Shown here: piece by piece, positions 1 through 64,000 of the stretch
How positions within the stretch are numbered: the stretch's first letter is position 1
How the letters are laid out: each line of letters starts with the position of its first letter
NCBI RefSeq assembly: GCF_010994095.1
Contig: NZ_WJYO01000007.1
Location: 124,001 to 188,000 of the forward strand
Length of the DNA stretch: 64,000 bases
Reading direction: 5' to 3'
Source: Mumia xiangluensis
Lineage (GTDB): Bacteria > Actinomycetota > Actinomycetes > Propionibacteriales > Nocardioidaceae
Notes under the pieces: model-generated
The model's input: only the letters and a program-made list of their open reading frames with translations
What the model was told of the DNA's origin: nothing
The model's database searches: none
Position numbers and translations under genes: made by a program

Positions 1-1
1 G

Positions 2-544
2 GCCGGGGTCGCTCAAGGCATCGCCTTCCACGACGAGTACCGCTCCATGAGCGCCGTCCTCGTCGAGCTCGACTGCCGCCCCGAGGCCGTCGGCCGCACG
101 ATCCGCGATGCGGTGACCGGACCGCGGGTCACCAAGGCCGTGATCGCCGCGGACGTCGGCCTCGCCGTGAACCCACGCGGTCTCGAGGCGCAGATGATGG
201 GGTGCCTGATGGACGGCATCGCGCTCGCGCTGACCTCGAGCCTCCACCTCCGCGACGGCCACTTCCTCGAGGCGAGCTGGGACAACTACTTCTACACCCG
301 GCAGTGGAACACGCCGCCCGACCTGCAGATCTTCGTCATGCCTCCGACCACCGGAGACCCCGGTGGTGCAGGCGAGCTCGGCGTCGCGGCGTCGATGGCG
401 GCCGTGGCATGCGCGTACGGAAGGGCGACCGGGACGATGCCGACGACGTTCCCCATCAACCACGGGGTGCTGTCGTTCGAACCGAAGCCCACGGTGCCGC
501 CGATCCCGCAGTCCCCTACCGACGGCCTGCAACACGTCCGCTGA
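2..544 (+). CDS. Xanthine dehydrogenase / isoquinoline oxidoreductase-type molybdopterin subunit, C-terminal part
   Basis: The frame is open from base 2, so only the last 180 residues of a subunit usually over 700 residues long are present. The sequence matches the C-terminus of molybdenum hydroxylase large subunits: an AQMMGCLMDGIALAL helix and a GAGELG motif that carries the conserved catalytic glutamate region of the family. These cytoplasmic enzymes hydroxylate carbon in N-heterocycles, purines or aldehydes; the substrate cannot be read from this piece. The gene for a 2Fe-2S subunit follows 16 bases downstream, which supports a two-subunit IorA/IorB-like enzyme rather than a three-subunit enzyme with a FAD subunit, though a FAD gene could lie upstream of the window. 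Confidence 0.88.
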   Translation, partial: AGVAQGIAFHDEYRSMSAVLVELDCRPEAVGRTIRDAVTGPRVTKAVIAADVGLAVNPRGLEAQMMGCLMDGIALALTSSLHLRDGHFLEASWDNYFYTRQWNTPPDLQIFVMPPTTGDPGGAGELGVAASMAAVACAYGRATGTMPTTFPINHGVLSFEPKPTVPPIPQSPTDGLQHVR

Positions 545-560
545 CCGAGGAGAAGATCCC

Positions 561-1037
561 GTGCCCAAGCACACATTCCGGCTGAACGGTCGCCAGGTCG
601 CCGTCGATGTCGCCGACGACGTGCGCCTGCTGTGGGTCCTGCGCGACCTGCTCGGCGTCACCGGACCCAAGTACGGCTGCGGCATCAACGTCTGCAAGGC
701 CTGCACGAGCCACCTCAACGGCAAGGCCTTCAATCCGTGCGCCGTCCCCGTCAAGGACATCGGCCCCACCGACGAGGTCACCACGATCGAGGGCCTTCCT
801 GACACGGTCGGCCGCTCACTCCACCCCATGCAGGAGGCATGGATCGAACGCGACGTTGCCCAGTGCGGCTACTGCCAGCCTGGTCAGATCATGACGGCGG
901 TCGCGCTCGTACGCCGGGTCGCCGCCGAAGGCCGTTCGATCACCGACGAGGACCTCGACGGGATCCGCAACATCTGCCGCTGTGGCACCTACTCGCGCAT
1001 CCGCGACGCGATCCGGTCCGGCGCGGCGGAGATGTGA
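561..1037 (+). CDS. 2Fe-2S subunit of molybdenum hydroxylase (CoxS/IorA family)
   Basis: This 158-residue protein starts at GTG 561, preceded by GAGGAGA as ribosome binding site, and ends in TGA. The N-terminal plant-ferredoxin-type cluster is seen as YGCGINVCKAC plus a later Cys (FNPCAV). The C-terminal four-helix 2Fe-2S domain shows CGYCQPGQIM and CRCGTYSRIR. Two such clusters pass electrons from the molybdenum cofactor to the acceptor. The length is normal for the family (about 150-170). It follows the large subunit in the same operon. The substrate is unknown. Confidence 0.93.
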   Translation: MPKHTFRLNGRQVAVDVADDVRLLWVLRDLLGVTGPKYGCGINVCKACTSHLNGKAFNPCAVPVKDIGPTDEVTTIEGLPDTVGRSLHPMQEAWIERDVAQCGYCQPGQIMTAVALVRRVAAEGRSITDEDLDGIRNICRCGTYSRIRDAIRSGAAEM

Positions 1038-1046
1038 ACGCGTGAC

Positions 1047-1081
1047 GGAGCCGAGCCGGTCCCGTGCACCGACTCGGCTCC
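1047..1081 (+). terminator. Strong hairpin after the molybdenum hydroxylase genes
   Basis: Arms GGAGCCGAG (1047-1055) and CTCGGCTCC (1073-1081) pair perfectly over 9 bp, with a further CGGT/ACCG pairing inside the loop. The hairpin starts 9 bases after the stop codon of the 2Fe-2S subunit. No T-run follows, which is common for actinobacterial terminators. It lies between convergent genes and could stop transcription from both sides. Confidence 0.7.
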
Positions 1082-1132
1082 GCGAGACCGCGTCGGTGGC
1101 GACGGCGTACCGCTTGTCCAGCCGTGGCCACG

Positions 1133-2146
1133 TCAGCCGTCTCGGCGCGCCGGAGGCATGAGCCGACCGGCGAGCACCGCGACGCCGCCGAGGACGAGCG
1201 CGGCGCCGATCGTCACGGTGCGCCACACGAACAGCGCGGCGACCAGGGAGCCCTCGAGCTCCGGACCCGCGTACGCGACCATGATCGCGACGGCGGACGC
1301 GTCGAGGACCCCGAGGCCGAAGATCGGCAGCAGGGTCATGGGATAGACCAGCAGGTACGCGGCGACCGCCTCGCTGGCAGGCAGCGCGTCGGCTCCGACC
1401 CCGACGAACCGCACGCTCAGCAGCAGGATCGCGGCGTCGCACGCGAGCATCACCAGCAGTGCCGCCAGCGACCGGGGCAGTCCCGTCGAGAGGCGGCCCG
1501 AGATCTGTTCGCGGAACGCGGTGGCCGCCGCCTCCCACTCCTCGGGATCGACGCTGCGCCGGACCGTACGGACGCTCCGCCCGGCAACGAGCCCGACGCG
1601 GCCCGCCGTCGTCCGTCCCCGCGCGACGAGGTAGACCACGACGAGGATGACCGCCGCGACCGATCCTCCGGCGAGGGCTCCAGCACCGAACGACGAGTCG
1701 AACCTGTCGGTGAGCACGAGGACGAACCCGATCACCGGCGCGGACCACCGCACCGTGTTGTGGGCGACCTTCGTCATGACCACCCCGGCGACCGCGGCCG
1801 GTGGCTCGACGCGCCACCGCGCGAGCATCGTGAGACGGATCGCGGTGTCGGCCGGCGGTGGCGCCACGACGCGCATCAACATGGCGGCCTGGTCGCTCAC
1901 GACGGCGCGAGTCATGCCCAGCCCGGGGACGAAGAGGGCCGTCGGGACAGCGCTCAGGACCTGGCGCACGACCACGACACCGAACAGCACTACGAGCTGC
2001 CACGCCGCCAGCTTCGCGAGCGCGTCGCCGACGTCCTCCCAGTCGACCGTGCCGACGCGGACGATGATGAACCACCCCAGCAGCAACGACGCGGTGAGCA
2101 GCACCAGCGTGCGGATCGACCGGGATGCGCGTCCTGAGCGACTCAT
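1133..2146 (-). CDS. Flippase-like / lysylphosphatidylglycerol synthase TM-family membrane protein, copy 2
   Basis: This 337-residue integral membrane protein starts at ATG 2146, overlapping the stop of the upstream paralogue by four bases (ATGA). The pattern of about seven to eight hydrophobic helices with a conserved RWSAPVIGFVLVLTDRFDSS segment and LTDRF...LPIFGLGVLDA motif fits the UPF0104/LPG synthase TM-domain family (AglD-like). Members without the cytosolic synthase domain are thought to move or handle lipid intermediates; no catalytic domain is present here. It is a close paralogue of the next gene (same TDRFDSSF, VDW, RSVDP and FVGV blocks), so the pair arose by tandem duplication. 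Precise role unknown. Confidence 0.75.
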   Translation of the reverse strand: MSRSGRASRSIRTLVLLTASLLLGWFIIVRVGTVDWEDVGDALAKLAAWQLVVLFGVVVVRQVLSAVPTALFVPGLGMTRAVVSDQAAMLMRVVAPPPADTAIRLTMLARWRVEPPAAVAGVVMTKVAHNTVRWSAPVIGFVLVLTDRFDSSFGAGALAGGSVAAVILVVVYLVARGRTTAGRVGLVAGRSVRTVRRSVDPEEWEAAATAFREQISGRLSTGLPRSLAALLVMLACDAAILLLSVRFVGVGADALPASEAVAAYLLVYPMTLLPIFGLGVLDASAVAIMVAYAGPELEGSLVAALFVWRTVTIGAALVLGGVAVLAGRLMPPARRDG

Positions 2147-3189
2147 CCTGACGCCGGGGCCGTCGGGGCGACGGGATCAGGAGCCGGGCCCATCCGTCGC
2201 CAGAGCAGCACGGCGAAGGCGCCGAGCGTCAGCGGCGTGCCGATCGTGACGGCGCGCCACACGATCATCGCGGCCACGAGCGGAGCCTCGTACGAGATCC
2301 CGGCGTAGGCGACCATGATGGCGACTGCCGCCGCGTCCAGAGCACCGATCCCGAAGACGGGAAGCATCGTCAGCGGATAGGTGAGGAAGTACGCGGCGAC
2401 GATCTCGATCGACGGGAGCGCGTCGGACGAGACACCGACGAACCGCACCGCGAGCAGGAGAGCGGTCGCGTCGCACACCATCATCGCGAGCAGCGCCAGC
2501 AGCGAGCGCGGGAAGCCGCGGCGGAGCTTGTCCGCGATGTGTCCACGAAAGGTCGCCACGCTCTGCGCCCACACGTCCGGGTCGACACTGCGTCGCACCA
2601 CACGGACGACCCGACCCGCCGACCGGCCGACCCAGCGAGCCGCCGACGCGCCGCTCGCGATCACCCAGATCGCGACCACGAGAGCGAGGGCCGCCAGCCC
2701 CCCGGCCAGCGCTCCGGTCGCGAACGACGAGTCGAACCGGTCGGTCAGCACGAGGACGAAACCGATCACGGGAGCAGACCAGCGGACCACGTAGAACGAC
2801 ACCGTGTTCATCACGACGCCCGCCAACCCGCGCGACACGTCGATCCCCCACCCGGCGAACATCGTCATCCTGATCGCCAGGTCCGCAGGCGGCGGGGCAA
2901 GCGTGCACATCAGGATCGACGCCTGGTCGTTCACCACCGCCCGAGGAAGCCCGAGCCCGTCGATGAAGATCGCCAGCGGCCAGGCATTGAGGGCCTGCCG
3001 CAGGACCACGACGGCGACGAGCAGCACCAGCTGCCACAGGTGCAGCTGCCCCAGCGCGTCACCGACAGCCTGCCAGTCGACCGCCCCGACGAGACCGATG
3101 ATGATCCAGCCCGCCGCGAGCGACAGCGCGAGCAGCACCACAGGGCGTACGAGGCGTCGTAGACCCGCCGAACCGTTCATCGTCGCCAT
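2143..3189 (-). CDS. Flippase-like / lysylphosphatidylglycerol synthase TM-family membrane protein, copy 1
   Basis: This protein is 348 residues from ATG 3189. A GTG at 3210 and an ATG at 3180 are also in frame; none has a strong ribosome binding site, so the start is uncertain. It is multi-pass and alignable along its length with the downstream gene, including VDWQAVGDAL, APPPADLAIRMTM, RWSAPVIGFVLVLTDRFDSS and LPVFGIGALDAAAVAIMVAY. It belongs to the LPG synthase TM-domain family and lacks the C-terminal aminoacyl-transferase domain of MprF. The ATGA overlap with its paralogue implies translational coupling and perhaps a heteromer. Confidence 0.75.
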   Translation of the reverse strand: MATMNGSAGLRRLVRPVVLLALSLAAGWIIIGLVGAVDWQAVGDALGQLHLWQLVLLVAVVVLRQALNAWPLAIFIDGLGLPRAVVNDQASILMCTLAPPPADLAIRMTMFAGWGIDVSRGLAGVVMNTVSFYVVRWSAPVIGFVLVLTDRFDSSFATGALAGGLAALALVVAIWVIASGASAARWVGRSAGRVVRVVRRSVDPDVWAQSVATFRGHIADKLRRGFPRSLLALLAMMVCDATALLLAVRFVGVSSDALPSIEIVAAYFLTYPLTMLPVFGIGALDAAAVAIMVAYAGISYEAPLVAAMIVWRAVTIGTPLTLGAFAVLLWRRMGPAPDPVAPTAPASG

Positions 3190-3254
3190 CCGATGCTCGC
3201 CGACAACCACTCAGGAGCGTAGTCATTGTGCGAGCATCCGCTGGCTGAACCGGC

Positions 3255-3896
3255 TCACCGGGTCCGTTCGGTCACCGGCTGCCGCAGGATCGTCCTGAGC
3301 CTCGCGGGCTCGGTCTTGCGCGGGTCGGACAGGTAGATCTCGTGGTGGCGCTCGCGCGGCTCGAGCCCGTGGGCGGGAAGGAACTCGTCGTGGAGGCGGC
3401 GCAGCGTCGGGGCCTCGTCGTCGTACGAGCCTCGGTGGAGGATCTGGACGCTGCGCCCCTCGCGGAACCGGTCGAAACGCAGCAGTTCGAGCGCCGGCAA
3501 CGCCTTCTTCCGTCGTGCCGCGGCGAGCGCCTCGTCGGCGAGGTCGGCGGTGATCCAGTCCGGCTGGGCGATCATCATCGTCCAGTCCCACGCGCTCTTC
3601 TCGCGCGTCCGGAAGACCGCCCAGTCCTCGGCCGACCACAGGCCCTCCAGCGGCGCCACGGTGTGCACACGATCCAGCTGCGCCTTCGCGAGCGCGCGGA
3701 CGGCGTACGACGTCGTGTAGAGCGCCTCGACCGCCTCCTTGTACGCCGAGGACGTGTTGGGGTCACCGTGACCATCGACCATCACGAAGGCCATCTCCGG
3801 CACGTCGACGAGCACGAACTCGTCGGCCCTGGGTGCGTAGAGGTCCTTGCGCTCGCGCTTGATGTCGTAGGTCTGCACCCGCTGATACTCACGCAT
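3255..3896 (-). CDS. GyrI-like small-molecule binding domain protein
   Basis: This single-domain cytosolic protein has about 213 residues and starts at ATG 3896 (an in-frame ATG at 3899 precedes it). The sequence fits the GyrI-like / AraC effector-binding fold: FVLVDVPEMAFVMVDGHGDP near the N-terminus and a C-terminal HHEIYLSDPRKTEP segment that is diagnostic of this group. There is no DNA-binding domain, so it acts as a stand-alone ligand-binding or hydrolase-like member, as known for GyrI-like proteins. It lies back to back with a TetR gene, with only 32 bases between the starts, and may share that regulation. Substrate unknown. Confidence 0.8.
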   Translation of the reverse strand: MREYQRVQTYDIKRERKDLYAPRADEFVLVDVPEMAFVMVDGHGDPNTSSAYKEAVEALYTTSYAVRALAKAQLDRVHTVAPLEGLWSAEDWAVFRTREKSAWDWTMMIAQPDWITADLADEALAAARRKKALPALELLRFDRFREGRSVQILHRGSYDDEAPTLRRLHDEFLPAHGLEPRERHHEIYLSDPRKTEPARLRTILRQPVTERTR

Positions 3897-3928
3897 CACG
3901 CACCGATCCGCTGTGAGACGGTGTCTGC

Positions 3929-4549
3929 ATGGGCGCCGGGACTTCGGAGGGCACGACTCGCCGCGGACGGCCGGGGTACGACCAGGAGACCCTCGTGCGG
4001 CGGGCGGTCGAGGTCTTCAACCGGCGCGGGTACGACGCGACGAGCGTCGGCGACCTGGCCTCGGAGCTCGGTCTCACGAAGTCCGCGATCTACCACCACG
4101 TCCCGAGCAAGGAGCACCTGCTCTCGCTCGCCCTCGACGACGCGCTCGACTCGCTCGAGGTCGTGATCGACGCTGCCGTTCGCGAGTCGCCCGCCATGAG
4201 CGCGTACGAGAGCCTCCGTACGGCGGTGCGCCGCAGCGTCGAGGTCCTCGTCGACAAGCTCCCGTCGGTCACGCTGCTGCTGCGCGTGCGCGGCAACAGC
4301 GCGATCGAGCTGCAGGCGCTCGAGCGGCGGCGCCACATCGACGAGCAGCTCGCCGGCCTGGTCCGCAGCGCTGTCGCCGAGGGCGCGCTGCGCGACGACG
4401 TCTCTCCCGAGCTGATCAGCCGCCTGGTCTTCGGGATGGTGAACTCGTTGACCGAGTGGTACCGAGCCGACGGGGACGTCGACGTCGCCGTGCTCGCGGA
4501 CGCTGTCGTGTCGTTGGCGTTCGACGGGCTCGCGCTGCCTCAGGCCTGA
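3929..4549 (+). CDS. TetR-family regulator, candidate PaaR
   Basis: This is a 206-residue repressor. The N-terminal helix-turn-helix is clear: FNRRGYDATSVGDLASELGL, then TKSAIYHHVPSKEHLL (residues about 30-70). The remainder is a helical ligand-binding domain. It is convergent with the thioesterase/paaEDCBA operon, with stop codons one base apart. TetR proteins beside paa genes in actinobacteria and Thermus commonly repress them and respond to phenylacetyl-CoA, so this is the obvious candidate for the palindrome upstream of paaA. That assignment is inference from position; the divergent GyrI-like gene could also be its target. Confidence 0.8.
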   Translation: MGAGTSEGTTRRGRPGYDQETLVRRAVEVFNRRGYDATSVGDLASELGLTKSAIYHHVPSKEHLLSLALDDALDSLEVVIDAAVRESPAMSAYESLRTAVRRSVEVLVDKLPSVTLLLRVRGNSAIELQALERRRHIDEQLAGLVRSAVAEGALRDDVSPELISRLVFGMVNSLTEWYRADGDVDVAVLADAVVSLAFDGLALPQA

Positions 4550-4550
4550 G

Positions 4551-4988
4551 TCACTCGATCGGGCGTCCGAGGCTTCGGCTGCGCCCCCGGAACTCGGCGA
4601 CCGTCGCTCCGTCGTGGGAGCGCCGCACCGTCACGTCGTACACGCCCGACCGGCCTTGCCGTGCCCGCTCGGCCGCCTCTGCCACGAGCGTGTCGCCGAG
4701 GTGCGCAGGCTGGAGGAACGTGACGTCGAAGCCGGCCGCGACCGTGACGACGCCGTCGGTGTTGCATGCCACCGCGAACGCGGAGTCGGCCAGCGACGCG
4801 ATGAGGCCCCCGTGGCACAGGGCGTGCCCGTTGACCATGTCGTCGCGGACGACCATCGAGACCCGGGCACGACCAGGGGCGACGTCCTCGATGGTCATCC
4901 CCAGCGCCTTGCTCGCGGCGTCCCCCTCCCACATCGCCGCGGCGCTGCGCTCGGCCCGCTGCTGCGCGTGCTCGTCCGGCCTGCTCAC
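4551..4988 (-). CDS. paaI: PaaI-like hotdog-fold acyl-CoA thioesterase
   Basis: This 145-residue protein starts at GTG 4988, which overlaps the paaE stop by four bases (GTGA). The hotdog fold is visible in VNGHALCHGGLIASLADSAF, the PaaI signature with the catalytic NGH...HGG region, followed by VAAGFDVTFLQPAHLGD. PaaI hydrolyses ring-hydroxylated or stalled phenylacetyl-CoA derivatives and so frees CoA when the epoxide pathway jams. It is the last gene of the paa operon here. A much longer open frame continues upstream but only shadows paaE. Confidence 0.9.
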   Translation of the reverse strand: MSRPDEHAQQRAERSAAAMWEGDAASKALGMTIEDVAPGRARVSMVVRDDMVNGHALCHGGLIASLADSAFAVACNTDGVVTVAAGFDVTFLQPAHLGDTLVAEAAERARQGRSGVYDVTVRRSHDGATVAEFRGRSRSLGRPIE

Positions 4989-6037
4989 GCGTCGAAGTCC
5001 ACGGTGAGGGTGTCGCTGACCGGGAACGACTGGCAGGTGAGCACGAACCCGCGCTCGAGCTCGTCGGGCGTCAGCGCGTAGTTGCGCCGCATGTCGACCT
5101 CCCCGTCGCGCAGCTGCGCCCGGCACGTGCCACAGACGCCGCCCTTGCACGCGAACGGCAGGTCCGTACGAACGCGCTGGGCCGCGTCGAGGATCGTCTC
5201 GCCACGCGACATCGGCGACGTGGCGCTGCGCCCCTCGAGGACCACCGTGACGTCGCTCGTCGCGCCGTCGACGACAGGGTCCGCGCGGTGCACCTCCGGC
5301 GGCGGCTCGTCCACGTAGAACAGCTCGACGTGCACCCGCTCCTGCGCCACGCCGAGCTCGGACAGCACGGCGCGCGCGTCGGCGAGCATCGCGAACGGTC
5401 CGCACAGCCACACGTGGTCGAGGTCGCTGACCGGGACGAGGAGCGTCAGCAGCTCACGCAGCCGGTCGGCTTCGAGACGCCCCGAGAACAGGTCGACGTC
5501 GCGCGGCTCGCGGGACAGCACGTGGACGAGCTCGAAGCGCGAGCAGTAACGGTTCTTGAGGTCGGCCAGCTCCTCGACGAACATCACCGTCGACGTCCGA
5601 CGGTTGCCGTACACGAGGGTGACGGTCGCGTCGGGGTTCCTCAGCACGGTGCTCGCGATCGACAGCATCGGCGTGATCCCGGAGCCGGCGGCGATGCACA
5701 GGTGGCGGCCACCCTCGGCGGGGTCGGCACGGAAACCTCCCGCCGGCGGCAGCACCTCGACCTCGGTCCCGGGCGTCACGTCGCGCGAGAGCCAGCGGGA
5801 GAACATCCCGTCGGGGATCTCTCGCACGCCGATGCGGAGGCGGTCTCCGACGGGTGCGCAGATCGAATACGACCGGCGCTGCTCCTGCCCGTCGACGAAG
5901 CGGCGCAGCGTGAGCGACTGCCCGGCAGCGAACACGTACGCGTCGGCGAGGTCGTCGGGGACGTCGAAGGTGACCGCGACGGCGTCGTCGGTGAGCCTCT
6001 CGATGCCGGCGACGGTCAGGGTCCCGAACGCGGGCAC
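4985..6037 (-). CDS. paaE: Phenylacetyl-CoA epoxidase reductase subunit PaaE
   Basis: This 350-residue protein starts at GTG 6037 with AAGGAG about seven bases upstream. Domains in order: FAD-binding barrel with RSYSICAP (RxYS motif), NAD-binding domain with AAGSGITPMLSIASTVL and CGPF, and a C-terminal plant-type ferredoxin with CKGGVCGTCRAQL and a distal Cys (VLTCQS). It passes electrons from NADPH to the di-iron PaaA subunit. The 2Fe-2S domain is at the C-terminus as expected for PaaE. The gene begins one base after the paaD stop. Confidence 0.96.
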   Translation of the reverse strand: MPAFGTLTVAGIERLTDDAVAVTFDVPDDLADAYVFAAGQSLTLRRFVDGQEQRRSYSICAPVGDRLRIGVREIPDGMFSRWLSRDVTPGTEVEVLPPAGGFRADPAEGGRHLCIAAGSGITPMLSIASTVLRNPDATVTLVYGNRRTSTVMFVEELADLKNRYCSRFELVHVLSREPRDVDLFSGRLEADRLRELLTLLVPVSDLDHVWLCGPFAMLADARAVLSELGVAQERVHVELFYVDEPPPEVHRADPVVDGATSDVTVVLEGRSATSPMSRGETILDAAQRVRTDLPFACKGGVCGTCRAQLRDGEVDMRRNYALTPDELERGFVLTCQSFPVSDTLTVDFDA

Positions 6038-6038
6038 G

Positions 6039-6542
6039 TCAGATCTCCTTCACGTGCTCGAACGGCTCGCTGCAGCGGACGCACCGATACAACGCCTTGC
6101 AGGCGGTCGGACCGAACTCCGACGTCAGCGCGGCGTCGGACGCTCCGCACCGCGGGCACCGCACCGCGCGACGAGTCGGGACCAGCGTCAGCGGCACCGG
6201 CCCGTCGTACCGGGGAGCGGGGCCGGGTGCAGACAGCCCGTGCGCGGCGAGGGCGCGACGACCGCGTTCGCTGATCCAGTCGCTCGACCAGGCGGGCTCC
6301 AGCACCACGTCGACCCGCACGTCGGCGAAGCCCGCACCCCGGAGCGTACGGACGAGGTCGTCGCGCATCGACGTCATCGCGGGACATCCCGAGTACGTCG
6401 GGGTGATGGTCGCGACCACGCTCCCGTCGTCCTCGACCTGGACGGCGCGCAACACGCCGAGGTCCTCGAGGGTGAGCATCGGCATCTCCGGGTCGACGAC
6501 GCGCGCGGCGACGCCGTACGCCACCTGGTCCGCCGCCAGCAC
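6039..6542 (-). CDS. paaD: Phenylacetyl-CoA epoxidase accessory subunit PaaD
   Basis: About 167 residues. The start chosen is GTG 6542 because GGGGAGG lies eight bases upstream; GTG codons at 6548 and 6551 are also in frame and would overlap the paaC stop. An N-terminal MIP18/SufT-like domain (VVDPEMPMLTLEDLGVL; YSGCPAMTSMRDD) is followed by a zinc-ribbon tail with CPRCGASDAA and CVRCSEPF. PaaD is needed for iron or cluster assembly of the PaaABCE complex rather than for catalysis. The four-cysteine ribbon is typical of the family. Confidence 0.94.
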   Translation of the reverse strand: MLAADQVAYGVAARVVDPEMPMLTLEDLGVLRAVQVEDDGSVVATITPTYSGCPAMTSMRDDLVRTLRGAGFADVRVDVVLEPAWSSDWISERGRRALAAHGLSAPGPAPRYDGPVPLTLVPTRRAVRCPRCGASDAALTSEFGPTACKALYRCVRCSEPFEHVKEI

Positions 6543-6544
6543 GG

Positions 6545-7501
6545 TCACCACCTCCCCATCGGGTGCGCGCGCGCCACGACCTGCATCTCGGCGAGCATCC
6601 GGCTCAGCGCCTCGGTGTGGAGTCCGTCCCGCCCCTTGCGCCCGTGCACGCCGGCGAGGGGCGACGCGTCCGGGCGTACGACGTCGCTGACCGCGAACAC
6701 CTGCGCGAGGACCGCGTCGACCTCTGCGGACACCGTCGAGGGGTCGACCCCCACGCCGCAGTCCGCCACCCGTGCCTCGACGTCGTGGACGTCGGTGAGC
6801 TCACTGCGCAGCGGCCATATGCGGTCGAGCGCCGCGACGGTCCGTGCCCGCGACTCGTCGGTGCCCTGCGCGAGAGTGAGGAACCAGCGCCCGGCGTAGT
6901 CGCGGTGGTACGCCAGCTCCTTGACGCCCTTCGCGGCGACGGCGGCGAGCACCGAGTCACGGCTGCCGCGGAGCCGCTCGAGCAGCGCCAGCCGCCACGT
7001 CGAGAACACGAGCAGCCGCACGACCACGTCCGCGAAGTCCCGGTCCTCGACCTCGGCGAGCCGCACGTTGCGGAAGTCGCCGGCCTCCCGGAAGTACGCC
7101 AGCGCATCCTCCGGCAGGACCGGCGACCCCTCCGGCAAGGCAGGCACCACCGACGGATCGGCCGCGGCCGCACGGGCCAGCAGCAGCCGCGCCTGACCGA
7201 GGAGGTCGAGCGCCGTGTTCGCGAGCGCGATGTCCTCCTCCAGATCCGGCGCGTTGCTGCACCACTGCGAGAGGCGGTGCGACATGACGAGCGCGTCGTC
7301 GGCGAGCATCACCGCGTACGTCGCGAGGTCGCGCCGGTCGACCCCGTCCGGGAGCGTGGCGTCGACGCCGGCGAGCGGGTCGGCGCTCTGCGCGTCGTAC
7401 GCCGCGATCCCGAACGCCCAGTGGGACGGGTCGCCGCCGAGCAGTCCGGCGTACGGGTTGTCCGTGTCGGGCTGCTCGTCGGTCGGACCTGTCGAGACCA
7501 T
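6545..7501 (-). CDS. paaC: Phenylacetyl-CoA epoxidase structural subunit PaaC
   Basis: This 318-residue protein starts at ATG 7501, five bases after GAGG; a GTG at 7504 precedes it directly. It is a ferritin-like helical protein with LADDALVMSHRLSQWC, LLGQARLLLARAA and KELAYHRDYAGRWFLTLAQG motifs of PaaC. PaaC is the non-catalytic partner that forms the core heterodimer with PaaA. It is slightly longer than the E. coli protein (248), with an N-terminal extension usual in actinobacteria. It lies in the operon between paaB and paaD. Confidence 0.95.
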   Translation of the reverse strand: MVSTGPTDEQPDTDNPYAGLLGGDPSHWAFGIAAYDAQSADPLAGVDATLPDGVDRRDLATYAVMLADDALVMSHRLSQWCSNAPDLEEDIALANTALDLLGQARLLLARAAAADPSVVPALPEGSPVLPEDALAYFREAGDFRNVRLAEVEDRDFADVVVRLLVFSTWRLALLERLRGSRDSVLAAVAAKGVKELAYHRDYAGRWFLTLAQGTDESRARTVAALDRIWPLRSELTDVHDVEARVADCGVGVDPSTVSAEVDAVLAQVFAVSDVVRPDASPLAGVHGRKGRDGLHTEALSRMLAEMQVVARAHPMGRW

Positions 7502-7508
7502 CACGACC

Positions 7509-7802
7509 TCACATGTGAGGGACGTCGTCGGGGATGTCGTAGAACGTCGGGTGCCGGTAGACCTTGTCGGCGCTCGGCGCGAACATCGGGTCCTTCTCGT
7601 CCGGGCTCGACGCCGTGATCGCGTCCGAGCGCACGACCCAGATGCTCACGCCCTCGCTGCGGCGCGTGTAGACGTCGCGCGCGTGCCGCACGGCCATCTC
7701 GTCGTCGGGTGCGTGGAGCGAGCCGACGTGCACGTGGTTGAGCCCGCGCTTGCCGCGGACGAACACCTCGTAGAGCGGCCACTCGGCCCTCACGCCGCTC
7801 AT
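7509..7802 (-). CDS. paaB: Phenylacetyl-CoA epoxidase subunit PaaB
   Basis: This 97-residue protein starts at ATG 7802, which overlaps the paaA stop (ATGA). PaaB-specific features are [20 protein letters not shown] near the N-terminus and [20 protein letters not shown] at the C-terminus. PaaB bridges PaaAC dimers in the epoxidase. There is no good ribosome binding site upstream, because the preceding bases belong to a palindromic repeat; translation is probably coupled to paaA. Confidence 0.95.
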
Positions 7803-8836
7803 CGGGGTGGCTCGGTTTCGACTCGCTGCGGGTTTCGAGACGGGCCTCGTTCCTCGGCCCTCCTCAACCCAAGTCGCTCAACCAGCGGAGCCTGCACGAA
7901 GGCGGTCGCGGCATCGCGTACCCACGCTCCCTCGTCGTGCGCCCGCCTGCGGTGGGCGAGGCGCTGGGCGTTGCACGGGCCGTTGCCGCTGATGACGTCG
8001 GCGAACTCGTCCCAGTCGGGCTGCGCGAAGTCGTAGTGCCCGCGCTCGGCGTTCCACGCCAGCGTCGCGTCGGGGAGCGTCACGCCGAGCGCCTCCGCCT
8101 GCGGGACGGTCATGTCGACCATCTTCTGGCGCAGGTCGTCGTTGGTGTCGCGCTTGATCCCCCACGCCATCGACTGCGCCGTGTTGGGCGACTGGTCGTC
8201 CGGCGGTCCGAACATCATCAGCGACGGCCACCAGAACCGGTCGACGGACTCCTGCACCATCGCGCGCTGCTCGTCCGTGCCACGCATCATCGTCATCAGC
8301 AGCTCGTAGCCCTGACGCTGGTGGAACGACTCCTCCTTGCAGATGCGGATCATCGCGCGGCCGTACGGCCCGTAGGAGGTGCGGCACAGCGGCACCTGGT
8401 TGCAGATCGCGGCGCCGTCGACGAGCCAGCCGATCGTGCCGACGTCGGCATATGTGAGCGCCGGGTAGTTGAAGATCGAGGAGTACTTCTGGCGACCCTC
8501 GAGGAGCATCTGCGTGAGCTCGGCCCGGGAGACCCCGAGGGTCTCGGTCGCCGAGTAGAGGTAGAGCCCGTGGCCGGCCTCGTCCTGCACCTTCGCAAGC
8601 AGGATCGCCTTGCGGCGCAGCGAGGGCGCGCGGGTGATCCAGCTGCCCTCGGGCTGCATCCCGATGATCTCGGAGTGCGCGTGCTGGGCGATCTGGCGGA
8701 CGAGCGTCCTGCGGTAGCGCTCGGGCATCCAGTCGCGCGGCTCGATGCGGTCGTTGTGCGCGATCGTCTGCTCGAACTGCTCGAGAAGCGCAGCCTCGTC
8801 CGGCGATACAGCGTCGACCTGTGGCGCGCTGGTCAT
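7799..8836 (-). CDS. paaA: Phenylacetyl-CoA epoxidase catalytic subunit PaaA, with repeat-derived C-terminus
   Basis: This 345-residue di-iron oxygenase subunit inserts one oxygen atom into the ring of phenylacetyl-CoA. The start is ATG 8836 with AGGAGG four bases upstream. Ligand regions are visible: [17 protein letters not shown] (EAGH) and [15 protein letters not shown] (EESFH). The family core ends near [20 protein letters not shown]. The last roughly 35 residues (from about residue 313) are rich in Arg, Glu and Pro and are encoded by a palindromic intergenic-type repeat. The protein is thus longer than E. coli PaaA (309). First gene of the paa operon. Confidence 0.95.
7813..7884. repeat. 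REP-like nested palindrome inside the 3' end of paaA
   Basis: On the + strand an outer pair of arms, GGTTTCGACTCGC near 7814 and AAGTCGCTCAACC ending at 7883, encloses an inner element that runs from GGTTTCGAGACGGGCCTCG to CCTCCTCAACC. The GGTTTCGAGAC...CTCAACC form is a common short intergenic repeat in Nocardioidaceae and other actinobacteria, by my recollection of such genomes. Here it lies in frame in paaA and abuts the paaB start codon. I saw no second copy in the window. Confidence 0.75.
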
Positions 8837-8858
8837 GGCGCCTCCTGCACGTGATGGG

Positions 8859-8890
8859 CTGACCAGTATTTACTGACCGATCGTTCTGTA
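8859..8890. promoter_or_regulatory. paaA promoter region with overlapping operator-like palindromes
   Basis: A 20-base imperfect palindrome, TACTGACCGATCGTTCTGTA (8871-8890, 16 of 20 symmetric), overlaps a perfect 12-base palindrome CAGTATTTACTG (8864-8875). CTGACC also occurs as a direct repeat 14 bases apart (8859 and 8873). The AT-rich TAAATACT read on the minus strand could be the -10 box of the paa operon. A central CG-rich palindrome fits a TetR operator; PaaR from the nearby TetR gene is the likely ligand. This is inferred from position and symmetry. Confidence 0.6.
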
Positions 8891-8895
8891 TCAGA

Positions 8896-9966
8896 CTACA
8901 CGCGCGAGCCCGCCCTGCCGAGCCTCTCGTCCGCCAGGTCCCGAGCGGCGTGATCGTGGCTGATGCCGCCCACCCGCGACCGTACGAACACCTCGCGGAG
9001 CGTGTCGGCGATCCCCTCGACGTGGGTGGCGACCTCCTCGGCGGTCCAACCCAGCACCTCACGGCCGATCAGGTGGATCGCACCGCCTCCGCTAGCGACG
9101 AAGTCGGGCGCGAGGACGATCCCACGCCGTGCCAGCTCGTCACCCGCCGCCGTGTCGGTGAGGACGTTGTTAGCGGAGCCGACGACCGCCCGGGTACGGA
9201 TCGTCCGCGCGACGTCGACGTCGATCACGCCGCCGACCGCGCACGGGGAGAAGACGTCGGACTCGACGCCGAGGATCGCGTCGGGGGGTACGACCTCGGC
9301 GCCGAGCGCAGCGGCCCGCTCGCACAGCACCGGGTCGATGTCGGTGACGATCAGGTGAGCGCCGTCCTTTCGCGCCAGCTCGACGACCTCCATGCCGACG
9401 GCGCCGAGCCCCTGCACGGCGATGCGGCACCCGGCGAGGTCATCGATCCCCACCTCGGCAGCCGACGCGACGATGGCGACGTGCACGCCCAGCGCAGTGG
9501 CCGGTGCGCTCGAGCCGGAACCCCCGGCGGCCTCCGACCTCCCGAACGCCGGCGCGCCGAACCCGCAGACGACGTCCATGTCCGCCGACGACGTCCCGAG
9601 GTCAGGGCCCGTCCAATAGCTGCCCCCCAGCGTCTTGAGGTTCTCGGCGTGGAGCTCGAGGATGCGTCGCCAGTGGTCGTCCGCGAGCTCGCGGCGCGGC
9701 GCCGGCAACGCGATGACGGCCTTCCCGCCACCCATCGGCAGATCGGCAGCCGCCATCTTGAGCGTCATCGCGCCCGCGAGGCGCGTCGCGTCGGTGACCG
9801 CATCGGCGTACGAGTCGTACTGCTTCACTCGCGTGCCCCCCGCGGCAGGCCCGCGCTCGCGCGAGTGGATCGCGACCACGAAGAAGGCTCCGGTCTCCCG
9901 GTCGTACCGGGTCGCGACCAGGGACCCGTCCCATCCGGTGATGACGTCCTCGATGGACACGTTCAC
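8896..9966 (-). CDS. pdh: Phenylalanine dehydrogenase (Glu/Leu/Phe/Val dehydrogenase family)
   Basis: About 356 residues from GTG 9966, which has GGAAGG upstream; an ATG at 9990 is also in frame but lacks such a site. It reversibly deaminates an amino acid with NAD+. The sequence closely follows the Rhodococcus phenylalanine dehydrogenase as I know it: LGPAAGGTR-like GPAAGGTR, AGAMTLKMA (substrate lysine), LPMGGGKAVIALPAPR (catalytic lysine), YWTGPDLGTSSADMD (catalytic Asp), VQGLGAVGMEV (nucleotide fold) and APDFVASGGGAIHL. Position next to paaA suggests phenylalanine to phenylpyruvate feeding phenylacetate degradation. Leucine or valine dehydrogenase remains possible. Confidence 0.85.
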   Translation of the reverse strand: MNVSIEDVITGWDGSLVATRYDRETGAFFVVAIHSRERGPAAGGTRVKQYDSYADAVTDATRLAGAMTLKMAAADLPMGGGKAVIALPAPRRELADDHWRRILELHAENLKTLGGSYWTGPDLGTSSADMDVVCGFGAPAFGRSEAAGGSGSSAPATALGVHVAIVASAAEVGIDDLAGCRIAVQGLGAVGMEVVELARKDGAHLIVTDIDPVLCERAAALGAEVVPPDAILGVESDVFSPCAVGGVIDVDVARTIRTRAVVGSANNVLTDTAAGDELARRGIVLAPDFVASGGGAIHLIGREVLGWTAEEVATHVEGIADTLREVFVRSRVGGISHDHAARDLADERLGRAGSRV

Positions 9967-10126
9967 GCCACGCCCTTCCGCTGGAAGCATCGTCTAAGAG
10001 AAGAGTCCTCACTTCGCCCATCTGTCCGCTAGTGTGAGCGAGAATTCGAGAAGACATCCATCCAGCTGCACAAGAACCTTGCCGTTCGTCCATCACGACG
10101 GCGAGAAGACGCCGAGAGTGAGACAC

Positions 10127-10600
10127 ATGGCAGGCGCCCCGATCGACGACGTGGACCGCCGGATCCTGCGCGAGCTCGAGCGCGACGGCCGCATGTCGAT
10201 GCGACGACTCGCGGAGACCGTGCACATCTCACGCGCCAACGCGTACGCCCGCGTCGAGCGGCTCCGCGACACCGGCGTGATCACGGGGTTCGCGGCACTG
10301 GTCGACCCCGGCCTGCGAGGGCTCGGCACATCCGCCTACGTCGCCCTCCAGCTCCAGCAGGAGGAGTGGCACGACATCCGTCCCGCGCTCGCCGCGCTCG
10401 AGGGCATCGAGCACGTCGCCCTCCTCGGCGGCGAGTTCGACGCGTTGGTGCTCGTGCGCGCCGAGGACAACGCCGCGCTGCGTCAGCTCATCCTCGAGCA
10501 GATCCAGATGATCCCCGGGGTCCTGACGACGCGCACGTTCCTCGTGTTCGAGGAGCTGTACCCCGAGCGCGAACGCTCGGCGGCGCCGCCGGAGCCGTGA
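10127..10600 (+). CDS. Lrp/AsnC-family transcriptional regulator
   Basis: This 157-residue protein starts at ATG 10127 behind GAGAGTGAG; the open frame extends further upstream without support. The N-terminal winged helix is DDVDRRILRELERDGRMSMR, then RLAETVHISRANAYARVERL. The C-terminal RAM domain (residues about 70-150) includes the effector-binding fold and LVRAEDNAALRQLILEQIQ. It is transcribed divergently from the amino-acid dehydrogenase, the usual arrangement for an Lrp protein that senses the amino acid being degraded. A GCCGT/ACGGC inverted repeat (10081-10102) lies in its 5' leader. Regulation of the dehydrogenase is inferred. Confidence 0.9.
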   Translation: MAGAPIDDVDRRILRELERDGRMSMRRLAETVHISRANAYARVERLRDTGVITGFAALVDPGLRGLGTSAYVALQLQQEEWHDIRPALAALEGIEHVALLGGEFDALVLVRAEDNAALRQLILEQIQMIPGVLTTRTFLVFEELYPERERSAAPPEP

Positions 10601-10609
10601 CCCGGCTGC

Positions 10610-10783
10610 TCAGCCGAGCGCCTGGAACGCCTCGTACACCATGAACGCGGGCCAGAACAATCCCTGGACGATCGCCCAGATGTGCTCCCAGAAGCCGTCG
10701 GCCTCCTGCCAGAACCAGAACCAGGCCCCGAAGATCCCCAGCGAGTAGATGGCGCTGCTCGCGCCCGTCGCGGTCTTGCTCAT
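10610..10783 (-). CDS. Tiny Trp-rich single-pass membrane protein, function unknown
   Basis: A 57-residue frame starts at ATG 10783 with GAGGG four bases upstream and ends in TGA at 10610. It reads as a short N-terminus, then a hydrophobic stretch IYSLGIFGAWFWFWQEADGF and a second amphipathic part with WEHIWAIVQGLFWPAFMVY. Six tryptophans and seven phenylalanines in 57 residues are striking. The pattern matches the small hypothetical membrane proteins common in actinobacteria. It is convergent with the Lrp gene and divergent from the next gene. No function can be assigned. Confidence 0.65.
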   Translation of the reverse strand: MSKTATGASSAIYSLGIFGAWFWFWQEADGFWEHIWAIVQGLFWPAFMVYEAFQALG

Positions 10784-10846
10784 GACCCTCAGTGTGCCGC
10801 GCTGTCACGGCTCCTGCAGCGGTCACGACCGCCGTACGCTGTGCGC

Positions 10847-12052
10847 ATGACGGACGCCCCACGCGTTCGCGAGCGCTCCACGATGGCCGCGACAGGCCGA
10901 CTCCTCGGCGTCGACGCGGCTCGCGCCGTCGCGCTGGTCGGCATGATGGCGACCCACCTCGAGCCCAAGATCGGGCCGGACGGGGCGACGTCGACCGCGC
11001 ACCTCCTCGCGGCCGGACGGGCGTCGGCGCTGTTCGCCCTCCTCGCCGGGGTCGGGATCGCGCTCGCGAGCGGGGGGACGAGGCCGCCGTCGGGGAGGGC
11101 GTGGGCAGGCGCTGCGGCGGCCACGACGGCACGCGCGGCGGTGATCTTCGCGGTCGGCCTGGTGCTCGGCGGATTCGAGTCGGGTCTCGCGGTGATCCTC
11201 TGCTACTACGGGCTGCTCTTCCTCGTCGCCCTGCCGGTGCTGCCGCTTCGAGCGGGCTGGCTGATCGGGCTCGGGGCAGCGTGGACGGTGATCGGTCCGG
11301 TCATCAGCCAGACCCTGAGGGCGGGCGAGCCGACGACGCTCGCATCGGCACTCCCCGACCTCGGCACCGTGCTCACCGACCCGGGCGGGACCTTGTCGAG
11401 CCTGCTCCTCACCGGCTACTACCCGGTGCTGACCTGGACCGCGTACCTGCTCGTCGGCCTGGGCATCGGTCGCCTGCCGCTACGGCGGGTCGGCGTGGCG
11501 GTGACGCTCATGCTGGGAGGCGCGGCGCTCGCCGTCGCGGCGTACGCCGGATCGTCGCGCTGGCTGTCCGGCGACGGGCTCGCCGCGCTGCAGTCGGCCG
11601 GCCTCGGTGGCCACCCGACGACGGGCCCGGTTGACGCCGACGTGCTGTACGTCGGGTTCTACGGCACGACACCGACGACCACGTGGTCGTGGCTCGGGAT
11701 CGCGTCACCGCACAGCGGCGCTCCACCGGACCTGATCCACACCCTCGGGAGCGCGCTCGCGGTCCTCGGCGCGATGCTGCTGCTCGAGCGTGCTGTCGGT
11801 CGCGCGCTCTGGCCCGTCGCCGCGATCGGCAGCATGACCTTCACGCTCTACTCGCTGCACGTCGTCCTCGTCGCGACGCTGCTGCCGCCGGAGACCGACG
11901 ACGCCCTGCTGATCCACGTCGCGCTCGCCGCTGCGCTCGCGATCCCCTGGCGACGCTACGTGGGACGTGGTCCGCTCGAGGCGTTCTCGGCGGCGGCCGC
12001 ACGCGCAGCGCGTACGGCGGCGGCCGGCCGCGAGCGGTCGGGCGCGGGCTAG
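10847..12052 (+). CDS. DUF1624-type multi-pass membrane protein (heparan-alpha-glucosaminide acetyltransferase-like)
   Basis: About 401 residues from ATG 10847 (an ATG at 10883 is an alternative). The family signature is near the N-terminus: GRLLGVDAARAVALVGMMAT followed by HLEPK, with the conserved Asp-Arg and His. Roughly ten transmembrane helices follow, ending with MTFTLYSLHVVLVATLLPP. Such proteins are thought to transfer acyl groups across the membrane to envelope sugars, by analogy with HGSNAT; the substrate is unknown. The long open frame upstream of the chosen start is not supported. Confidence 0.75.
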   Translation: MTDAPRVRERSTMAATGRLLGVDAARAVALVGMMATHLEPKIGPDGATSTAHLLAAGRASALFALLAGVGIALASGGTRPPSGRAWAGAAAATTARAAVIFAVGLVLGGFESGLAVILCYYGLLFLVALPVLPLRAGWLIGLGAAWTVIGPVISQTLRAGEPTTLASALPDLGTVLTDPGGTLSSLLLTGYYPVLTWTAYLLVGLGIGRLPLRRVGVAVTLMLGGAALAVAAYAGSSRWLSGDGLAALQSAGLGGHPTTGPVDADVLYVGFYGTTPTTTWSWLGIASPHSGAPPDLIHTLGSALAVLGAMLLLERAVGRALWPVAAIGSMTFTLYSLHVVLVATLLPPETDDALLIHVALAAALAIPWRRYVGRGPLEAFSAAAARAARTAAAGRERSGAG

Positions 12053-12098
12053 CCTGACGGAGCCAGCGCACCACGTCGGCGCGGCAGAGGAGTGCTGC

Positions 12099-13097
12099 AT
12101 GACCGCCACGATGCGAGCCGTCGTCCTCGACGAACCCGGACCTGTCACCAACCTCCACGTGCGCGAGCTCCCGGTGCCCGAGCCTGCGCCTGGTTGGGTG
12201 CGGATCAAGGTGGAGGCGTTCGGCCTGAACCGCTCCGAGCTCCACACCAGGCTCGGGCTCGCCGAAGGCGTCACGTTCCCCCGCGTCCTCGGTATCGAGG
12301 CGACCGGGGTCGTCGACGCCGACCCGACCGGCACCTTCGCCGAGGGGCAGCAGGTGATGACGATGATGGGCGGCATGGGGCGCACCTTCGACGGCGGGTA
12401 CGCCGAGTACACGTGCGTCCCGGCCGAGCAGGTCATCCCGTTCCGCTCGGCGCTCGATTGGGCGAGGCTCGGCGCGGTACCCGAGATGCTCCAGACCGCG
12501 TACGGCTCGCTCACCGTCGGCCTCGATGCTCAGCCCGGCCAGAGCATCGTGATCCGTGGCGGCACCTCCTCCGTCGGCATGGCCGCTGCCGTCCTCGCTA
12601 AGCGTCACGGCATGACCGTGCTGTCGACCACCCGCAGTCCGGCCAAGGCCGACGCCCTCGTCGGGATCGGGGTGGACCACGTCCTCGTCGACGACGGTGC
12701 GGTCGCCGACCAGGTGCGCGAGCTCGTGCCCACCGGCGTGGATGCCGCCCTCGAGCTCGTGGGCACGCCGACCCTCCCCGACACGCTGCGCGCGACGCGC
12801 GTCCACGGCGTCGTCTGCTTCACGGGCATGCTCTCCAACGAGTGGATCGTCAAGGACTTCTATCCCATCGGCTACCTCCCTCAGGGCGTACGCCTCACCG
12901 CGTACTCGGGCGAGGCGAGCGACCTGCCGCGCGAGACCCTCCAGGGCTATCTCGACGACGTCGCGGCCGGGCACGCGAAGGTCCCGCTCGACCGCGTCTT
13001 CGACCTCGACCACATCCACGAGGCCCATGCCCTCATGGAGTCCGGAGGCGCCCGAGGGAAGCTGGTCGTGGTCACCAGGGATCGGGACGGCGTGTAA
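12099..13097 (+). CDS. MDR-family zinc-independent quinone oxidoreductase / alcohol dehydrogenase-like protein
   Basis: This 332-residue protein starts at ATG 12099 with AGAGGAG upstream. The N-terminal GroES-like fold contains MRAVVLDEPG and GFGLNRSELHTRLG-type substrate-side motifs (GLNRSELHTR) and PRVLGIEATGVVDAD. The NADP-binding fold has VIRGGTSSVGMAAAVLAKRH. There are no catalytic or structural zinc cysteines, so it belongs with quinone oxidoreductases (QorA/CurA-like). Substrate unknown. Gene neighbours are unrelated and it appears monocistronic. Confidence 0.85.
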   Translation: MTATMRAVVLDEPGPVTNLHVRELPVPEPAPGWVRIKVEAFGLNRSELHTRLGLAEGVTFPRVLGIEATGVVDADPTGTFAEGQQVMTMMGGMGRTFDGGYAEYTCVPAEQVIPFRSALDWARLGAVPEMLQTAYGSLTVGLDAQPGQSIVIRGGTSSVGMAAAVLAKRHGMTVLSTTRSPAKADALVGIGVDHVLVDDGAVADQVRELVPTGVDAALELVGTPTLPDTLRATRVHGVVCFTGMLSNEWIVKDFYPIGYLPQGVRLTAYSGEASDLPRETLQGYLDDVAAGHAKVPLDRVFDLDHIHEAHALMESGGARGKLVVVTRDRDGV

Positions 13098-13162
13098 GAG
13101 CCGCGAAGGCGAACGCCCACCTGCACCGCGGCCTGGGCCCGTCCGTGGCCTACCCTGCCGAG

Positions 13163-13678
13163 ATGTGGGCTCGTCGGTGGATCGCCGCGGGCGCGGCATC
13201 CGTCGCGCTCCTGTCCCTAAGCGCGTGCACGGTGGAGCCGGGAGGCGTTGCCGCAATCGGGGTCGACGCCTCCGGGCAGCCCGTGGGCTACCTGCTGATG
13301 TGCGAGGGATCGGTCGACGGGGCCACGCTCTACCACGACACGTCCGCGGAGGACGACTCGTCGGTGACGGACGGCACCTGGGCCGCACCGGAGCCTGTCA
13401 CCGCGGCCGCAACGTGGTCGTTGACAGCACCGACGGACGGATGGGTGACCGAGGAGCCGCTCGCTGCGATGACCGAGGACATGTCGTACAGCCTTTACGG
13501 CTGGTCGCGCGACAACGACTGGTCGGCCGCCCACCACTCATTCACGCTCGCCGACCTTGAGACGCTCGAGCCGGGCGAGGTCGCTTTCACGAAGGTCACG
13601 GACGACGGCGAGGAGACGACACGGGTCATTCCGGCAGGCGACCTCACTCCCGCACTGTGCAGCGACCTCACATACTGA
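13163..13678 (+). CDS. Small secreted lipoprotein, function unknown
   Basis: This 171-residue protein starts at ATG 13163. The N-terminus is a lipoprotein signal: MWARRWIAAGAASVALLSLS followed by ACTV, giving lipobox LSAC with Cys at residue 22. The mature part is acidic, with VGYLLMCEGSVDGATLYHD and a final Cys (ALCSDLTY), so one disulfide is possible. I recognise no domain; similar short lipoproteins occur in Nocardioidaceae. The ATG of the next gene lies four bases after its stop, so they may be cotranscribed. Confidence 0.75.
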   Translation: MWARRWIAAGAASVALLSLSACTVEPGGVAAIGVDASGQPVGYLLMCEGSVDGATLYHDTSAEDDSSVTDGTWAAPEPVTAAATWSLTAPTDGWVTEEPLAAMTEDMSYSLYGWSRDNDWSAAHHSFTLADLETLEPGEVAFTKVTDDGEETTRVIPAGDLTPALCSDLTY

Positions 13679-13682
13679 CCTC

Positions 13683-14702
13683 ATGCCTACCCCCTCCTCC
13701 GGCCCAGTCGTCGTGTACGGCGCGTACGGCCACACGGGCCGCTTCATCGTCGACGAGCTGGTGCGCCGTGGCCACGCGCCGATCCTCTCCGGCCGCGACG
13801 AGCATCGCCTCGAGGCGATGCTCGAAGGCCGACCCGACCTGGAGATCCGTCCGGCCAGCATCGACCAGCCCGGCACGCTCCGCGAGGCGCTGAGCGGCGC
13901 CGGTGCGGTCATCAACGTCGCGGGTCCGTTCCTCGACACTGCGGTGGCAGTATCCGAGGCAACCGTCGCCGCGCGAGCGCACTACCTCGACGTCACCGCG
14001 GAGCAGCCCGCCGTCGAGGCGGTGTACGCCGCGCGAGCCCGTGACGCGGCAGCGGCCGGGGTCGCCGTCGTACCCGCGATGGCGTTCTACGGCGGCCTCG
14101 CGGACCTCCTCGTGACCGCGCTCCTGGCAGGGTCGACCGAGCCCGCCTCGGTGACCGTCGCCATCGGGCTCGACCGGTGGTGGCCGACCGCCGGCACACG
14201 GATCACCGGCAGCCGCAACACCGCCCGCCGGCAGACCATCGTCGACGGTGCCCTGGCTCCCCTTCCCGATCCTGCGCCCACCACCTCCTGGCGCTTCGCC
14301 AGCGTGCTCGGCGAGCAGGAGGTCGTCGCGCTGCCGTTCTCGGAGCCGATCCTGCTCGCGAGGCACCTCCCGGTGAGCAGGCTCGACTCCTACCTCAACA
14401 CGTCGGCCCTCTCCGAGCTCCGCAGCGCGGACACCCCGCCCCCGTCGGCAACCGACGACAGCGGGCGCTCGGCCCAGCAGTTCGTCGTGGACGTGGTGGC
14501 GGAGACCGGGTCGGGGACGCACCGGATCACCGCGAGCGGACGGGACATCTACGCCATCAGCGCACCGCTCGTCGTGGAGGCGGCCGTACGCCTGCTGGAC
14601 GGTCGCGCGAACGCTGCGGGCGTTGCTGCGCCTGGCGAGGCGTTCGACGCGGCGGACTTCCTCCAGGCCCTGTCACCCGGCCCGCTCACGCTGCTGAGGT
14701 AG
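13683..14702 (+). CDS. Saccharopine dehydrogenase-like NAD(P)-binding protein
   Basis: This 339-residue protein starts at ATG 13683. The Rossmann fold begins at VVVYGAYGHTGRFIVDELVR (GxxGxxG). Then come INVAGPF, the family segment with HYLDVTAEQPAVEAV, and PAMAFYGGLADLLV. These features place it in the saccharopine dehydrogenase / trans-acting enoyl reductase superfamily, whose small single-domain members mostly have unknown substrates. The lysine-pathway role is unlikely given the short length and absent partner domain. Confidence 0.8.
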   Translation: MPTPSSGPVVVYGAYGHTGRFIVDELVRRGHAPILSGRDEHRLEAMLEGRPDLEIRPASIDQPGTLREALSGAGAVINVAGPFLDTAVAVSEATVAARAHYLDVTAEQPAVEAVYAARARDAAAAGVAVVPAMAFYGGLADLLVTALLAGSTEPASVTVAIGLDRWWPTAGTRITGSRNTARRQTIVDGALAPLPDPAPTTSWRFASVLGEQEVVALPFSEPILLARHLPVSRLDSYLNTSALSELRSADTPPPSATDDSGRSAQQFVVDVVAETGSGTHRITASGRDIYAISAPLVVEAAVRLLDGRANAAGVAAPGEAFDAADFLQALSPGPLTLLR

Positions 14703-14761
14703 CCAACTCGACCCTCACGTCGACCGAGTTCTGCCACGATGTCCGACGTGAGGAGTCACCG

Positions 14762-15949
14762 GTGACATCGCCGTCGGCTGACGTGTCGGCGCCAGAGCGG
14801 ACCTCGGCGCGTCGGGCCGAGCGAGGGATCGCCCTGGTCGCTCCCGCGATGCGGGGCGTGGTCCTGCTCCAGATCGTCCTCAGCACCGCCTCCGGCGTAC
14901 GCCTGTCCGACCATCCCAGCGCGTACGCGGCACTGACCGGCGCCGTGGTCGTGGTGTCCGTGACGCTCGTCGCCCAGTGCCTGCTCTCGGGCACGGTACG
15001 CACGGGCGTGTGGCGCTACCCCGACCTCACGCTCGCCTGGCTGGCGATCCCGGCGATGAACCTGCTGCTGCCGACGTCGCACGTCGTCGGCACCTGGGAG
15101 TCGTGGGCACCCGGCTACGCGATCAACGTGGCGGCGCTGGCAGCGACGTGGATGCGGCCGGCGGTCGCAGTGACCCACGCCCTCGCCCTGGGCGGTTGGC
15201 TTCTCGTCTGGACCTCGGCGGTCGACGTCGCGTCGTGGGAGACGAGCCTCGGCAACGCCTTGACGATCCCCGGCTATGCGATCGTCGTGGCGCTGTTGGC
15301 GCACTACCTGCGGGAGCTCGCGGCCGACGCCGACCAGTCTCGTGAGGACGCCGTCGCCGCGACCCGTGCTCTGGAGCTGCAGCGCTACCAGCTCACCGTC
15401 CACGACGCGTCGAGCATCCTGAGGCTGCTGTCCGACGAGGAGACCCCGGCCGCGGTGCTGCCCGGCCTGCGGGTGCAGGCCGACCGGGAGGCCCGCCGTC
15501 TGCGCAACTATCTGAGCAGCCAGCTCCAGCAGCCCTCGGACCGCACGCGGTGCACGGTCGGGACGATGCTCGCCGCGGCCCTGGAGGGGTTCGACGACCT
15601 CCCGCTCGAGCTGGCCGTCGAGCTGGGCGCGCACGTCGAGCTCAGCGAGGACGTCTGGACGGCGAGCCGCGGGGCGGTGGCAGCGGTGCTGCACAACGCC
15701 CGGATGCATGCCGCCGCGCACCAGGTGGTTGTCCACGCCGACACCGACGGCGCGACCTGGGAGGTCGTCGTGTCGGACGACGGCGTGGGCTTCGACCAGG
15801 AGAACCAGACCCTCGGGTTCGGCCTCGACACCCAGGTGTGCGACGCGTTGGCGGGATGCGGCGTTGCGGCGGAGATCCTCTCGTCACCGGGCCGCGGGAC
15901 CTCCGTCACGATCGTCGGGCGCGTCGGACGCGGAGAGGACGCACCGTGA
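14762..15949 (+). CDS. Membrane sensor histidine kinase (NarL-type partner)
   Basis: About 395 residues from GTG 14762, supported by GAGGAG seven bases upstream; the open frame upstream of this has no site. Around six hydrophobic helices occupy residues 20-190. A cytoplasmic segment with YQLTVHDASSILRLL follows, where the His in VHD is the probable phosphoacceptor. A HATPase domain closes the protein: AVLHNARMHAAAHQVVVHAD (N box), VVSDDGVGFD (G1), GFGLDTQV and SSPGRGTSV. The response regulator starts inside its stop codon (GTGA), so the two form one system. Signal unknown. Confidence 0.85.
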   Translation: MTSPSADVSAPERTSARRAERGIALVAPAMRGVVLLQIVLSTASGVRLSDHPSAYAALTGAVVVVSVTLVAQCLLSGTVRTGVWRYPDLTLAWLAIPAMNLLLPTSHVVGTWESWAPGYAINVAALAATWMRPAVAVTHALALGGWLLVWTSAVDVASWETSLGNALTIPGYAIVVALLAHYLRELAADADQSREDAVAATRALELQRYQLTVHDASSILRLLSDEETPAAVLPGLRVQADREARRLRNYLSSQLQQPSDRTRCTVGTMLAAALEGFDDLPLELAVELGAHVELSEDVWTASRGAVAAVLHNARMHAAAHQVVVHADTDGATWEVVVSDDGVGFDQENQTLGFGLDTQVCDALAGCGVAAEILSSPGRGTSVTIVGRVGRGEDAP

Positions 15950-16629
15950 CCGAGCGACCGGTGCCGGACGTGGTCGTGCCACTCCCCCGGGTCGCCGTCA
16001 TCGACGACAGCACGGTGATCCGCGGCGGCTTCGCCACGGTCCATCCAGGTCTCGACGTGGTGGCGACGTACGCGAGCGTCGAGGAGTTCGAGGCCATGCC
16101 GGTCGACTGCGACGTCGTGGTCCTCGACCTGCTGCTACGAGGCCCACAGGGAGTGGCATCGTCGACCAAGCAGGGGCGCGCCGCGATCCGAGCCGTGCGC
16201 GACCTCGGTCATCCGGTGTGCCTGTACACCGACGAGCGGAGAGCGATCGTCCTCGCGCTCTGCCTGCGAGCCGGCGCGAACGGCGTCGTGCACAAGTCCG
16301 ACCCGCCGCAGGTCGCCGTACAGGCCGTCGACGACATCCGGCACGGGCAGGTGGCGATCACGCAGTCCCTCGTCGGGCTCACCGAGATCCTCGACCGACG
16401 CGGCGCCTCGCTGGATCTCAGCCCGCGACAGCGACAGGTCATCTCGGCCCGAGCACGGGGTCGGCACTGGGGTGACATCGCGACGACGCTGTTCATCACC
16501 GAGGACACCGCTCGTGAGCACTACCGCGCTGCGTGCACGAAGCTGCGGGTCTACCTCCAGCACGCCAGCCCGGGCGACATCGAGCGCGCGGTCGGCGCCG
16601 CGCCGGGCGACGTCCTCGACGAGGAGTGA
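15946..16629 (+). CDS. NarL/LuxR-type response regulator
   Basis: This 227-residue protein starts at GTG 15946. The receiver domain has the acidic pair VIDDS (D20, D21), phosphoacceptor D61 in VVVLDLLLRGPQG, and a Lys in VVHKSDPP. The C-terminal LuxR-type helix-turn-helix reads LDLSPRQRQVISARARGRHW, then GDIATTLFITEDTAREHYR. The helix-turn-helix is somewhat divergent. It is cotranscribed with the upstream kinase, and the cutinase gene downstream is a possible target. Confidence 0.88.
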   Translation: MTERPVPDVVVPLPRVAVIDDSTVIRGGFATVHPGLDVVATYASVEEFEAMPVDCDVVVLDLLLRGPQGVASSTKQGRAAIRAVRDLGHPVCLYTDERRAIVLALCLRAGANGVVHKSDPPQVAVQAVDDIRHGQVAITQSLVGLTEILDRRGASLDLSPRQRQVISARARGRHWGDIATTLFITEDTAREHYRAACTKLRVYLQHASPGDIERAVGAAPGDVLDEE

Positions 16630-16636
16630 GTCCGAC

Positions 16637-16652
16637 CCCCCGTTTCCGGGGG
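16637..16652 (+). terminator. Short GC hairpin after the response regulator
   Basis: CCCCCG (16637-16642) and CGGGGG (16647-16652) pair around a TTTC loop, seven bases after the stop codon, followed by only two Ts. A weak intrinsic terminator or mRNA-end stabiliser is plausible. It separates the two-component operon from the cutinase gene. Confidence 0.5.
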
Positions 16653-16730
16653 TTACGCCGGTCCGGGATCGCCACGAGGGTGAGGTGACCGGTCCGTACC
16701 GACGCGGGCCTTCGGGGAGAGGAAGCCGAC

Positions 16731-17453
16731 ATGATCGGATCGAGGAGAATCCATCGTGCCGCTCTCGGCGCGGTCGCGGCGACGATGGCAGCATCGGGCA
16801 TCGTGGCAGCGAACGCACCAGCCGCGAACGCCGTCACCTGCAGGGCGTACACGGTGATCGGTGTCCGGGGAACCGCCGACGGGGAGCGGACGTCCATGGG
16901 CACCCGTTTGCCCACCGCCGTCGCCGCGTTCAGGGCCAAGAAGGGCACGGCCAACGTCACGAGCGACTACGTGTACTACCCGGCGGCGATCGAGTACATC
17001 ATCTCGATGCGGGACGGCCGCAACAACCTGAAGGCCAAGATCAACACCTACCTCGCCAGCTGCAGCACGACGAAGATCGTGCTGTTCGGCTACTCCCAAG
17101 GAGCACACGTCGTCGGGGACGTGGTCGTCGGCATGACGAGCGCGCAGCGTGCTCGCCTGCACGGGATCGGCCTGATCGGCGACCCGATGTTCAACCCGGC
17201 GCTCCGCGGCAAGGTCTCCAAGAACTCCTCGACCCGGGGCGGCATCATGGGCCGGCGCGCCTCATGGCCGACCGGTGTCTTCGTCTACAACGTCTGCAAC
17301 ACCGGTGACCAGATCTGCGCCAACAGCGGGACCAACGTGGTCGCGGCGGCGGCCGGTGCGCCGCACCAGCAGTACACGACCACGACGTACTCGCCCGTCT
17401 CAGGCACCTCCGGCGCCTACGCGATCGGCTCCCACGTGGCCACGCGTTCCTGA
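16731..17453 (+). CDS. Secreted cutinase-family esterase
   Basis: This 240-residue protein starts at ATG 16731. A signal peptide runs to about residue 34 (AANAPAANAVTC). The alpha/beta-hydrolase core shows YTVIGVRGTADG, the nucleophile elbow GYSQGAHVVGD with catalytic Ser, the disulfide-bracketed acid loop VCNTGDQIC with catalytic Asp, and APHQQY with catalytic His. Cutinases hydrolyse cutin, polyesters or acylglycerols outside the cell. Length is normal for actinobacterial members. Upstream, a two-component system ends 100 bases away. Confidence 0.92.
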   Translation: MIGSRRIHRAALGAVAATMAASGIVAANAPAANAVTCRAYTVIGVRGTADGERTSMGTRLPTAVAAFRAKKGTANVTSDYVYYPAAIEYIISMRDGRNNLKAKINTYLASCSTTKIVLFGYSQGAHVVGDVVVGMTSAQRARLHGIGLIGDPMFNPALRGKVSKNSSTRGGIMGRRASWPTGVFVYNVCNTGDQICANSGTNVVAAAAGAPHQQYTTTTYSPVSGTSGAYAIGSHVATRS

Positions 17454-17458
17454 CCGCG

Positions 17459-19684
17459 TCAGGGGAGATAACGCCGGGCGACGACCGCCTGCTGGTCCGC
17501 CGGTCGGCCGAGCTGCATGGACCACGCGAGCCGGACGAGCACCCCGTGCGACCACACGAGGGGCGTCGCGGCGCGGGTGCCTTCCCCGGCAGTGCAGCAC
17601 GGCTGACCTGTCGGCGGACGGCCGTCCCACACCTGCTCGGAGATCATGTCCCCGCCGTTGCCGGCGGCGGCCACAGCGGCAAGGTACGACGATGCGTCGC
17701 GGCCGGCGGCCACCTCCTGCTCTCCGCGCTCGCCGGTGAGGATCGGCCAACCGCGGCCGAGCGTCGTGAAGGTGCCCGGCTCGGTGATCGTCCACTGCGT
17801 GCCGTCGCGGGTCTCGCCGTACCCGTCGAAGCTGAACCGCCGCCAGAAGGGGCCGTTCGGCGTCTGCACGCGCAGCTCGTCGTCGACGACCGCGAGCGAC
17901 GACGCGACCGCCGGGTCCGTGGCCGGGAGGATCCCCCACCGGGTGAGGGCCAGGAAGCTGGGGTCGACGACGCGGCGCTGGTCGACCTGCAGGGGGCCAC
18001 CGTCGCCCATGTCGTACGGCGAAGCGGTGTCGGGCTGGCCGTTCTTGGTGAGCCTCAGGAAGTACGGCTGCGTCGACAGGGGGCCGGTGGTGGTGACCGT
18101 CCATCCCTTCACCTGTGCCGCCCAGCTGTCGGCGAGCTCCAGCCACCGACGGGCGGACGCCTGGTCGCCGTTGCGGCGGGCGATGTCCGCGGCGCAGACG
18201 AGGCCGGCGATCTGCGCGGCGATCGAGTTCGGCGAGTAGCCGGCCTGGTTCTCCCAGCGCTCCTGCGGCGAGAACGGTGCGGCAAGCCCGGTCTCCTCGT
18301 CACGGAACCGGACGAGGAAGTCGGCCGCCCGCTTCACACCCGCGTACGTCGCGGGGCCGGTCTTGCCGGTCAGGCTCGCGAGGACGATCGGCAGCGCCAC
18401 CTCGTCGAGCTGAAGCTCGGACCACACCGGCTCGCCCGTCACGTCCGAGTTCTGGGGGAAGGAGCCGTCCGGCTTCTGCTGGACCTGGAACAGCCAGTCG
18501 ACGATCCGGCGCGCGGCCGCACGGTCTCCCATGGCCCACATGGCGCTGCCGAACTCGTACGAGTCGCGCGACCAGACGAGGTGGTAGGCGCCGGACGGCG
18601 AGGAGAGGTCGGGCACCTCGTCGCCCCACACCCAGGGCGCCGACGGCGAGGCGACGACGGCGCCCGGGTTGAGCTTGTCCTCGGCGGCCGCGAGCACGAG
18701 TGCCGAGGCGAGATACTCCCGCTTGACGGATTTGGCGGTCCGCGGCACGGGCTTCAGCGAGGCCAGGTAGCGGTGCCAGCCGCGGTCGTACCGACGCTCG
18801 ATGCGCGACCAGCGGCTCCGCGCGCTCGCTCTCGCGGTGGCTCGCGCGGCGGCGGGCCGTCGACCGAACCCGAGGGTGACCGTCGCCCTCTGGCGGCCCG
18901 GCAGTCCGTTGACGCGACTCACGCGCGCGGTCTGCACGACGTTCCCGGGCCCCGCCGAGCGGTGCCGTCGGTCGAGGTCGTGGTCGCGGCGCAGGTCCCG
19001 CCAGCCGTCACTGGCGCGACCGACGTAGCCGTTGCTGCGCGCCCCGAAGCGGGGCCTCGCGCGCACTGCGGTGGCGACCGCGCCGTCGCTGGCCACCAAG
19101 GTGCGTCCGGCCGTCCAGGCGCGGTCGTCCATGCCGTTGTTGGTGAGGGCCGGGTCGTGCCGGACGTACAGCTGGTAGCGACGCCCGTCCAGCGACCGCA
19201 GCCGCACCCGGAGCACGAGCGCGTCACGGCGCGGGTCTGTGACGACACGCTTCGTCACCCGGTAGCGCCCGGCTCGGCCACCGATCTGCTTGAACCGCAG
19301 GCTGCGCGCATCGGGCCGGGTCGTGGAGGGCCGCATCTGGACGGACTCGCGATCGGTGAAGGTCGCGCCGTCGGTGACGACGAGCTCGAGGCTGCGCACG
19401 CTCGGCGTCGACAGATCCGGGTAGAACACCTCGCTCACCCGTCCCCGTTGGAGGGTGAACCACACGTTGCTGCGCCGGGACCGCGCGGTCCCGAATCCCG
19501 TCTTGTCCGCCTCCGTCCAGGTGCTCTTGAGACCCGGGCCGTCGGGCGCGGGGGCGCGGGGCGCTCCGGCCGCCGGAACGGCCGCGAGGAGCGAGGCGCC
19601 GAGCACTGCAGAGACCGCGACTGCGGTGGCCGCGGCGATGCGACGTGAGGACGGGCGACGTGCGGACGGGCGACGTGCGGACAT
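17459..19684 (-). CDS. Secreted GH15 glucoamylase / glucodextranase-type enzyme
   Basis: This 741-residue protein starts at ATG 19684. An Arg-rich n-region and hydrophobic stretch make a signal peptide (cleavage near AAGAPRAP). Residues about 50-310 form the N-terminal beta-sandwich of bacterial GH15 enzymes (RSNVWFTLQRGRVSEVFYPD). The catalytic (alpha/alpha)6 barrel follows with WVWGDEVPDLSS, YHLVWSRDSYEFG, DGSFPQNSDVTG and ERWENQAGYSPNSIAAQIAG, where the acidic residues lie. It should release glucose from alpha-glucans or dextran outside the cell. It is convergent with cutinase, five bases apart. Confidence 0.9.
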   Translation of the reverse strand: MSARRPSARRPSSRRIAAATAVAVSAVLGASLLAAVPAAGAPRAPAPDGPGLKSTWTEADKTGFGTARSRRSNVWFTLQRGRVSEVFYPDLSTPSVRSLELVVTDGATFTDRESVQMRPSTTRPDARSLRFKQIGGRAGRYRVTKRVVTDPRRDALVLRVRLRSLDGRRYQLYVRHDPALTNNGMDDRAWTAGRTLVASDGAVATAVRARPRFGARSNGYVGRASDGWRDLRRDHDLDRRHRSAGPGNVVQTARVSRVNGLPGRQRATVTLGFGRRPAAARATARASARSRWSRIERRYDRGWHRYLASLKPVPRTAKSVKREYLASALVLAAAEDKLNPGAVVASPSAPWVWGDEVPDLSSPSGAYHLVWSRDSYEFGSAMWAMGDRAAARRIVDWLFQVQQKPDGSFPQNSDVTGEPVWSELQLDEVALPIVLASLTGKTGPATYAGVKRAADFLVRFRDEETGLAAPFSPQERWENQAGYSPNSIAAQIAGLVCAADIARRNGDQASARRWLELADSWAAQVKGWTVTTTGPLSTQPYFLRLTKNGQPDTASPYDMGDGGPLQVDQRRVVDPSFLALTRWGILPATDPAVASSLAVVDDELRVQTPNGPFWRRFSFDGYGETRDGTQWTITEPGTFTTLGRGWPILTGERGEQEVAAGRDASSYLAAVAAAGNGGDMISEQVWDGRPPTGQPCCTAGEGTRAATPLVWSHGVLVRLAWSMQLGRPADQQAVVARRYLP

Positions 19685-19685
19685 G
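19641..19685. repeat. Three 15-bp tandem repeats over the glucoamylase start codon
   Basis: Units CGACGTGAGGACGGG (19641-19655), CGACGTGCGGACGGG (19656-19670) and CGACGTGCGGACATG (19671-19685) follow each other directly. Read on the minus strand they encode three copies of an S-x-R-R-x segment at the N-terminus, and the last copy contains the ATG. Copy-number change would lengthen or shorten the charged n-region of the signal peptide without breaking the frame. Confidence 0.85.
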
Positions 19686-19768
19686 GTGACCTCCGAACCA
19701 CTTCCCGGAGTGGTTCCCCACGACCCGCGTCACAAACCACCTACACGTCGACGCGGGCTGTGTCGACG

Positions 19769-20500
19769 TCAGAAGGCGGCGCCGGCCGCCTTCGGATCCG
19801 TGCCCGTCAGGTCCGATGGGCGCGTCGCGTCCGGCAGCCTCCTCGTCTCCACCAGCAGCTGGGCGACGTGCCTCAGCTTCATGTTGTGGTGCTGGGAGTA
19901 GCGCCGGAGGACCTCCAGCGTCCGGGGCTCGTCCAGGCCGAAACGTTCCATGAGGATGCCCTGCGCCTGCCCGATGAGCTTGCGGGCGTCGAGCGCGATA
20001 TGAAGGTTTGCCTCGGTCTCGGCCCGCGCGAGCGCCACCGCCGCGTGGCGGGCGAAGAGGTGTGCCAGTGCCACGTCGTCGTTGTCGAAGTGCCGTGGCT
20101 CCCTGGAGTACAGGGAGACCACCCCGATCCGGCTCGCCTCCGGAGCCAGGCTCACGGCGAGCAGGCTCGCGGCGCCGAGCCCAGCGACCTTGGCGCTCCA
20201 CGTCGGCCAGCGCCGGTCGTCCGCGAGCTCACCCAGGCGCAACGTCTCGTCCCAGGAGTCGCTGAGGGTCGGACCCTCGCGAAGCTCGCTCTGCAGCTGG
20301 TCGGCGCGCCTGGCGATCAACCCGGTGGCCGCGACCGTCTCCAGTGCGCCGGCCCGCCGGATCATCGTCACGCCGGCCTCATCCATCCCCAACAGCTCGC
20401 AGAGAGTCTTGATCACCTGGTCGGCGGTCTGCTGCGGCGTGTCGGCCGCGTGCAGCTCTTCGACGAGATCGGCAAGCGCGTGGTGGTCGAGCGATTCCAA
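19769..20500 (-). CDS. GAF-ANTAR antiterminator protein
   Basis: This 243-residue protein starts at TTG 20500, with AGGAAGG seven bases upstream. The GAF domain covers residues about 20-160 (AGVTMIRRAGALETVAATG; LAPEASRIGVVSLYSREPR). The C-terminal ANTAR domain reads ARKLIGQAQGILMERFGLDE, then LEVLRRYSQHHNMKLRHVAQ. ANTAR proteins bind paired RNA stem-loops and prevent termination. The GAF domain presumably senses a small molecule or redox state. It lies downstream of hsp20 beyond a very strong hairpin. Confidence 0.9.
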   Translation of the reverse strand: MESLDHHALADLVEELHAADTPQQTADQVIKTLCELLGMDEAGVTMIRRAGALETVAATGLIARRADQLQSELREGPTLSDSWDETLRLGELADDRRWPTWSAKVAGLGAASLLAVSLAPEASRIGVVSLYSREPRHFDNDDVALAHLFARHAAVALARAETEANLHIALDARKLIGQAQGILMERFGLDEPRTLEVLRRYSQHHNMKLRHVAQLLVETRRLPDATRPSDLTGTDPKAAGAAF

Positions 20501-20555
20501 CGGACAGCCTTCCTGCTCGAGGTGGTCGTTCGTGAGAGGCGCAGCGCAGGTGCCG

Positions 20556-20606
20556 AGCCCGAGCCGTCGGCCCGGTGTTGTGCGACACGGGCTGACGGCT
20601 CGGGCT
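20556..20606 (-). terminator. Very long hairpin downstream of hsp20
   Basis: Arms AGCCCGAGCCGTCGGCCCG (20556-20574) and CGGGCTGACGGCTCGGGCT (20588-20606) pair over 19 bp with one G-U wobble, and GTGT/ACAC extend the stem inside the loop. It lies just after the hsp20 stop on the minus strand and before the GAF-ANTAR gene. It is a strong terminator candidate and also a possible site for regulated read-through. Confidence 0.8.
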
Positions 20607-20619
20607 GGCAGCGAGAGCT

Positions 20620-21045
20620 CTACGCCGAGATCGCTTGCGTGCTCTCGCCGTCGTGCGCGACGGCGATCTTGCGCGGTTTCGCCTTCTCGGCGACCGGGAC
20701 GGTGACCCGGAGGACGCCGTCGCGATAGGCCGCGCGCATCTGGGAGCTGTCGAGCGTGTCGCCCAGGATGACCTGACGGCTGAAGACACCACGCGGACGC
20801 TCCGACGCGATGAGCTCGCCAGCGCTCTCCTCCAGGGGACGACGGTCCGCCCGGACTGTCAGGACGTTGCGTTCGAGGTCGAGATCGATGGTCTCCACCG
20901 CGACGCCCGGAAGGTCGAACTCTGCGACCAGCTGGTCACCGTCGCGCCAGGCGTCCATCGGCATGACGGCGGGCCTGGCTGCGGTCCCGAACACCTCATG
21001 GGTGAGTCGATCGAGCTCTCGGAACGGGTCAGTGCGTACAAGCAC
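20620..21045 (-). CDS. Hsp20 / alpha-crystallin small heat-shock protein
   Basis: About 141 residues from GTG 21045, preceded by GGTGGAGGTG; the frame extends to TTG 21063, but the resulting start [20 protein letters not shown] fits the family start. The alpha-crystallin domain spans residues about 35-125 ([42 protein letters not shown]). It is an ATP-independent holdase chaperone. It is transcribed divergently from a MerR/HspR-like gene, the likely regulator. Confidence 0.92.
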
Positions 21046-21100
21046 CTTGATCACCTCCACCAATCATCAGTGAGCTGCCTCAACGGCAATCAGACCTATA

Positions 21101-21127
21101 GTGGCTGATACAGTTTTGATATATCAG
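21101..21127. promoter_or_regulatory. Operator-like palindromes between hsp20 and merR
   Basis: The intergenic region is AT-rich compared with its surroundings. It holds CTGATA (21105-21110) and TATCAG (21122-21127) as an 11-base-spaced inverted repeat. A perfect 10-base palindrome TGATATATCA (21117-21126) overlaps the second arm. These are good candidate sites for the MerR-type regulator or for a heat-inducible promoter. The classical HAIR sequence is not recognisable. Confidence 0.45.
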
Positions 21128-21176
21128 AAGACATACCCCCGCGCAATACCCACCGAGCGAGAAGAAGGGGAACGGC

Positions 21177-21470
21177 ATGGCCCGCGACCAAGGGCTCGGC
21201 GTCTACACCATCTCCGTGGCGGCCGAGCTCGTCGGGACGTCGATCCAGAACGTGCGAGCCTACGACCGCGCCGGACTCGTCGAGCCGCTCCGGACGGCCG
21301 GCGGGTCGCGCCGCTACAGCGAGCGGGACATCGCTCGGCTCCGTCGGGTCGTCGCCCTGCTCGATGAGGGACTCAACCTGGCCGGCATCACCATGGTGCT
21401 CGCGCTCGAGACGGAGAACGCACAGCTCCGGGCCCAGATCGACCCCGACTCGGACGGTCACCGTTCCTGA
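21177..21470 (+). CDS. MerR-family (HspR-like) regulator
   Basis: This 97-residue protein starts at ATG 21177 with GAAGAAGGGG upstream. A single winged-helix domain is visible: VYTISVAAELVGTSIQNVRA then YDRAGLVEPLRTAGGSRRYS, followed by a short dimerisation helix (RRVVALLDEGLNLAGI). It has no long effector domain, as in HspR. Being divergent from hsp20, it most likely controls that gene. It differs from HspR of the dnaK operon, which is not in this window. Confidence 0.85.
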   Translation: MARDQGLGVYTISVAAELVGTSIQNVRAYDRAGLVEPLRTAGGSRRYSERDIARLRRVVALLDEGLNLAGITMVLALETENAQLRAQIDPDSDGHRS

Positions 21471-21474
21471 GCCG

Positions 21475-22275
21475 TCATCGGCCCGAGAACGTGATGCGCC
21501 GTTCCACGACTGCTGACGCGATGTCCGACAAGGTCGACTGTTGGCCGAAGGCGTGGGCGCGCAGGACGGCCAGCGCGTCTTCGGGGCTGACCTTCATCTG
21601 TGCGACGACCATCCCGGTCGCCTGGTGGATCCGCGCGCGCGAGGCCCAGGGACCACCGGCGAGATCCGGCGCCGCCGCGTCCTGGTCGTTCACCAGGGCG
21701 GTCCCGACCACGTCGGCGAGGAACTGGAGGTCGTGCCTGGCGAGCGAGAGCGGCGTCCGTGACTGCGGGCTCTGGTACAGCGTGATCACGCCGAGCACCG
21801 ACGTGTCGGAGTGCATCGGCACAGCAACGACCAGGGCGCTCTCGACGATCTCCCGCGCGGCCTCCACGAACAGCGGCCAACGCGACGGCGCATCGCCGGG
21901 GACCTCGCACCGCTCGATCTGCCCGGACGTGGACGCGGTGTGTCCGGGGCCTTCCCCGAGCACCTCCTGCAGGTCCTCGAGCTGGTCCGCGACCTCGTTC
22001 GTCGCGCACAGCGTCACGCGGTTCGCGCTCTCGTAGTGCACCGTGATCGCTGCCCCGTCAGCGCCGGCCAGCGTGCGGTAGGACCTGCACAGACGTCGAC
22101 TCAGCGGCTGGTCAGGATCCCGCCTCACGCCAGCCACGTCGTGAACGCACGAAGCGTCTTCTGCTCCGGAGCGATGCCTCTGTCGCGGCGACGGCCACCT
22201 GGTCTCGAGCCCATCGGACACTCCCTCCACCAGCGGAGAGGTACCCAGACAGACGCCGACCACGCGCCGACGCAT
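21475..22275 (-). CDS. Second GAF-ANTAR antiterminator protein
   Basis: Up to 266 residues from ATG 22275. The first 50 or so residues look non-conserved, and GTG 22146 or 22128 are possible true starts. The GAF domain (SYRTLAGADGAAITVHYESA; VAVPMHSDTSVLGVITLYQS) is followed by an ANTAR domain with ASRARIHQATGMVVAQMKVS and ALAVLRAHAFGQQSTLSDIA. Its predicted role is RNA-binding antitermination controlled by a GAF ligand. It is convergent with the MerR gene (stops four bases apart), so two ANTAR proteins bracket the hsp20/merR pair. Confidence 0.85.
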   Translation of the reverse strand: MRRRVVGVCLGTSPLVEGVSDGLETRWPSPRQRHRSGAEDASCVHDVAGVRRDPDQPLSRRLCRSYRTLAGADGAAITVHYESANRVTLCATNEVADQLEDLQEVLGEGPGHTASTSGQIERCEVPGDAPSRWPLFVEAAREIVESALVVAVPMHSDTSVLGVITLYQSPQSRTPLSLARHDLQFLADVVGTALVNDQDAAAPDLAGGPWASRARIHQATGMVVAQMKVSPEDALAVLRAHAFGQQSTLSDIASAVVERRITFSGR

Positions 22276-22288
22276 CAGCGCGTCGCGT

Positions 22289-22672
22289 TCAGTCGTCGGG
22301 CATCGTCCGACGGTCGCCGACGGTGCCGGCGGCGCGTGGGAAGGCGATCGAGCCGGCTCCCACCCACCACTCCATGACGTCGTACGCGAGGCGACCGGCG
22401 AGGACGGACGGGTCCTGGCCTGACAGTCGTGCGGCTTCCGCGGGGTCGCAGGCGAAGATCGACATCCCGCGGTACGACGGGTCGCTCTGCTCGTCGAACG
22501 GCCCGTTCGCCACGACCGTGCCTCGCTGCGCCAGCGCGGCGCGATAGGCGAGATGACGCGTCTGGAGAGCCGCGAGCTCGTCGTCCGACAGGTCTGGCGC
22601 GTCGGGAGGACGGCGCAGGATCACGAGCGTGTAGACGTCGAACTCGTCGGGGACCAGCGGCTCGCCGGGCAT
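22289..22672 (-). CDS. YciI-like protein
   Basis: This 127-residue protein starts at ATG 22672. A YCII-related ferredoxin-like fold is recognised from YTLVILRRPPDAPDLSDDEL, then HLAYRAALAQRGTVVANGPF and YRGMSIFACDPAEAARLSGQ. Such proteins are small cytosolic enzymes or sensors; the fold carries a conserved His-Asp pair in some members. No specific function is known. It lies upstream of, and probably in the same transcription unit as, the GAF-ANTAR gene, 13 bases away. Confidence 0.8.
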   Translation of the reverse strand: MPGEPLVPDEFDVYTLVILRRPPDAPDLSDDELAALQTRHLAYRAALAQRGTVVANGPFDEQSDPSYRGMSIFACDPAEAARLSGQDPSVLAGRLAYDVMEWWVGAGSIAFPRAAGTVGDRRTMPDD

Positions 22673-22726
22673 GACAAGGACGATAGTCGTGCGTCTCCGT
22701 GGCGCGACCCGGTCTTGACCTCGCTC

Positions 22727-25441
22727 TCACCGCACCGTGATCGCTCCTGCGAGCTCGATGTCCCGTGCGGAGCTCCCGACGAGCAGCCGGACGCGCCCAC
22801 GCGGCGTCACCCAGGAGCTCGACGCGTCGTCCCAGTACGACAGGCTGCGACGCGAGACGGGGATCCTGACCCAGGCCGCCCGCCCGGGCCGCAGCGTCAC
22901 CTTCGCGAAGCCGACGAGCTTGCGGGCCGGTGCGTCGAGACCTGGCAGCGGACCCGCGTACAGCTGGACGACCTCGGCGCCCGTCCGCCGCCCCGTGTTC
23001 CGGACCCGGACACGCACGGTCGTCGACTCCCGCCGCCCCTCAGCACGCAAGGTCGACGTCCGCAGGCCGCGGTACGAGAACCGCGTGTACGAGAGACCGA
23101 AGCCGAACGGGTAGAGCATCCGCGTCCGCGAGGCGATGTATCCGCGGTAGCCGATGTTGACGCCCTCGCTGAACTCGACGGTCGTGTCTCCGATGTTGTC
23201 CCACGGGTTCTCGATCCCGGGCGGCAGCTGCTGCTCGCTGACCGGGTAGGTCATCGGAAGCCGGCCGGACGGGTTCACCGCACCCGTCAGCACGCGCGCG
23301 AGGCTCGATCCTTCCTCCTGCCCGCCGGGGTACGACTGGACGACGGCCTCGACCTGCCCGCGCCACGGCATGGTCACAGGACCACCCGAGGAGAGCACGA
23401 CGACCGTACGAGGATTCACGGCCGCGACGGCCGAGATCAGGCGGTCCGCGCTCTGCGGCAGCTTGAGCGACACCCGGTCGCGCTCCTCGGACTCGTAGGT
23501 GCGCGCGTAGACGACGGCCACGTCGGACCGCCTCGCCTGGCGCACCGCCTCCGCGATCGCCGGCGACACCGCTCGGCGGGGCGGGCTCCACTGCAGGAGC
23601 AGCGATCCCGGCTGGAGTGCGACCAGCGGCTGGGTCGCCGCGTACTCGATCCTCAGGTCGTACGACTCCCCCCGCTGCAGCGACACGGTCGCCTCGACCG
23701 CCTGGCGGCCGGGACCACCGGTCATGTCGATGATCTCCTCGCCGTCGAGCGTCGCGGTGGCGTCGCCCCAACCGGTCAGGCCGAGCCGGTAGTCGCCCGT
23801 GGCGGGTGCGGTCAGGGTCCCGGTGTAGGCGACCGACTGCCCGGCCGCAACGCCGGTGCCCCCGACGTCGGGCACAGGTGGCACCTGGGACGAGTACAGG
23901 TTCGCGAACGCCGGCACTCCTGCGGTGAATCCCGTGTCGTAGAGCACCTGCGCCTCGGTCCGCGTGACGGGGTCGCCGGAGAACGTGGTGTTGCCGTAGT
24001 GCCGGGCCGTGAGCCCGTCGCCGGCGCCCCCTTCCGGGCTGAGGACGGTGGACGGCACCGCGGTCATGTCGGCGGTCTCGATCATCGAGGTGCCGTTGAC
24101 CATGTCGTTCCCGGCGGCGTAGCGCACACGCATGCCGGTCCTGCGGCCCACGTCGCGCATCGCGTCGAGCAGGCTGACCTCGTACGTCGGCTTGACGGCG
24201 AACGAGCCACCGAGCCGGCCCGTGACGTCGGCGTCGGCGCCGATGACCACCGCAGACCTGACGCGGCGCCGCAGAGGCAGGACGCCGTCGTTCTTCAGCA
24301 GGGTGATCGCCTGATCCTCGACGCGGCGAGCGAGACGCCCGTGCTCTGTCACGGGGATCGACGTCATTGTGTAGTCGCCCTCGAAGACGCCGATCGCGAA
24401 CATCGTCCGGAGGATGCGCAGCACGGAGCGGTCCACGAGGGACTCCGGGACGCGTCCGTCCTGGACTGCGGCGAGCAGGGCGTCGCCGTAGAAGGCGTCG
24501 GTCCCGGTCTCCATGTCGGTGCCTGCCTCGATCGACGGCTCGGTCGAGTGGATCGCTCCGAAGTCGGTGATCACGAAACCGGTGAAGCCCAGCTCCTCGC
24601 GCAGGATGGTGTCGAGCAATAGGTCGTTCTCACAGGCGAAGACGGAGTTGACCTCGTTGAACGAGCACATCACCGAGCCGAGGTCGGCCTTGGCGATCGC
24701 GTCCGCGTACGGCGCCGTGTACACCTCCCGCAGCGCACGCGGGTCGATGATGCTGTCCTGCGCGTTCCCGCGGTCGACCTCCTGGGTGTAGCCCGCGTAA
24801 TGCTTCAGGTTCGCGATGACGCTCTCGTCCTGCACGGCGTCGACGTACGGGGTGGTCAGCTCCGAGGTGAGGAACGGGTCCTCGCTCATGCCCTCCGCGA
24901 TGCGGCCCCAGAACGGCTGGCGCCCCATGTCGGACCCCGGGCCGAGGAGCATCGCGTGCCCCGTCGCCTTGGCCTCGACGGCGACCGCGCGTGCGTAGCG
25001 GCGGGCCAGCCGCGGGTTCCACGTCGCGCCGAGTGCCGCCCCCGCCGGGAACGCGGTGGCCGTCTCCCCGGTGTCGGGCAGGGTCCACCCGCGGGCGGCG
25101 ATGCCGCCGCCGGCGTCGGCCATGCGGAGCTCGGGGATGCCGAGGCGTTCGATCGGCGCGTTGTAGAACGCTGACGGGGCCTCGCCCTGGTCGCCGGTCG
25201 TCAGCTCGACCTTCTCCTCGAGCGTCATCTCCTCGAGCAGAGCGGCGGCGCGGGCGTCCGGAGAGAGGCTGGCGTTGGTCCAGGGCTGGTCGTCCGGACC
25301 TGCGGCGGGCTGGGTGGCGCTCGACGGCGACATCAGCGCCGCGGCGAGGGCTGCTGCTGTCCCGGCGACGAGGACCGCCAGCCGTCGGCGTCCTCTCGGG
25401 CGGTAGGTGTGGGGCGTGGCGTGATCGACGATCTCGGACAT
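22727..25441 (-). CDS. Secreted GH3 glycoside hydrolase with PA14 and fibronectin III-like domains
   Basis: About 904 residues from ATG 25441; the frame runs on to 25498, but that would put coding sequence over a CRP-type site. A signal peptide (RRRLAVLVAGTAAALAAALM) precedes the GH3 barrel. The catalytic nucleophile is the Asp in GFVITDFGAI. The second GH3 domain is split by a PA14 domain (GLTARHYGNTTFSG to LRIEYAATQ), and a fibronectin III-like domain ends the protein. Probably an extracellular beta-glucosidase or related exo-enzyme; the sugar specificity is not readable. Confidence 0.92.
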   Translation of the reverse strand: MSEIVDHATPHTYRPRGRRRLAVLVAGTAAALAAALMSPSSATQPAAGPDDQPWTNASLSPDARAAALLEEMTLEEKVELTTGDQGEAPSAFYNAPIERLGIPELRMADAGGGIAARGWTLPDTGETATAFPAGAALGATWNPRLARRYARAVAVEAKATGHAMLLGPGSDMGRQPFWGRIAEGMSEDPFLTSELTTPYVDAVQDESVIANLKHYAGYTQEVDRGNAQDSIIDPRALREVYTAPYADAIAKADLGSVMCSFNEVNSVFACENDLLLDTILREELGFTGFVITDFGAIHSTEPSIEAGTDMETGTDAFYGDALLAAVQDGRVPESLVDRSVLRILRTMFAIGVFEGDYTMTSIPVTEHGRLARRVEDQAITLLKNDGVLPLRRRVRSAVVIGADADVTGRLGGSFAVKPTYEVSLLDAMRDVGRRTGMRVRYAAGNDMVNGTSMIETADMTAVPSTVLSPEGGAGDGLTARHYGNTTFSGDPVTRTEAQVLYDTGFTAGVPAFANLYSSQVPPVPDVGGTGVAAGQSVAYTGTLTAPATGDYRLGLTGWGDATATLDGEEIIDMTGGPGRQAVEATVSLQRGESYDLRIEYAATQPLVALQPGSLLLQWSPPRRAVSPAIAEAVRQARRSDVAVVYARTYESEERDRVSLKLPQSADRLISAVAAVNPRTVVVLSSGGPVTMPWRGQVEAVVQSYPGGQEEGSSLARVLTGAVNPSGRLPMTYPVSEQQLPPGIENPWDNIGDTTVEFSEGVNIGYRGYIASRTRMLYPFGFGLSYTRFSYRGLRTSTLRAEGRRESTTVRVRVRNTGRRTGAEVVQLYAGPLPGLDAPARKLVGFAKVTLRPGRAAWVRIPVSRRSLSYWDDASSSWVTPRGRVRLLVGSSARDIELAGAITVR

Positions 25442-25483
25442 GGTGCACCGGCTTTCGAGAGGAACAAGTAGTCCACTACCCGG

Positions 25484-25499
25484 TGTGACCTGGATCACA
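25484..25499. promoter_or_regulatory. Perfect CRP/GlxR-type binding site upstream of the GH3 gene
   Basis: TGTGACCTGGATCACA matches the TGTGA-N6-TCACA consensus of the CRP/GlxR family exactly. Its centre is 50 bases upstream of the chosen ATG of the secreted GH3 gene, consistent with cAMP-dependent control of carbohydrate use. The divergent or downstream CPBP gene ends at 25536 and is not a likely target. Confidence 0.75.
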
Positions 25500-25535
25500 C
25501 TGCCCGGCGTCGAGTTTTCTTGAGCCGTCGCTCGG

Positions 25536-26378
25536 CTAGGCGGGCGACGGAGGCCCTGCCTGCGGTTCGCCGGCCTTCCCGCGTACGAGGAAGATCGCCA
25601 CGATCCCGAAGACGACGAGCGCGATGGTCACCAGCACGGCGATCGCCGACGCTCCCCCGTCCTGGCTGACGACCGCCTCGTCGAGCCCACCCACGGCCAG
25701 GATCGTCGTCGGGTCGGTGAGCCCGTGCAGGAGGATCGCGGCCCAGATGGTGCCGGTCACCCGCATGGCGAGGTACATGCACATGCCGAAGCCGAACGTG
25801 TAGACCACGGTCGCCAGCACCGTCCTGACGGACATGCCCGAGATGAGGTTGACGGAGTGCATCAACGCGAAGATCAGCGAGGACACGACCGCCACATAAC
25901 GTTCGGCATGTCCGGCGTCGCGCAACATCTTGACGGTGATGCCGCGCGTCGCGAGCTCCTCGGTGAGCCCGACGCACAGGCCGAAGAAGGCGAGCGCGGC
26001 GAGCTCGCTCCCGCTCCACCGGTCCCAGTCGGCACCAGCGAGGTGCGCGACGATCGCGCCGAGGACGAGCACCGGGGCGATCCACATCCAGCGTCGGCCC
26101 TTGACGGGCTGCGGCCCGAAGATCTCACGCAGCCAACCGAGCCTGGCGGCGAAGAGCAGGAGCGCTGCGGCGCCGATCGCGATCGGTAGCGCGACGCCGA
26201 GGACGATGCTGGCCGCGTCGGCGACCGCGTTGTCGTCGTCGATGCGGCTGTCGAAGGCACGCACGACCACGCGGCCGACCACCAGGTAGAACGCGAGGTA
26301 CGCGACGACGAAGAGGACGGCCTTCCAGGTGGCGGCGCGATCCCAGAAGCCTGTCTTCTCGTCCGAGGTCCGAGTCAT
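25536..26378 (-). CDS. CPBP-family intramembrane glutamic protease-like protein
   Basis: This 280-residue protein starts at ATG 26378. Eight or so hydrophobic helices are seen. The CPBP (Abi/CAAX protease) motifs are present: LTEELATRG (EExxxR-type glutamate pair), SLIFALMHSVN (FxxxH) and AILLHGLTD (His). These residues form the active site in Rce1-like proteases. The substrate is unknown. It is followed at lower coordinates by the GH3 promoter region. Confidence 0.82.
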   Translation of the reverse strand: MTRTSDEKTGFWDRAATWKAVLFVVAYLAFYLVVGRVVVRAFDSRIDDDNAVADAASIVLGVALPIAIGAAALLLFAARLGWLREIFGPQPVKGRRWMWIAPVLVLGAIVAHLAGADWDRWSGSELAALAFFGLCVGLTEELATRGITVKMLRDAGHAERYVAVVSSLIFALMHSVNLISGMSVRTVLATVVYTFGFGMCMYLAMRVTGTIWAAILLHGLTDPTTILAVGGLDEAVVSQDGGASAIAVLVTIALVVFGIVAIFLVRGKAGEPQAGPPSPA

Positions 26379-26410
26379 GGTCGAACTCTATTCGGCACGA
26401 GGGGGTCCGA

Positions 26411-27868
26411 TCAGGCCAGACCGCTGCTGCGGAGCAGGAGCCACAGCTCGGCCGCCACGTCGGGATCGTCGAGGTCGACTCCGAGCAGCGAGCGCACTCG
26501 CGCCATCCGGTGCCGCAGGGTGTTGCGATGCACCCCGAGCTCACGGGAGGCCGGTTCCCACTGACCCCAGTTGCGGAGATAGGCGACGACTGCTCCCGTC
26601 AGGTCCGCACGGCCGTAGTCCCCGAGGCGACGCAGCGCATGGTCGAGGCCCGACGTGCGCAACGACCGCTTCTCCTGGACGCGCACGCTCCCCTTGGGAA
26701 GGGAGTCGAGCAGTCGCTGCAGCCCGACACGGACATCGTGGACACGCTCGAGCGGCACCGCTTCGGAGACGACTGAGACCACCGCGGGATCTACCTGCAG
26801 CAGGGCAGCTCCCAGCTCTGCTGCGTCAGGTTTCTCGCTCGGAGCGAGGAACCACAGCGCGTCCGGGTCGCGCCACCCCGCGATCGCTCCCGCGCACCAC
26901 TCGTGAACCACCCGATCGACGGCGACGGGCGCCGAGCTGTCCACGGCCACGACGCGGACCTCGTGCCCGATCGCGATGTCGAGCCGAGATGCCAGCCGGG
27001 CAGCCGCGTCGGCAAGGCGCATGTCGACGAGCGCCGCCACGGCCTGGGCGTGGCCGTGCGTACGGGCCTGATCCTGGTCTCGACGCAGCGTGCCGAGGGT
27101 CAGGAGCGCCGCCGCCGCAAGCCCGACCCGGTGCTGGGTCCCGCTGAGGCGGTTCTCGGTCCCGATGAGGAGATGGCCGACGACGCGCTGGCCCAGGGTG
27201 ATCGGATACCCGATCGACGAGCCGTCGCTGCGCTCGATGGTGAGCGGCGCGGTCGACGCACGCCGCGACGACGACCGCAGCTCGGCCGCCACGTCGACAG
27301 CATCCTGGAGCCGGCCGGACGGATGGACGTGCTCCACCTCGCCGGACGGGCCGAGCATCGCCGCCCATCCCCGCATCGCGTACGCCAACGAGCGCAGCGT
27401 CGCCGAGACGGGATCGCCAGAGAACGCCGCCTTGACGAGCTCGCTGTGCGCCATCACCGCTTCGCCGAGATCACGGCGCTCGGCTTCGGTGCGCAGCTTC
27501 CAGTACGCCTTGGTCACGTCGAGGAACGCACCCTCGGGAGGGACGACCAGCAGCGCCAGCCGAGCACGCGCACACACCTCCCGCAACGCCAGCGGGACGC
27601 CCTCCAGGCTGGGCCCGAGCCCGAGCCCCAGCGCAGCGACGTCAGCACGGGCCAGCCGCGCGACGTACTCCTCGATGCCCGCCTCGCTCCGAGGGAGGGA
27701 AAGCCCTGTCGTGAGCAGGAGCTCGCCACCGCTCAGGTACGGAGTTGGGTCGGCGAGGTCACTTACGTGGACCGCACTCACAGCCATGTCCGGGGCGTCC
27801 TGAAGCGGCAACAACCTCAAGACATCAGGGATCTCCGCACACAGTTGCGAGACGGAGGGGAGATCCAT
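26411..27868 (-). CDS. PucR-family transcriptional regulator
   Basis: This 485-residue protein starts at ATG 27868. The N-terminal PucR domain covers residues about 5-125 (VSDLADPTPYLSGGELLLTT, LGLGLGPSLEGVPLALREVC). The C-terminal PucR helix-turn-helix has VVAYLRNWGQWEPASRELGV followed by HRNTLRHRMARVRSLL. The family regulates catabolic operons for purines, amino acids or GABA. It is transcribed away from the large ABC/amidase operon and is its probable regulator. Confidence 0.9.
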   Translation of the reverse strand: MDLPSVSQLCAEIPDVLRLLPLQDAPDMAVSAVHVSDLADPTPYLSGGELLLTTGLSLPRSEAGIEEYVARLARADVAALGLGLGPSLEGVPLALREVCARARLALLVVPPEGAFLDVTKAYWKLRTEAERRDLGEAVMAHSELVKAAFSGDPVSATLRSLAYAMRGWAAMLGPSGEVEHVHPSGRLQDAVDVAAELRSSSRRASTAPLTIERSDGSSIGYPITLGQRVVGHLLIGTENRLSGTQHRVGLAAAALLTLGTLRRDQDQARTHGHAQAVAALVDMRLADAAARLASRLDIAIGHEVRVVAVDSSAPVAVDRVVHEWCAGAIAGWRDPDALWFLAPSEKPDAAELGAALLQVDPAVVSVVSEAVPLERVHDVRVGLQRLLDSLPKGSVRVQEKRSLRTSGLDHALRRLGDYGRADLTGAVVAYLRNWGQWEPASRELGVHRNTLRHRMARVRSLLGVDLDDPDVAAELWLLLRSSGLA

Positions 27869-27994
27869 GTCGGCATCTTATGAGACCGCACTCTCACTCA
27901 CGGACACCGGCCCGGGTCGAACCGCACAGGTCGGTCAGCTTTTGTGCATCTCGTCCAACGAACGTGCCCGGGGTCACTCGGCAGCATGTGCGCA

Positions 27995-28012
27995 TCGGTC
28001 AACGTCGACCGA
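27995..28012. promoter_or_regulatory. Palindromic operator-like site between pucR and the ABC/amidase operon
   Basis: TCGGTCAACGTCGACCGA is an 18-base palindrome with 16 symmetric positions, 40 bases upstream of the substrate-binding protein start. A second inverted pair, GCACA (27924) and TGTGC (27943), lies closer to pucR. Either could be the PucR binding site. Assignment is by position only. Confidence 0.5.
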
Positions 28013-28051
28013 CCTTCTCCCCCCACGGCCTGATCGCCTCCTGGAGGATCC

Positions 28052-29704
28052 ATGACCCGAAACCTCTTCGCTCGGACACGCACTCGTGCGCTCTCCGTCG
28101 CCGCGGCCGCCGTCCTCGCGGCAAGCCTCACCGCCTGCAACGGCTCGTCGTCCTCCGATGCGAGCTCGGAGCGCGACGCGGAGGTCGTCAACAGCGCCCC
28201 CGCAGCCGACGGTTCCATCGACGAGCTCAACTGGGGCGTGCCGTTCGGCGAACCGCCGAGCGTCGACCCCGCCGCCGGCGGCGACAGCAGCGCCAACCTC
28301 ATCAAGGCGAACGTCTGCGAGCCGCTGCTCCGCCTCAACGACGACTACACCATCAGCCCTGCGCTGGCGGAGTCGTGGGAGTACTCCGACGACAACCTGA
28401 CGCTCACCTTCACCATCCGCCAGGACGTCAAGTTCTCCGACGGCACGCCGATGACCGTCGAGGACGTCCGGTACAGCCTCGCTCGAAACCTCGAGCCGGA
28501 GCTCGCGTCCACCTGGGCGAGCAGCGTGTACGGCAACGTCAAGTCCGTCACCGCCGAGGGCGACGACAAGGTCGTGGTCAACTTCACTGCGCCGGACTCC
28601 CTCTTCGTCAAGGCGATGTCGATCACCGCCGGGCTGGTCAGCGAGAAGGCGTACGTCGAGAAGGCCGGCACCTCGTACGGCACCGCATCCGGCGGCCTGA
28701 TGTGCACGGGACCGTACGCGATCGCGAGCTGGCAGTCCGGGAGCGGGATGACCCTGACGGCCAACCCCCACTACTGGGACGAGAAGTTCACGCCGCACGC
28801 CAAGACGGTGAACCTCAAGTTCATCACCGAGGCGTCCTCGCTCGTCCAGGGCCTGGAGTCCGGGAGCCTCGACGGTTCGTACGACGTGCCGCCGGGGTCG
28901 ATCGCCTCGCTGCGCAAGACCGGAAGCGTCTACCAGGGCCCGTCGCCCCAGATGCTGCAGATCTACCCGAGCGCCGGCGCGATGGACGACGTGAAGCTGC
29001 GCCAGGCGGTCAACCTGCTCATCGATCGCACCGCCGTCGCCGAGCAGATCTACCACGGCACCGCCGAGCCGATGTACACCTTCACCCCCAAGCTCCTCTG
29101 GGGCGACGGCGCCGACACGCTCCAGGCGGCGCTCGACAAGCTCGACAAGCCGGAGAAGGTGGACCTCGACGAGGCGAAGAAGCTCATCGAGTCGATGGAC
29201 AACCCTCCGACCGAGCTGACCATGGCGATCATCGCGGGCCACGAGCAGATGCGGCTCACGTCGGCGCTGCTGCAGGAGTCGTTGAAGAAGGTCGGGATCG
29301 CGCTGACGATCAAGCCGATCCAGCCGGCCGAGAACGTCGCCTACTTCACCGACCCCGCCGCGCGCAAGGGTGTCGACCTGATCATGAACACCGGCTGGTC
29401 CGCCGTGCCCGACTACCTCTTCTACGCCCGCCGTGTCGTGGTTCCCGAGGGCCGGTTCAACCTCCTCGGCTACGAGAACCCGACGGTCACCGACCTGGTC
29501 GAGAAGTCGGCTCAGACGTTCGACGAGCCTGAGCGCGCCGAGACCTTCGCTGAGGCCGAGGCGACGTTCACGCCTGAGGTGCCCCTGATGCCGGTCGCGA
29601 ACCCCCGCGAGGTCTCGTTCGTGCGCGAGGGCCTGGGTGGCCTCACCACCTCGTTCGCGTACGTCTACCACCCGAGCCTCGCGACCATCGGCGCGACGAA
29701 GTAG
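28052..29704 (+). CDS. Peptide/amide ABC transporter substrate-binding lipoprotein (family 5)
   Basis: This 550-residue protein starts at ATG 28052 with GGAGG upstream. The lipoprotein signal ends at LAASLTAC (Cys at residue 29). SBP family 5 features include WGVPFGEPPSVDPAAGGDSS, the ESWEYSDDNLTLTFTIRQDV segment, VKFSDGTPMTVEDVRYSLAR, and DDVKLRQAVNLLIDR. It captures a di/oligopeptide or similar amide-bearing compound for the permeases downstream. First gene of a long operon; a hairpin follows it. Confidence 0.93.
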   Translation: MTRNLFARTRTRALSVAAAAVLAASLTACNGSSSSDASSERDAEVVNSAPAADGSIDELNWGVPFGEPPSVDPAAGGDSSANLIKANVCEPLLRLNDDYTISPALAESWEYSDDNLTLTFTIRQDVKFSDGTPMTVEDVRYSLARNLEPELASTWASSVYGNVKSVTAEGDDKVVVNFTAPDSLFVKAMSITAGLVSEKAYVEKAGTSYGTASGGLMCTGPYAIASWQSGSGMTLTANPHYWDEKFTPHAKTVNLKFITEASSLVQGLESGSLDGSYDVPPGSIASLRKTGSVYQGPSPQMLQIYPSAGAMDDVKLRQAVNLLIDRTAVAEQIYHGTAEPMYTFTPKLLWGDGADTLQAALDKLDKPEKVDLDEAKKLIESMDNPPTELTMAIIAGHEQMRLTSALLQESLKKVGIALTIKPIQPAENVAYFTDPAARKGVDLIMNTGWSAVPDYLFYARRVVVPEGRFNLLGYENPTVTDLVEKSAQTFDEPERAETFAEAEATFTPEVPLMPVANPREVSFVREGLGGLTTSFAYVYHPSLATIGATK

Positions 29705-29754
29705 CCGTCACCGACGTCACCGCACGGCCCTTCGTCCAACGTCGAACGAAGGCA

Positions 29755-29789
29755 GGAGGTGGCGGCCGGAGAACCCGGCCGCCGCCTCC
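29755..29789 (+). terminator. 15-bp stem attenuator between substrate-binding and permease genes
   Basis: GGAGGTGGCGGCCGG (29755-29769) pairs with CCGGCCGCCGCCTCC (29775-29789) over 15 bp with one wobble, around a five-base loop. A smaller hairpin with arms CCTTCGT (29729) and ACGAAGG (29746-29752) sits just before it. Both lie within the 123-base gap after the binding-protein gene. Such hairpins keep the binding protein in molar excess over the membrane components. Confidence 0.75.
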
Positions 29790-29827
29790 GCATCGCACCA
29801 GACCGACCACACGAAGGGAGTAAGGGG

Positions 29828-30769
29828 ATGCGGAGCGTTCTCAAGAACGTGATCGGCGCGCTCGTCACGATCCTGGTGGCCAGCGCTGTCATCTTCGCGG
29901 CCATGCAGCTCGTCCCCGGGGACCCGGCCGCCGAGATCGCCGGCACCGACGCGACCGCCACAGAGGTGGAGCAGGTCCGGCAGAACCTCGGTCTGGACCG
30001 GCCCGCGTGGATCCGCTACTTCGACTGGCTCGGAGGATTCGTCACCGGGGACTTCGGCCAGTCGCTCCAGCACCGCCAGAGCGTGCTGACCCTCCTGAAG
30101 CCTCGGCTCGGGGCGACCCTCATGCTCGATCTGTACGCCACGCTGCTCGTCGCCGTCGTCGGCATCGGCCTCGGCGTGCTCGCGGCCCGCAACCGCCGTA
30201 TGAGCTCCACGCTGACCGTGGTGAGCAGCGTGTTCGTCGGGCTGCCGACGTTCGTCGCCGCGATCTTCCTCATCCAGGTGTTCGCGATCTCGCTGGGCTG
30301 GTTCCCGGCGCTCGCCGACACCGGCGACGGCTTGGCGTCCACGATCCACTCGCTGACGCTTCCCGCCATCGCGCTCTCCCTCTCATGGATCGCCCTCGTC
30401 GCCCAGATATCCCGTGCCAGCTTCCGAGAGCAGCTCGGCCGGGAGCACGTCCAGACCGCGGTCGGGCGAGGCCTGACGAAGAACGCGATCTTCCGTCGTC
30501 ACGTGATGCGCAACGGAGCCGCCCCGATCGTCAGTGTCATCAGCCTGACCATGGGCGGCCTCATCGCCGGGTCCGTGGTGGTGGAACGCGCCTTCAGCAT
30601 CGACGGCGTCGGCGCCTTCCTCGTCCAGTCGATCCTGCGGCACGACGCCGAGGTGGTCATGGCGATCACCATGCTCATCGTCGTCGTGTTCATCGCCGTC
30701 ACCGTCATCGCGGACCTGATCCAGCTGGCCATCGATCCGCGGCTGCGTTCTCGAGGAGTGGACCGATGA
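29828..30769 (+). CDS. ABC transporter permease (DppB/OppB type)
   Basis: This 313-residue protein starts at ATG 29828 with GGGAG and AGGGG upstream. The N-terminus (IGALVTILVASAVIFAAMQL, VPGDP) and the six helices fit DppB. The EAA loop is REHVQTAVGRGLTKNAIFRR. The C-terminus has VVVERAFSIDGVGAFLVQSI, a DppB hallmark. It forms the membrane channel with the next gene product, whose ATG overlaps this stop. Confidence 0.93.
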   Translation: MRSVLKNVIGALVTILVASAVIFAAMQLVPGDPAAEIAGTDATATEVEQVRQNLGLDRPAWIRYFDWLGGFVTGDFGQSLQHRQSVLTLLKPRLGATLMLDLYATLLVAVVGIGLGVLAARNRRMSSTLTVVSSVFVGLPTFVAAIFLIQVFAISLGWFPALADTGDGLASTIHSLTLPAIALSLSWIALVAQISRASFREQLGREHVQTAVGRGLTKNAIFRRHVMRNGAAPIVSVISLTMGGLIAGSVVVERAFSIDGVGAFLVQSILRHDAEVVMAITMLIVVVFIAVTVIADLIQLAIDPRLRSRGVDR

Positions 30770-31656
30770 CCAGTACCGGACTCGTCACCCCGTCGCCGCG
30801 TCGTGCTCGCCGCCTGCGCTCAGGTCAGCCCGCACGCCGATCGGTGCTGCGCCAGGACCGTGTCGCCCTCGGGCTGACGATCTTCCTCGGCCTCCTCGTC
30901 CTGGTCGCCCTGCTCGCACCCGTCCTCGCGCCGTACGCGCCGGACGAGACCGACATCCTCGCGGCGTCGCAGGGCCCGAGCGGCGCCCACCTGCTCGGGA
31001 CCGACGCACTCGGCCGCGACCTGCTGTCCCGGCTGATCTACGGGACGCGGCTGAGCCTGCTCGGCCCGGTGGTCGTGATCGGCGTCGCCACGGTGTGCGC
31101 CGTGACCCTCGTCCTCTCCTCGGTCTGGATCGGCGGCCGGTACGACCGGTTCGTCGGGAAGGCACTCAGCGTCCTGTTCTCGTTCCCCGGTCTGATCCTC
31201 GCGATCGTCGTCGTCGCCATCGTCGGTGCCGGCATCACCGGTCCGATCGTCGCGTTCTCGATCGCGTTCATCCCCTACATCGCCCGCGTGCTCCGTCCTG
31301 TCGCGCTGAGGGAGCGGTCGATGACGTACGTGAACGCGCTGGAGATGCTGGGCGTCTCTGGATGGACAATCTGTGTGCGCCATCTCCTGCCGAACATCTT
31401 CCCGTTCGTCCGGGCGCACGTCACGATCGCGCTCGGGACCGCCCTCGTCGACCTGGCCGCAGTGTCGTACATCGGTCTCGGGGTCCAGGCGCCCGCAGCC
31501 GAGTGGGGCCTGCAGATCTCGACCGGCCAGGCCGATCTGCTCGCCGGCAAGCCGTGGGAGTCGTTGACGGCCTGCGTCGCCGTCCTGGTCGTCGTCATCG
31601 CGGTGAACATCCTCGGCGAACGACTCGCTGCAGCCGCCCAGAAGGAGGGTCGATGA
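30766..31656 (+). CDS. ABC transporter permease (DppC/OppC type)
   Basis: This 296-residue protein starts at ATG 30766 (ATGA overlap). DppC features include LAPYAPDETDILAASQGPSG, HLLGTDALGRDLLSRLIYGT and an EAA loop in MTYVNALEMLGVSGWTICVR. Helices then end with EWGLQISTGQADLLAGKPWE. It is the second transmembrane subunit of the importer and is translationally coupled on both sides. Confidence 0.93.
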   Translation: MTSTGLVTPSPRRARRLRSGQPARRSVLRQDRVALGLTIFLGLLVLVALLAPVLAPYAPDETDILAASQGPSGAHLLGTDALGRDLLSRLIYGTRLSLLGPVVVIGVATVCAVTLVLSSVWIGGRYDRFVGKALSVLFSFPGLILAIVVVAIVGAGITGPIVAFSIAFIPYIARVLRPVALRERSMTYVNALEMLGVSGWTICVRHLLPNIFPFVRAHVTIALGTALVDLAAVSYIGLGVQAPAAEWGLQISTGQADLLAGKPWESLTACVAVLVVVIAVNILGERLAAAAQKEGR

Positions 31657-32726
31657 ACACGCTCGAGCCCACGACCACGCTCCCGGACACCGCGGTCGAA
31701 CCTGCAGTCGCCATCGAGCACCTCCAGGTTCGGATCCCGGTCGACGGCAGCCCGGCACCGGTCATCCACGACGTCACGTTGACGATCGGTCGCGGCGAGG
31801 CGGTCGGGCTGGTCGGCGAGTCGGGCTCCGGGAAGTCGATGACGGCGCGCGCGCTGATGCGCATGCTGCCCGACGGCGCCGAGGTCCACGGGGCGATCCG
31901 CTTCGAGGGCGAGGACGTCCAGGAGATGAGTCCGCGCCGGCTGCGGGCGTACAGGGCGTCGAGCATCGCGATGATCTACCAGAACCCCCACGCGCACATC
32001 AACCCGTTGCGGACCGTCGGAGACTTCCTCGTCGAGGGCCTGTGCCAGGTGCAGAAGGTCCCCCGGCGCGAGGCGGAGCAGAAGGTCGTTGCGCTCCTCG
32101 TCGCCGTCGGGATCGCCGACGGTGCCCGTCGCCTGAGCCAGTACCCGCACGAGTTGTCGGGCGGACTCCTGCAGCGCGTGATGATCGCCGCAGCTCTCGC
32201 GACCGAGCCTGACGTGATCCTTGCCGACGAGCCGACCACGGCCCTCGACGTGACCACCCAGGAGGAGGTCATCGCGATCCTGCGGGAAGCCCAGGTGCAG
32301 CGCGGCCTCTCGATCCTGCTCATCACGCACGACCTCGACCTCGCGGGGGCGGCCTGCGACCGGCTCGCCGTCATGTACGCCGGGCAGGTCGTGGAGGTCG
32401 CCGACGGCGCCGGTCTCGTCGAGCGCCCGCTGCACCCCTACTCCGCCGGACTCCTCGCTGCGCGACCCGAGATCGGGGTGCGGGCGCGGCTGCGGACGGT
32501 GCCAGGACGCCCGGCCTCCGGCTTCGAGGTCGGCGACGGGTGCGTGTTCGCCGAGCGGTGCGCGTTCGTCACCGAGCAGTGCGTGAGCGAGCGGCCGCAG
32601 CTCCGGTCGCTCGAGGGCCGTCAGGTCGCCTGCCATCGCGCCGAGGAGCTCGACGGCGTGCTCCTCCCCCTCGCCGACGGACCCGTCGGAGCCGACGCAC
32701 CCGGTCAGGACAAGGAGCCTTCATGA
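31653..32726 (+). CDS. ABC transporter ATP-binding protein (DppD/OppD type)
   Basis: This 357-residue protein starts at ATG 31653 (ATGA overlap). Walker A is GESGSGKS, the signature is LSGGLLQRVMIA, Walker B is VILADEPTTALD, and the switch His is in LLITHDLD. The C-terminal oligopeptide-transporter extension carries the expected cysteine motif (GDGCVFAERCAF, EQCVSERP), which in this family binds an iron-sulfur cluster. It powers import together with the next protein. Confidence 0.93.
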   Translation: MNTLEPTTTLPDTAVEPAVAIEHLQVRIPVDGSPAPVIHDVTLTIGRGEAVGLVGESGSGKSMTARALMRMLPDGAEVHGAIRFEGEDVQEMSPRRLRAYRASSIAMIYQNPHAHINPLRTVGDFLVEGLCQVQKVPRREAEQKVVALLVAVGIADGARRLSQYPHELSGGLLQRVMIAAALATEPDVILADEPTTALDVTTQEEVIAILREAQVQRGLSILLITHDLDLAGAACDRLAVMYAGQVVEVADGAGLVERPLHPYSAGLLAARPEIGVRARLRTVPGRPASGFEVGDGCVFAERCAFVTEQCVSERPQLRSLEGRQVACHRAEELDGVLLPLADGPVGADAPGQDKEPS

Positions 32727-33541
32727 CCACCCCACCGCAGCTCAGTGCCCGGGACCTCCGCAAGGAGTTCGGTGGCGGCCGCCGCGGCGAACCTGTCGTC
32801 GCCGTCGACGGCATCGACTTCGAGGTCGCGCGCGGCGGCGCGCTGGCGATCGTCGGCGAGTCCGGGTCGGGCAAGACCACGGTCGTCCGGATGATGGCCG
32901 GTCTGGAGACGCCGACGTCCGGAGAGCTCCTGCTCGACGGCGCTCCGCTCGTCCACTCCGGACGCGGCGCGGAGGCCCGGCTGGCGCGTGCCCGTCGGAT
33001 CCAGATGGTCTTCCAGGACCCCTACTCGTCGCTCGACCCACGGCAGACGATCGGTGACGGCCTCGCCGAGATCCTCCGACTGCACGGGATCGCCGACAGG
33101 GACGCATGCGAGGAGGTCGCCCTGACGCAGCTACGTCGGGTCGGCCTCGACCAGCGTCACCTCTCGATGCGCCCGGGAAGCCTCTCAGGAGGCCAGCGCC
33201 AGCGCGTGGCCATCGCCCGCGCCCTGGCCGTCGATCCCGAGGTCCTGATCCTCGACGAGGCCGTCGCCGCGCTCGACGTGTCCATCCAGGCCCAGATCCT
33301 GAACCTGCTGAACGACCTGCGCGCGGAGAGCGAGGTCACCTACCTCTTCGTGACGCACGATCTCGCCGTCGCGCAGCAGGTCACCGACACGGCGATCGTC
33401 ATGCACCGCGGGCGCGTGGTCGAGGAGGGCACCACCGACGCGGTGCTCACCGACCCGCAGGCCGACTACACCCGCCGCCTGCTCGACGCGGTCCCCCATC
33501 GCGGTTGGAAGCCTCGGCGCCGTCTCGCCGCCAGCGCCTGA
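32723..33541 (+). CDS. ABC transporter ATP-binding protein (DppF/OppF type)
   Basis: This 272-residue protein starts at ATG 32723 (ATGA overlap). Walker A is GESGSGKTT, the Q-loop region is QMVFQDPYSSLDPRQTI, the signature is LSGGQRQRVAIARAL, Walker B is VLILDEAVAALD (Ala replaces the usual Pro after DE) and the switch is FVTHDLAVA. It is shorter than most DppF proteins because the cysteine-bearing C-terminal extension is missing. Last gene of the transporter block. Confidence 0.92.
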   Translation: MTTPPQLSARDLRKEFGGGRRGEPVVAVDGIDFEVARGGALAIVGESGSGKTTVVRMMAGLETPTSGELLLDGAPLVHSGRGAEARLARARRIQMVFQDPYSSLDPRQTIGDGLAEILRLHGIADRDACEEVALTQLRRVGLDQRHLSMRPGSLSGGQRQRVAIARALAVDPEVLILDEAVAALDVSIQAQILNLLNDLRAESEVTYLFVTHDLAVAQQVTDTAIVMHRGRVVEEGTTDAVLTDPQADYTRRLLDAVPHRGWKPRRRLAASA

Positions 33542-33573
33542 CCGCAGTTCCCACTCGTCATTCAAGGAGATCC

Positions 33574-34983
33574 ATGGATCCGTTCAGCTCCGCCAGCGAC
33601 GTCGCGCGGTCGATCCGCGCGGGGGCCGTCAGCCCGGTCGAGGTCGTCGACCTCTACCTCGCGCGGATCGACAAGCACAACGACGCCGTCAACGCGATCG
33701 TCTGGCGCAACGACGACGAGGTCCGTCGGGCCGCCAGGGCGGCGGAGGCGGCGCTGGGCTCCGGCGGGTCGCTGCCGTTCTTCCACGGCGTGCCGATGCC
33801 GATCAAGGACCTGGTGTCGGTCGCCGGGCAGCCGAACACCCGGGGCGGGCTCGGCACGTCGACCGAGCCGCAGCCGGAGAACGACCTCGTCGTCGACCGC
33901 ATCCTCAACGCGGGCTTCCTCCTGATGGGTCGGACGAACTCGCCGGAGGGCGGGATGACCCAGGTGACCGAGAACAGCCGCTACGGCATCACCCGCAACC
34001 CGTGGAACCTCGAGCGGACCCCGGCCGGGTCCAGCGGCGGAGCCTCGGCTGCGGTCGCCGCCGGCCTGGCGCCGATCGCGAGCGCCTCTGACGGCGGGGG
34101 CTCGATCCGGATGCCCGCCGCCGCGACCGGGCTCGTCGGTCTCAAGCCGAGCCGTGCGCGCGTCCCCGCCAAGGTGCTGGGCTGGGAGCACGGCACGACC
34201 CAGGGAGTCGTCACCCGCACCGTCGAGGACGCCGCCCGGACCCTCGACTACCTGTCTGCCGAGGACCCGCTCGGGTGGTACCGCGCCCCTGCCCCCGAGC
34301 GACCGTTCGGCGAGAGCTACACCCAGGTGACCGCGCCGCTGCGGATCGGTCTGATGCTCGACGCCCCGAACGGCGTCGAGGTCGACCCGGTCTGCGCCGA
34401 GACCGCCGAGCGTACGGCCCGGCTGCTGGAGGCGGCGGGCCACCGGGTCGTCCCCGTCTCTGCGGACTTCATCAGCACCGAGGCGCTGAGGATCTACAGC
34501 CGCCAGGTGATCGCGGCCTCCCTGCACACGGTCCCGTACGACGACCCGACTCAGTCCGAGCCCTTCATCATCGCCCGTCGAAAGATGGCCGAGGAGCTTC
34601 CGTCCAGCGAGTACGCGAAGGCCGTCCTCCGGATGCACCTGGAGTGTCGCAGGATGGTGGCCCACTGGCGACGCGACTTCGACGTGCTGGTCAGCCCGAC
34701 GCTGGCCTGCCAGGTCCCGCCGGTCGGTGTGATCCTCGCCGAGGCCAACGAGCTTCTCGACGGCAGCAGTCCCCGCGAGGCGCGCATGCTGGCGTTCAAC
34801 GCGTACGCCAACATCCTCGGCCTCCCGGCGATCAGCGTGCCGGTCGGGACAGATGCCGACGGGCTCCCTGTCGGAGCCCAGATCGTCGGCTCGCCGTACG
34901 ACGAGACGACCATCCTGCGGCTCGCACAGTCTCTCGAGCAGGAGCTCGACTGGGCCAGCCGCACCCCGCCTGCCTTCAGCTGA
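33574..34983 (+). CDS. Amidase-signature family amidase
   Basis: This 469-residue protein starts at ATG 33574 with AAGGAG upstream. The Ser-cisSer-Lys triad is clear: Lys in VPMPIKDLVSVAG, cis-Ser region in ASDGGGSIRMPAAATGLVGL, and nucleophile Ser in PAGSSGGASAAVAAGL. It hydrolyses an amide to a carboxylate plus ammonia or an amine. Placed directly after a peptide-type importer and before an omega-aminotransferase, it probably opens the imported amide or lactam. The exact substrate is unknown. Confidence 0.93.
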   Translation: MDPFSSASDVARSIRAGAVSPVEVVDLYLARIDKHNDAVNAIVWRNDDEVRRAARAAEAALGSGGSLPFFHGVPMPIKDLVSVAGQPNTRGGLGTSTEPQPENDLVVDRILNAGFLLMGRTNSPEGGMTQVTENSRYGITRNPWNLERTPAGSSGGASAAVAAGLAPIASASDGGGSIRMPAAATGLVGLKPSRARVPAKVLGWEHGTTQGVVTRTVEDAARTLDYLSAEDPLGWYRAPAPERPFGESYTQVTAPLRIGLMLDAPNGVEVDPVCAETAERTARLLEAAGHRVVPVSADFISTEALRIYSRQVIAASLHTVPYDDPTQSEPFIIARRKMAEELPSSEYAKAVLRMHLECRRMVAHWRRDFDVLVSPTLACQVPPVGVILAEANELLDGSSPREARMLAFNAYANILGLPAISVPVGTDADGLPVGAQIVGSPYDETTILRLAQSLEQELDWASRTPPAFS

Positions 34984-35025
34984 CTCCGACCACCGCAGAC
35001 CATCCCCAACCAGAGGAGCGAACGC

Positions 35026-35457
35026 ATGGCACTCACCGCTGACGACAAGGTCGAGATCTGGGAGCTGTACTACCAGTACAACTTCACCGTCGACATCCTC
35101 GGCGACTCCGAGAAGATGACGGAGTTCTTCGTCGAGGACTGCTCGTACGACCACTACCGGTTCCCCGAGCTCGTGGTCGGCAAGGCGGCCATCCAGGGCT
35201 TCATGCAGCAGGCGATCGATGCCCAGGCCGGCGGCTTCAAGCATCTCAACGACAACATCATCATCACCGAGACCCCCGACGGTCCGGAGGACGCCACGGG
35301 CGTCGCCTACATCGTCACGATCGACGGCCGGGACCTCGCCGCGCCGCGTGTGGACCGTTCCTCGATGTACCGCGACATCCTGCGGAAGACCGACGACGGC
35401 TGGAAGTTCGTCCAGCGCAAGGTGATCGGCGACGTCGTCAAGGAGTTCCGGTCCTGA
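35026..35457 (+). CDS. SnoaL/NTF2-like cone-fold protein
   Basis: This 143-residue protein starts at ATG 35026 behind GAGGAG. The SnoaL-like domain is seen as DKVEIWELYYQYNFTVDILG, FVEDCSYDHYRFPELVVG and GWKFVQRKVIGD. Members include isomerases, dehydratases and hydrolases as well as non-enzymatic binding proteins. It overlaps the reductase gene by one base (TGATG), so it takes part in the same pathway. Its step in that pathway cannot be assigned. Confidence 0.85.
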   Translation: MALTADDKVEIWELYYQYNFTVDILGDSEKMTEFFVEDCSYDHYRFPELVVGKAAIQGFMQQAIDAQAGGFKHLNDNIIITETPDGPEDATGVAYIVTIDGRDLAAPRVDRSSMYRDILRKTDDGWKFVQRKVIGDVVKEFRS

Positions 35458-36461
35458 TGTCGCTCTCGTCCCGTGCCGTCCTGCTCGCCCGTCGTCCCGC
35501 GGGGGTGCCCGCCCTGACGGACTTCGCCCTCGGTGACCTCGACGTACCCGATCCGGGGCAGGACGAGGTCGTCGTCGAGAACCACTTCCTCTCCGTGGAT
35601 CCCGGCCAACGCGGGCTGATGAACGGCGGCAGCTCCTACGTCACGACCTACCAGGTCGGCGAGCCCGTCACCGGCCGCGCGGTCGGCCAGGTCGTCGCCT
35701 CGCGTGACCCCCGGTTCCCCGAGGGCAGCCACGTGTTCCACCGGGTCGGATGGCGCCAGCACTCGCTCGTGCCGACGTCCGCCGTGCGGGCGATCGACGT
35801 CACGCGGGCGCCGGAGTCGTCGTACCTGGGTGTGATGGGCCACCCCGGCCTCACCTCCTGGCTGGGCGTCACGCTCGTCGGCGACGTGCAGCCCGGTGAC
35901 GTCGTGCTGGTGACGAGCGCCGCCGGCGCAGTCGGTGCCGCTGCCGGCCAGCTGGCCCTGGCCCGGGGCGCGAGCCGCGTCATCGGATCGGTCGGCTCGG
36001 CCGAGAAGGCCACCTACGTCACCGAGAAGCTCGGCTTCACCGACGCCTTCGTCTACAAGGAGACGTCGGTCGCCGACTACCTCGCGGACCAGGTCCCGAG
36101 CGGGGTCGACGTCGTCTTCGACAACGTCGGCGGCGCCCAGCTCGACCAGGCCATGGCCGCGATGCGCCCGCACGGCCGGCTCGCGCTCTGCGGCTCGATC
36201 TCGACCTACAACGGAGAGCCGTACACGCTGCAGAACACCGGCCTCCTCCTCTCCCAGCGCCTGCGTGCAGAGGGCTTCCTCGTCTTCGACCACGAGGACA
36301 AGTGGGACCGGTTCCACGCCGAGATGGCCGATCACCTCACCGCCGGCCGGGTCAGTGTCGAGGAGACCCACTACCGCGGTCTCGACGCCGTACCGGAGGC
36401 GTTCCTCAGCCTGTTCAACGGTGCCTCGACCGGGAAGGTGCTCGTGGACATCCGTCCGTGA
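35457..36461 (+). CDS. NADP-dependent MDR reductase (CurA / 2-alkenal reductase type)
   Basis: This 334-residue protein starts at ATG 35457. It belongs to the zinc-free MDR branch: ENHFLSVDPGQRGLM near the N-terminus, GHPGLTSWLGVTLVGDVQPG, the nucleotide fold VTSAAGAVGAAAGQLALARG, and VDVVFDNVGGAQLDQAMAAM. Relatives reduce alpha,beta-unsaturated ketones or aldehydes with NADPH. In this operon it may reduce an unsaturated intermediate before or after the amidase; this is speculative. Confidence 0.88.
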   Translation: MSLSSRAVLLARRPAGVPALTDFALGDLDVPDPGQDEVVVENHFLSVDPGQRGLMNGGSSYVTTYQVGEPVTGRAVGQVVASRDPRFPEGSHVFHRVGWRQHSLVPTSAVRAIDVTRAPESSYLGVMGHPGLTSWLGVTLVGDVQPGDVVLVTSAAGAVGAAAGQLALARGASRVIGSVGSAEKATYVTEKLGFTDAFVYKETSVADYLADQVPSGVDVVFDNVGGAQLDQAMAAMRPHGRLALCGSISTYNGEPYTLQNTGLLLSQRLRAEGFLVFDHEDKWDRFHAEMADHLTAGRVSVEETHYRGLDAVPEAFLSLFNGASTGKVLVDIRP

Positions 36462-36517
36462 GGCCGCTTCACCCACCGCTCCACACTCACGACAGCCATG
36501 ATCCGACAGGAGTAGTC

Positions 36518-37852
36518 ATGTCCCTCCCCGCGCAGAAGCGCATCCTCGCCACGGCCGTGCCCGGCCCGAAGTCGACGAAGCTGCACCAGCAGCGAACCGA
36601 GGAGATCGCCGCCGGGTTCGGCGTCACCTTGCCGGTCTTCGTCGAGGAGGCGGGTGGGGGCATCATCGTCGACGTCGACGGCAACCACCTGATCGATCTC
36701 GCAGCCGGCATCGCCGTCACCAGCGTGGGCGCTTCGCACCCGGACGTCGTCGCAGCCGTGAAGGAGCAGGCCGAGCGCTTCACGCACACCTGCTTCATGG
36801 TCACCGAGTACGAGCCTGCGGTGGACGTCGCCGCCACGCTCAACCGGATCACCCCCGGGGACCACGAGAAGCGCACTGCGCTCTTCACCACGGGCGCGGA
36901 GGCCGTCGAGAACGCGATCAAGATCTCCCGTGCCTACACCGGGCGCAGCGCCGTCGTCGTCCTCACGCACGCCTACCACGGGCGAACCCTTCTCACGATG
37001 AGCATGACCGGCAAGAACGTTCCGTACAGGGACGGGTTCGGCCCGTACGCGCCCGAGGTCTACAAGGTGCCCTCGCCGTACCCGTACCGCTGGATCAGCG
37101 GCGCGGAGTCGGCAGGCGACGACGCGTACGACCTGCTGGTCGAGACCGTCACCAGCCAGATCGGTGCCCACAACGTCGCCGCGATCATCGTCGAGCCGAT
37201 CCAGGGCGAAGGCGGCTTCATCGTCCCGCCCGAGGGCTACCTGTCCCGGGTCGCCGCGTTCGCCCGCGAGCACGGCATCGTGTTCGTCGCCGATGAGATC
37301 CAGGCCGGTCTGGGGCGGACCGGCGCGATGTTCGCCGTCGACCACGAAGGCGTCGTCCCGGACCTGATCACGACGGCGAAGGCGCTCGGCGGAGGACTTC
37401 CCATCTCGGCCGTCACCGGACGTGCGGAGATCATGGACGCCGTCGGGCCGGGACGACTCGGCGGGACCTACGCCGCCAACCCGATCGCCTGCGCGGCCGC
37501 CCGTGCAGCGCTCCAGGTCATCGAGCGCGACGACCTGCCGGCCAAGGCGCGTCGCATCGAGGAGATCGTGCGGCCGCGTCTGGAGGCACTGACCGGCGAC
37601 GACTCGTACGTCGGCGAGGTGCGCGGTCGTGGCGCGATGCTGGCCATGGAGTTCGTCGAGCCCGGCACGACGAACCCTGCGCCGGAAGCAGCCAAGAAGG
37701 TCGCGGACTACGCCAACAGCCAGGGCGTCCTCACGCTCACCTGCGGAACGTTCGGCAACGTCATCCGGCTGCTGCCGCCGCTCGTGATCGGAGAAGACCT
37801 CCTCGCCGAGGCCGTGTCCGTGCTCGAGGACGCCGTCGAGGCTCTTGCGTGA
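36518..37852 (+). CDS. gabT: 4-aminobutyrate / 5-aminovalerate-type aminotransferase
   Basis: This 444-residue protein starts at ATG 36518, with ACAGGAG eight bases upstream. It is a class III aminotransferase: GNHLIDLAAGIAVTSVGASH, TTGAEAVENAIKISRAYTGR, FVADEIQAGLGRTGAMFAVD (cofactor Asp) and the PLP lysine in TTAKALGGGLPISAV. The family transfers the omega-amino group of 4-aminobutyrate or 5-aminovalerate to 2-oxoglutarate. The presence of glutaryl-CoA dehydrogenase later in the operon favours a C5 substrate. Confidence 0.92.
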   Translation: MSLPAQKRILATAVPGPKSTKLHQQRTEEIAAGFGVTLPVFVEEAGGGIIVDVDGNHLIDLAAGIAVTSVGASHPDVVAAVKEQAERFTHTCFMVTEYEPAVDVAATLNRITPGDHEKRTALFTTGAEAVENAIKISRAYTGRSAVVVLTHAYHGRTLLTMSMTGKNVPYRDGFGPYAPEVYKVPSPYPYRWISGAESAGDDAYDLLVETVTSQIGAHNVAAIIVEPIQGEGGFIVPPEGYLSRVAAFAREHGIVFVADEIQAGLGRTGAMFAVDHEGVVPDLITTAKALGGGLPISAVTGRAEIMDAVGPGRLGGTYAANPIACAAARAALQVIERDDLPAKARRIEEIVRPRLEALTGDDSYVGEVRGRGAMLAMEFVEPGTTNPAPEAAKKVADYANSQGVLTLTCGTFGNVIRLLPPLVIGEDLLAEAVSVLEDAVEALA

Positions 37853-39345
37853 CCGCCACGGTCAGCTTCCGACCGGCGACCGGTGAGCGGGCAGGCTCGG
37901 TACGCGACAGCCTCCCACCCGAGGTTTCCACCGCGGTGGATCGAGCAGCTGCCGCTGCACCCGTGATCTCAGCGACGTCCCCGCGCGAACGGCAGGTGTG
38001 GCTCGAGGCCATTGCCCAGACGCTGCTCGACCACCGCGACGAGCTGGTACGACTGGCCGACTGCGAGACAGCGCTCGGCCGCCCGCGGCTCACCGGAGAG
38101 GTCGAGCGGGCCGCGGCGCAGCTGCGCTTCTACGCCGAGGTCGCCGTCGAGGGGTCGTTCCTCGACCTGACCGTCGACCACGCCTCGGGGACGGCGCCCG
38201 GCCTTGTCCGCCTCAAGCAGCCACTGGGGCCGGTGGCGGTCTTCGGCGCGAGCAACTTCCCCTTCGCGTTCGGCGTGCTCGGCAACGACACCGCCTCAGC
38301 CCTGGCAGCCGGCTGCCCGGTCGTCGCCAAGGCGCACCCCGCGCACGTGCTGCTGTGCGCGCGGCTGGGCGACCTGGCGGTCGAGGCACTCGCCGCGGCC
38401 GGAGCCCCGGCCGGCACCTTCGGCCAGGTCGTCGGATTCGACGCGGGCGTCCAGCTGGTGCGAGAACCAGCGGTCCGGGCGGTCGGCTTCACCGGCTCGC
38501 AGGCCGGGGGGATGGCGTTGTGGCGGCTCGCCAACGAGCGCGAGGTCGTGATCCCGGTGTACGCCGAGATGGGCACCGTGAACCCGGTCGTGATGACGCC
38601 GGGGTCGCTCGTCCGGACGTCTGACATCGCCTCCGGTTTCGTCGGCTCGTTCACACTCGGCTCCGGACAGTTCTGCACGAAGCCGGGCCTGCTGCTCGCG
38701 CCCGCGGGGCACGGCGTCGCGACCGCGGTGGCGGAAGCACTGGCAGCCACCTCCCCCGCTGCGACCATGCTGACGCGAGGGATCGCCGACGCCGCCGGCG
38801 CCGGTGTCTCCGCGCTGGTGGAGGCCGGCGCGGAGGTCGTCGCCCGTGTCGAGGGGGGCGGCGAAGGGTGGTCTGCAGACTCGGTCGTCCTCGCCGCTCC
38901 GAGCGCCGCGTTGCACGCCGGCAGCCGACTTCTGGAGGAGTGCTTCGGCCCGGTCGCCGTGGTCGTCGAGTACGCGACGGTCGCGGAGGCCGTCTCCGTG
39001 CTCGGCCTGCTCCAGGGAAGTCTCACGGCGACAGTCGTCACCGACGGGACGGAGGACGATCCGGATGCCGCCCCACTGGTCACGGCTCTCGCGCGCAACG
39101 CCGGCCGGGTCACGGTGAACGACTGGCCCACCGGGGTGGCGTGGACCTGGGCGCAGCAGCACGGCGGGCCGTGGCCTGCCACCTCCGCGCCGGCGAGCAC
39201 GTCCGTCGGTGCCGCTGCGCTCGACCGCTTCGTCCGCCCGGTGAGCTACCAGTCTGTGCCGGATCCGTGGCTGCCTGCGCCTGCGCGCACCAGCGACCCC
39301 TGGCAGCTGCCGCGACGCGTCGACGGCAGGCTCGAGCTCGGATGA
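37849..39345 (+). CDS. Aldehyde dehydrogenase (NADP+), 2-oxoglutarate-semialdehyde dehydrogenase type
   Basis: This 498-residue protein starts at GTG 37849, overlapping the aminotransferase stop (GTGA). The distinctive KGSADH-type motifs are VFGASNFPFAFGVLGNDTAS, AAGCPVVAKAHPAH, the catalytic Glu in PVYAEMGTVNPVV and the catalytic Cys in LGSGQFCTKPGL. This subgroup oxidises C5 semialdehydes such as 2-oxoglutarate semialdehyde. Here it should take the product of the aminotransferase, perhaps glutarate semialdehyde to glutarate. Confidence 0.9.
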   Translation: MTATVSFRPATGERAGSVRDSLPPEVSTAVDRAAAAAPVISATSPRERQVWLEAIAQTLLDHRDELVRLADCETALGRPRLTGEVERAAAQLRFYAEVAVEGSFLDLTVDHASGTAPGLVRLKQPLGPVAVFGASNFPFAFGVLGNDTASALAAGCPVVAKAHPAHVLLCARLGDLAVEALAAAGAPAGTFGQVVGFDAGVQLVREPAVRAVGFTGSQAGGMALWRLANEREVVIPVYAEMGTVNPVVMTPGSLVRTSDIASGFVGSFTLGSGQFCTKPGLLLAPAGHGVATAVAEALAATSPAATMLTRGIADAAGAGVSALVEAGAEVVARVEGGGEGWSADSVVLAAPSAALHAGSRLLEECFGPVAVVVEYATVAEAVSVLGLLQGSLTATVVTDGTEDDPDAAPLVTALARNAGRVTVNDWPTGVAWTWAQQHGGPWPATSAPASTSVGAAALDRFVRPVSYQSVPDPWLPAPARTSDPWQLPRRVDGRLELG

Positions 39346-40505
39346 CGGGGCCGCTCGACGGCGTGCTGGTCGCCGACTTCTCCCGCGTTCTCGCCGGACC
39401 GCTGGCCTCGGCGATGCTGGCCGACCTCGGCGCCACCGTCGTGAAGGTCGAACGCCCCGGCACCGGCGACGACACCCGCTCATGGGGGCCTCCGTGGGTC
39501 GACCAGCCGGGAGGTACGGCGTCGTACTTCCACGCAGCCAACCGCTCGAAGAGGTCGGTGACCCTCGACCTCGCTGATCCGGTGGACCGGGACCTCGCTG
39601 CCCGACTCGCGGCGCGCGCCGACGTGCTCGTCGAGAACTTCAAGTCCGGGACGCTCGCCAGGCACGGCCTCGGATACGACCAGGTCGCCGCCACCAACCC
39701 CGGCGTCGTCTACTGCTCCGTGACAGGGTTCGGCTCCGCCGGCGGGGCCGACCTGCCCGGGTACGACTTCCTCGTCCAGGCCGTCGGCGGTCTGATGAGC
39801 ATCACCGGTGCTGCCGACGCGGAGCCGACGAAGGTCGGGGTCGCGGTGGTCGACGTGCTCACGTCGAAGGACGCCACGATCGGGATCCTTGCCGCGCTGC
39901 GGGCGCGGGACGTGACGGGACACGGCCAGCACGTGGAGGTGAATCTCTTGTCGAGCCTTCTGGGTTCCTTGGCCAACCAGGCCAGCTCCTACCTGCTCAC
40001 CGGACAAGCGCCCGACCGGATGGGCAACGCCCATCCCTCGATCGCGCCGTACCAGCTGCTGCGCTGCAGCGACACCCAGCTCGCCGTCGCTTGCGGCAAC
40101 GACGGCCAGTTCGGTCGGCTGGCCGCGGCGATCGACGCCCCCGTGCTGGCGCTGGACCGGCGCTTCGCGACCAATGCAGCGCGGGTGGAGAACCGACCGC
40201 AGCTGGTCGCGGCCCTCGAGGCACGCCTGACGACCGCCTCCGCAGAGCACTGGGCCTCGGTGCTCACGGACGTCGGGGTCCCCGCGGGGAAGGTCGGCGA
40301 TCTCGGCGATGCGATCGCGCTCGCCGAGCGCCTGGGCCTCGAACCCACCGTCGCCGTCGGGGCTGGCGCACCGGCCCAGGTCCGGCATCCGGTCACGTAC
40401 TCCCGCACCCCCGTCACTGACTACCGTCCCCCGCCACGTCTGGGACAGCACGACCAAGAAGTTCGCTGCTGGCTGGCCGATCACCCGAAGGAGAACCTCA
40501 CATGA
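39342..40505 (+). CDS. CaiB/BaiF-family (class III) CoA transferase
   Basis: This 387-residue protein starts at ATG 39342 (ATGA overlap). Family motifs include VLVADFSRVLAGPLASAMLA, LGATVVKVERPGTGDDTRSW, RSKRSVTLDL (SKRS), and the catalytic Asp in VVDVLTSKDATIGILAAL. These enzymes move CoA between carboxylates. Next to glutaryl-CoA dehydrogenase it should activate glutarate, as its relatives do in glutarate catabolism. The CoA donor is unknown. Confidence 0.92.
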   Translation: MTGPLDGVLVADFSRVLAGPLASAMLADLGATVVKVERPGTGDDTRSWGPPWVDQPGGTASYFHAANRSKRSVTLDLADPVDRDLAARLAARADVLVENFKSGTLARHGLGYDQVAATNPGVVYCSVTGFGSAGGADLPGYDFLVQAVGGLMSITGAADAEPTKVGVAVVDVLTSKDATIGILAALRARDVTGHGQHVEVNLLSSLLGSLANQASSYLLTGQAPDRMGNAHPSIAPYQLLRCSDTQLAVACGNDGQFGRLAAAIDAPVLALDRRFATNAARVENRPQLVAALEARLTTASAEHWASVLTDVGVPAGKVGDLGDAIALAERLGLEPTVAVGAGAPAQVRHPVTYSRTPVTDYRPPPRLGQHDQEVRCWLADHPKENLT

Positions 40506-41674
40506 GCACCGTCGCACCCCTGGATCTCGCGGCCCTCGACACCCTGCTGAGCGATGACGAGAAGGCTGTCCGGGCCTCCGTCCGACAGCTGTGCACGGAG
40601 CGGATCGACCCGTTCGTCGCCGAGTGGTTCGAGCAGGGCACCATCCCCGGGATCCGCGACCTGGCGAAGGAGCTCGGCTCCCTCGGCGTCCTCGGCATGC
40701 ACCTCGAGGGGTACGGCTGCGCCGGGATGACCGCCACCGAGTACGGCGTCGCCTGCCTCGAGCTGGAGGCCACCGACTCGGGCATCCGCTCGCTCGTCTC
40801 GGTGCAGGGCTCCCTGGCGATGTTCGCCATCTGGAAGTGGGGCAGCGAGGAGCACAAGCAGCAGTGGCTGCCGGCGATGGCCGAAGGAACGGCGATCGGC
40901 TGCTTCGGCCTCACCGAACCCGACCACGGCTCCGACCCGGGCTCGATGCGCACCACGGCCCGCCGCCACGGGGAAGACTGGATCCTCGACGGCCAGAAGA
41001 TGTGGATCACGAACGCCCCGGTCGCCGACGTCGCGGTCGTGTGGGCTCAGACCGACGAGGGCGTGCGCGGCTTCGTCGTACCGACCGACTCCCCCGGCTT
41101 CTCCGCCCCAGAGATCAAGCACAAGATGTCGCTGCGCGCGTCGATCACGGGTGAGATCGTGCTGGACTCCGTACGTCTCCCCGACTCCGCAGCCTTCCCC
41201 GACGTCCGCGGCCTCAAGGGTCCGCTGGCCTGCCTCAACGAGGCGCGCTACGGCATCGTGTGGGGCGCGATGGGCGCGGCCCGCAGCTCACTGCAGGCCG
41301 CACTCTCGTACGCGGTCGAGCGCACCCAGTTCGACAAGCCGATCGCCGCCTTCCAGCTGACGCAGCAGAAGCTGGCCGACATGTCGCTGGAGTACACCAA
41401 GGGCCTGCTGCTGGCGATCCACCTCGGTCGCCTCAAGGATGCCGGGACGTTGCGTCCGGAGCAGGTGAGCCTCGGCAAGCTCAACAACGTGCGCGAGGCG
41501 CTCGAGATCTGCCGGACCGCCCGGACGATCCTGGCCGCGAACGGCATCTCGCTCGAGTACCCGGTGATCCGGCACATGAACAACCTGGAGTCGGTGCTCA
41601 CCTACGAGGGCACGGTCGAGATGCACACGCTCGTCGTCGGGCAGGCTCTCACCGGGATCCCGGCCTTCCGATGA
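40502..41674 (+). CDS. gcdH: Glutaryl-CoA dehydrogenase (acyl-CoA dehydrogenase family)
   Basis: This 390-residue protein starts at ATG 40502 (ATGA overlap). GCDH-specific features are IRSLVSVQGSLAMFAIWKWG with the glutarate-binding region, FGLTEPDHGSDPGSM, MSLRASITGEIVLDSVRLPD, ANGISLEYPVIRHMNNLESV and LTYEGTVEMHTLVVGQA, where the Glu of YEGT is the catalytic base. It converts glutaryl-CoA to crotonyl-CoA with loss of CO2, in the cytosol, giving electrons to ETF. This anchors the operon to a C5 dicarboxylate route. Confidence 0.92.
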   Translation: MSTVAPLDLAALDTLLSDDEKAVRASVRQLCTERIDPFVAEWFEQGTIPGIRDLAKELGSLGVLGMHLEGYGCAGMTATEYGVACLELEATDSGIRSLVSVQGSLAMFAIWKWGSEEHKQQWLPAMAEGTAIGCFGLTEPDHGSDPGSMRTTARRHGEDWILDGQKMWITNAPVADVAVVWAQTDEGVRGFVVPTDSPGFSAPEIKHKMSLRASITGEIVLDSVRLPDSAAFPDVRGLKGPLACLNEARYGIVWGAMGAARSSLQAALSYAVERTQFDKPIAAFQLTQQKLADMSLEYTKGLLLAIHLGRLKDAGTLRPEQVSLGKLNNVREALEICRTARTILAANGISLEYPVIRHMNNLESVLTYEGTVEMHTLVVGQALTGIPAFR

Positions 41675-43287
41675 CGACGTACGACGCGGCGCTCGCCGGG
41701 CAGCTGCACGAGCACGAGGTCGAGGTCGTCTACGGCCTGATCGGTGACGCCAACCTCTTCTTCGTCGACCACTGGGTGAACAAGGTCGGCGGTCGCTACA
41801 TCGGCGCCGCGCACGAGGCGAACGCCGTGATGATGGCAGCCGGGCACGCGCGCGCGACCGGTGCCGTCGGTGTCGCGACCGTGACCCACGGCCCTGGGCT
41901 GACGAACGTCGTCACCGCGCTCGTCGAGTGCGCCAAGAGCTCGATCCCGGTGCTGGTGATCGCCGGCCGGACGTCGGACCAGCGCCGTCACGCGCCGCAG
42001 AAGCTCGTCCAGCGACCGCTCGTCGAGGCGACAGGTGCAGGGTTCGAGGTGGCTCGCGCCGCCGACACGCTCGATGCGGACCTGGCCCACGCGTTCTGGC
42101 GGGCGCGTGCCGAGCGGCGCCCGATCGTGCTCGAGGTGCCGATCGACCTGATGGGTCAGGAGGTACCCGAGCAGACCGGCCGCGGCGCTCGCCCCATGGC
42201 CCTCACCCGGAGCGCGCCGGCCCCCGGCGCCATCGACACCGCGCTCGGAATCGTGATGTCCTCCCGGCGGCCGATCGTCCTGGCAGGGCAGGGCGCTCTC
42301 CACGCCCGCGAGCCGCTCGTCCGGTTGGCCGCGATGCTCGGGGCGCCGCTGGCCTGCACCGCACAGGCCAAGGATCTGTTCGCCGGCGAGCCCGCCCACC
42401 TCGGGATCTTCGGCACGCTGTCCACGGCGGCGGCTCAGGACGTCATCGCCGACAGCGACTGCATCCTCGCCTTCGGTGCGTCCATCACACCCGAGACCTC
42501 CGACAAGGGAGGCCTGCTTGAGGGCAGGACGCTGATCCAGTGCGACGACGACGCGGCAGCGATCGGGCGGTACGTCCTTCCCGACGCCGCGATCGTCGGC
42601 GACGCCGCCGCGACGGCTGAGGAGCTCGTACGGTGGCTGGAGGAGGCGGAGGCGACACCGTCCGCCTTCGCTGCGCGTGCCGCCGCTCGGCTGGCCGAGC
42701 CAGCGCGTCGCGTCGCCGCACCCGGTCGTGCGGGGACGGTCGACCTCCAGGAGGTCTTCCGGCACCTCGACGAAATCCTGCCGAACGAGCGGACGGTTGT
42801 CGTCGACGTCGGCCGGTTCGCGCTGCACGCGCTCCGCGTCATGACGGCGCCCGACGCGAGGTCGTGGATGTGGGCAGGTGCCGGGTTCGCCTCGATCGGA
42901 CTCGCCACGGGGATGGCGATCGGAGCAGCCGCGTCGCGGCCGGACCGCCCCACCGTGCTCCTGGTCGGCGATGGTGGCTTCGCGCTCGGTGGCCTCAACG
43001 AGTTCACGACGGCAGTCAGTCACGGTCTGGACCTGGTCTGCGTCGTGGCGAACGACGGGTCGTACGGCGCGGAGCACGTTCAGTTCACCGGCCGGGGGCT
43101 CGACCCCGCACTGTCGTTGCTCACCTGGCCCGACTTCGCGGCGGTCGCCTCCGCGCTGGGAGGTGACGGTGTCACGATCAGGACATCGGAGGAGCTGAGC
43201 ACCATCGGCGACGTCATCGCCCGGCGTACGCGTCCGCTCTTGATCGACGTGCGCCTCGACCCCGATCGCGTGACGTCGTTCGAGTGA
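41671..43287 (+). CDS. Thiamine pyrophosphate-dependent enzyme (acetolactate synthase-like)
   Basis: This 538-residue protein starts at ATG 41671 (ATGA overlap). The three TPP-enzyme domains are visible: the PYR domain with AAHEANAVMMAAGHARATG (catalytic Glu) and THGPGLTNVVTALVEC, a central domain from about residue 190, and the PP domain with LLVGDGGFALGGLNEFTTAV and VCVVANDGSYGAEH (metal-binding GDG...N). It could be a decarboxylase, lyase or carboligase acting on a 2-oxo acid or 2-hydroxyacyl-CoA. Its substrate in this pathway is not evident. Confidence 0.88.
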   Translation: MTTYDAALAGQLHEHEVEVVYGLIGDANLFFVDHWVNKVGGRYIGAAHEANAVMMAAGHARATGAVGVATVTHGPGLTNVVTALVECAKSSIPVLVIAGRTSDQRRHAPQKLVQRPLVEATGAGFEVARAADTLDADLAHAFWRARAERRPIVLEVPIDLMGQEVPEQTGRGARPMALTRSAPAPGAIDTALGIVMSSRRPIVLAGQGALHAREPLVRLAAMLGAPLACTAQAKDLFAGEPAHLGIFGTLSTAAAQDVIADSDCILAFGASITPETSDKGGLLEGRTLIQCDDDAAAIGRYVLPDAAIVGDAAATAEELVRWLEEAEATPSAFAARAAARLAEPARRVAAPGRAGTVDLQEVFRHLDEILPNERTVVVDVGRFALHALRVMTAPDARSWMWAGAGFASIGLATGMAIGAAASRPDRPTVLLVGDGGFALGGLNEFTTAVSHGLDLVCVVANDGSYGAEHVQFTGRGLDPALSLLTWPDFAAVASALGGDGVTIRTSEELSTIGDVIARRTRPLLIDVRLDPDRVTSFE

Positions 43288-43307
43288 CCGTCCAGGAAGG
43301 AGCTGGG

Positions 43308-44978
43308 ATGACGACCTCGTCATACGGCGACAGGCCGTGGCTCGCGCTCTACCGCGAGGGCCAGCCCACCGACATCGACCCGGAGTTCGACAACCTGCTC
43401 GCCATGGTGGACGACGCGGTGCGGCGCGCGCCCCACCAGGACGCCATCCGCTATTTCGACGGTCGGATGAGCCTGGCCGAGCTGGACGCGGCGGCCGACG
43501 CTCTGGCGGCCGCGCTGCAGCAGCGGGGATTCGCCGCCGGCGATCGGTTGGCGCTGTTCAGTCAGAACCATCCGGCGTTCGTCATCGGCATGCTCGCGGC
43601 CTGGAAGGCCGGCGGCGTCGCCGTGTCGGTCAACCCGATGTACAAGCAGCGCGAGCTCCGGCACCTGCTGCAGGACTCGGGCGCCAGAGTGCTGCTGTGC
43701 CTCGACGAGGTTCACGAGGTGGCTGCCGACGTCCTGGCCGGAGCAGGGCACGAGGTGGAGATCGTGATCAGCTCCGCGGGGCGAGACTTCCAGACCCGCG
43801 ACGATCCGCGGGTCCTGCCGGACCGCGATCCCGCCGCCCTGCCCGGAGCCGTCGGACTCACCGACCTGCTGGCCCGGCACGCCGGCCAGCGGCCCGCGCC
43901 GGTACGCGCGGCGCATCCGGACGATCCGGCGTTCCTCGTCTACACCTCCGGCACGACCGGCGAGCCGAAGGGCGCCTGCCTGTCCCACGCGAACCTCGTG
44001 TTCAACGCACGCAGCTACCGCGAGTGGATGGAGCTGTCACCGCCCGACGCCATCCTCGCGATCGCGCCACTGTTCCACATCACCGGACTGGTCGGACACG
44101 GTGTGCTGTCGTTGCTCGTGCCCGCACCGCTGGTGCTCGGACACCGGTTCAACGCCGAGGTCATGGTCGATCTGATCCGCGAGCACCGGCCCGTCTTCAC
44201 GGTCGGGGCGATCACCGCCTTCACGGCGATGGTGGGGGGGCCCGGCGTCGGACCGGACGACTTCGCCTCGCTCACGAAGGTCTACTCCGGCGGTGCGCCC
44301 ATACCGCCGTCGGTGGCCGACAAGGTCGAGTCGGTTCTCGGCGCCTACGTGCACAACGCCTACGGGCTGACGGAGACGTCGTCGATCACGCACCTCGTCC
44401 CCCCGCAGCGACGGGCGCCGGTCGATCCCGAGTCGGGTGCGCTGTCGATCGGCGTCCCGATCGCTTCCGTCCGAGCCCGGATCGTCGACGGGGCCGGCGA
44501 CGAGGTCCCGCTCGGCGAGGTCGGCGAGCTGGCCATCGCCGGTCCGCAGGTGGCCGAGGGCTACTGGGGGCGGCCGGACGCGACGGCGGCGTCGTTCCCG
44601 GGCGGGGAGCTGCGGACGGGCGATGTCGGCTTCATGGACTCCGACGGGTGGTTCTACCTCGTCGACCGGCTGAAGGACGTGATCATCGCATCCGGCTACA
44701 AGGTGTGGCCGCGAGAGGTCGAGGACGTGCTCTACAGCCACCCGGCGGTCCGCGAGGCGGCAGTCGTCGGCGTCCCTGACGAGTACCGGGGAGAGACCGT
44801 GCACGCCTTCGTGTCGCTGCAGCCGGACGCGGTGGTGACGGAGGCCGCGCTTGTCGCGCACTGCCGCGAGCGGATGGCGGCGTACAAGTACCCCCGCGCG
44901 ATCGCATTCGTCGACGAGCTGCCCAAGACTGCGAGCGGCAAGATCCTGCGGCGGGAGCTACGGGGCGGGCGTGCCTGA
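43308..44978 (+). CDS. AMP-forming acyl-CoA synthetase
   Basis: This 556-residue protein starts at ATG 43308, five bases after GGAAGGAG; GTG 43284, which overlaps the previous stop, is also in frame. Adenylate-forming motifs are LVYTSGTTGEPKGACLSHAN (P-loop), YGLTETSSITHL, ELRTGDVGFMDSDGWFYLVD, RLKDVIIASGYKVWPREVED and the C-terminal catalytic Lys in LPKTASGKILRREL. It activates a carboxylic acid to its CoA thioester. Last gene of the operon; its 3' end overlaps a convergent tetR gene by 21 bases. Confidence 0.9.
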   Translation: MTTSSYGDRPWLALYREGQPTDIDPEFDNLLAMVDDAVRRAPHQDAIRYFDGRMSLAELDAAADALAAALQQRGFAAGDRLALFSQNHPAFVIGMLAAWKAGGVAVSVNPMYKQRELRHLLQDSGARVLLCLDEVHEVAADVLAGAGHEVEIVISSAGRDFQTRDDPRVLPDRDPAALPGAVGLTDLLARHAGQRPAPVRAAHPDDPAFLVYTSGTTGEPKGACLSHANLVFNARSYREWMELSPPDAILAIAPLFHITGLVGHGVLSLLVPAPLVLGHRFNAEVMVDLIREHRPVFTVGAITAFTAMVGGPGVGPDDFASLTKVYSGGAPIPPSVADKVESVLGAYVHNAYGLTETSSITHLVPPQRRAPVDPESGALSIGVPIASVRARIVDGAGDEVPLGEVGELAIAGPQVAEGYWGRPDATAASFPGGELRTGDVGFMDSDGWFYLVDRLKDVIIASGYKVWPREVEDVLYSHPAVREAAVVGVPDEYRGETVHAFVSLQPDAVVTEAALVAHCRERMAAYKYPRAIAFVDELPKTASGKILRRELRGGRA

Positions 44979-45647
44979 GGACGTGCGACGCCCCAGCGGC
45001 ACGAGCTGCACCTCGAGGCGCGGTCGGAGCCGATCCCACAGCGTGCTCGGCTCGAACCCGCGCACGGGCGTGCGGTCGATCTCGTGCATATAGGTGCCGT
45101 GGAGGTTCTGGGCGACGAGCGCGGCGTCGACGGCGGGGTCGAGGACACCCGCGCGCTGTCCCTCGCCGAGGATCGAGACGACGAGCCGGATCGTGCGGTC
45201 GCCCTGCGACACCGGACGCGCACTCACGTCCGGGTCCACGTCGAACCCCTGGCGCAGGTAGAGCGACGCGTTGTGGGGCGACGCCTGGTAGAACGCGCAG
45301 CGACGCTGGTAGATGTGGAAGATCCGCTCGAGGACGGCATCCATCGACGGCGGCAGGCCCGCCTGCCGTGCGACGATGCGGGCGTCCTCCTCCTCGACCA
45401 CGCTCAGCTGCGCGTCGAGGTGGTCCGCGTAGACCATCGTGAGCAGCTCCTGCTTGCCCTTGATGTAGCGGAAGAGCGTGGCCTCGGCGACGCCCGCGCG
45501 GCGCGCGATGTCGCGGGTGGTGATGGAGGTGAAGTCCTTCTCGAGGAGCAGCTCGGTGGCGGCGACCCTGATGCGGTCCAGGCGTTCGCGCCGGGCCACG
45601 TCACGGGGCCCCTGATCGGAGGCGGGCACGCAGAGAGCGTACTGCAC
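44958..45647 (-). CDS. TetR-family regulator of the hydrolase/BVMO pair
   Basis: This protein has up to 229 residues from GTG 45647 (GTG 45629 is an alternative). The N-terminal helix-turn-helix is LEKDFTSITTRDIARRAGVA then EATLFRYIKGKQELLTMVYA. The remaining helices form the ligand pocket. It is divergent from the alpha/beta hydrolase gene and the gap holds two similar palindromes, a standard autoregulated TetR layout. Its 3' end overlaps the acyl-CoA synthetase gene antisense. Confidence 0.87.
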   Translation of the reverse strand: MQYALCVPASDQGPRDVARRERLDRIRVAATELLLEKDFTSITTRDIARRAGVAEATLFRYIKGKQELLTMVYADHLDAQLSVVEEEDARIVARQAGLPPSMDAVLERIFHIYQRRCAFYQASPHNASLYLRQGFDVDPDVSARPVSQGDRTIRLVVSILGEGQRAGVLDPAVDAALVAQNLHGTYMHEIDRTPVRGFEPSTLWDRLRPRLEVQLVPLGRRTSSGTPAP

Positions 45648-45683
45648 AACGGGCTCGCAGGGCGCCGCCGGGCTGGTTATGGA

Positions 45684-45786
45684 GAGAGTGCACTTTCAAT
45701 CAGGCCGCTCTCGCACCGCCTCCAATTTTAGTCTTCAATCGCTCACAGGTATTGCTCGACTAGAAATTGTGAGAGTACGCTCTCAC
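45684..45786. promoter_or_regulatory. Two TetR-operator-like palindromes in the divergent promoter
   Basis: Site 1 is GAGAGTGCACTTTC (45684-45697, 12 of 14 symmetric). Site 2 is GTGAGAGTACGCTCTCAC (45769-45786), with perfect 7-base arms around a four-base centre. Both share an AGAGTRCRCT core, which suggests one regulator. The region is clearly AT-richer than its surroundings. The TetR gene to the left is the obvious ligand. Confidence 0.7.
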
Positions 45787-45816
45787 TATTCATCGAACCG
45801 ACTCCCGAGGGATCTC

Positions 45817-46668
45817 GTGAACTTTCTTCCTGGCGTGCGCGAGGGCGTCGTCCGCACCTCCCGTGCGCGTGTGACGTCCTACGACTCGACCGACCCCGAC
45901 GACCCCCGCACCCCGGTCGTGCTGCTCCACGGCACCGGCGGCACGGCCACGAGCCACTTCTGGGCGCTCTTCCCGATGCTCGCCGAGCACCACCGCGTCA
46001 TCGCGCTCGACTTCACCGACCCCGCCGAGGCCGACGGCGAGCCCGACACGAGCTGGTACGTCGAGCAGGTCGAGGCCGTCGTCGCCGCGCTCAGTCCGCA
46101 CCGTCGCGTCGCGGTCGTCGGCTACTCGTTCGGTGCCGTCGTCGCCGCCGCGTTCGCCGGTCGCCGGCAGGAGCTGGTCGAGAGCCTCGTCCTCGTCGCA
46201 GGCTGGACCCGGTCGGACCAGCAGCAGCAGCTCCGGAACGAGGTCTGGTCACGGCTCCACGCCGAGGGCTCGTCAGCCCTGCCTGCGTTCATGGTGTTCA
46301 CCGCCTACAGCCCGGCGTACCTGCTCGCCCGCACGGCGCCCGAGCTCGCCGACCTCGTCGCGAGCGCCGCGACGGGACGCGACCGCGCGACGATGATGCG
46401 GTTCAACCGCACCGTCGACGTCAGCGAGGACGTCGCCCAGATCGCGGCGCCGACGCTCGTCGTGGGCTGCACCGCGGACCAGATGGTCCCGCCGCACCAC
46501 GCGCGACTGCTCTTCGGCGGCATCCGCGACGCGCGCTACGTCGAGATCCGCTCCGGTCACGCCGTGGTGCACGAGCGCCCGGCCGAGCTCTACCACCTCA
46601 TCGACCCGTTCCTCACCGACCCGGCGAGGACGACGCCGGGCGACGTCATCCTCCAGGAGGCCGTGTGA
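45817..46668 (+). CDS. Alpha/beta hydrolase
   Basis: About 283 residues from GTG 45817, which has GAGGGA six bases upstream; the frame runs back to 45679, but that part covers the operator sites and is not protein-like. The fold shows VVLLHGTGGTATSHFWALFP (oxyanion HG), nucleophile elbow VVGYSFGAVVAAAFAG, an acid around VVGCTADQMVPPHHA, and catalytic His in IRSGHAVVHERP. It probably hydrolyses the ester or lactone made by the downstream monooxygenase, with which it overlaps by four bases. Confidence 0.88.
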   Translation: MNFLPGVREGVVRTSRARVTSYDSTDPDDPRTPVVLLHGTGGTATSHFWALFPMLAEHHRVIALDFTDPAEADGEPDTSWYVEQVEAVVAALSPHRRVAVVGYSFGAVVAAAFAGRRQELVESLVLVAGWTRSDQQQQLRNEVWSRLHAEGSSALPAFMVFTAYSPAYLLARTAPELADLVASAATGRDRATMMRFNRTVDVSEDVAQIAAPTLVVGCTADQMVPPHHARLLFGGIRDARYVEIRSGHAVVHERPAELYHLIDPFLTDPARTTPGDVILQEAV

Positions 46669-48203
46669 GCACCATCGTCAGTCCGCCCGTGCCCGCCGCC
46701 GGCAACGAGACGGTGCTCAGCGACACCGACGTCCTGATCGTGGGGACGGGGTTCTCCGGCCTCGCGATCGGCACGCGGCTCGCACGGCAGGGACGTCACT
46801 CGTTCGCGCTGGTCGACCGCGCCTCGTCGGTCGGCGGCACGTGGCGCGACAACACCTACCCCGGCGCTGCGTGCGACATCCCCTCCCACCTGTACTCGTT
46901 CTCGTTCCGCCCGTCGACGTCGTGGTCGCACGTGTACGGCCGCCAACCGCAGATCCTCGACTATCTCGAGCGCACCGCAGTGGAGGAGGGGCTCCTCCCC
47001 CACACCTTCCTGGACTCAGAGATGCTCGACGCCGTCTGGGACGAGCAGGCCCAGCGGTGGGACGTCCGCACCTCGCGCGGCCGGCACCTCGCGACCACCC
47101 TCGTCACCGCGTGCGGCCACTTGTCCGACCCCGCGATCCCCGACCTCGAGGGGCTCGACACGTTCACCGGCGAGATCTTCCACTCCGCCCGCTGGAACCA
47201 CGACGTCGACCTCGTCGGCAAGCGGATCGGCGTCGTCGGCACGGGCGCCTCGGCCATCCAGATCGTGCCGGAGCTTGCTGACCTCGCCGAGTCGCTGACC
47301 GTCTTCCAGCGGTCCGCGCCCTACATCGTGCCGCGGAAGGACCGTGCCTACTCGGAGGCGGAGAAGACGATGTTCGGCCGGCTGCCCGAGACGGCGCAGC
47401 AGCTGCGCGCGGGCCTCTTCTGGGACAGCGAGGCTCGGTTCCCCCAACGCCTCGGAGTTCCCGCGTTCCTGGCGCAGATGAAGAAGGCGGCCCGCGATCA
47501 CCTGGCAGCGCAGGTCGCCGACGCCGATCTTCGCGACCGGCTCACCCCGGCGTACGAGCTCGGGTGCAAGCGCATCCTGCTCTCCAACACCTACTATCCG
47601 GCGCTCACCCAGCCGCACGTGCGCCTCGAGACGAGCGGGATCGCGCGGATGACCGAGACCGGCGTCGTCGCGCGCGACGGCTCGGAGATCGCGCTGGACG
47701 TCCTGGTGGTGGCGACCGGCTTCGAGGCCACCGACCTTCCCTTCGCCCATCGCATCCGTGGCCGCGACGGCAGGCTCCTGTCGGACCACTGGGCCGAGGG
47801 CGGGCGGACGGTCGCGAGCACGAGCGTCGCCGGCTTCCCGAACCTCTTCGTCATGCAGGGACCCAACACCGGCCTCGGCGCCGGCTCGATCGTCTACATC
47901 ATCGAGAGCCAGGCGGAGTACGTCAGCGGGGCCGTCGACTTCATCGTCGATCGCGAGTCCGCGATCGAGCCGACCGTGGAGGCGGAGGACGCGTATGTCG
48001 CCGACCTCGACCTGCGCAGCCAGGGGACGGTGTGGCTCTCCGAGGGTTGTCGCAGCTGGTACCGGCACCCGGTGAGCGGACGACTGTCGGCTCTGTGGCC
48101 CGACTACATGCATCGCTATCGTGCCGAGAACGGCGCGTTCGACCCTGCACCGTACGAGATCCTCGGCTCGGGGAGGACGGTCGCCGCTGGGCAGGCCCGC
48201 TGA
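46665..48203 (+). CDS. Baeyer-Villiger flavin monooxygenase
   Basis: This 512-residue protein starts at GTG 46665 (GTGA overlap) with AGGAGG just upstream. The FAD fold is DVLIVGTGFSGLAIGTRLAR and the NADP fold is IGVVGTGASAIQIVPELADL. The BVMO fingerprint FxGxxxHxxxW is met by FTGEIFHSARW (residues 167-177). It inserts oxygen next to a ketone using NADPH and O2, giving an ester or lactone. Together with the hydrolase and TetR gene it forms a compact ketone-degradation unit; the ketone is unknown. Confidence 0.92.
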   Translation: MSTIVSPPVPAAGNETVLSDTDVLIVGTGFSGLAIGTRLARQGRHSFALVDRASSVGGTWRDNTYPGAACDIPSHLYSFSFRPSTSWSHVYGRQPQILDYLERTAVEEGLLPHTFLDSEMLDAVWDEQAQRWDVRTSRGRHLATTLVTACGHLSDPAIPDLEGLDTFTGEIFHSARWNHDVDLVGKRIGVVGTGASAIQIVPELADLAESLTVFQRSAPYIVPRKDRAYSEAEKTMFGRLPETAQQLRAGLFWDSEARFPQRLGVPAFLAQMKKAARDHLAAQVADADLRDRLTPAYELGCKRILLSNTYYPALTQPHVRLETSGIARMTETGVVARDGSEIALDVLVVATGFEATDLPFAHRIRGRDGRLLSDHWAEGGRTVASTSVAGFPNLFVMQGPNTGLGAGSIVYIIESQAEYVSGAVDFIVDRESAIEPTVEAEDAYVADLDLRSQGTVWLSEGCRSWYRHPVSGRLSALWPDYMHRYRAENGAFDPAPYEILGSGRTVAAGQAR

Positions 48204-48241
48204 CACAGCCGAGGACCTGGTCACGCCCTACGCTGACCTTC

Positions 48242-49156
48242 GTGAGCCCGGCTCAGGCGACGCAGGCATCGATCGAACGCACCGCCCTGCGGCGCTCGAT
48301 CGTCGCCGCGGCCGCGCTGGGCGGGCTGGCGATGGTCTGGGGCGTCGCGAGCGAGCTGCGCATCCTCCTCCTCGACGGCGCCTACGCCCTCATCGGGATC
48401 GCGCTGACCTGGTTCGGGCTGCAGGCCGCGCGAGCCGTCGAGGAGGGCCCCACCAAGCGGTTCCCGTTCGGGCGCGACGCCTTCACGCCGCTCGCTGTCC
48501 TCCTCCAGGGCGTCGCCCTCGCCGGGACTCTCCTGTACGCCCTGGCGGACGCGGTCGTCCTGCTGCGGGAGGGCGGCGATCCCGTCGCGACCAGGAGCCT
48601 CGTCCTCTACGGCCTGATCTCCGCACTGGGTGCGGCCGCGGTCTACGTCTCGCTGCGCCGGACCGGCTCGGACTCGGACCTCGTGGGCGCGGAGATCGCG
48701 ACCTGGCGTGCGAGCGCGGTCCTCAGCGTCGGCATGGTGGTGGGCGCAGTCGTGGCGATCGTCCTCGACGAGTCCACGTCGCTCGACGTGACGGCGTACG
48801 TCGATCCGGTGCTGGTGATCCTCGCCTGCGTCGCTCTCGCTCCGACGCCCGTCGGCCTGCTGCGGTCGGGCGTACGCGAGCTCCTGCAGGGCGCTCCGTC
48901 GGCGGAGGTGCAGGAGTCCGTGCGCGCGGTCGTCGACCAGGTCCAGAACCAGTTCGGTCTCGACGAGCCGATCGTCCGGATGCGCAAGGTCGGCCGGAAG
49001 CTGTTCCTCGAGGTCGACTTCGTCGTCGAGCCCGACGGGTGGCAGGTCTCCGACGAGGACGACGTCCGCCGTGCGGTCCTCGCAGGCCTCGAGCCGCTCG
49101 GTTTCGAGCTGTGGGCCTACATCGAGCTCACGACCGACAGGTCACTCGTCGAGTAG
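48242..49156 (+). CDS. Cation diffusion facilitator-family transporter
   Basis: This 304-residue protein starts at GTG 48242. Six helices are seen in the first 210 residues: SELRILLLDGAYALIGIALT, KRFPFGRDAFTPLAVLLQG with the family Gly-Arg-x-x pattern, and VDPVLVILACVALAPTPVGL. A cytoplasmic ferredoxin-like C-terminal domain follows (VRMRKVGRKLFLEVDFVVEP). CDF proteins export Zn, Fe, Co or Mn by proton exchange; the metal cannot be told because the histidine-rich loop is absent. Confidence 0.85.
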   Translation: MSPAQATQASIERTALRRSIVAAAALGGLAMVWGVASELRILLLDGAYALIGIALTWFGLQAARAVEEGPTKRFPFGRDAFTPLAVLLQGVALAGTLLYALADAVVLLREGGDPVATRSLVLYGLISALGAAAVYVSLRRTGSDSDLVGAEIATWRASAVLSVGMVVGAVVAIVLDESTSLDVTAYVDPVLVILACVALAPTPVGLLRSGVRELLQGAPSAEVQESVRAVVDQVQNQFGLDEPIVRMRKVGRKLFLEVDFVVEPDGWQVSDEDDVRRAVLAGLEPLGFELWAYIELTTDRSLVE

Positions 49157-49158
49157 GA

Positions 49159-49200
49159 CCGGCGGGAGGTGCGAACGGAGTGGGTAGCACCCCCCGCCGG
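49159..49200. terminator. Bidirectional terminator hairpin
   Basis: CCGGCGGGAGGTGC (49159-49172) pairs with GCACCCCCCGCCGG (49187-49200) over 14 bp with a single mismatch, around a 14-base loop. It starts two bases after the CDF stop codon and ends ten bases before the stop of the convergent secreted-protein gene, so it may serve both. Confidence 0.7.
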
Positions 49201-49210
49201 CCGGCCGGTG

Positions 49211-49768
49211 TCAGAACCGGGAGAACGGCCTGGGCGTCGCGTAGCCGAAGGTGTCTCCGGCGCTGAAGGCGTCGACCCCGAACGTGGCGTTGAGCGCTCC
49301 GGCAGCCGTGTCGGTCAGCGTCAACCGGACGAGCCCCAGACCGCGCCGGTCGGAGAGGCGGATCTTGAAGAGGTCGACCCTGCCGACGTCTCCGACGGTC
49401 CCGCTCACCTTGCCGCTGACCCGGAGCCGACCGAGGTCGATGTTGAACCGCTTCAGCGAGATCGTCGCGGAGCCGGCGGTGAGACTGATGCCACCGCTGT
49501 GCTTGATCCGCAGCTTGCTGACCGAGTACCCGGTGATCGGGAACCGCGCTGCGAGCGTGTTCTTGTACGGGAACGCCTTGGCGCCTCCGATCGCCGCGGG
49601 CGTGATGCCCGCCCCGGCCACGAGCTCATAGACCTCGGGTGCTACGACGACCTGGGTGTATCCCGTCTTGTGCCGTGAGTGTGCCTCCGCAGGAGTCGTC
49701 GCCACAGCGACGAGCCCAAGCGAGGCGACGAGAGCGATGATCGCTCCGAAGATCCTTCGACTGCTCAT
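49211..49768 (-). CDS. Secreted protein of an ECF sigma-factor operon, function unknown
   Basis: This 185-residue protein starts at ATG 49768, overlapping the anti-sigma stop (ATGA), with AGGCGGAAAG upstream. A signal peptide (FGAIIALVASLGLVAVATTP, cleavage near AEAHS) is followed by a beta-rich body: PEVYELVAGAGITPAAIGGA, then repeated short strands such as GGISLTAGSATISLKRFNID. It resembles uncharacterised HtaA-like or anchor-type exported proteins, but I cannot assign a family. Its coupling to a sigma/anti-sigma pair suggests it is an envelope component of the same stress response. Confidence 0.75.
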   Translation of the reverse strand: MSSRRIFGAIIALVASLGLVAVATTPAEAHSRHKTGYTQVVVAPEVYELVAGAGITPAAIGGAKAFPYKNTLAARFPITGYSVSKLRIKHSGGISLTAGSATISLKRFNIDLGRLRVSGKVSGTVGDVGRVDLFKIRLSDRRGLGLVRLTLTDTAAGALNATFGVDAFSAGDTFGYATPRPFSRF

Positions 49769-50499
49769 CTTTCCGCCTTTCTCTCGACGGTGCCGGATGC
49801 CCGGCCCTGCACGTACTTCGGAGAGAGAGCGCGGTCGGATGCATCGGATCCGGAGTAGTCGGCGCGCAGCACGGAGGTGACCGAGTGGCTCGGGTCGCCG
49901 TCGTCCTGCTCCAGGCTCACGTCGACGACCTGGTAGCGCCCGACGATGTCGCTCGGGAGGTCGAACGACGCGGTGCCGTCGGGGTTGATGACGCCGAGCG
50001 CGAGCATCTTCTCCGTCGAGGGGTCGAACAGCCACGCGTAGTAGTAGTCACCGTCGCCGACCTGCGGAAGGCCTCGGGTGGTGATGGTCATGCCGACCGC
50101 GTCGTCCTTGGACGTCATCACGACTTCGCCGCCGCCCGCGCCCTCGACGGGTTCGAGGGGCGCGCTCTGCCGTTCAGCCGTCGGAGGCCGGTCGTCGTCG
50201 AGCAGGGTCGGGACCGTCACCGCGCCGAGGACGACGAGCACGGCCGCCGCTGCGAGGGCGACCGGCCCCCTCCACCGGCGAGGCGGGCGGGCCGTCATCT
50301 GCGGAGCCACCGGCACCTCGGCAGGACGAGGTGCGCGCAGCGTCCGGGTGGTGGACGCGAGGAGGGCGTGGCCGGTCGCCACGGAGGCGAGTGCGACCCG
50401 GCACTCGTCGCAGGTGCCGAGGTGCGCGTCGACCTCCATCACCTCGGCGTTGGTCAGCTCACCGCGCAGGAGACCGACCAGGTCCGCGTGGTCCGTCAT
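49765..50499 (-). CDS. RskA-type transmembrane anti-sigma factor
   Basis: This 244-residue protein starts at ATG 50499, overlapping the sigma stop. The N-terminal zinc-binding anti-sigma domain has VDAHLGTCDECRVALA (HxxxCxxC). One transmembrane helix follows at about residues 78-98 (GPVALAAAAVLVVLGAVTVP). The extracytoplasmic RskA domain contains YYYAWLFDPSTEKMLALGVI and GTASFDLPSDIVGRYQVVDV. It holds the sigma factor at the membrane until regulated proteolysis releases it. Confidence 0.92.
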   Translation of the reverse strand: MTDHADLVGLLRGELTNAEVMEVDAHLGTCDECRVALASVATGHALLASTTRTLRAPRPAEVPVAPQMTARPPRRWRGPVALAAAAVLVVLGAVTVPTLLDDDRPPTAERQSAPLEPVEGAGGGEVVMTSKDDAVGMTITTRGLPQVGDGDYYYAWLFDPSTEKMLALGVINPDGTASFDLPSDIVGRYQVVDVSLEQDDGDPSHSVTSVLRADYSGSDASDRALSPKYVQGRASGTVERKAER

Positions 50500-51047
50500 C
50501 GCTCTCCCTCCTCTTCCGCCCGCAACATCTCTCCCAGCCGTCGTGTTCCTCGTGACGCTCGTGCCTTGACGGTGCCGAGCGGGACATCGAGCCGCGCGGC
50601 GATCTCCCGCTGCGTCAGCTCCGCGAAGTACGCCATCTCGAGCACCGTCCGTTCATGCTCGGGCAGCCGCGCGACCGCCCATCGGACGTCGGCGGCATCA
50701 GCGAACCGGTCCGCCGTCTCTCGACCGTCCTCCCCCGCCAGGTCGCGTACCGCCTCGACGTCCACCACCGCGTGCTTGCGCGCACGCAGCGCATCGACCG
50801 CGCGATGGTGGGCGATCGTGAACAGCCACCCGGTGAACCGCTGGTTCGGGTCGTAGCGGGCCGCCCCGCGCCACACGTCGAAGAAGGTCCGCTGTAGCAC
50901 GTCCTCGGCCTCGTCGGCTCCGACGTAGCGGCGGACGTAGGCGAGCACCACAGGCGCGTACCGTTCGTACGCTTCCTGCAGCGCGGCCTCGTCCCGGCGA
51001 GCAAGCCGGATCCCGATGGCGCGCTCGCCTGCGTCGGGGACATCCAT
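50496..51047 (-). CDS. ECF RNA polymerase sigma factor (SigK-like)
   Basis: This 183-residue protein starts at ATG 51047; the open frame continues upstream but only shadows other sequence. Region 2 is YERYAPVVLAYVRRYVGADE, then VLQRTFFDVWRGAARYDPNQ and WLFTIAHHRAVDALRARK. Region 4 is VARLPEHERTVLEMAYFAEL then TQREIAARLDVPLGTVKARA. There is no extra C-terminal domain. It is controlled by the RskA-type gene overlapping it. Upstream on the minus strand, GAAACC (51094-51099) and CCGATC (51072-51077), 16 bases apart, could be its own ECF-type promoter. Confidence 0.93.
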   Translation of the reverse strand: MDVPDAGERAIGIRLARRDEAALQEAYERYAPVVLAYVRRYVGADEAEDVLQRTFFDVWRGAARYDPNQRFTGWLFTIAHHRAVDALRARKHAVVDVEAVRDLAGEDGRETADRFADAADVRWAVARLPEHERTVLEMAYFAELTQREIAARLDVPLGTVKARASRGTRRLGEMLRAEEEGER

Positions 51048-51137
51048 GCCTGTACTTCGACACCGCCGCCGGATCGGATGCCTCGCGCGGCAAGGTTTCT
51101 GCAGAACCGACGAAACGCTGCGCGTAGGCTCGCGGGC

Positions 51138-51785
51138 ATGGCGACCCACCCCGCTCCCCCGCGACGCGACCGCCTGCCGCGCGTGCCGGCGGACCAGCGC
51201 CGCGCCGAGATCCTTGCGGCCGCGCTCGAGGTGTTCGGGAGCCGCGGCTACCACAAGGGCGGGCTGACCGAGATCGCCGAGCGGGTCGGCATCACCCACC
51301 AGGGCGTCCTCCACCACTTCGGGTCGAAGGAGCAGCTGCTCGTGGAGGTTCTCGCGTACCGCGACGCGCTGGACGTCCAGGAGTACGAGAACCAGCAGCC
51401 CCCGTACGGTCCCGACCTGCTGCGCCACCTCGTGGACACGGCTCGGCGGAACACCCAGCGCAAGGGCCTCGTCCAGTCGTACGCCGTGCTGTCGGCGGAG
51501 TCGGTCACCGAAGGGCACCCCGCGCAGGGGTCGTTCCGCGACCGGTTCACGCAGCTGCGCGAGCTGACTGCCGACGCGCTGCGGGCGTCGTGCCCGGTCG
51601 ACGCCATGCCGTCCGACAAGGAGATCGACGCGGCCGCGTCCTCGATCCTGGCCCTGATGGACGGCCTGCAGGTGCAGTGGCTGCTCGACCCGGACAAGGT
51701 CGACATGCCGTACGCGGTCGGGCTCGTCATCGACGCGTTGCTCGAGCGCGTGGGGTCTCCCTCGCGGATCGACAACGATCTCTGA
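51138..51785 (+). CDS. TetR-family regulator upstream of the sugar ABC operon
   Basis: This 215-residue protein starts at ATG 51138. The helix-turn-helix is FGSRGYHKGGLTEIAERVGI followed by THQGVLHHFGSKEQLLVEVL. The C-terminal ligand domain is typical in size. It is transcribed in the same direction as the sugar importer, 168 bases upstream, and the gap holds an inverted repeat with TTAC/GTAA arms. Control of the importer and beta-glucosidase is the simplest inference. Confidence 0.87.
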   Translation: MATHPAPPRRDRLPRVPADQRRAEILAAALEVFGSRGYHKGGLTEIAERVGITHQGVLHHFGSKEQLLVEVLAYRDALDVQEYENQQPPYGPDLLRHLVDTARRNTQRKGLVQSYAVLSAESVTEGHPAQGSFRDRFTQLRELTADALRASCPVDAMPSDKEIDAAASSILALMDGLQVQWLLDPDKVDMPYAVGLVIDALLERVGSPSRIDNDL

Positions 51786-51820
51786 CAGCGGGTCGCTGTT
51801 ACCTCATCGTTATCCCCGTT

Positions 51821-51890
51821 ACTTACTTGCACCTCAGTAAGTGTGCTTCGATATCTCCACCGGGTGATGTGTCCGACGTCACACCCGGTG
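51821..51890. promoter_or_regulatory. Sugar ABC operon control region: TetR-like repeat and CRP-like site
   Basis: ACTTAC (51821) and GTAAGT (51837-51842) form an inverted repeat with a 10-base spacer, a TetR-operator pattern. Downstream, TGTGTCCGACGTCACA (51868-51883) matches the CRP/GlxR consensus with one change. It lies within perfect 9-base arms CACCGGGTG (51858-51866) and CACCCGGTG (51882-51890). The ribosome binding site AAGGA precedes the ATG at 51953. This fits carbon-source control of the sugar importer. Confidence 0.6.
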
Positions 51891-51952
51891 CGCTGCTCGG
51901 GCCGCACGCCAACCTCCACCGACGCACGTCGGATCTGAAAGGACGACACGAC

Positions 51953-53305
51953 ATGGCGGTACTCACCAGGCGCAGGCGCCGCAGCGCCGCAGCGCTCGCA
52001 GCCGCGGCAGCGATGGTCCTCGTCGCCGCGTGCGGTGGCGGCGACGACGACTCCGACGACTCGGCATCCGACGCGTGCAAGCCTGCGGCCGACGGGGAGA
52101 AGGTCACCTTGACCTTCACCTCCTGGGTCCCGGGCATGCAGGAGACGGTCGACCTGTGGAACCAGAACAACCCCGACATCCAGGTCGAGTACAAAGAGGT
52201 CGTCGGCGGCAACCAGGGCACCTACCAGGCGTACCAGAACCAGATCAAGGCCGGCACCACCGGTGACATCGGCATGATCGAGTTCGACAACCTCGCGAGC
52301 TTCCGGCTGCAGGACGGCCTGGCCGACATCGGCGGGTGCGAGCCCTGGCAGGACGTCGAGGACGACTTCCTGCCCTGGACCGTCTCGCAGGTCAGCTTCG
52401 GCGAGGACGGCTCGTCCTACGGCGTCCCGATGGACGTCGGCCCGATGGGGCTCTACTACCGCAAGGACCTGTTCGAGCAGAACGGTATCCCGGTCCCGAC
52501 GACCTGGGACGAGTTCACCGACGCGGCGAAGAAGATCAAGGCGCTCGGCGCGGACATCACGAACTTCCCGCCCGACCAGCCCGCCTGGTTCACCTCGCTC
52601 GCCTGGCAGAACGGCGCGACCTGGTTCTCCGAGGACGACGGTGCCTGGACGGTCAGCCTGAACGACGACAAGACCCAGCAGGTCGCCGACTACTGGCAGT
52701 CGCTCCTGGACGAGGATCTCGTCGGCACATTGCCGGGCCTGGTCGACGCCCAGTGGAACGCGCTCGACAACGGCAAGCAGTGGACGCTGATCGGTGCAGC
52801 CTGGACCACCAAGCTGCTCGAGACCAGCGCGCCGAAGACGGCCGGCAAGTGGGCCGTCGCACCGATGCCGCAATGGGAGGCCGGCGGCACCACGTCGGGC
52901 AACTGGGGCGGTTCCAACGCGGTCGTCTGGAAGACGTCGAAGCACCCGTACGAGGCGGCGAAGTTCGCGACGTGGGCATTCAGCGCGCCCGAGGCGCTCG
53001 CGCTCAACAACGCCAACGGCGGCCAGTACCCCGCCACCACCGAGGGCCAGGCCTCGCTCCCTTCGCTCACCGAGGGGCTGCCCTACTACGGCGGCCAGAA
53101 GGTGTGGGAGGTCTTCGCCCAGGCATCGGAGGGTGTCGACCCTGACTTCCAGTGGGGACCGACGATGACCCAGACGTACGCCGACCTCGGCAACGGCTTC
53201 GGCAAGGCCGTCAACGGACAGGGCACGCTCACCGACGCCCTGACCGAGGCCCAGCAGAAGACCGTCGACACGCTCAAGGCCCAGTCGCTGGACGTCAACG
53301 ACTAG
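51953..53305 (+). CDS. Sugar ABC transporter substrate-binding lipoprotein (family 1)
   Basis: This 450-residue protein starts at ATG 51953. The lipoprotein signal ends in AAMVLVAAC (Cys at about residue 27), followed by an acidic linker GGGDDDSDDSASDAC. Family 1 features include VTLTFTSWVPGMQETVDLWN, GVPMDVGPMGLYYRKDLFEQ and GNWGGSNAVVWKTSKHPYEA. It binds an oligosaccharide outside the membrane. The adjoining GH3 gene suggests a beta-glucoside. No ATPase gene is in the operon, so a shared MsiK-like ATPase elsewhere is expected. Confidence 0.93.
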   Translation: MAVLTRRRRRSAAALAAAAAMVLVAACGGGDDDSDDSASDACKPAADGEKVTLTFTSWVPGMQETVDLWNQNNPDIQVEYKEVVGGNQGTYQAYQNQIKAGTTGDIGMIEFDNLASFRLQDGLADIGGCEPWQDVEDDFLPWTVSQVSFGEDGSSYGVPMDVGPMGLYYRKDLFEQNGIPVPTTWDEFTDAAKKIKALGADITNFPPDQPAWFTSLAWQNGATWFSEDDGAWTVSLNDDKTQQVADYWQSLLDEDLVGTLPGLVDAQWNALDNGKQWTLIGAAWTTKLLETSAPKTAGKWAVAPMPQWEAGGTTSGNWGGSNAVVWKTSKHPYEAAKFATWAFSAPEALALNNANGGQYPATTEGQASLPSLTEGLPYYGGQKVWEVFAQASEGVDPDFQWGPTMTQTYADLGNGFGKAVNGQGTLTDALTEAQQKTVDTLKAQSLDVND

Positions 53306-53322
53306 GGTCCCGCTTCACAGAC

Positions 53323-53359
53323 GGGTGCGGCCGGCACCCCCGAACCGCCGGCCGCACCC
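53323..53359 (+). terminator. 13-bp perfect hairpin between sugar-binding and permease genes
   Basis: GGGTGCGGCCGGC (53323-53335) and GCCGGCCGCACCC (53347-53359) pair perfectly around an 11-base loop, 17 bases after the stop codon. It is followed by a ribosome binding site for the permease. Partial termination or mRNA protection here would raise the binding protein relative to the permeases. Confidence 0.75.
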
Positions 53360-53387
53360 AATCCGTCCCCCCGTGAAGGAGCAGCGT

Positions 53388-54311
53388 ATGGCGACGTCCG
53401 TGTCGGCGCAGATCGCCGAGGCCCCGGCGCCGCAGCCCCCACGACAGCGCATCCGGCACAAGGGCGCGATCGTGGGCTTCCTCGGCCCGTTCGTCGTGCT
53501 CTTCGTCCTCTTCTACCTGGCGCCGATCGCGTACGCGGTGTGGCAGTCGTTCTTCAAGGTCGAGCGCGAGGGCACGTTCGGCAAGGCCCGCGAGGTCTTC
53601 GGCGGACTCGAGCAGTACGGCAGGGTGCTCGACAACGGCGACTTCTGGGCCAGCATCGTCCGGGTCCTCGTCTTCTTCGTCGCCTCGATCCCGCTGCAGC
53701 TCGGGCTGGCGCTGCTGTTCGCGCTCCTGCTCGACTCCCCACTGGTGAAGGGCAAGAGCTTCTTCCGGCTCGCGTTCTTCGCCCCGTACGCGGTGCCGGG
53801 CGTGATCGCGGCGATCATGTGGGGCTTCCTCTACTCGCCGGAGATCTCACCGTTCCCCCAGGTCGCGAACAACGTCGACCTGCTCGGGCCCGAGCTGGTC
53901 ATGTTCGCGATGGTCAACGTCGTCAACTGGGTCTACATCGGCTACAACATGCTGATCATCTACGCGGCGCTGCAGGCGATCCCGCGGGAGACCATCGAGG
54001 CCGCCACCATCGACGGCGCCGGTCAGCTGCGGATCGCGTGGTCGGTGAAGATCCCGGCCGTGGGGCCTGCGCTCGTCCTCACCGGCGTGTTCTCGATCAT
54101 CGGCACTCTCCAGCTCTTCAACGAGCCACGGGTGTTCCGGGCGATCTCCAGCGCCGTCGGCCGCGACTACACCCCGAACCTCATGGTCGACGCGACCTCG
54201 AGCATCCCCGACTACCACCTCGCCGCCGCGATGTCGGTCGTGCTCGCGCTCATCACGTGCACGCTGTCGTTCACGTTCCTCAAGCTCACCCAGAAGCGAG
54301 CCCTCGGATGA
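53388..54311 (+). CDS. Sugar ABC transporter permease (MalF/LacF type)
   Basis: This 307-residue protein starts at ATG 53388 with GAAGGAG upstream. Six helices are seen, starting with IVGFLGPFVVLFVLFYLAPI. The EAA loop is ETIEAATIDGAGQLRIAWSV, then KIPAVGPALVLTGVFSIIGT. It pairs with the following permease, whose ATG overlaps its stop. The short cytoplasmic N-terminus is normal for this group. Confidence 0.93.
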   Translation: MATSVSAQIAEAPAPQPPRQRIRHKGAIVGFLGPFVVLFVLFYLAPIAYAVWQSFFKVEREGTFGKAREVFGGLEQYGRVLDNGDFWASIVRVLVFFVASIPLQLGLALLFALLLDSPLVKGKSFFRLAFFAPYAVPGVIAAIMWGFLYSPEISPFPQVANNVDLLGPELVMFAMVNVVNWVYIGYNMLIIYAALQAIPRETIEAATIDGAGQLRIAWSVKIPAVGPALVLTGVFSIIGTLQLFNEPRVFRAISSAVGRDYTPNLMVDATSSIPDYHLAAAMSVVLALITCTLSFTFLKLTQKRALG

Positions 54312-55156
54312 CCCGCGCCACGCGCTCCAGCACCGCCACCGCGACGCTCTTCATGGTGATCTGCGCGTCGTACTTCCTGGTGCCGCTGTGGTGGCTCCTG
54401 GTCGCCTCCAGCAAGGACCAGGCCGCGCTGAGCAGCGGCAAGGGCCTCTGGTTCTCCGACCCGTTCCTGCTCTTCGACAACATCACCGACGTCGTCACCT
54501 ACGACGACGGCATCTTCGTGCGCTGGGCGTTCAACAGCCTCGTGTACGCGGGGGTGGGCGCCGTGCTCGGCACACTGTTCGCGGCGATGGCCGGCTACGC
54601 ACTCGCGAAGTACGTCTTCCCGGGCCGCGAGGCGACCTTCAACGTCATCCTCGGCGGCGTCCTCGTCCCGGCGACCGCGCTCGCCCTGCCGCTGTTCCTG
54701 CTGTTCAGCGAGGTCGACCAGGCCGACACGATGTGGGCGATCCTGCTCCCCAGCCTCGTCTCGCCGTTCGGCGTCTACCTGGCCCGGATCTTCGCCGCGT
54801 CGGCCGTCCCCGACGAGCTCCTCGAGGCGGCCCGCATCGACGGCGCCTCGGAGTTCCGGACGTTCTTCACCGTCGCGATCCGGCTCATGGGGCCAGCGCT
54901 GGTGACGATCTTCCTGTTCCAGTTCGTCGCCATCTGGAACAACTTCTTCCTCCCGCTGGTCATGCTGCAGGACACCACGCTCTACCCGCTCACGCTCGGC
55001 CTCAACACCTGGAACAGCCAGGTCAACCAGCTCCCCGAGCTCCGCCTCTTCGTGATCGTCGGGTCGCTGCTGTCGATCGTGCCGCTCGTCATCGCGTTCC
55101 TCGCGCTGCAGCGGTTCTGGCGCAGCGGGCTCGCCGAAGGCGGCGTCAAGGCCTGA
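54308..55156 (+). CDS. Sugar ABC transporter permease (MalG/LacG type)
   Basis: This 282-residue protein starts at ATG 54308 (ATGA overlap). MalG features are YFLVPLWWLLVASSKDQAAL, FAAMAGYALAKYVFPGREAT, and the EAA loop DELLEAARIDGASEFRTFFT. The last helices include FQFVAIWNNFFLPLVMLQD. It completes the sugar channel. The GH3 gene follows 41 bases downstream in the same operon. Confidence 0.93.
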   Translation: MTRATRSSTATATLFMVICASYFLVPLWWLLVASSKDQAALSSGKGLWFSDPFLLFDNITDVVTYDDGIFVRWAFNSLVYAGVGAVLGTLFAAMAGYALAKYVFPGREATFNVILGGVLVPATALALPLFLLFSEVDQADTMWAILLPSLVSPFGVYLARIFAASAVPDELLEAARIDGASEFRTFFTVAIRLMGPALVTIFLFQFVAIWNNFFLPLVMLQDTTLYPLTLGLNTWNSQVNQLPELRLFVIVGSLLSIVPLVIAFLALQRFWRSGLAEGGVKA

Positions 55157-55197
55157 CCGGCCCGTACGCCGTCGCACCCACCTCCAGGAGAAACCTG

Positions 55198-57669
55198 ATG
55201 ACCGACCTCGACCCGCCCGACCTCACCGCTCTCGTCGGGCGTCTCACGCTCGAGCAGAAGGTCCGCCTGCTGACCGGCGCCGACTTCTGGGCACTGAACG
55301 CCGAGCCCGAGATCGGGCTGCGCCGGGTCGTCACCTCCGACGGGCCCGCCGGCGTACGCGGTGAGCTGTGGGACGAGCGCGACACCTCCGCGAACCTCCC
55401 CTCACCCACCGCGCTCGCGGCGACGTGGGACGACGCGCTGCTCGCCGAGCTCGGCCACCTTCTTGCGTCGGAAGCGCGCCGCAAGGGCGTCGACGTGGTT
55501 CTCGCACCGACCGTCAACCTGCACCGCTCGCCGTACGGTGGCCGTCACTTCGAGTGCTTCAGCGAGGACCCGGTGCTGACCGCCCGGGTCGGCGCCGCGA
55601 TCGTCCGCGCGATGCAGGACGACGGCGTCGCGGCAACGGTGAAGCACTTCGTCGCCAACGACTCCGAGTCCGACCGGCTCACCGTCGACATGCGCATCGA
55701 CGAGCGGACGCTGCGCGAGGTCTATCTCGCGCCGTTCGAGGTGATCGTGCGCGACGCCGGTGCCTGGGCGGTGATGGCGGCGTACAACCAGGTCAACGGC
55801 ACCACGATGACCGAGTCGCCGCTGCTGCGCGACGTGCTGCACGCGGAGTGGGGCTTCGACGGGGTCACGATGAGCGACTGGTACGCGACGCGGTCGACCG
55901 TCGCCACGGCCGTCGGCGGGCTCGACCTCGCGATGCCGGGGCCGACGGGGCCGTGGGGCGACCTGCTCGTCGAGGCGGTCCGCGACGGGCAGGTCTCGGA
56001 GGAGGCGGTCGACGACAAGGTACGGCGGTTGCTGCGGCTGGCGCACCGGGTCGGCGCGCTGGAGCCGGTGACCCAGCAGCCGCTCGCGCCCCGTACGCCG
56101 GAGGACACCCATGCCCTCGTACGCCGTGCGGCCGCGGCCGGGTTCGTCATGGTCCGCAACGAGCCCGTGGGCGGTGTCCCTGCGCTCCCCCTGAACCGGC
56201 CGGAGCTGCGCCGCGTCGCGGTCGTCGGCCCCAACGCACACCCGGGGCGGACGCTCGGTGGGGGCAGCGCGTTCGTGTTCCCCGACCGCGAGATCTCGCC
56301 GGTGGACGGCCTGCGCGAGGCGTTCGGCGAGGACGTCGTCGTGTACGCGGAGGGTGTCCGTGCGCACCACCGGATCGGCATCGCCGACCCCGCGCACCTG
56401 AGCGTGCCCGGCAGCGGCGCGCCCGGCGTACGCATCCGCTTCGTCGACCGCGACGGTGACGTGCTCGCGACCGACGAACGCACCGGCACCGCGTACAACT
56501 GGAACAACGCCTTCGTCGACGGTGTCGCACCCGAGAAGCTCGGCGCGATCGAGATGACGACCGTGCTCACCGCGCCGGAGACCGGCGAGTACCGCGTCGG
56601 CTTCTCCGGCCTCGGCCAGTTCCGGATGCTGCTCGGCGGGGACGTCGCCGTCGACGAGCTGCTCGTGCTGCCGGAGGGGGCTGACCCGGTCGAAGGCCTC
56701 ATGCGTCCGCCGCAGCGCGGGGTCGACGTGGCGCTGGCCGAGGGCGAGAGCGTCGAGCTCACCGTCGTCCGCACGATCACCGATCACACTCCGGGCTCCG
56801 ACCTGCTCGTCTCGCTCCAGCTCAACGCCGACCTCCCCTACCCCGGCGACGAGGCCGCGATCGCGCACGCCGTCGACCTCGCGCGCGTCAGCGACGTGGC
56901 CGTCGTCGTGGTCGGCACCAACGAGGAGGTCGAGAGCGAGGGCTTCGACCGCGACTCCCTGGACCTGCCGGGGCGTCAGGACGAGCTCGTACGCCGGGTC
57001 GCCGCCGCCAACCCGCGCACGGTGGTCGTCGTGAACGCCGGTGCGCCGGTGGTGATGCCGTGGCGCGACGAGGTCGCCGCCGTCCTGCTGTCGTGGTTCC
57101 CGGGGCAGGAGTTCGGCCACGCCCTCGCCGACCTGCTGACGGGTGTCGTCGAACCCGGCGGACGGCTGCCGACCACGTGGCCCGCGACCGAGTCGGAGGT
57201 GCTGCCGTCGACGCGGCCGGTCGACGGCGCTCTCGCCTACGACGAGGGGCTGCACGTCGGCTACCGCCGGTTCCTGCGCGACGCCGTCGCTCCGGCGTAC
57301 TGGTTCGGGCACGGCCTCGGCTACACGACCTGGTCGTACGACGCGCTCGACGTCGCCGGCGGACCGGACGACGCCGTGGCGCGCGTGACGGTGCGCAACA
57401 CCGGGGACCGGAGCGGGCGCGAGCTGGTGCAGGCGTACGTCGCCCGGGAGGGCAGCGCCGTGGAGCGACCGACGCGGTGGCTCGCGTCGTACGCGTGGGT
57501 GGGCGCCGACCCCGGCGAGACGGTCACCGTGGAGGTGCCGCTGCCGCGGCGCACGTTCGAGCACTGGGACACCGACGCCGGCGCGTGGACGATCGAGCCC
57601 GGCGGGTTCCTCGTGCAGGTCGGCCGCGGCGCCGGAGACATCGTGCTCGAGGCGTCGACCGGCTGGTGA
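55198..57669 (+). CDS. Cytoplasmic GH3 beta-glucosidase with PA14 domain
   Basis: This 823-residue protein starts at ATG 55198 with AGGAGA upstream. There is no signal peptide, so it acts on imported sugars. The GH3 barrel has KHFVANDSESDRLTVDMRID and the nucleophile Asp in FDGVTMSDWYATRSTV. A PA14 domain (residues about 390-540) interrupts the second GH3 domain, as in BglB/KmBglI-type enzymes. A fibronectin III-like domain closes the protein (ARVTVRNTGDRSGRELVQAY). Probably splits beta-glucosides delivered by the adjacent importer. Confidence 0.93.
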   Translation: MTDLDPPDLTALVGRLTLEQKVRLLTGADFWALNAEPEIGLRRVVTSDGPAGVRGELWDERDTSANLPSPTALAATWDDALLAELGHLLASEARRKGVDVVLAPTVNLHRSPYGGRHFECFSEDPVLTARVGAAIVRAMQDDGVAATVKHFVANDSESDRLTVDMRIDERTLREVYLAPFEVIVRDAGAWAVMAAYNQVNGTTMTESPLLRDVLHAEWGFDGVTMSDWYATRSTVATAVGGLDLAMPGPTGPWGDLLVEAVRDGQVSEEAVDDKVRRLLRLAHRVGALEPVTQQPLAPRTPEDTHALVRRAAAAGFVMVRNEPVGGVPALPLNRPELRRVAVVGPNAHPGRTLGGGSAFVFPDREISPVDGLREAFGEDVVVYAEGVRAHHRIGIADPAHLSVPGSGAPGVRIRFVDRDGDVLATDERTGTAYNWNNAFVDGVAPEKLGAIEMTTVLTAPETGEYRVGFSGLGQFRMLLGGDVAVDELLVLPEGADPVEGLMRPPQRGVDVALAEGESVELTVVRTITDHTPGSDLLVSLQLNADLPYPGDEAAIAHAVDLARVSDVAVVVVGTNEEVESEGFDRDSLDLPGRQDELVRRVAAANPRTVVVVNAGAPVVMPWRDEVAAVLLSWFPGQEFGHALADLLTGVVEPGGRLPTTWPATESEVLPSTRPVDGALAYDEGLHVGYRRFLRDAVAPAYWFGHGLGYTTWSYDALDVAGGPDDAVARVTVRNTGDRSGRELVQAYVAREGSAVERPTRWLASYAWVGADPGETVTVEVPLPRRTFEHWDTDAGAWTIEPGGFLVQVGRGAGDIVLEASTGW

Positions 57670-57684
57670 TCCCGGGCGGCGCCG

Positions 57685-60069
57685 TCACCTCGCCACGGCG
57701 CCCCAGCGTTCCGGCTCGAACATCGGCATCGCCGCGAGGTACGGCTCCGCGATCTCGAGCTCCAGCAGCGCAACGCCGAGATCCCCCTTGTAGAGGCTGT
57801 TCGGGAGCATTCCGCGGGTCCCGACGAAGCCGACGGCGTGGTCGAGCCGGTCGCGAGCCCGTCCGACATGGACACCGTCGCCCGTCAGCCGCGACAGCGC
57901 CAGGAACGCATAGCCCTGTCCGGCGGCGCCGCAGCAGAGCTGCCCCGCTCCTGGGGAGGGATGCCTCCAGACGTGCTCCCCGGCGGCCAGCGCGAGCTCG
58001 AGCGCGTCGACGTCCGGGAGTGCCTCGGTGCTGTGCACCTCCGACCACAGCAGCGTGTGCCCCGTCGTCCCGTGGCACCATCCCGCCTCCAGACCCTCGT
58101 TCATGCTGCCGATCGACCACGACACCGCGCCCGCGTCACGCTGCGCCTCACCGGCGAGAGCGCGGAGCAGGCCACGGACGGACTCGGGAACGGGCTCCCC
58201 GGCTGCACGCAGGTATCTCAGGAGTGCGTACGCGACTCCAGCCCAGCCGTGCGCGACCCCAAGGAACGGCTCGCCGGTTCCCGGCACGGCTTCCTCGACG
58301 CCGTCGAGCGGATCCAGCAGCGCTCCCGTCGTCTTGTCGCCGAGGGCACGGAGCCTGTCGCGCTCGTCGTCGACCCCGACCGCCGCGGCCGTCTCGAGCA
58401 GAGTCGCGAACGCGATCAGCCGACCGGCCGCCCCGGTCACGACGTCGGCACGAGGGTCGGAGCGCTCTGAGGCTGTGACGAGGCGCCCGATCGCCTCACT
58501 CGCCCGCGATCGTTGATCGAGGGCCAGCGCAATCTGAGCGTCGACCAGGTGCACACCCACCGGTGAGTGGTAGAGCGACGCCCGGCCGACGGTGTCCTCG
58601 TCCAGTCCTCTCGAGGGGTCGGCGAATGCGTCGTCGTAGGAGGTCACAGCGTCCCGCTTCGCGCGTTCGATCCAGAGGTCGGCCGCGGCGAGCAGATCCC
58701 CGCGCTCCGTCAGGCCGCTCGCGCGCAGGAGGAAGCTCGCGATGCCGGCTGCGCCGAGGTTGACGCTGGCCGTCGGGCGTGGGAGCGGGCGACGCACCTC
58801 TGCGTCTTCGGCGAGACGACCGATGGCCGCATCGACGAGCCCCGGCGGCGTCCACGGCTGGGCGGTCGAAGGACGGCCCGGACCGACCAGACTGCGCTGT
58901 GCAGCATCCGCGAACGCATCGCGGAGCTCGGCGACCGACGCGTACCGTGCTGCAGGGTCCTTCGACAGCGCGCGATGCAGGACCGCCTCGATCTCCGGCC
59001 ACGGCGGGATCCCGTGGCGGACGAACGCACGGGGTGGCTCGGTGCAGACGGCGCGGTGCCAGGCATCCGGGTCGAGCCGCCGCTCAAGGTAGTCGTGCCC
59101 GGCGAGCAGCCGATAGACGAGCGCGGCAACGGCGTACTGCTCCGAGGCGGGAGTCGGCGTCGGTGGGTGTTCCCCGCGGAGCGCCGACCCCGCCCACTCC
59201 GGGGTGATGAACGTCGCGACTCCCCCGCGGAGCCGCGACGGCTGCTGCTCCCCCACGCGTACGGCGAGCCCGAAGTCGACCAGAGATGCGTCCCCGGTGC
59301 CAGGATCGAGGAGCACGTTCGTCGGCTGGACGTCGCCGTGCAGGAACCCGTGCTCGTGCAGCTCGGCGTAGCGCGTGAGGACGCTGGTGCACATCACGGC
59401 GAGCGGTGCGCGCGTCTCGGACAGCCACGGGCGGCGCACGTGCGCGGCCGCAAGCTCGGAGGTCAGCCCAGGACGCCATGCAACGACGAGGTACGGCGTC
59501 TCCGCGTCGACGCCCTCCTCGAGCAGTTCCGGCGCGCCGTTGCCAGCGAGCTGGTGCAGCGCGATGGCTTCGTTCCGCAACGCGACGTGCACCCACGCCT
59601 CGGCACGGGGCGAGACCCGCTTCAGGACGCCGCGACCACCGTCCGGTCCGCGTACGAGGAAGACCTCGGTGTCGTCGAGCTGACGCAACGGCTCGAGCGG
59701 CTGCCACCCGCCCGCCGATTCGACCGCACCCATTGCGGAGACCGAGCGGGCCGCCGCCGGCATGAGGAACTCGTCCTTCACCATTCTTGCGAGGAGGTCG
59801 AAGCTCTGGTTGAGGACGTCCATCGGGACACGGCCCGTCCGCGCGCTGTAGCGCTGGAGAGCGTCGGGGATGCTGCTCGCCGCACGGAACTCCTCGAGCA
59901 GCTCCGCACCCGCACGATCGATCAGGCGTGTCGTCCGTCGCGAGTGCTCCTTCGTGATCGCGAAGTCGCCGTCCTCGGCATCGATCTGAGCCTGCAGCAC
60001 GGGGTCGAGGTCCCCGACCGCCACCACGGTCACCTCACTCGCGAGGACGAAGGCCTCATCCGGGTCCAT
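57685..60069 (-). CDS. RRE-like/protein kinase/LanC cyclase fusion (class IV-like lanthionine synthetase lacking its lyase)
   Basis: This 794-residue protein starts at ATG 60069 with TGGGGGA upstream and overlaps the lyase-like gene by 14 bases. Residues about 36-106 look like a PqqD-type winged helix (TRLIDRAGAELLEEFRAASS; SFDLLARMVKDEFLMPA). A protein kinase domain follows at about 125-390 with all key residues: VLK150, E167, HGDVQPTN (244-251) and VDFG (264-267). The LanC domain (about 430-790) has DxxxG (542), HGWAG (608), WCHG (664-667) and CCG (712-714), giving three possible Cys zinc ligands. Predicted to phosphorylate Ser/Thr of a peptide and cyclise Cys onto the dehydrated residues. 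Annotated in databases most likely as LanC-family protein. Confidence 0.85.
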   Translation of the reverse strand: MDPDEAFVLASEVTVVAVGDLDPVLQAQIDAEDGDFAITKEHSRRTTRLIDRAGAELLEEFRAASSIPDALQRYSARTGRVPMDVLNQSFDLLARMVKDEFLMPAAARSVSAMGAVESAGGWQPLEPLRQLDDTEVFLVRGPDGGRGVLKRVSPRAEAWVHVALRNEAIALHQLAGNGAPELLEEGVDAETPYLVVAWRPGLTSELAAAHVRRPWLSETRAPLAVMCTSVLTRYAELHEHGFLHGDVQPTNVLLDPGTGDASLVDFGLAVRVGEQQPSRLRGGVATFITPEWAGSALRGEHPPTPTPASEQYAVAALVYRLLAGHDYLERRLDPDAWHRAVCTEPPRAFVRHGIPPWPEIEAVLHRALSKDPAARYASVAELRDAFADAAQRSLVGPGRPSTAQPWTPPGLVDAAIGRLAEDAEVRRPLPRPTASVNLGAAGIASFLLRASGLTERGDLLAAADLWIERAKRDAVTSYDDAFADPSRGLDEDTVGRASLYHSPVGVHLVDAQIALALDQRSRASEAIGRLVTASERSDPRADVVTGAAGRLIAFATLLETAAAVGVDDERDRLRALGDKTTGALLDPLDGVEEAVPGTGEPFLGVAHGWAGVAYALLRYLRAAGEPVPESVRGLLRALAGEAQRDAGAVSWSIGSMNEGLEAGWCHGTTGHTLLWSEVHSTEALPDVDALELALAAGEHVWRHPSPGAGQLCCGAAGQGYAFLALSRLTGDGVHVGRARDRLDHAVGFVGTRGMLPNSLYKGDLGVALLELEIAEPYLAAMPMFEPERWGAVAR

Positions 60070-60745
60070 GCGTCCCCCACGGATCGAGCGGTGCCTGCCA
60101 CGTGTCCGGGTCGATCCCGAGTGCGACCAGCCGCGACCGGGCGGCAGCGAGCGCATCGCCGCCGTCGGCCGCGAGGATCGCGCGAGCGAGCTCCGTGCAC
60201 AGCCACAGCCGCCAGCTCGTGAGCCGGTCCGCGTCGTACGGCGGGTCGACCCCGCTCGACACGAGGCCTGCTGAGTCGAGGGGAAACGTGAACGGTACGC
60301 CGTGGGCCGGGATGCCATCGAGCCTCTCCGCCGCCAGCCGTGCCACGTCGAGCATCTCGTTGCGACCTCGGAAGTAGGCGACCAGCTTGTCGGGGCGCGC
60401 GAGGAAGCTCGGTGTCGCGCCGAGCTTGAACGCGACACAGGGCGAGTCGGTCACCAGCGGCGTCAGCACGCGCACGGCGTCTCCCACGGCCTCCGGCATC
60501 GGGCTGATGTACAGCTTGTGCGCGACCGTGGGAGTCCTACTCGTGCCGTCCCGGCGGATCCAGCTGAGCCAGCCTGCCCGGCGCTCGAGCCGTCTGCTCC
60601 GCCAGTGCTCGCTCAGGCCCGGCGTGCCAGCGAGCACGAAGCCTCGCAGGTCACGCTCGCCGGGCACCGCGGCACGGATCTTGGGCGACAGCGGGAGCCG
60701 GTTGAACCCGTACAACCGGACCGTCAGGTCGTCACGAGCGGCCAT
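60056..60745 (-). CDS. Stand-alone HopA1/LanKC-like phospho-Ser/Thr lyase candidate
   Basis: This 229-residue protein starts at ATG 60745. The central part, AHKLYISPMPEAVGDAVRVL ... VAFKLGATPSFLARPDKLVA, follows the pattern of the N-terminal lyase domain of class III synthetases (KxHVS...FKF...SGKFVTIY) and HopA1-type lyases. Candidate catalytic residues are H76, K77 and K107. A C-terminal helix has YDADRLTSWRLWLCTELARA. In class III/IV enzymes this lyase is fused to the kinase and cyclase; here it is separate and coupled to them by overlap. Similarity is by eye and remote, so the function is a proposal. Confidence 0.6.
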   Translation of the reverse strand: MAARDDLTVRLYGFNRLPLSPKIRAAVPGERDLRGFVLAGTPGLSEHWRSRRLERRAGWLSWIRRDGTSRTPTVAHKLYISPMPEAVGDAVRVLTPLVTDSPCVAFKLGATPSFLARPDKLVAYFRGRNEMLDVARLAAERLDGIPAHGVPFTFPLDSAGLVSSGVDPPYDADRLTSWRLWLCTELARAILAADGGDALAAARSRLVALGIDPDTWQAPLDPWGTHGPG

Positions 60746-60764
60746 GCCCAGTGCCGCGCCGTAG

Positions 60765-60780
60765 CGGAGCCCTCGCTCCG
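60765..60780 (-). promoter_or_regulatory. Hairpin between peptide gene and lyase gene
   Basis: CGGAGC (60765-60770) and GCTCCG (60775-60780) pair perfectly around a CCTC loop, in the 62-base gap between the Cys-rich peptide gene and the lyase gene. Partial termination here would make more peptide than enzyme, as in many RiPP operons. There is no T-run. Confidence 0.5.
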
Positions 60781-60807
60781 AGAGCTGCGGCAGCGATCCG
60801 GACGTGG

Positions 60808-61104
60808 CTAGCCTCCTGCCTTCGCCTCCACCGATTTGAGGACCGCGGCGATCGCCTTCAGGTTGAGGACGAGTTCGACCTCACCTTGCGGGTTCGGGAT
60901 GAGGGCGCCCGTCGAGTCGGGTCCCTTGCAGGTCGCGCTGCACGCCGTGCACTCCCCGCTGCAGTTGGTGCAGCCATCCGTGCACACGCAGCCCGTGTCG
61001 ATGTCACAGCCCTCGCCCCACTTCGGGCGAAACTCGAGACCGCGTCGTGTCGCACTGATGCTCATCGTCAGGTACTGATGCTTGAACTCCTGCTTCTTGG
61101 CCAC
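60808..61104 (-). CDS. Cys-rich 98-residue peptide, candidate RiPP precursor
   Basis: The start is GTG 61104, five bases after AGGAG. Residues 1-32 form a charged, strand-like N-terminus (KHQYLTMSISATRRGLEFRP). Residues 33-61 hold eight Cys (33, 39, 41, 45, 48, 52, 55, 59) and seven Ser/Thr. From residue 41 three heptads of the form C-[ST]-x-x-C-[TK]-x follow: CTDGCTN, CSGECTA, CSATCKG. A conserved-looking amphipathic tail (ELVLNLKAIAAVLKSVEAKA) ends the protein. It is the first gene of the kinase-cyclase operon. It is proposed as the peptide substrate; a small metal-binding protein is the main alternative. Confidence 0.7.
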   Translation of the reverse strand: MAKKQEFKHQYLTMSISATRRGLEFRPKWGEGCDIDTGCVCTDGCTNCSGECTACSATCKGPDSTGALIPNPQGEVELVLNLKAIAAVLKSVEAKAGG

Positions 61105-61240
61105 GTCATCTCCTAGCTCCGAAGGTAGGAGACAGACCCCTCTGCCTCGTCTTTCGAGGCTACGCTCGCTCTCCGGTCACGACGCCGACTTTGTGCCCCA
61201 CGTTGTCGGTCGGGCTTGACACCCTTGGCAAGGTGGCCTC

Positions 61241-61681
61241 ATGGCACATGTCGAACGTTTCGACCACATCGGCATCACCGTCGCCGACCTCGAGGCGGCG
61301 ACCGCGTTCTTCGTCGGGCTGGGTCTCGAGGTGGAGGGCACCGGCTCCGTCGAGGGCGAGTTCGTGGAGACCGTCTGCGGCATCCCGGGAGCCCAGTGCG
61401 AGATCGTGATGCTGCGACCGCCCGACGGAGGTTCGCGGCTGGAGCTCTCGAGCTTCGTGACACCCGACCACGTGCCCGGATCCCCCACGGCGATGGCGAA
61501 CGAGCTCGGCCTGCGCAACGTGTCGTTCGAGGTCGGCGACCTCGATGCGGCCCTGGAAGCGGTGGCTGCGGACGGATTCGGCCTCGTTGCCGGCATCGGC
61601 GAGTACGAGAACAGCGTGCGGATGGCCTACGTACGGGGGCCTGAGGGGATCATCGTGTCCCTGTTCGAGCAGCTCGGCTGA
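61241..61681 (+). CDS. VOC-superfamily (glyoxalase/dioxygenase fold) protein
   Basis: This 146-residue protein starts at ATG 61241. The two beta-alpha-beta-beta-beta modules are visible: VERFDHIGITVADLEAATAF (metal His) and LRNVSFEVGDLDAALEAVAA, with a final metal Glu region in GPEGIIVSLFEQL. Families with this fold include glyoxalase I, methylmalonyl-CoA epimerase and resistance proteins. The substrate is unknown. It is divergent from the Cys-rich peptide gene, with 136 bases between starts; TTGACA at 61216 lies too close to its ATG to be a normal -35 box. Confidence 0.85.
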   Translation: MAHVERFDHIGITVADLEAATAFFVGLGLEVEGTGSVEGEFVETVCGIPGAQCEIVMLRPPDGGSRLELSSFVTPDHVPGSPTAMANELGLRNVSFEVGDLDAALEAVAADGFGLVAGIGEYENSVRMAYVRGPEGIIVSLFEQLG

Positions 61682-62262
61682 CAGTCGGGGCGTACGCGCC
61701 ACCATCGGCGTGACGCGACGGCGGCCAGCCCAGCGCCGGCGGTGTTGAGCAGGACGTCGTCGACGGACGAGACGCGGCCCAGCTGCATGGCGTACTGCGC
61801 CGACTCGATCAGGATCGAGCCGGCAGCCGCGAGGGCGAGGATCCGCGGGATCGACGCGAGCGCCGCGAACCGCACAGGCGCGAGGAAGCCGAGCGCCGCG
61901 AAGACCAGAAGGTTTCCGACGATCTGGTACGGCGGCATGCCGAGGAGGTCCCGGATCGGCACCTCGCTCACCCCACCGTGCGCGGCGCCGTGGCTGGCCG
62001 GCAGCAGGGTGAGCCACACCCACGGCAGCGTCCCGGCGACGATGCCGACCTCCGCCAGCGACGTACGCCAGGCGGCCGCCGTCGGGCTGCCGGCTCGACG
62101 GCGCCTGCGGGCCAGCCCCCACACCACCAGCGCCGCCAGGGGCAGCACGGTGAGCATGACGAGGGCGACCGACTCGTACCTGCCGATCCAGTCGCCCGGA
62201 CCGGGACCGTTGATGATGACGCCGCGGCTGGGTGCGATCGACGGCGGGGACGGCTCGCTCAC
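61627..62262 (-). CDS. VanZ-like membrane protein
   Basis: About 211 residues from GTG 62262, overlapping the VanY-like stop (GTGA). Five or so helices are seen, with the VanZ signature NLLVFAALGFLAP (residues about 125-137) and SILIESAQYAMQLGRVSSVD DVLLN-type motif (split here as IESAQ...VDDVLLN) near the C-terminus. VanZ proteins give low-level teicoplanin or lipoglycopeptide resistance by an unknown mechanism. Its 3' end overlaps the convergent VOC gene by 55 bases. Confidence 0.85.
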   Translation of the reverse strand: MSEPSPPSIAPSRGVIINGPGPGDWIGRYESVALVMLTVLPLAALVVWGLARRRRRAGSPTAAAWRTSLAEVGIVAGTLPWVWLTLLPASHGAAHGGVSEVPIRDLLGMPPYQIVGNLLVFAALGFLAPVRFAALASIPRILALAAAGSILIESAQYAMQLGRVSSVDDVLLNTAGAGLAAVASRRWWRVRPDCQPSCSNRDTMIPSGPRT

Positions 62263-62855
62263 CGGCGCATCCTCGGGTCGTCGGTGGGATCGGCGTACGG
62301 CGCAGGACAGCCGTCGGAGACGGCGTCGGGGCGCCGCTCGAAGTGCCACGGCTCGTTGCCGTAGACCTGGCAGAGCCCGAAGGACGCGCCGTGCCGCGAC
62401 AGCCACGACATGGCCGACGTCGGACCGATGTCGACCGCGTCACCGGCTTCGTGCACGGACGTGCCGGGGCGGGCGACCCAACGCTCGGCCTCGTCCTCCG
62501 AGCCGTACTTCGCCGCTGCTTCCTCGAAGAGCTGCTCCTGGTAGCGCTCCGACCGCCACCCGCTGTTGACGTCGAGCTCGACTCCGTCGTCGGCAGCCTC
62601 GTCGGCGGCGTCCCGGAGCGAAGCGAGGAGCCTTCGGTCGAGGTTGGCCACCGCGGGGACATCGGCGAAGACCGAGGTGCCGTCGGCGACCACGCCGTCA
62701 GCGACACCGACCGGACCGCGCTGGCCCACCAGTGGCGCGGCGGCGATCGGGCTGCACGCGACGGCGCACACGGGCACCGCGACGGCGGTCACAGCAGCGA
62801 GGACGGTCGATCGGACGCGGCGTACGGCGGGTCGTCGTGACTGGTTTCGAGACAT
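62259..62855 (-). CDS. VanY-like D-alanyl-D-alanine carboxypeptidase, exported
   Basis: This 198-residue protein starts at ATG 62855. An N-terminal signal (STVLAAVTAVAVPVCAVAC) ends in AVAC, so a lipoprotein is possible. The VanY zinc peptidase motifs are SGWRSERYQEQLF, TSVHEAGDAVDIG (His and Asp ligands) and GNEPWHFER (catalytic Glu, His ligand). It removes the terminal D-Ala from peptidoglycan stems or precursors. It forms an operon with the VanZ-like gene and is divergent from a response regulator. Confidence 0.9.
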   Translation of the reverse strand: MSRNQSRRPAVRRVRSTVLAAVTAVAVPVCAVACSPIAAAPLVGQRGPVGVADGVVADGTSVFADVPAVANLDRRLLASLRDAADEAADDGVELDVNSGWRSERYQEQLFEEAAAKYGSEDEAERWVARPGTSVHEAGDAVDIGPTSAMSWLSRHGASFGLCQVYGNEPWHFERRPDAVSDGCPAPYADPTDDPRMRR

Positions 62856-62901
62856 GCCACCAGTACAGAAAAGGGGGTGTTGCCAGCGCGTATGCGGTTT
62901 T

Positions 62902-62919
62902 CGATACGGCGACGATACG
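62902..62919. promoter_or_regulatory. 11-bp-spaced direct repeat in the vanY/response-regulator gap
   Basis: CGATACG occurs at 62902-62908 and again at 62913-62919, exactly 11 bases apart. This is the layout bound by OmpR/PhoB-type response regulators, one of which starts 24 bases downstream. It suggests autoregulation and control of the divergent vanY/vanZ pair. Confidence 0.5.
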
Positions 62920-62942
62920 TGCCTGCTCCCTACCATCGGAGC

Positions 62943-63635
62943 ATGCGCGTACTGGTCGTCGAGGACGAGCCCCTGCTTGCTGAGGCGATCCGTGATGGTC
63001 TGCGCCTGGAGGCCATCGCCGCCGACATCGCCGGAGACGGAGACACCGCGCTGGAGCTGCTGAGCGTCAACGCGTACGACCTCGCCGTGCTCGACCGCGA
63101 CATCCCCGGGCCGTCCGGGGACGAGGTCGCCCAGCGCATCGTCGCCTCCGGCACAGGCATGCCGATCCTGATGCTCACCGCGGCCGACCGCCTCGACGAC
63201 CTTGCCTCCGGCTTCGAGCTCGGCGCCGACGACTACCTGACGAAGCCGTTCGCGCTGCGCGAGCTCGTGCTCAGGCTGCGAGCACTCGATCGCCGACGCG
63301 CGCATAACAGGCCACCCGTGCACGAGATCGCCGGGCTGCGACTCGACCCGTTCCGCCGCGAGGTCTACCGCGACGGCCGCTACGTCGCGCTGACGCGCAA
63401 GCAGTTCGCCGTGCTCGAGATCCTCGTCGCCGCCGAGGGCGGTGTCATCAGCGCCGAGCAGCTCCTCGAGCGAGCGTGGGACGAGAACGCGGACCCGTTC
63501 ACCAACGCCGTACGCATCACCGTCTCTGCCCTGCGCAAGCGACTCGGCGAGCCCTGGCTGATCGCGACCGTGCCCGGCGTCGGCTATCGCATCGACACGC
63601 CTTCGGACGGGGCGGGCGGAGGCGATCGTGGATAG
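62943..63635 (+). CDS. OmpR/PhoB-type response regulator
   Basis: This 230-residue protein starts at ATG 62943. The receiver domain has VVEDEPLLAEAI (acidic pair), phosphoacceptor Asp in DLAVLDRDIPGPSG, MLTAADR and the Lys in GADDYLTKPFALREL. The winged-helix domain includes VALTRKQFAVLEILVAAEGG, TNAVRITVSALRKRL and IATVPGVGYRID. The sensor kinase gene overlaps its end. Regulation of the divergent VanY/VanZ pair is likely. Confidence 0.93.
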   Translation: MRVLVVEDEPLLAEAIRDGLRLEAIAADIAGDGDTALELLSVNAYDLAVLDRDIPGPSGDEVAQRIVASGTGMPILMLTAADRLDDLASGFELGADDYLTKPFALRELVLRLRALDRRRAHNRPPVHEIAGLRLDPFRREVYRDGRYVALTRKQFAVLEILVAAEGGVISAEQLLERAWDENADPFTNAVRITVSALRKRLGEPWLIATVPGVGYRIDTPSDGAGGGDRG

Positions 63636-64000
63636 GCCGCGCGGATTGAGCGTCCGCCTCAAGCTCACACTCAGCTATGCAGGCTTCCTGATGGTCGCCG
63701 GCGCCCTGCTGCTCGCCACGGTGTGGGTGTTCCTCCTGCGGTACGTCCCCGACCGCGCGAGCTTCGGTCCCGGCCCGTTCACGCCCACCCGCTCCGACCT
63801 CCTGGACGCCTTCGCTCCGAGAGCGGCCCAGGCGTTGGTGTTCCTGCTCGTCCTCGGTCTCGTCGGGGGCTGGTTCCTCGCCGGGCGGATGCTCGCTCCC
63901 CTGACCCGCATCACCAACGCCACGCGTCGGGCCGCCACCGGGTCGCTCGCGCACCGGATCGACATGGAGGGCCGCCAGGACGAGTTCCGCGAGCTCGCCG
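63628..64000 (+). CDS. Sensor histidine kinase, N-terminal part (cut by window end)
   Basis: The frame starts at GTG 63628, eight bases before the response-regulator stop, and is open to the end of the window (124 residues). It shows a first helix (LTLSYAGFLMVAGALLLATV), an extracytoplasmic segment of about 40 residues, a second helix (ALVFLLVLGLVGGWFLAGRM) and the beginning of a HAMP domain (LAPLTRITNATRRAATGSLA). The catalytic domains lie beyond the window. It is the partner of the preceding regulator. Confidence 0.88.
   Translation, partial: MDRPRGLSVRLKLTLSYAGFLMVAGALLLATVWVFLLRYVPDRASFGPGPFTPTRSDLLDAFAPRAAQALVFLLVLGLVGGWFLAGRMLAPLTRITNATRRAATGSLAHRIDMEGRQDEFRELA

What the first reader, a model, noticed from the sequence alone, without database searches (positions are those of the whole stretch)
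57685..61104. Split lanthipeptide-type RiPP operon: Cys-rich peptide, separate lyase, RRE-kinase-cyclase fusion
Seen: three same-strand genes with a 62-base gap and a 14-base overlap. They encode a 98-residue peptide with eight Cys, a 229-residue protein with LanKC/HopA1-like lyase motifs, and a 794-residue protein joining a PqqD-like segment, an intact kinase and an intact LanC domain. Known: class III/IV synthetases fuse lyase, kinase and cyclase in one chain; class V uses separate kinase, HopA1-type lyase and a third protein. Inference: this order (lyase apart, kinase and cyclase fused, recognition domain at the N-terminus) fits neither and may be a new architecture. No obvious protease or transporter gene lies beside it.
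Basis: partly seen in the sequence, partly recalled or inferred. Interest (0 to 1): 0.92.

Follow-up and report, generated by a model that had tools for sequence, protein, structure and literature searches.

The report
Widespread split lanthipeptide-type synthesis operon
Three adjacent bacterial genes look like a compact factory for ring-linked peptides, built from known enzyme parts in an arrangement that we could not find described, and the same set turns up in distantly related bacteria.

Summary
In detail: a 98-aa peptide with eight Cys, a 229-aa lyase-like protein and a 794-aa protein with N-domain, kinase and LanC lie on one strand. The 229-aa protein, barely detectable by sequence, is modelled well (pLDDT 89) and matches HopA1, class V LxmY, SpvC/OspF and class III/IV lyase domains. 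The long protein has a PqqD-like (RRE) N-domain, intact kinase residues and a Zn-type CCG cyclase site. The pair recurs in six phyla: 23 of 24 lyase loci have it (the other is cut by a contig end), and all 7 genomes newly found by the RRE alone carry the lyase next to it. Candidate precursors (23 of 24 loci) share conserved ends around a variable middle; three loci without cyclase Zn site have one-Cys precursors. The kinase-cyclases form a clade apart from classes III and IV. Best reading: an RRE-guided lanthipeptide-type synthetase with its lyase in trans, meeting no published class definition that I could read. No product is known, the window peptide's own motif match is modest, and subscription papers were not searchable.

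The parts
60808..61104 (-). candidate precursor peptide, 98 aa, 8 Cys
   Evidence: open frame; same place and layout as candidate precursors of relatives
61054..61086 (-). leader motif FKHQYLTMSIS, residues 7-17
   Evidence: best offset of a motif model trained on 19 other blocks chosen by eye; 354 of 20000 shuffles score as high
60928..61008 (-). Cys/Ser/Thr-rich putative core, residues 33-59
   Evidence: read from the translation; core limits are inferred
60820..60882 (-). C-terminal segment, residues 75-95
   Evidence: the last 35 residues resemble the later parts of other precursors, 9 of 2000 shuffles as good
61110..61114 (-). Shine-Dalgarno-like AGGAG
   Evidence: read from the sequence
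60056..60745 (-). separate HopA1/LanY-type phospho-Ser/Thr lyase, 229 aa, without the N-terminal extension of most relatives
   Evidence: AF2 model pLDDT 89.1, Foldseek, hhalign 96.4 % to four Pfam-HopA1 proteins, invariant K77, K107, R117, P118, D119, K120, Y124, D167, R179 in 24 rows
57685..60069 (-). RRE-kinase-LanC fusion, 794 aa
59746..60069 (-). PqqD-like RRE domain, residues 1-108
   Evidence: family profile against 20 PqqD domains: 86.9 %, E 4.2e-6, score 34.9, against at most 18.9 in 30 column shuffles
58894..59712 (-). protein kinase domain, about residues 120-392
   Evidence: Pkinase hit; K150, HGDxxxxN 244-251 and DFG 265-267 present
57709..58839 (-). LanC-like cyclase domain, about residues 411-787, Zn motifs WCHG (C665) and CCG (C712, C713)
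   Evidence: LANC_like hit, motif table

Best explanation
The operon makes a lanthipeptide-type RiPP with a two-protein synthetase. The precursor is recognised through its N-terminal motif (like FKFKDLAVTV in relatives, FKHQYLTMSIS here) by the PqqD-like RRE at the N-terminus of the kinase-cyclase. The kinase phosphorylates Ser/Thr of the Cys-rich middle; the separate HopA1/LanY-type lyase eliminates phosphate to give dehydro residues; the Zn-type (CCG) LanC domain adds Cys thiols to form lanthionine or methyllanthionine rings. Shown here by computation: gene layout, predicted lyase fold, conserved active-site residues, PqqD-like profile of the N-domain, conserved pairing, conserved precursor layout. 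Inferred: leader-RRE contact, order of reactions, thioether rings, the role of the C-terminal segment (perhaps a second docking site), and trimming by a protease encoded elsewhere.
For: Lyase fold and profile; kinase and LanC domains with catalytic and Zn residues kept; PqqD-like N-domain with shuffled and reversed controls; pairing in 23 of 24 lyase loci and in 15 of 15 RRE-positive genomes, 7 of them not known from the lyase searches; candidate precursors in 23 of 24 loci and in three further loci; the three loci whose cyclase lost the Zn motifs have precursors with one Cys, the 18 intact loci with a precursor have 4 to 28; in Cupriavidus the same RRE is also fused to a 2OG oxygenase, as expected of a substrate-docking module.
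Against: No product or activity is known. The window peptide's leader match is modest (354 of 20000 shuffles; 6 of 418 window ORFs as high, itself included) and its C-terminal segment has no raised hydrophobic moment. 0 of 21 N-domains match Pfam PqqD and a PDB profile search found no PqqD protein. The leader blocks of the motif model were picked by eye, and in L008 the block starts at residue 37, not near the N-terminus. The three cyclase-loss loci look like one related group, so perhaps one event. No precursor was found in L025. No linked protease or exporter was seen, so maturation is unexplained. pTM of the long model is only 0.56.
Confidence: 0.78

Rival explanations
1. It is a class IV (LanL) synthetase split by gene fission, the lyase simply having become a separate gene.
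For: The 794-aa protein matches the class IV model over its kinase-cyclase part (143.5 bits) and its best PDB fold match is class IV CuvL; both have Zn-type cyclases.
Against: Bit score far under the 650 cut-off; 19 family members form one side of a branch with 100/100 support apart from class III and IV; the lyase profile is nearer to four Pfam-HopA1 proteins (96.4 %) than to class IV lyase regions (68.1 %); five of five class IV controls have CHG, 19 of 19 family members with the region have CCG; an RRE has been added.
Confidence: 0.12
2. It is a class V system whose kinase was exchanged for a kinase-LanC fusion.
For: Separate HopA1/LanY-type lyase; class V LxmY among the best fold matches; review passages report class V members with a LanC cyclase (PMC12328550).
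Against: The kinase scores as Pkinase (44.5 bits, cut-off 31.7), not over the APH cut-off (21.5, cut-off 23.2); kinase and LanC are one chain; class II-V core enzymes are said to hold no identifiable RRE (PMC10604976 passage).
Confidence: 0.15
3. Kinase and lyase only dehydrate the peptide; rings form without the cyclase or not at all, so the product is a dehydropeptide.
For: Three relatives lack the cyclase Zn motifs and have one-Cys precursors, so they must work without it.
Against: In the window and 18 other members the Zn motifs are intact and their precursors, where found, keep 4 or more Cys.
Confidence: 0.12
4. The Cys-rich peptide is a metal-binding protein and the two enzymes act on some other protein.
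For: Eight Cys in a stretch with CxC and CxxC spacings; the window's own leader match is weak.
Against: Candidate precursors of relatives differ in the middle but keep both ends and the place in the operon; the one-Cys versions go with Zn-less cyclases.
Confidence: 0.05

Closest known systems
Class IV lanthipeptide synthetase LanL (CuvL, 8cav; NCBIfam NF038150)
   Same: kinase-LanC order, Zn-type cyclase, best PDB fold match of the long protein
   Different: LanL holds its lyase in the same chain; CHG in five of five controls instead of CCG; separate clade; no RRE reported
Class V lyase LanY (LxmY 9dk3_B; CaoY)
   Same: separate HopA1-fold lyase; K107, R117 and Y124 have the spacing of CaoY K219, R229 and Y236 (numbers from PMC9486802 section 6; I did not see the CaoY sequence)
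   Different: partner is a Pkinase-LanC fusion with RRE, not an APH-type LanK; Lys77 falls where the HopA1 proteins have Arg (CaoY R187); 20 of 24 carry an N-terminal extension related to the RRE
Class III synthetase LanKC (ThurKC 8sap)
   Same: kinase and cyclase in one chain; HopA1/OspF-like lyase fold
   Different: lyase in the chain; no WCxG or C(H/C)G Zn motifs in seven of seven controls
CCG-type cyclases of type IIa synthetases (the ProcM group; that name is recalled)
   Same: three-Cys Zn site (naming from PMC11251773 section 10, which also lists a few lyase-plus-CCC predictions)
   Different: LanM-type dehydratase instead of kinase plus lyase

Membership tests
Class III (LanKC) | lyase, kinase and cyclase in one chain | tested here: not met
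   lyase is a separate gene in all 23 loci where the kinase gene is in reach
Class III (LanKC) | cyclase without Zn ligands | tested here: not met
   WC(N/H)G and CCG in the window and in 19 of 23 rows
Class IV (LanL) | N-terminal lyase in the same chain | tested here: not met
   N-domain is PqqD-like, lyase separate
Class IV (LanL) | NCBIfam class IV cut-off (650 bits) | tested here: not met
   143.5 bits
Class IV (LanL) | Zn-type LanC domain fused to a kinase | tested here: met
   but CCG, not CHG
Class V (LanK/LanY) | separate HopA1-type lyase | tested here: met
   fold and profile; Pfam HopA1 cut-off itself not reached
Class V (LanK/LanY) | APH-type kinase LanK (PF01636) | tested here: not met
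   APH 21.5 bits below its cut-off, Pkinase 44.5 above
Class VI (streptococcal LanKCb) | architecture of He et al. 2023 | not tested
   paper not held; known only through passages of PMC12328550
RRE (PqqD-like) domain | beta strands followed by three helices, and PqqD-like profile | tested here: met
   model strands 6-9, 13-17, 36-40, 48-50, then helices 52-61, 67-78, 82-98, with a short helix 23-28 between strands; hhalign 86.9 %; Pfam PqqD cut-off not reached
RRE (PqqD-like) domain | binds the precursor leader | not testable with these tools
   needs a binding assay or a complex model
Lanthipeptides | lanthionine or methyllanthionine in the product | not testable with these tools
   needs mass spectrometry

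The most novel reading that the evidence does not exclude
A further class of lanthipeptide synthetase: RRE-guided kinase-LanC plus a trans HopA1-type lyase, working on precursors whose core sits between an N-terminal recognition strand and a C-terminal docking segment, spread among many phyla as a three-gene set; some lineages have dropped the cyclase and make dehydropeptides from Cys-poor cores.
Probability: 0.55. Interest if true: 0.85.

Novelty: new variant of a known kind. Interest (0 to 1): 0.74.

Why it matters
RRE-Finder used class II-IV lanthipeptide clusters as RRE-independent negative controls (PMC7470986 passages), and the ThurKC paper says that class II-V core enzymes contain no identifiable RRE (PMC10604976 passage). 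A kinase-LanC enzyme with an RRE breaks that rule and offers a modular, possibly portable docking part for engineered lanthipeptides. Mining rules that need Pkinase plus LANC_like in one protein (PMC7268733 passages) would file these as class III or IV and pass over the separate lyase. The family combines class V-type dehydration with class IV-type cyclisation, which bears on how the classes arose, and the cyclase-loss branch gives a natural test of what LanC is for. Precursors with a core between two conserved ends would be an unusual layout.

Tried and rejected
Sequence-only searches were too weak for the lyase and the RRE: Pfam HopA1 matched 2 of 24 lyases at E up to 1, PqqD matched 0 of 21 N-domains, and PDB sequence searches gave nothing relevant for the lyase, the RRE or the lyase's N-extension. 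The N-extension of the relatives' lyases resembles the RRE profile (91.9 %, E 7.1e-7) but not PqqD directly (1.5 %), so I call it RRE-related, not RRE. Viral contigs (patterns of alignment A1) and phage records (long protein) held no relative. A conserved accessory gene was looked for by BLAST of ORFs of 110 aa or more in 25 stretches: besides the two enzymes, two clusters lie antisense to the enzyme genes by their coordinates, and two small ones (4 and 3 lineages, one holding the window's response regulator) were not followed; small genes and distant ones would be missed. An RNA hairpin over the ribosome site is not better than shuffles (z -0.62). One search read most PqqD loci on the wrong strand and is void; one search replaces it, with 20 of the 30 PqqD loci held (the others lie at contig ends or were not taken).

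Rows dropped before counts: for the tree four of 23 family members (L016, L017, L027 without the Zn region, L018 cut by an in-frame stop) and two of nine class III loci (L084, L089: no BLAST match to the window protein); class IV controls are five of the six loci over that cut-off, the sixth (L069) scores higher as class III and is in as L086. L011 has a long branch and its place is unsure. The four HopA1 proteins were taken by Pfam match (4 of 118 genomes) and not checked to be class V. Lyase fragment matches of about 50 residues in G053, G143 and G301 were set aside. Of the 15 RRE-positive genomes, 8 were already known from the lyase searches and several of those are rows of the RRE profile itself; 7 are new, from two genera.

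That the arrangement is not in print rests on searches in an open-access library; He et al. 2023 (class VI) and Pei et al. 2022 (SmoC) were not seen. What I saw: PMC10604976 passages and section 9; PMC9486802 passages and section 6; PMC11251773 passages and section 10; passages only of PMC12328550, PMC7268733, PMC12710340, PMC7470986; all others only as listings.
Full report
What is there. On the minus strand, peptide (60808-61104, 98 aa, 8 Cys), lyase-like gene (60056-60745, 229 aa) and kinase-cyclase gene (57685-60069, 794 aa) follow each other with a 62-nt gap and a 14-nt overlap. Pfam finds LANC_like and Pkinase in the long protein, HopA1 at E 0.11 (below cut-off) in the 229-aa protein, and nothing for the N-terminal 108 residues.

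The pair is conserved. In plasmid records the long protein and the lyase each hit the same two records, Paenibacillus peoriae and Cupriavidus oxalaticus. A scan of one genome per species gave 55 pattern matches, of which 19 encode a lyase relative. By tblastn, 18 of these 19 loci also carry the RRE-kinase gene; the nineteenth, L019, stops at a contig end. With the window and L008-L011 this makes 23 of 24 lyase loci. In 21 the kinase gene follows on the same strand (in L021 after about 1.2 kb); in the two Cupriavidus loci (L009, L024) it is inverted. Hosts, by record title: Microbacterium, Micromonospora, Kribbella, Bailinhaonella, a Propionibacterium bin, five Dyadobacter, Cytophaga, two Cupriavidus, two Nitrosomonas bins, Sphingomonas, Paenibacillus, two Acidobacteriota bins and an Armatimonadetes bin; a Gemmatimonadota bin is L019.

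Tested from the other side, the RRE profile alone hit 3 of 345 genomes of the class (own, G312, G346), 4 of 200 of the order of G346 (G346 and three new) and 9 of 48 of the Dyadobacter genus. These are 15 genomes, and all 15 have the lyase beside the RRE gene. Eight of them were already known through the lyase; the 7 new ones, from two genera, are the independent test: 7 of 7. The set is rare close to home: in 197 genomes of the window's family the long protein matched only itself at E 1e-40, and the lyase only itself apart from two fragments of about 50 residues.

Lyase. The AlphaFold2 model (22 rows, pLDDT 89.1, pTM 0.87) has as best PDB matches the HopA1 effectors 4rsx and 4rsw, LxmY of the class V lexapeptide dehydratase (9dk3_B, E 1.1e-6), SpvC, OspF, and the lyase domains of CuvL and ThurKC; several of these alignments have large rmsd. 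Profile comparison gives 96.4 % (E 1.1e-9, 160 columns) to four Pfam-HopA1 proteins, 68.1 % to class IV and 64.8 % to class III lyase regions, 0.6 % to PqqD as control. Invariant in 24 rows: Y12, P18, W59, K77, K107, R117, P118, D119, K120, Y124, P151, F152, D167, S177, W178, R179. K107, R117 and Y124 have the spacing of CaoY K219, R229 and Y236, and K77 aligns with the arginine of the HopA1 proteins (CaoY R187; SpvC K104) (mapping mine).

N-domains. The RRE alignment of the family (21 rows) resembles 20 PqqD domains from the same class (86.9 %, E 4.2e-6, score 34.9; 30 column shuffles at most 18.9; reversed 12.0). The model shows strands followed by three helices, the order that PMC12710340 asks of RREs (passages). 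Twenty of 24 lyases have an N-terminal extension; window, L016, L017 and L027 do not. By tblastn it is recognisable in 19 of the 20 (L010 being the query); that of L011 is not. It matches the RRE profile (91.9 %, E 7.1e-7) but not PqqD directly (1.5 %). In Cupriavidus the RRE also sits on a second protein, in L009 a 2OG-Fe(II) oxygenase with a LanB gene close by.

Kinase and cyclase. K150, the HxDxxxxN loop and D265 are present in all 23 rows; LANC_like is found in 20 of 23. The Zn motifs WC(N/H)G and CCG are present in 19; L016, L017 and L027 lack both, L018 stops before them. Five of five class IV controls have CHG, seven of seven class III controls have neither motif. The tree of 31 kinase-cyclases separates family (19), class III (7) and class IV (5), each as one side of a branch with 100/100, 100/99 and 99/98 support. 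The best fold match of the long model is CuvL of class IV (E 2.8e-19).

Precursors. 26 candidates from 23 of 24 loci (none found in L025) share a block like FKFKDLAVTV, FKVNDLMIQL or FRAKKLRVQL, near the N-terminus except in L008, and a later conserved segment; L111-L113 add more. Paenibacillus has three cores in tandem. Of nine candidates scanned, none has a convincing family: the only score over a curated cut-off is DUF760 in the repetitive Paenibacillus protein (24.3 bits, cut-off 20.2, no single stretch passing), and the CTCS-rich L011 peptide has weak hits under cut-off to two Cys-rich RiPP models. The window peptide fits modestly: leader block 354 of 20000 shuffles, 6 of 418 window ORFs as high including itself; last 35 residues 9 of 2000 shuffles, hydrophobic moment not raised. 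Where the cyclase Zn motifs are gone the precursor has one Cys (3 of 3, apparently one related group); in the 18 intact loci with a precursor it has 4 to 28.

Mechanism. Reported for relatives: kinase plus HopA1-type lyase dehydrate Ser/Thr (CaoK/CaoY, PMC9486802 section 6); that Zn-type LanC then makes the thioether is established knowledge, recalled here. By analogy the window operon dehydrates and cyclises its Cys-rich peptide, docked through RRE and leader. The contact, ring pattern, C-terminal role, protease and export are inferred or open; no conserved accessory gene was found within the limits.

Verdict. It is a new variant of lanthipeptide-type biosynthesis, with features of class IV (kinase-LanC, Zn) and class V (separate HopA1-type lyase) and an RRE that neither is reported to have; it fails at least one defining feature of classes III, IV and V. 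Whether it deserves a class number needs a product.

Noticed in passing
window 61627-62406 (-), 62259-63668 (-), 62877-63635 (+): Upstream of the operon lie ORFs with VanZ-like, VanY-like (D-Ala-D-Ala carboxypeptidase) and response regulator matches; a link to self-protection is only a thought.
   Followed up: partly
window 61109-61132: Perfect 7-bp inverted repeat TCTCCTA/TAGGAGA spans the ribosome site of the peptide gene; the RNA fold is not better than shuffles, but it could be an operator.
   Followed up: partly
L009 14393-15301; L024 9510-10640: Same RRE on a second protein; in L009 it is fused to a 2OG-Fe(II) oxygenase domain and a class I LanB gene lies close by.
   Followed up: partly
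L016, L017, L027: Nitrosomonas and Sphingomonas members without cyclase Zn motifs, each with a 192-194 aa precursor of similar sequence holding one Cys.
   Followed up: partly
L008 9858-10607: Paenibacillus precursor with three tandem cores, each flanked by the same conserved segments.
   Followed up: no
L011 8515-9233: Two precursors in tandem with cores such as CGCTCSCTCSCTC.
   Followed up: no
L018 about 11696: In-frame stop in the Micromonospora halophytica kinase-cyclase before the Zn motifs; sequencing error or decay not decided.
   Followed up: no
L010 8674-9336: Precursor with a run of GNAGASC/GDAGASC repeats.
   Followed up: no
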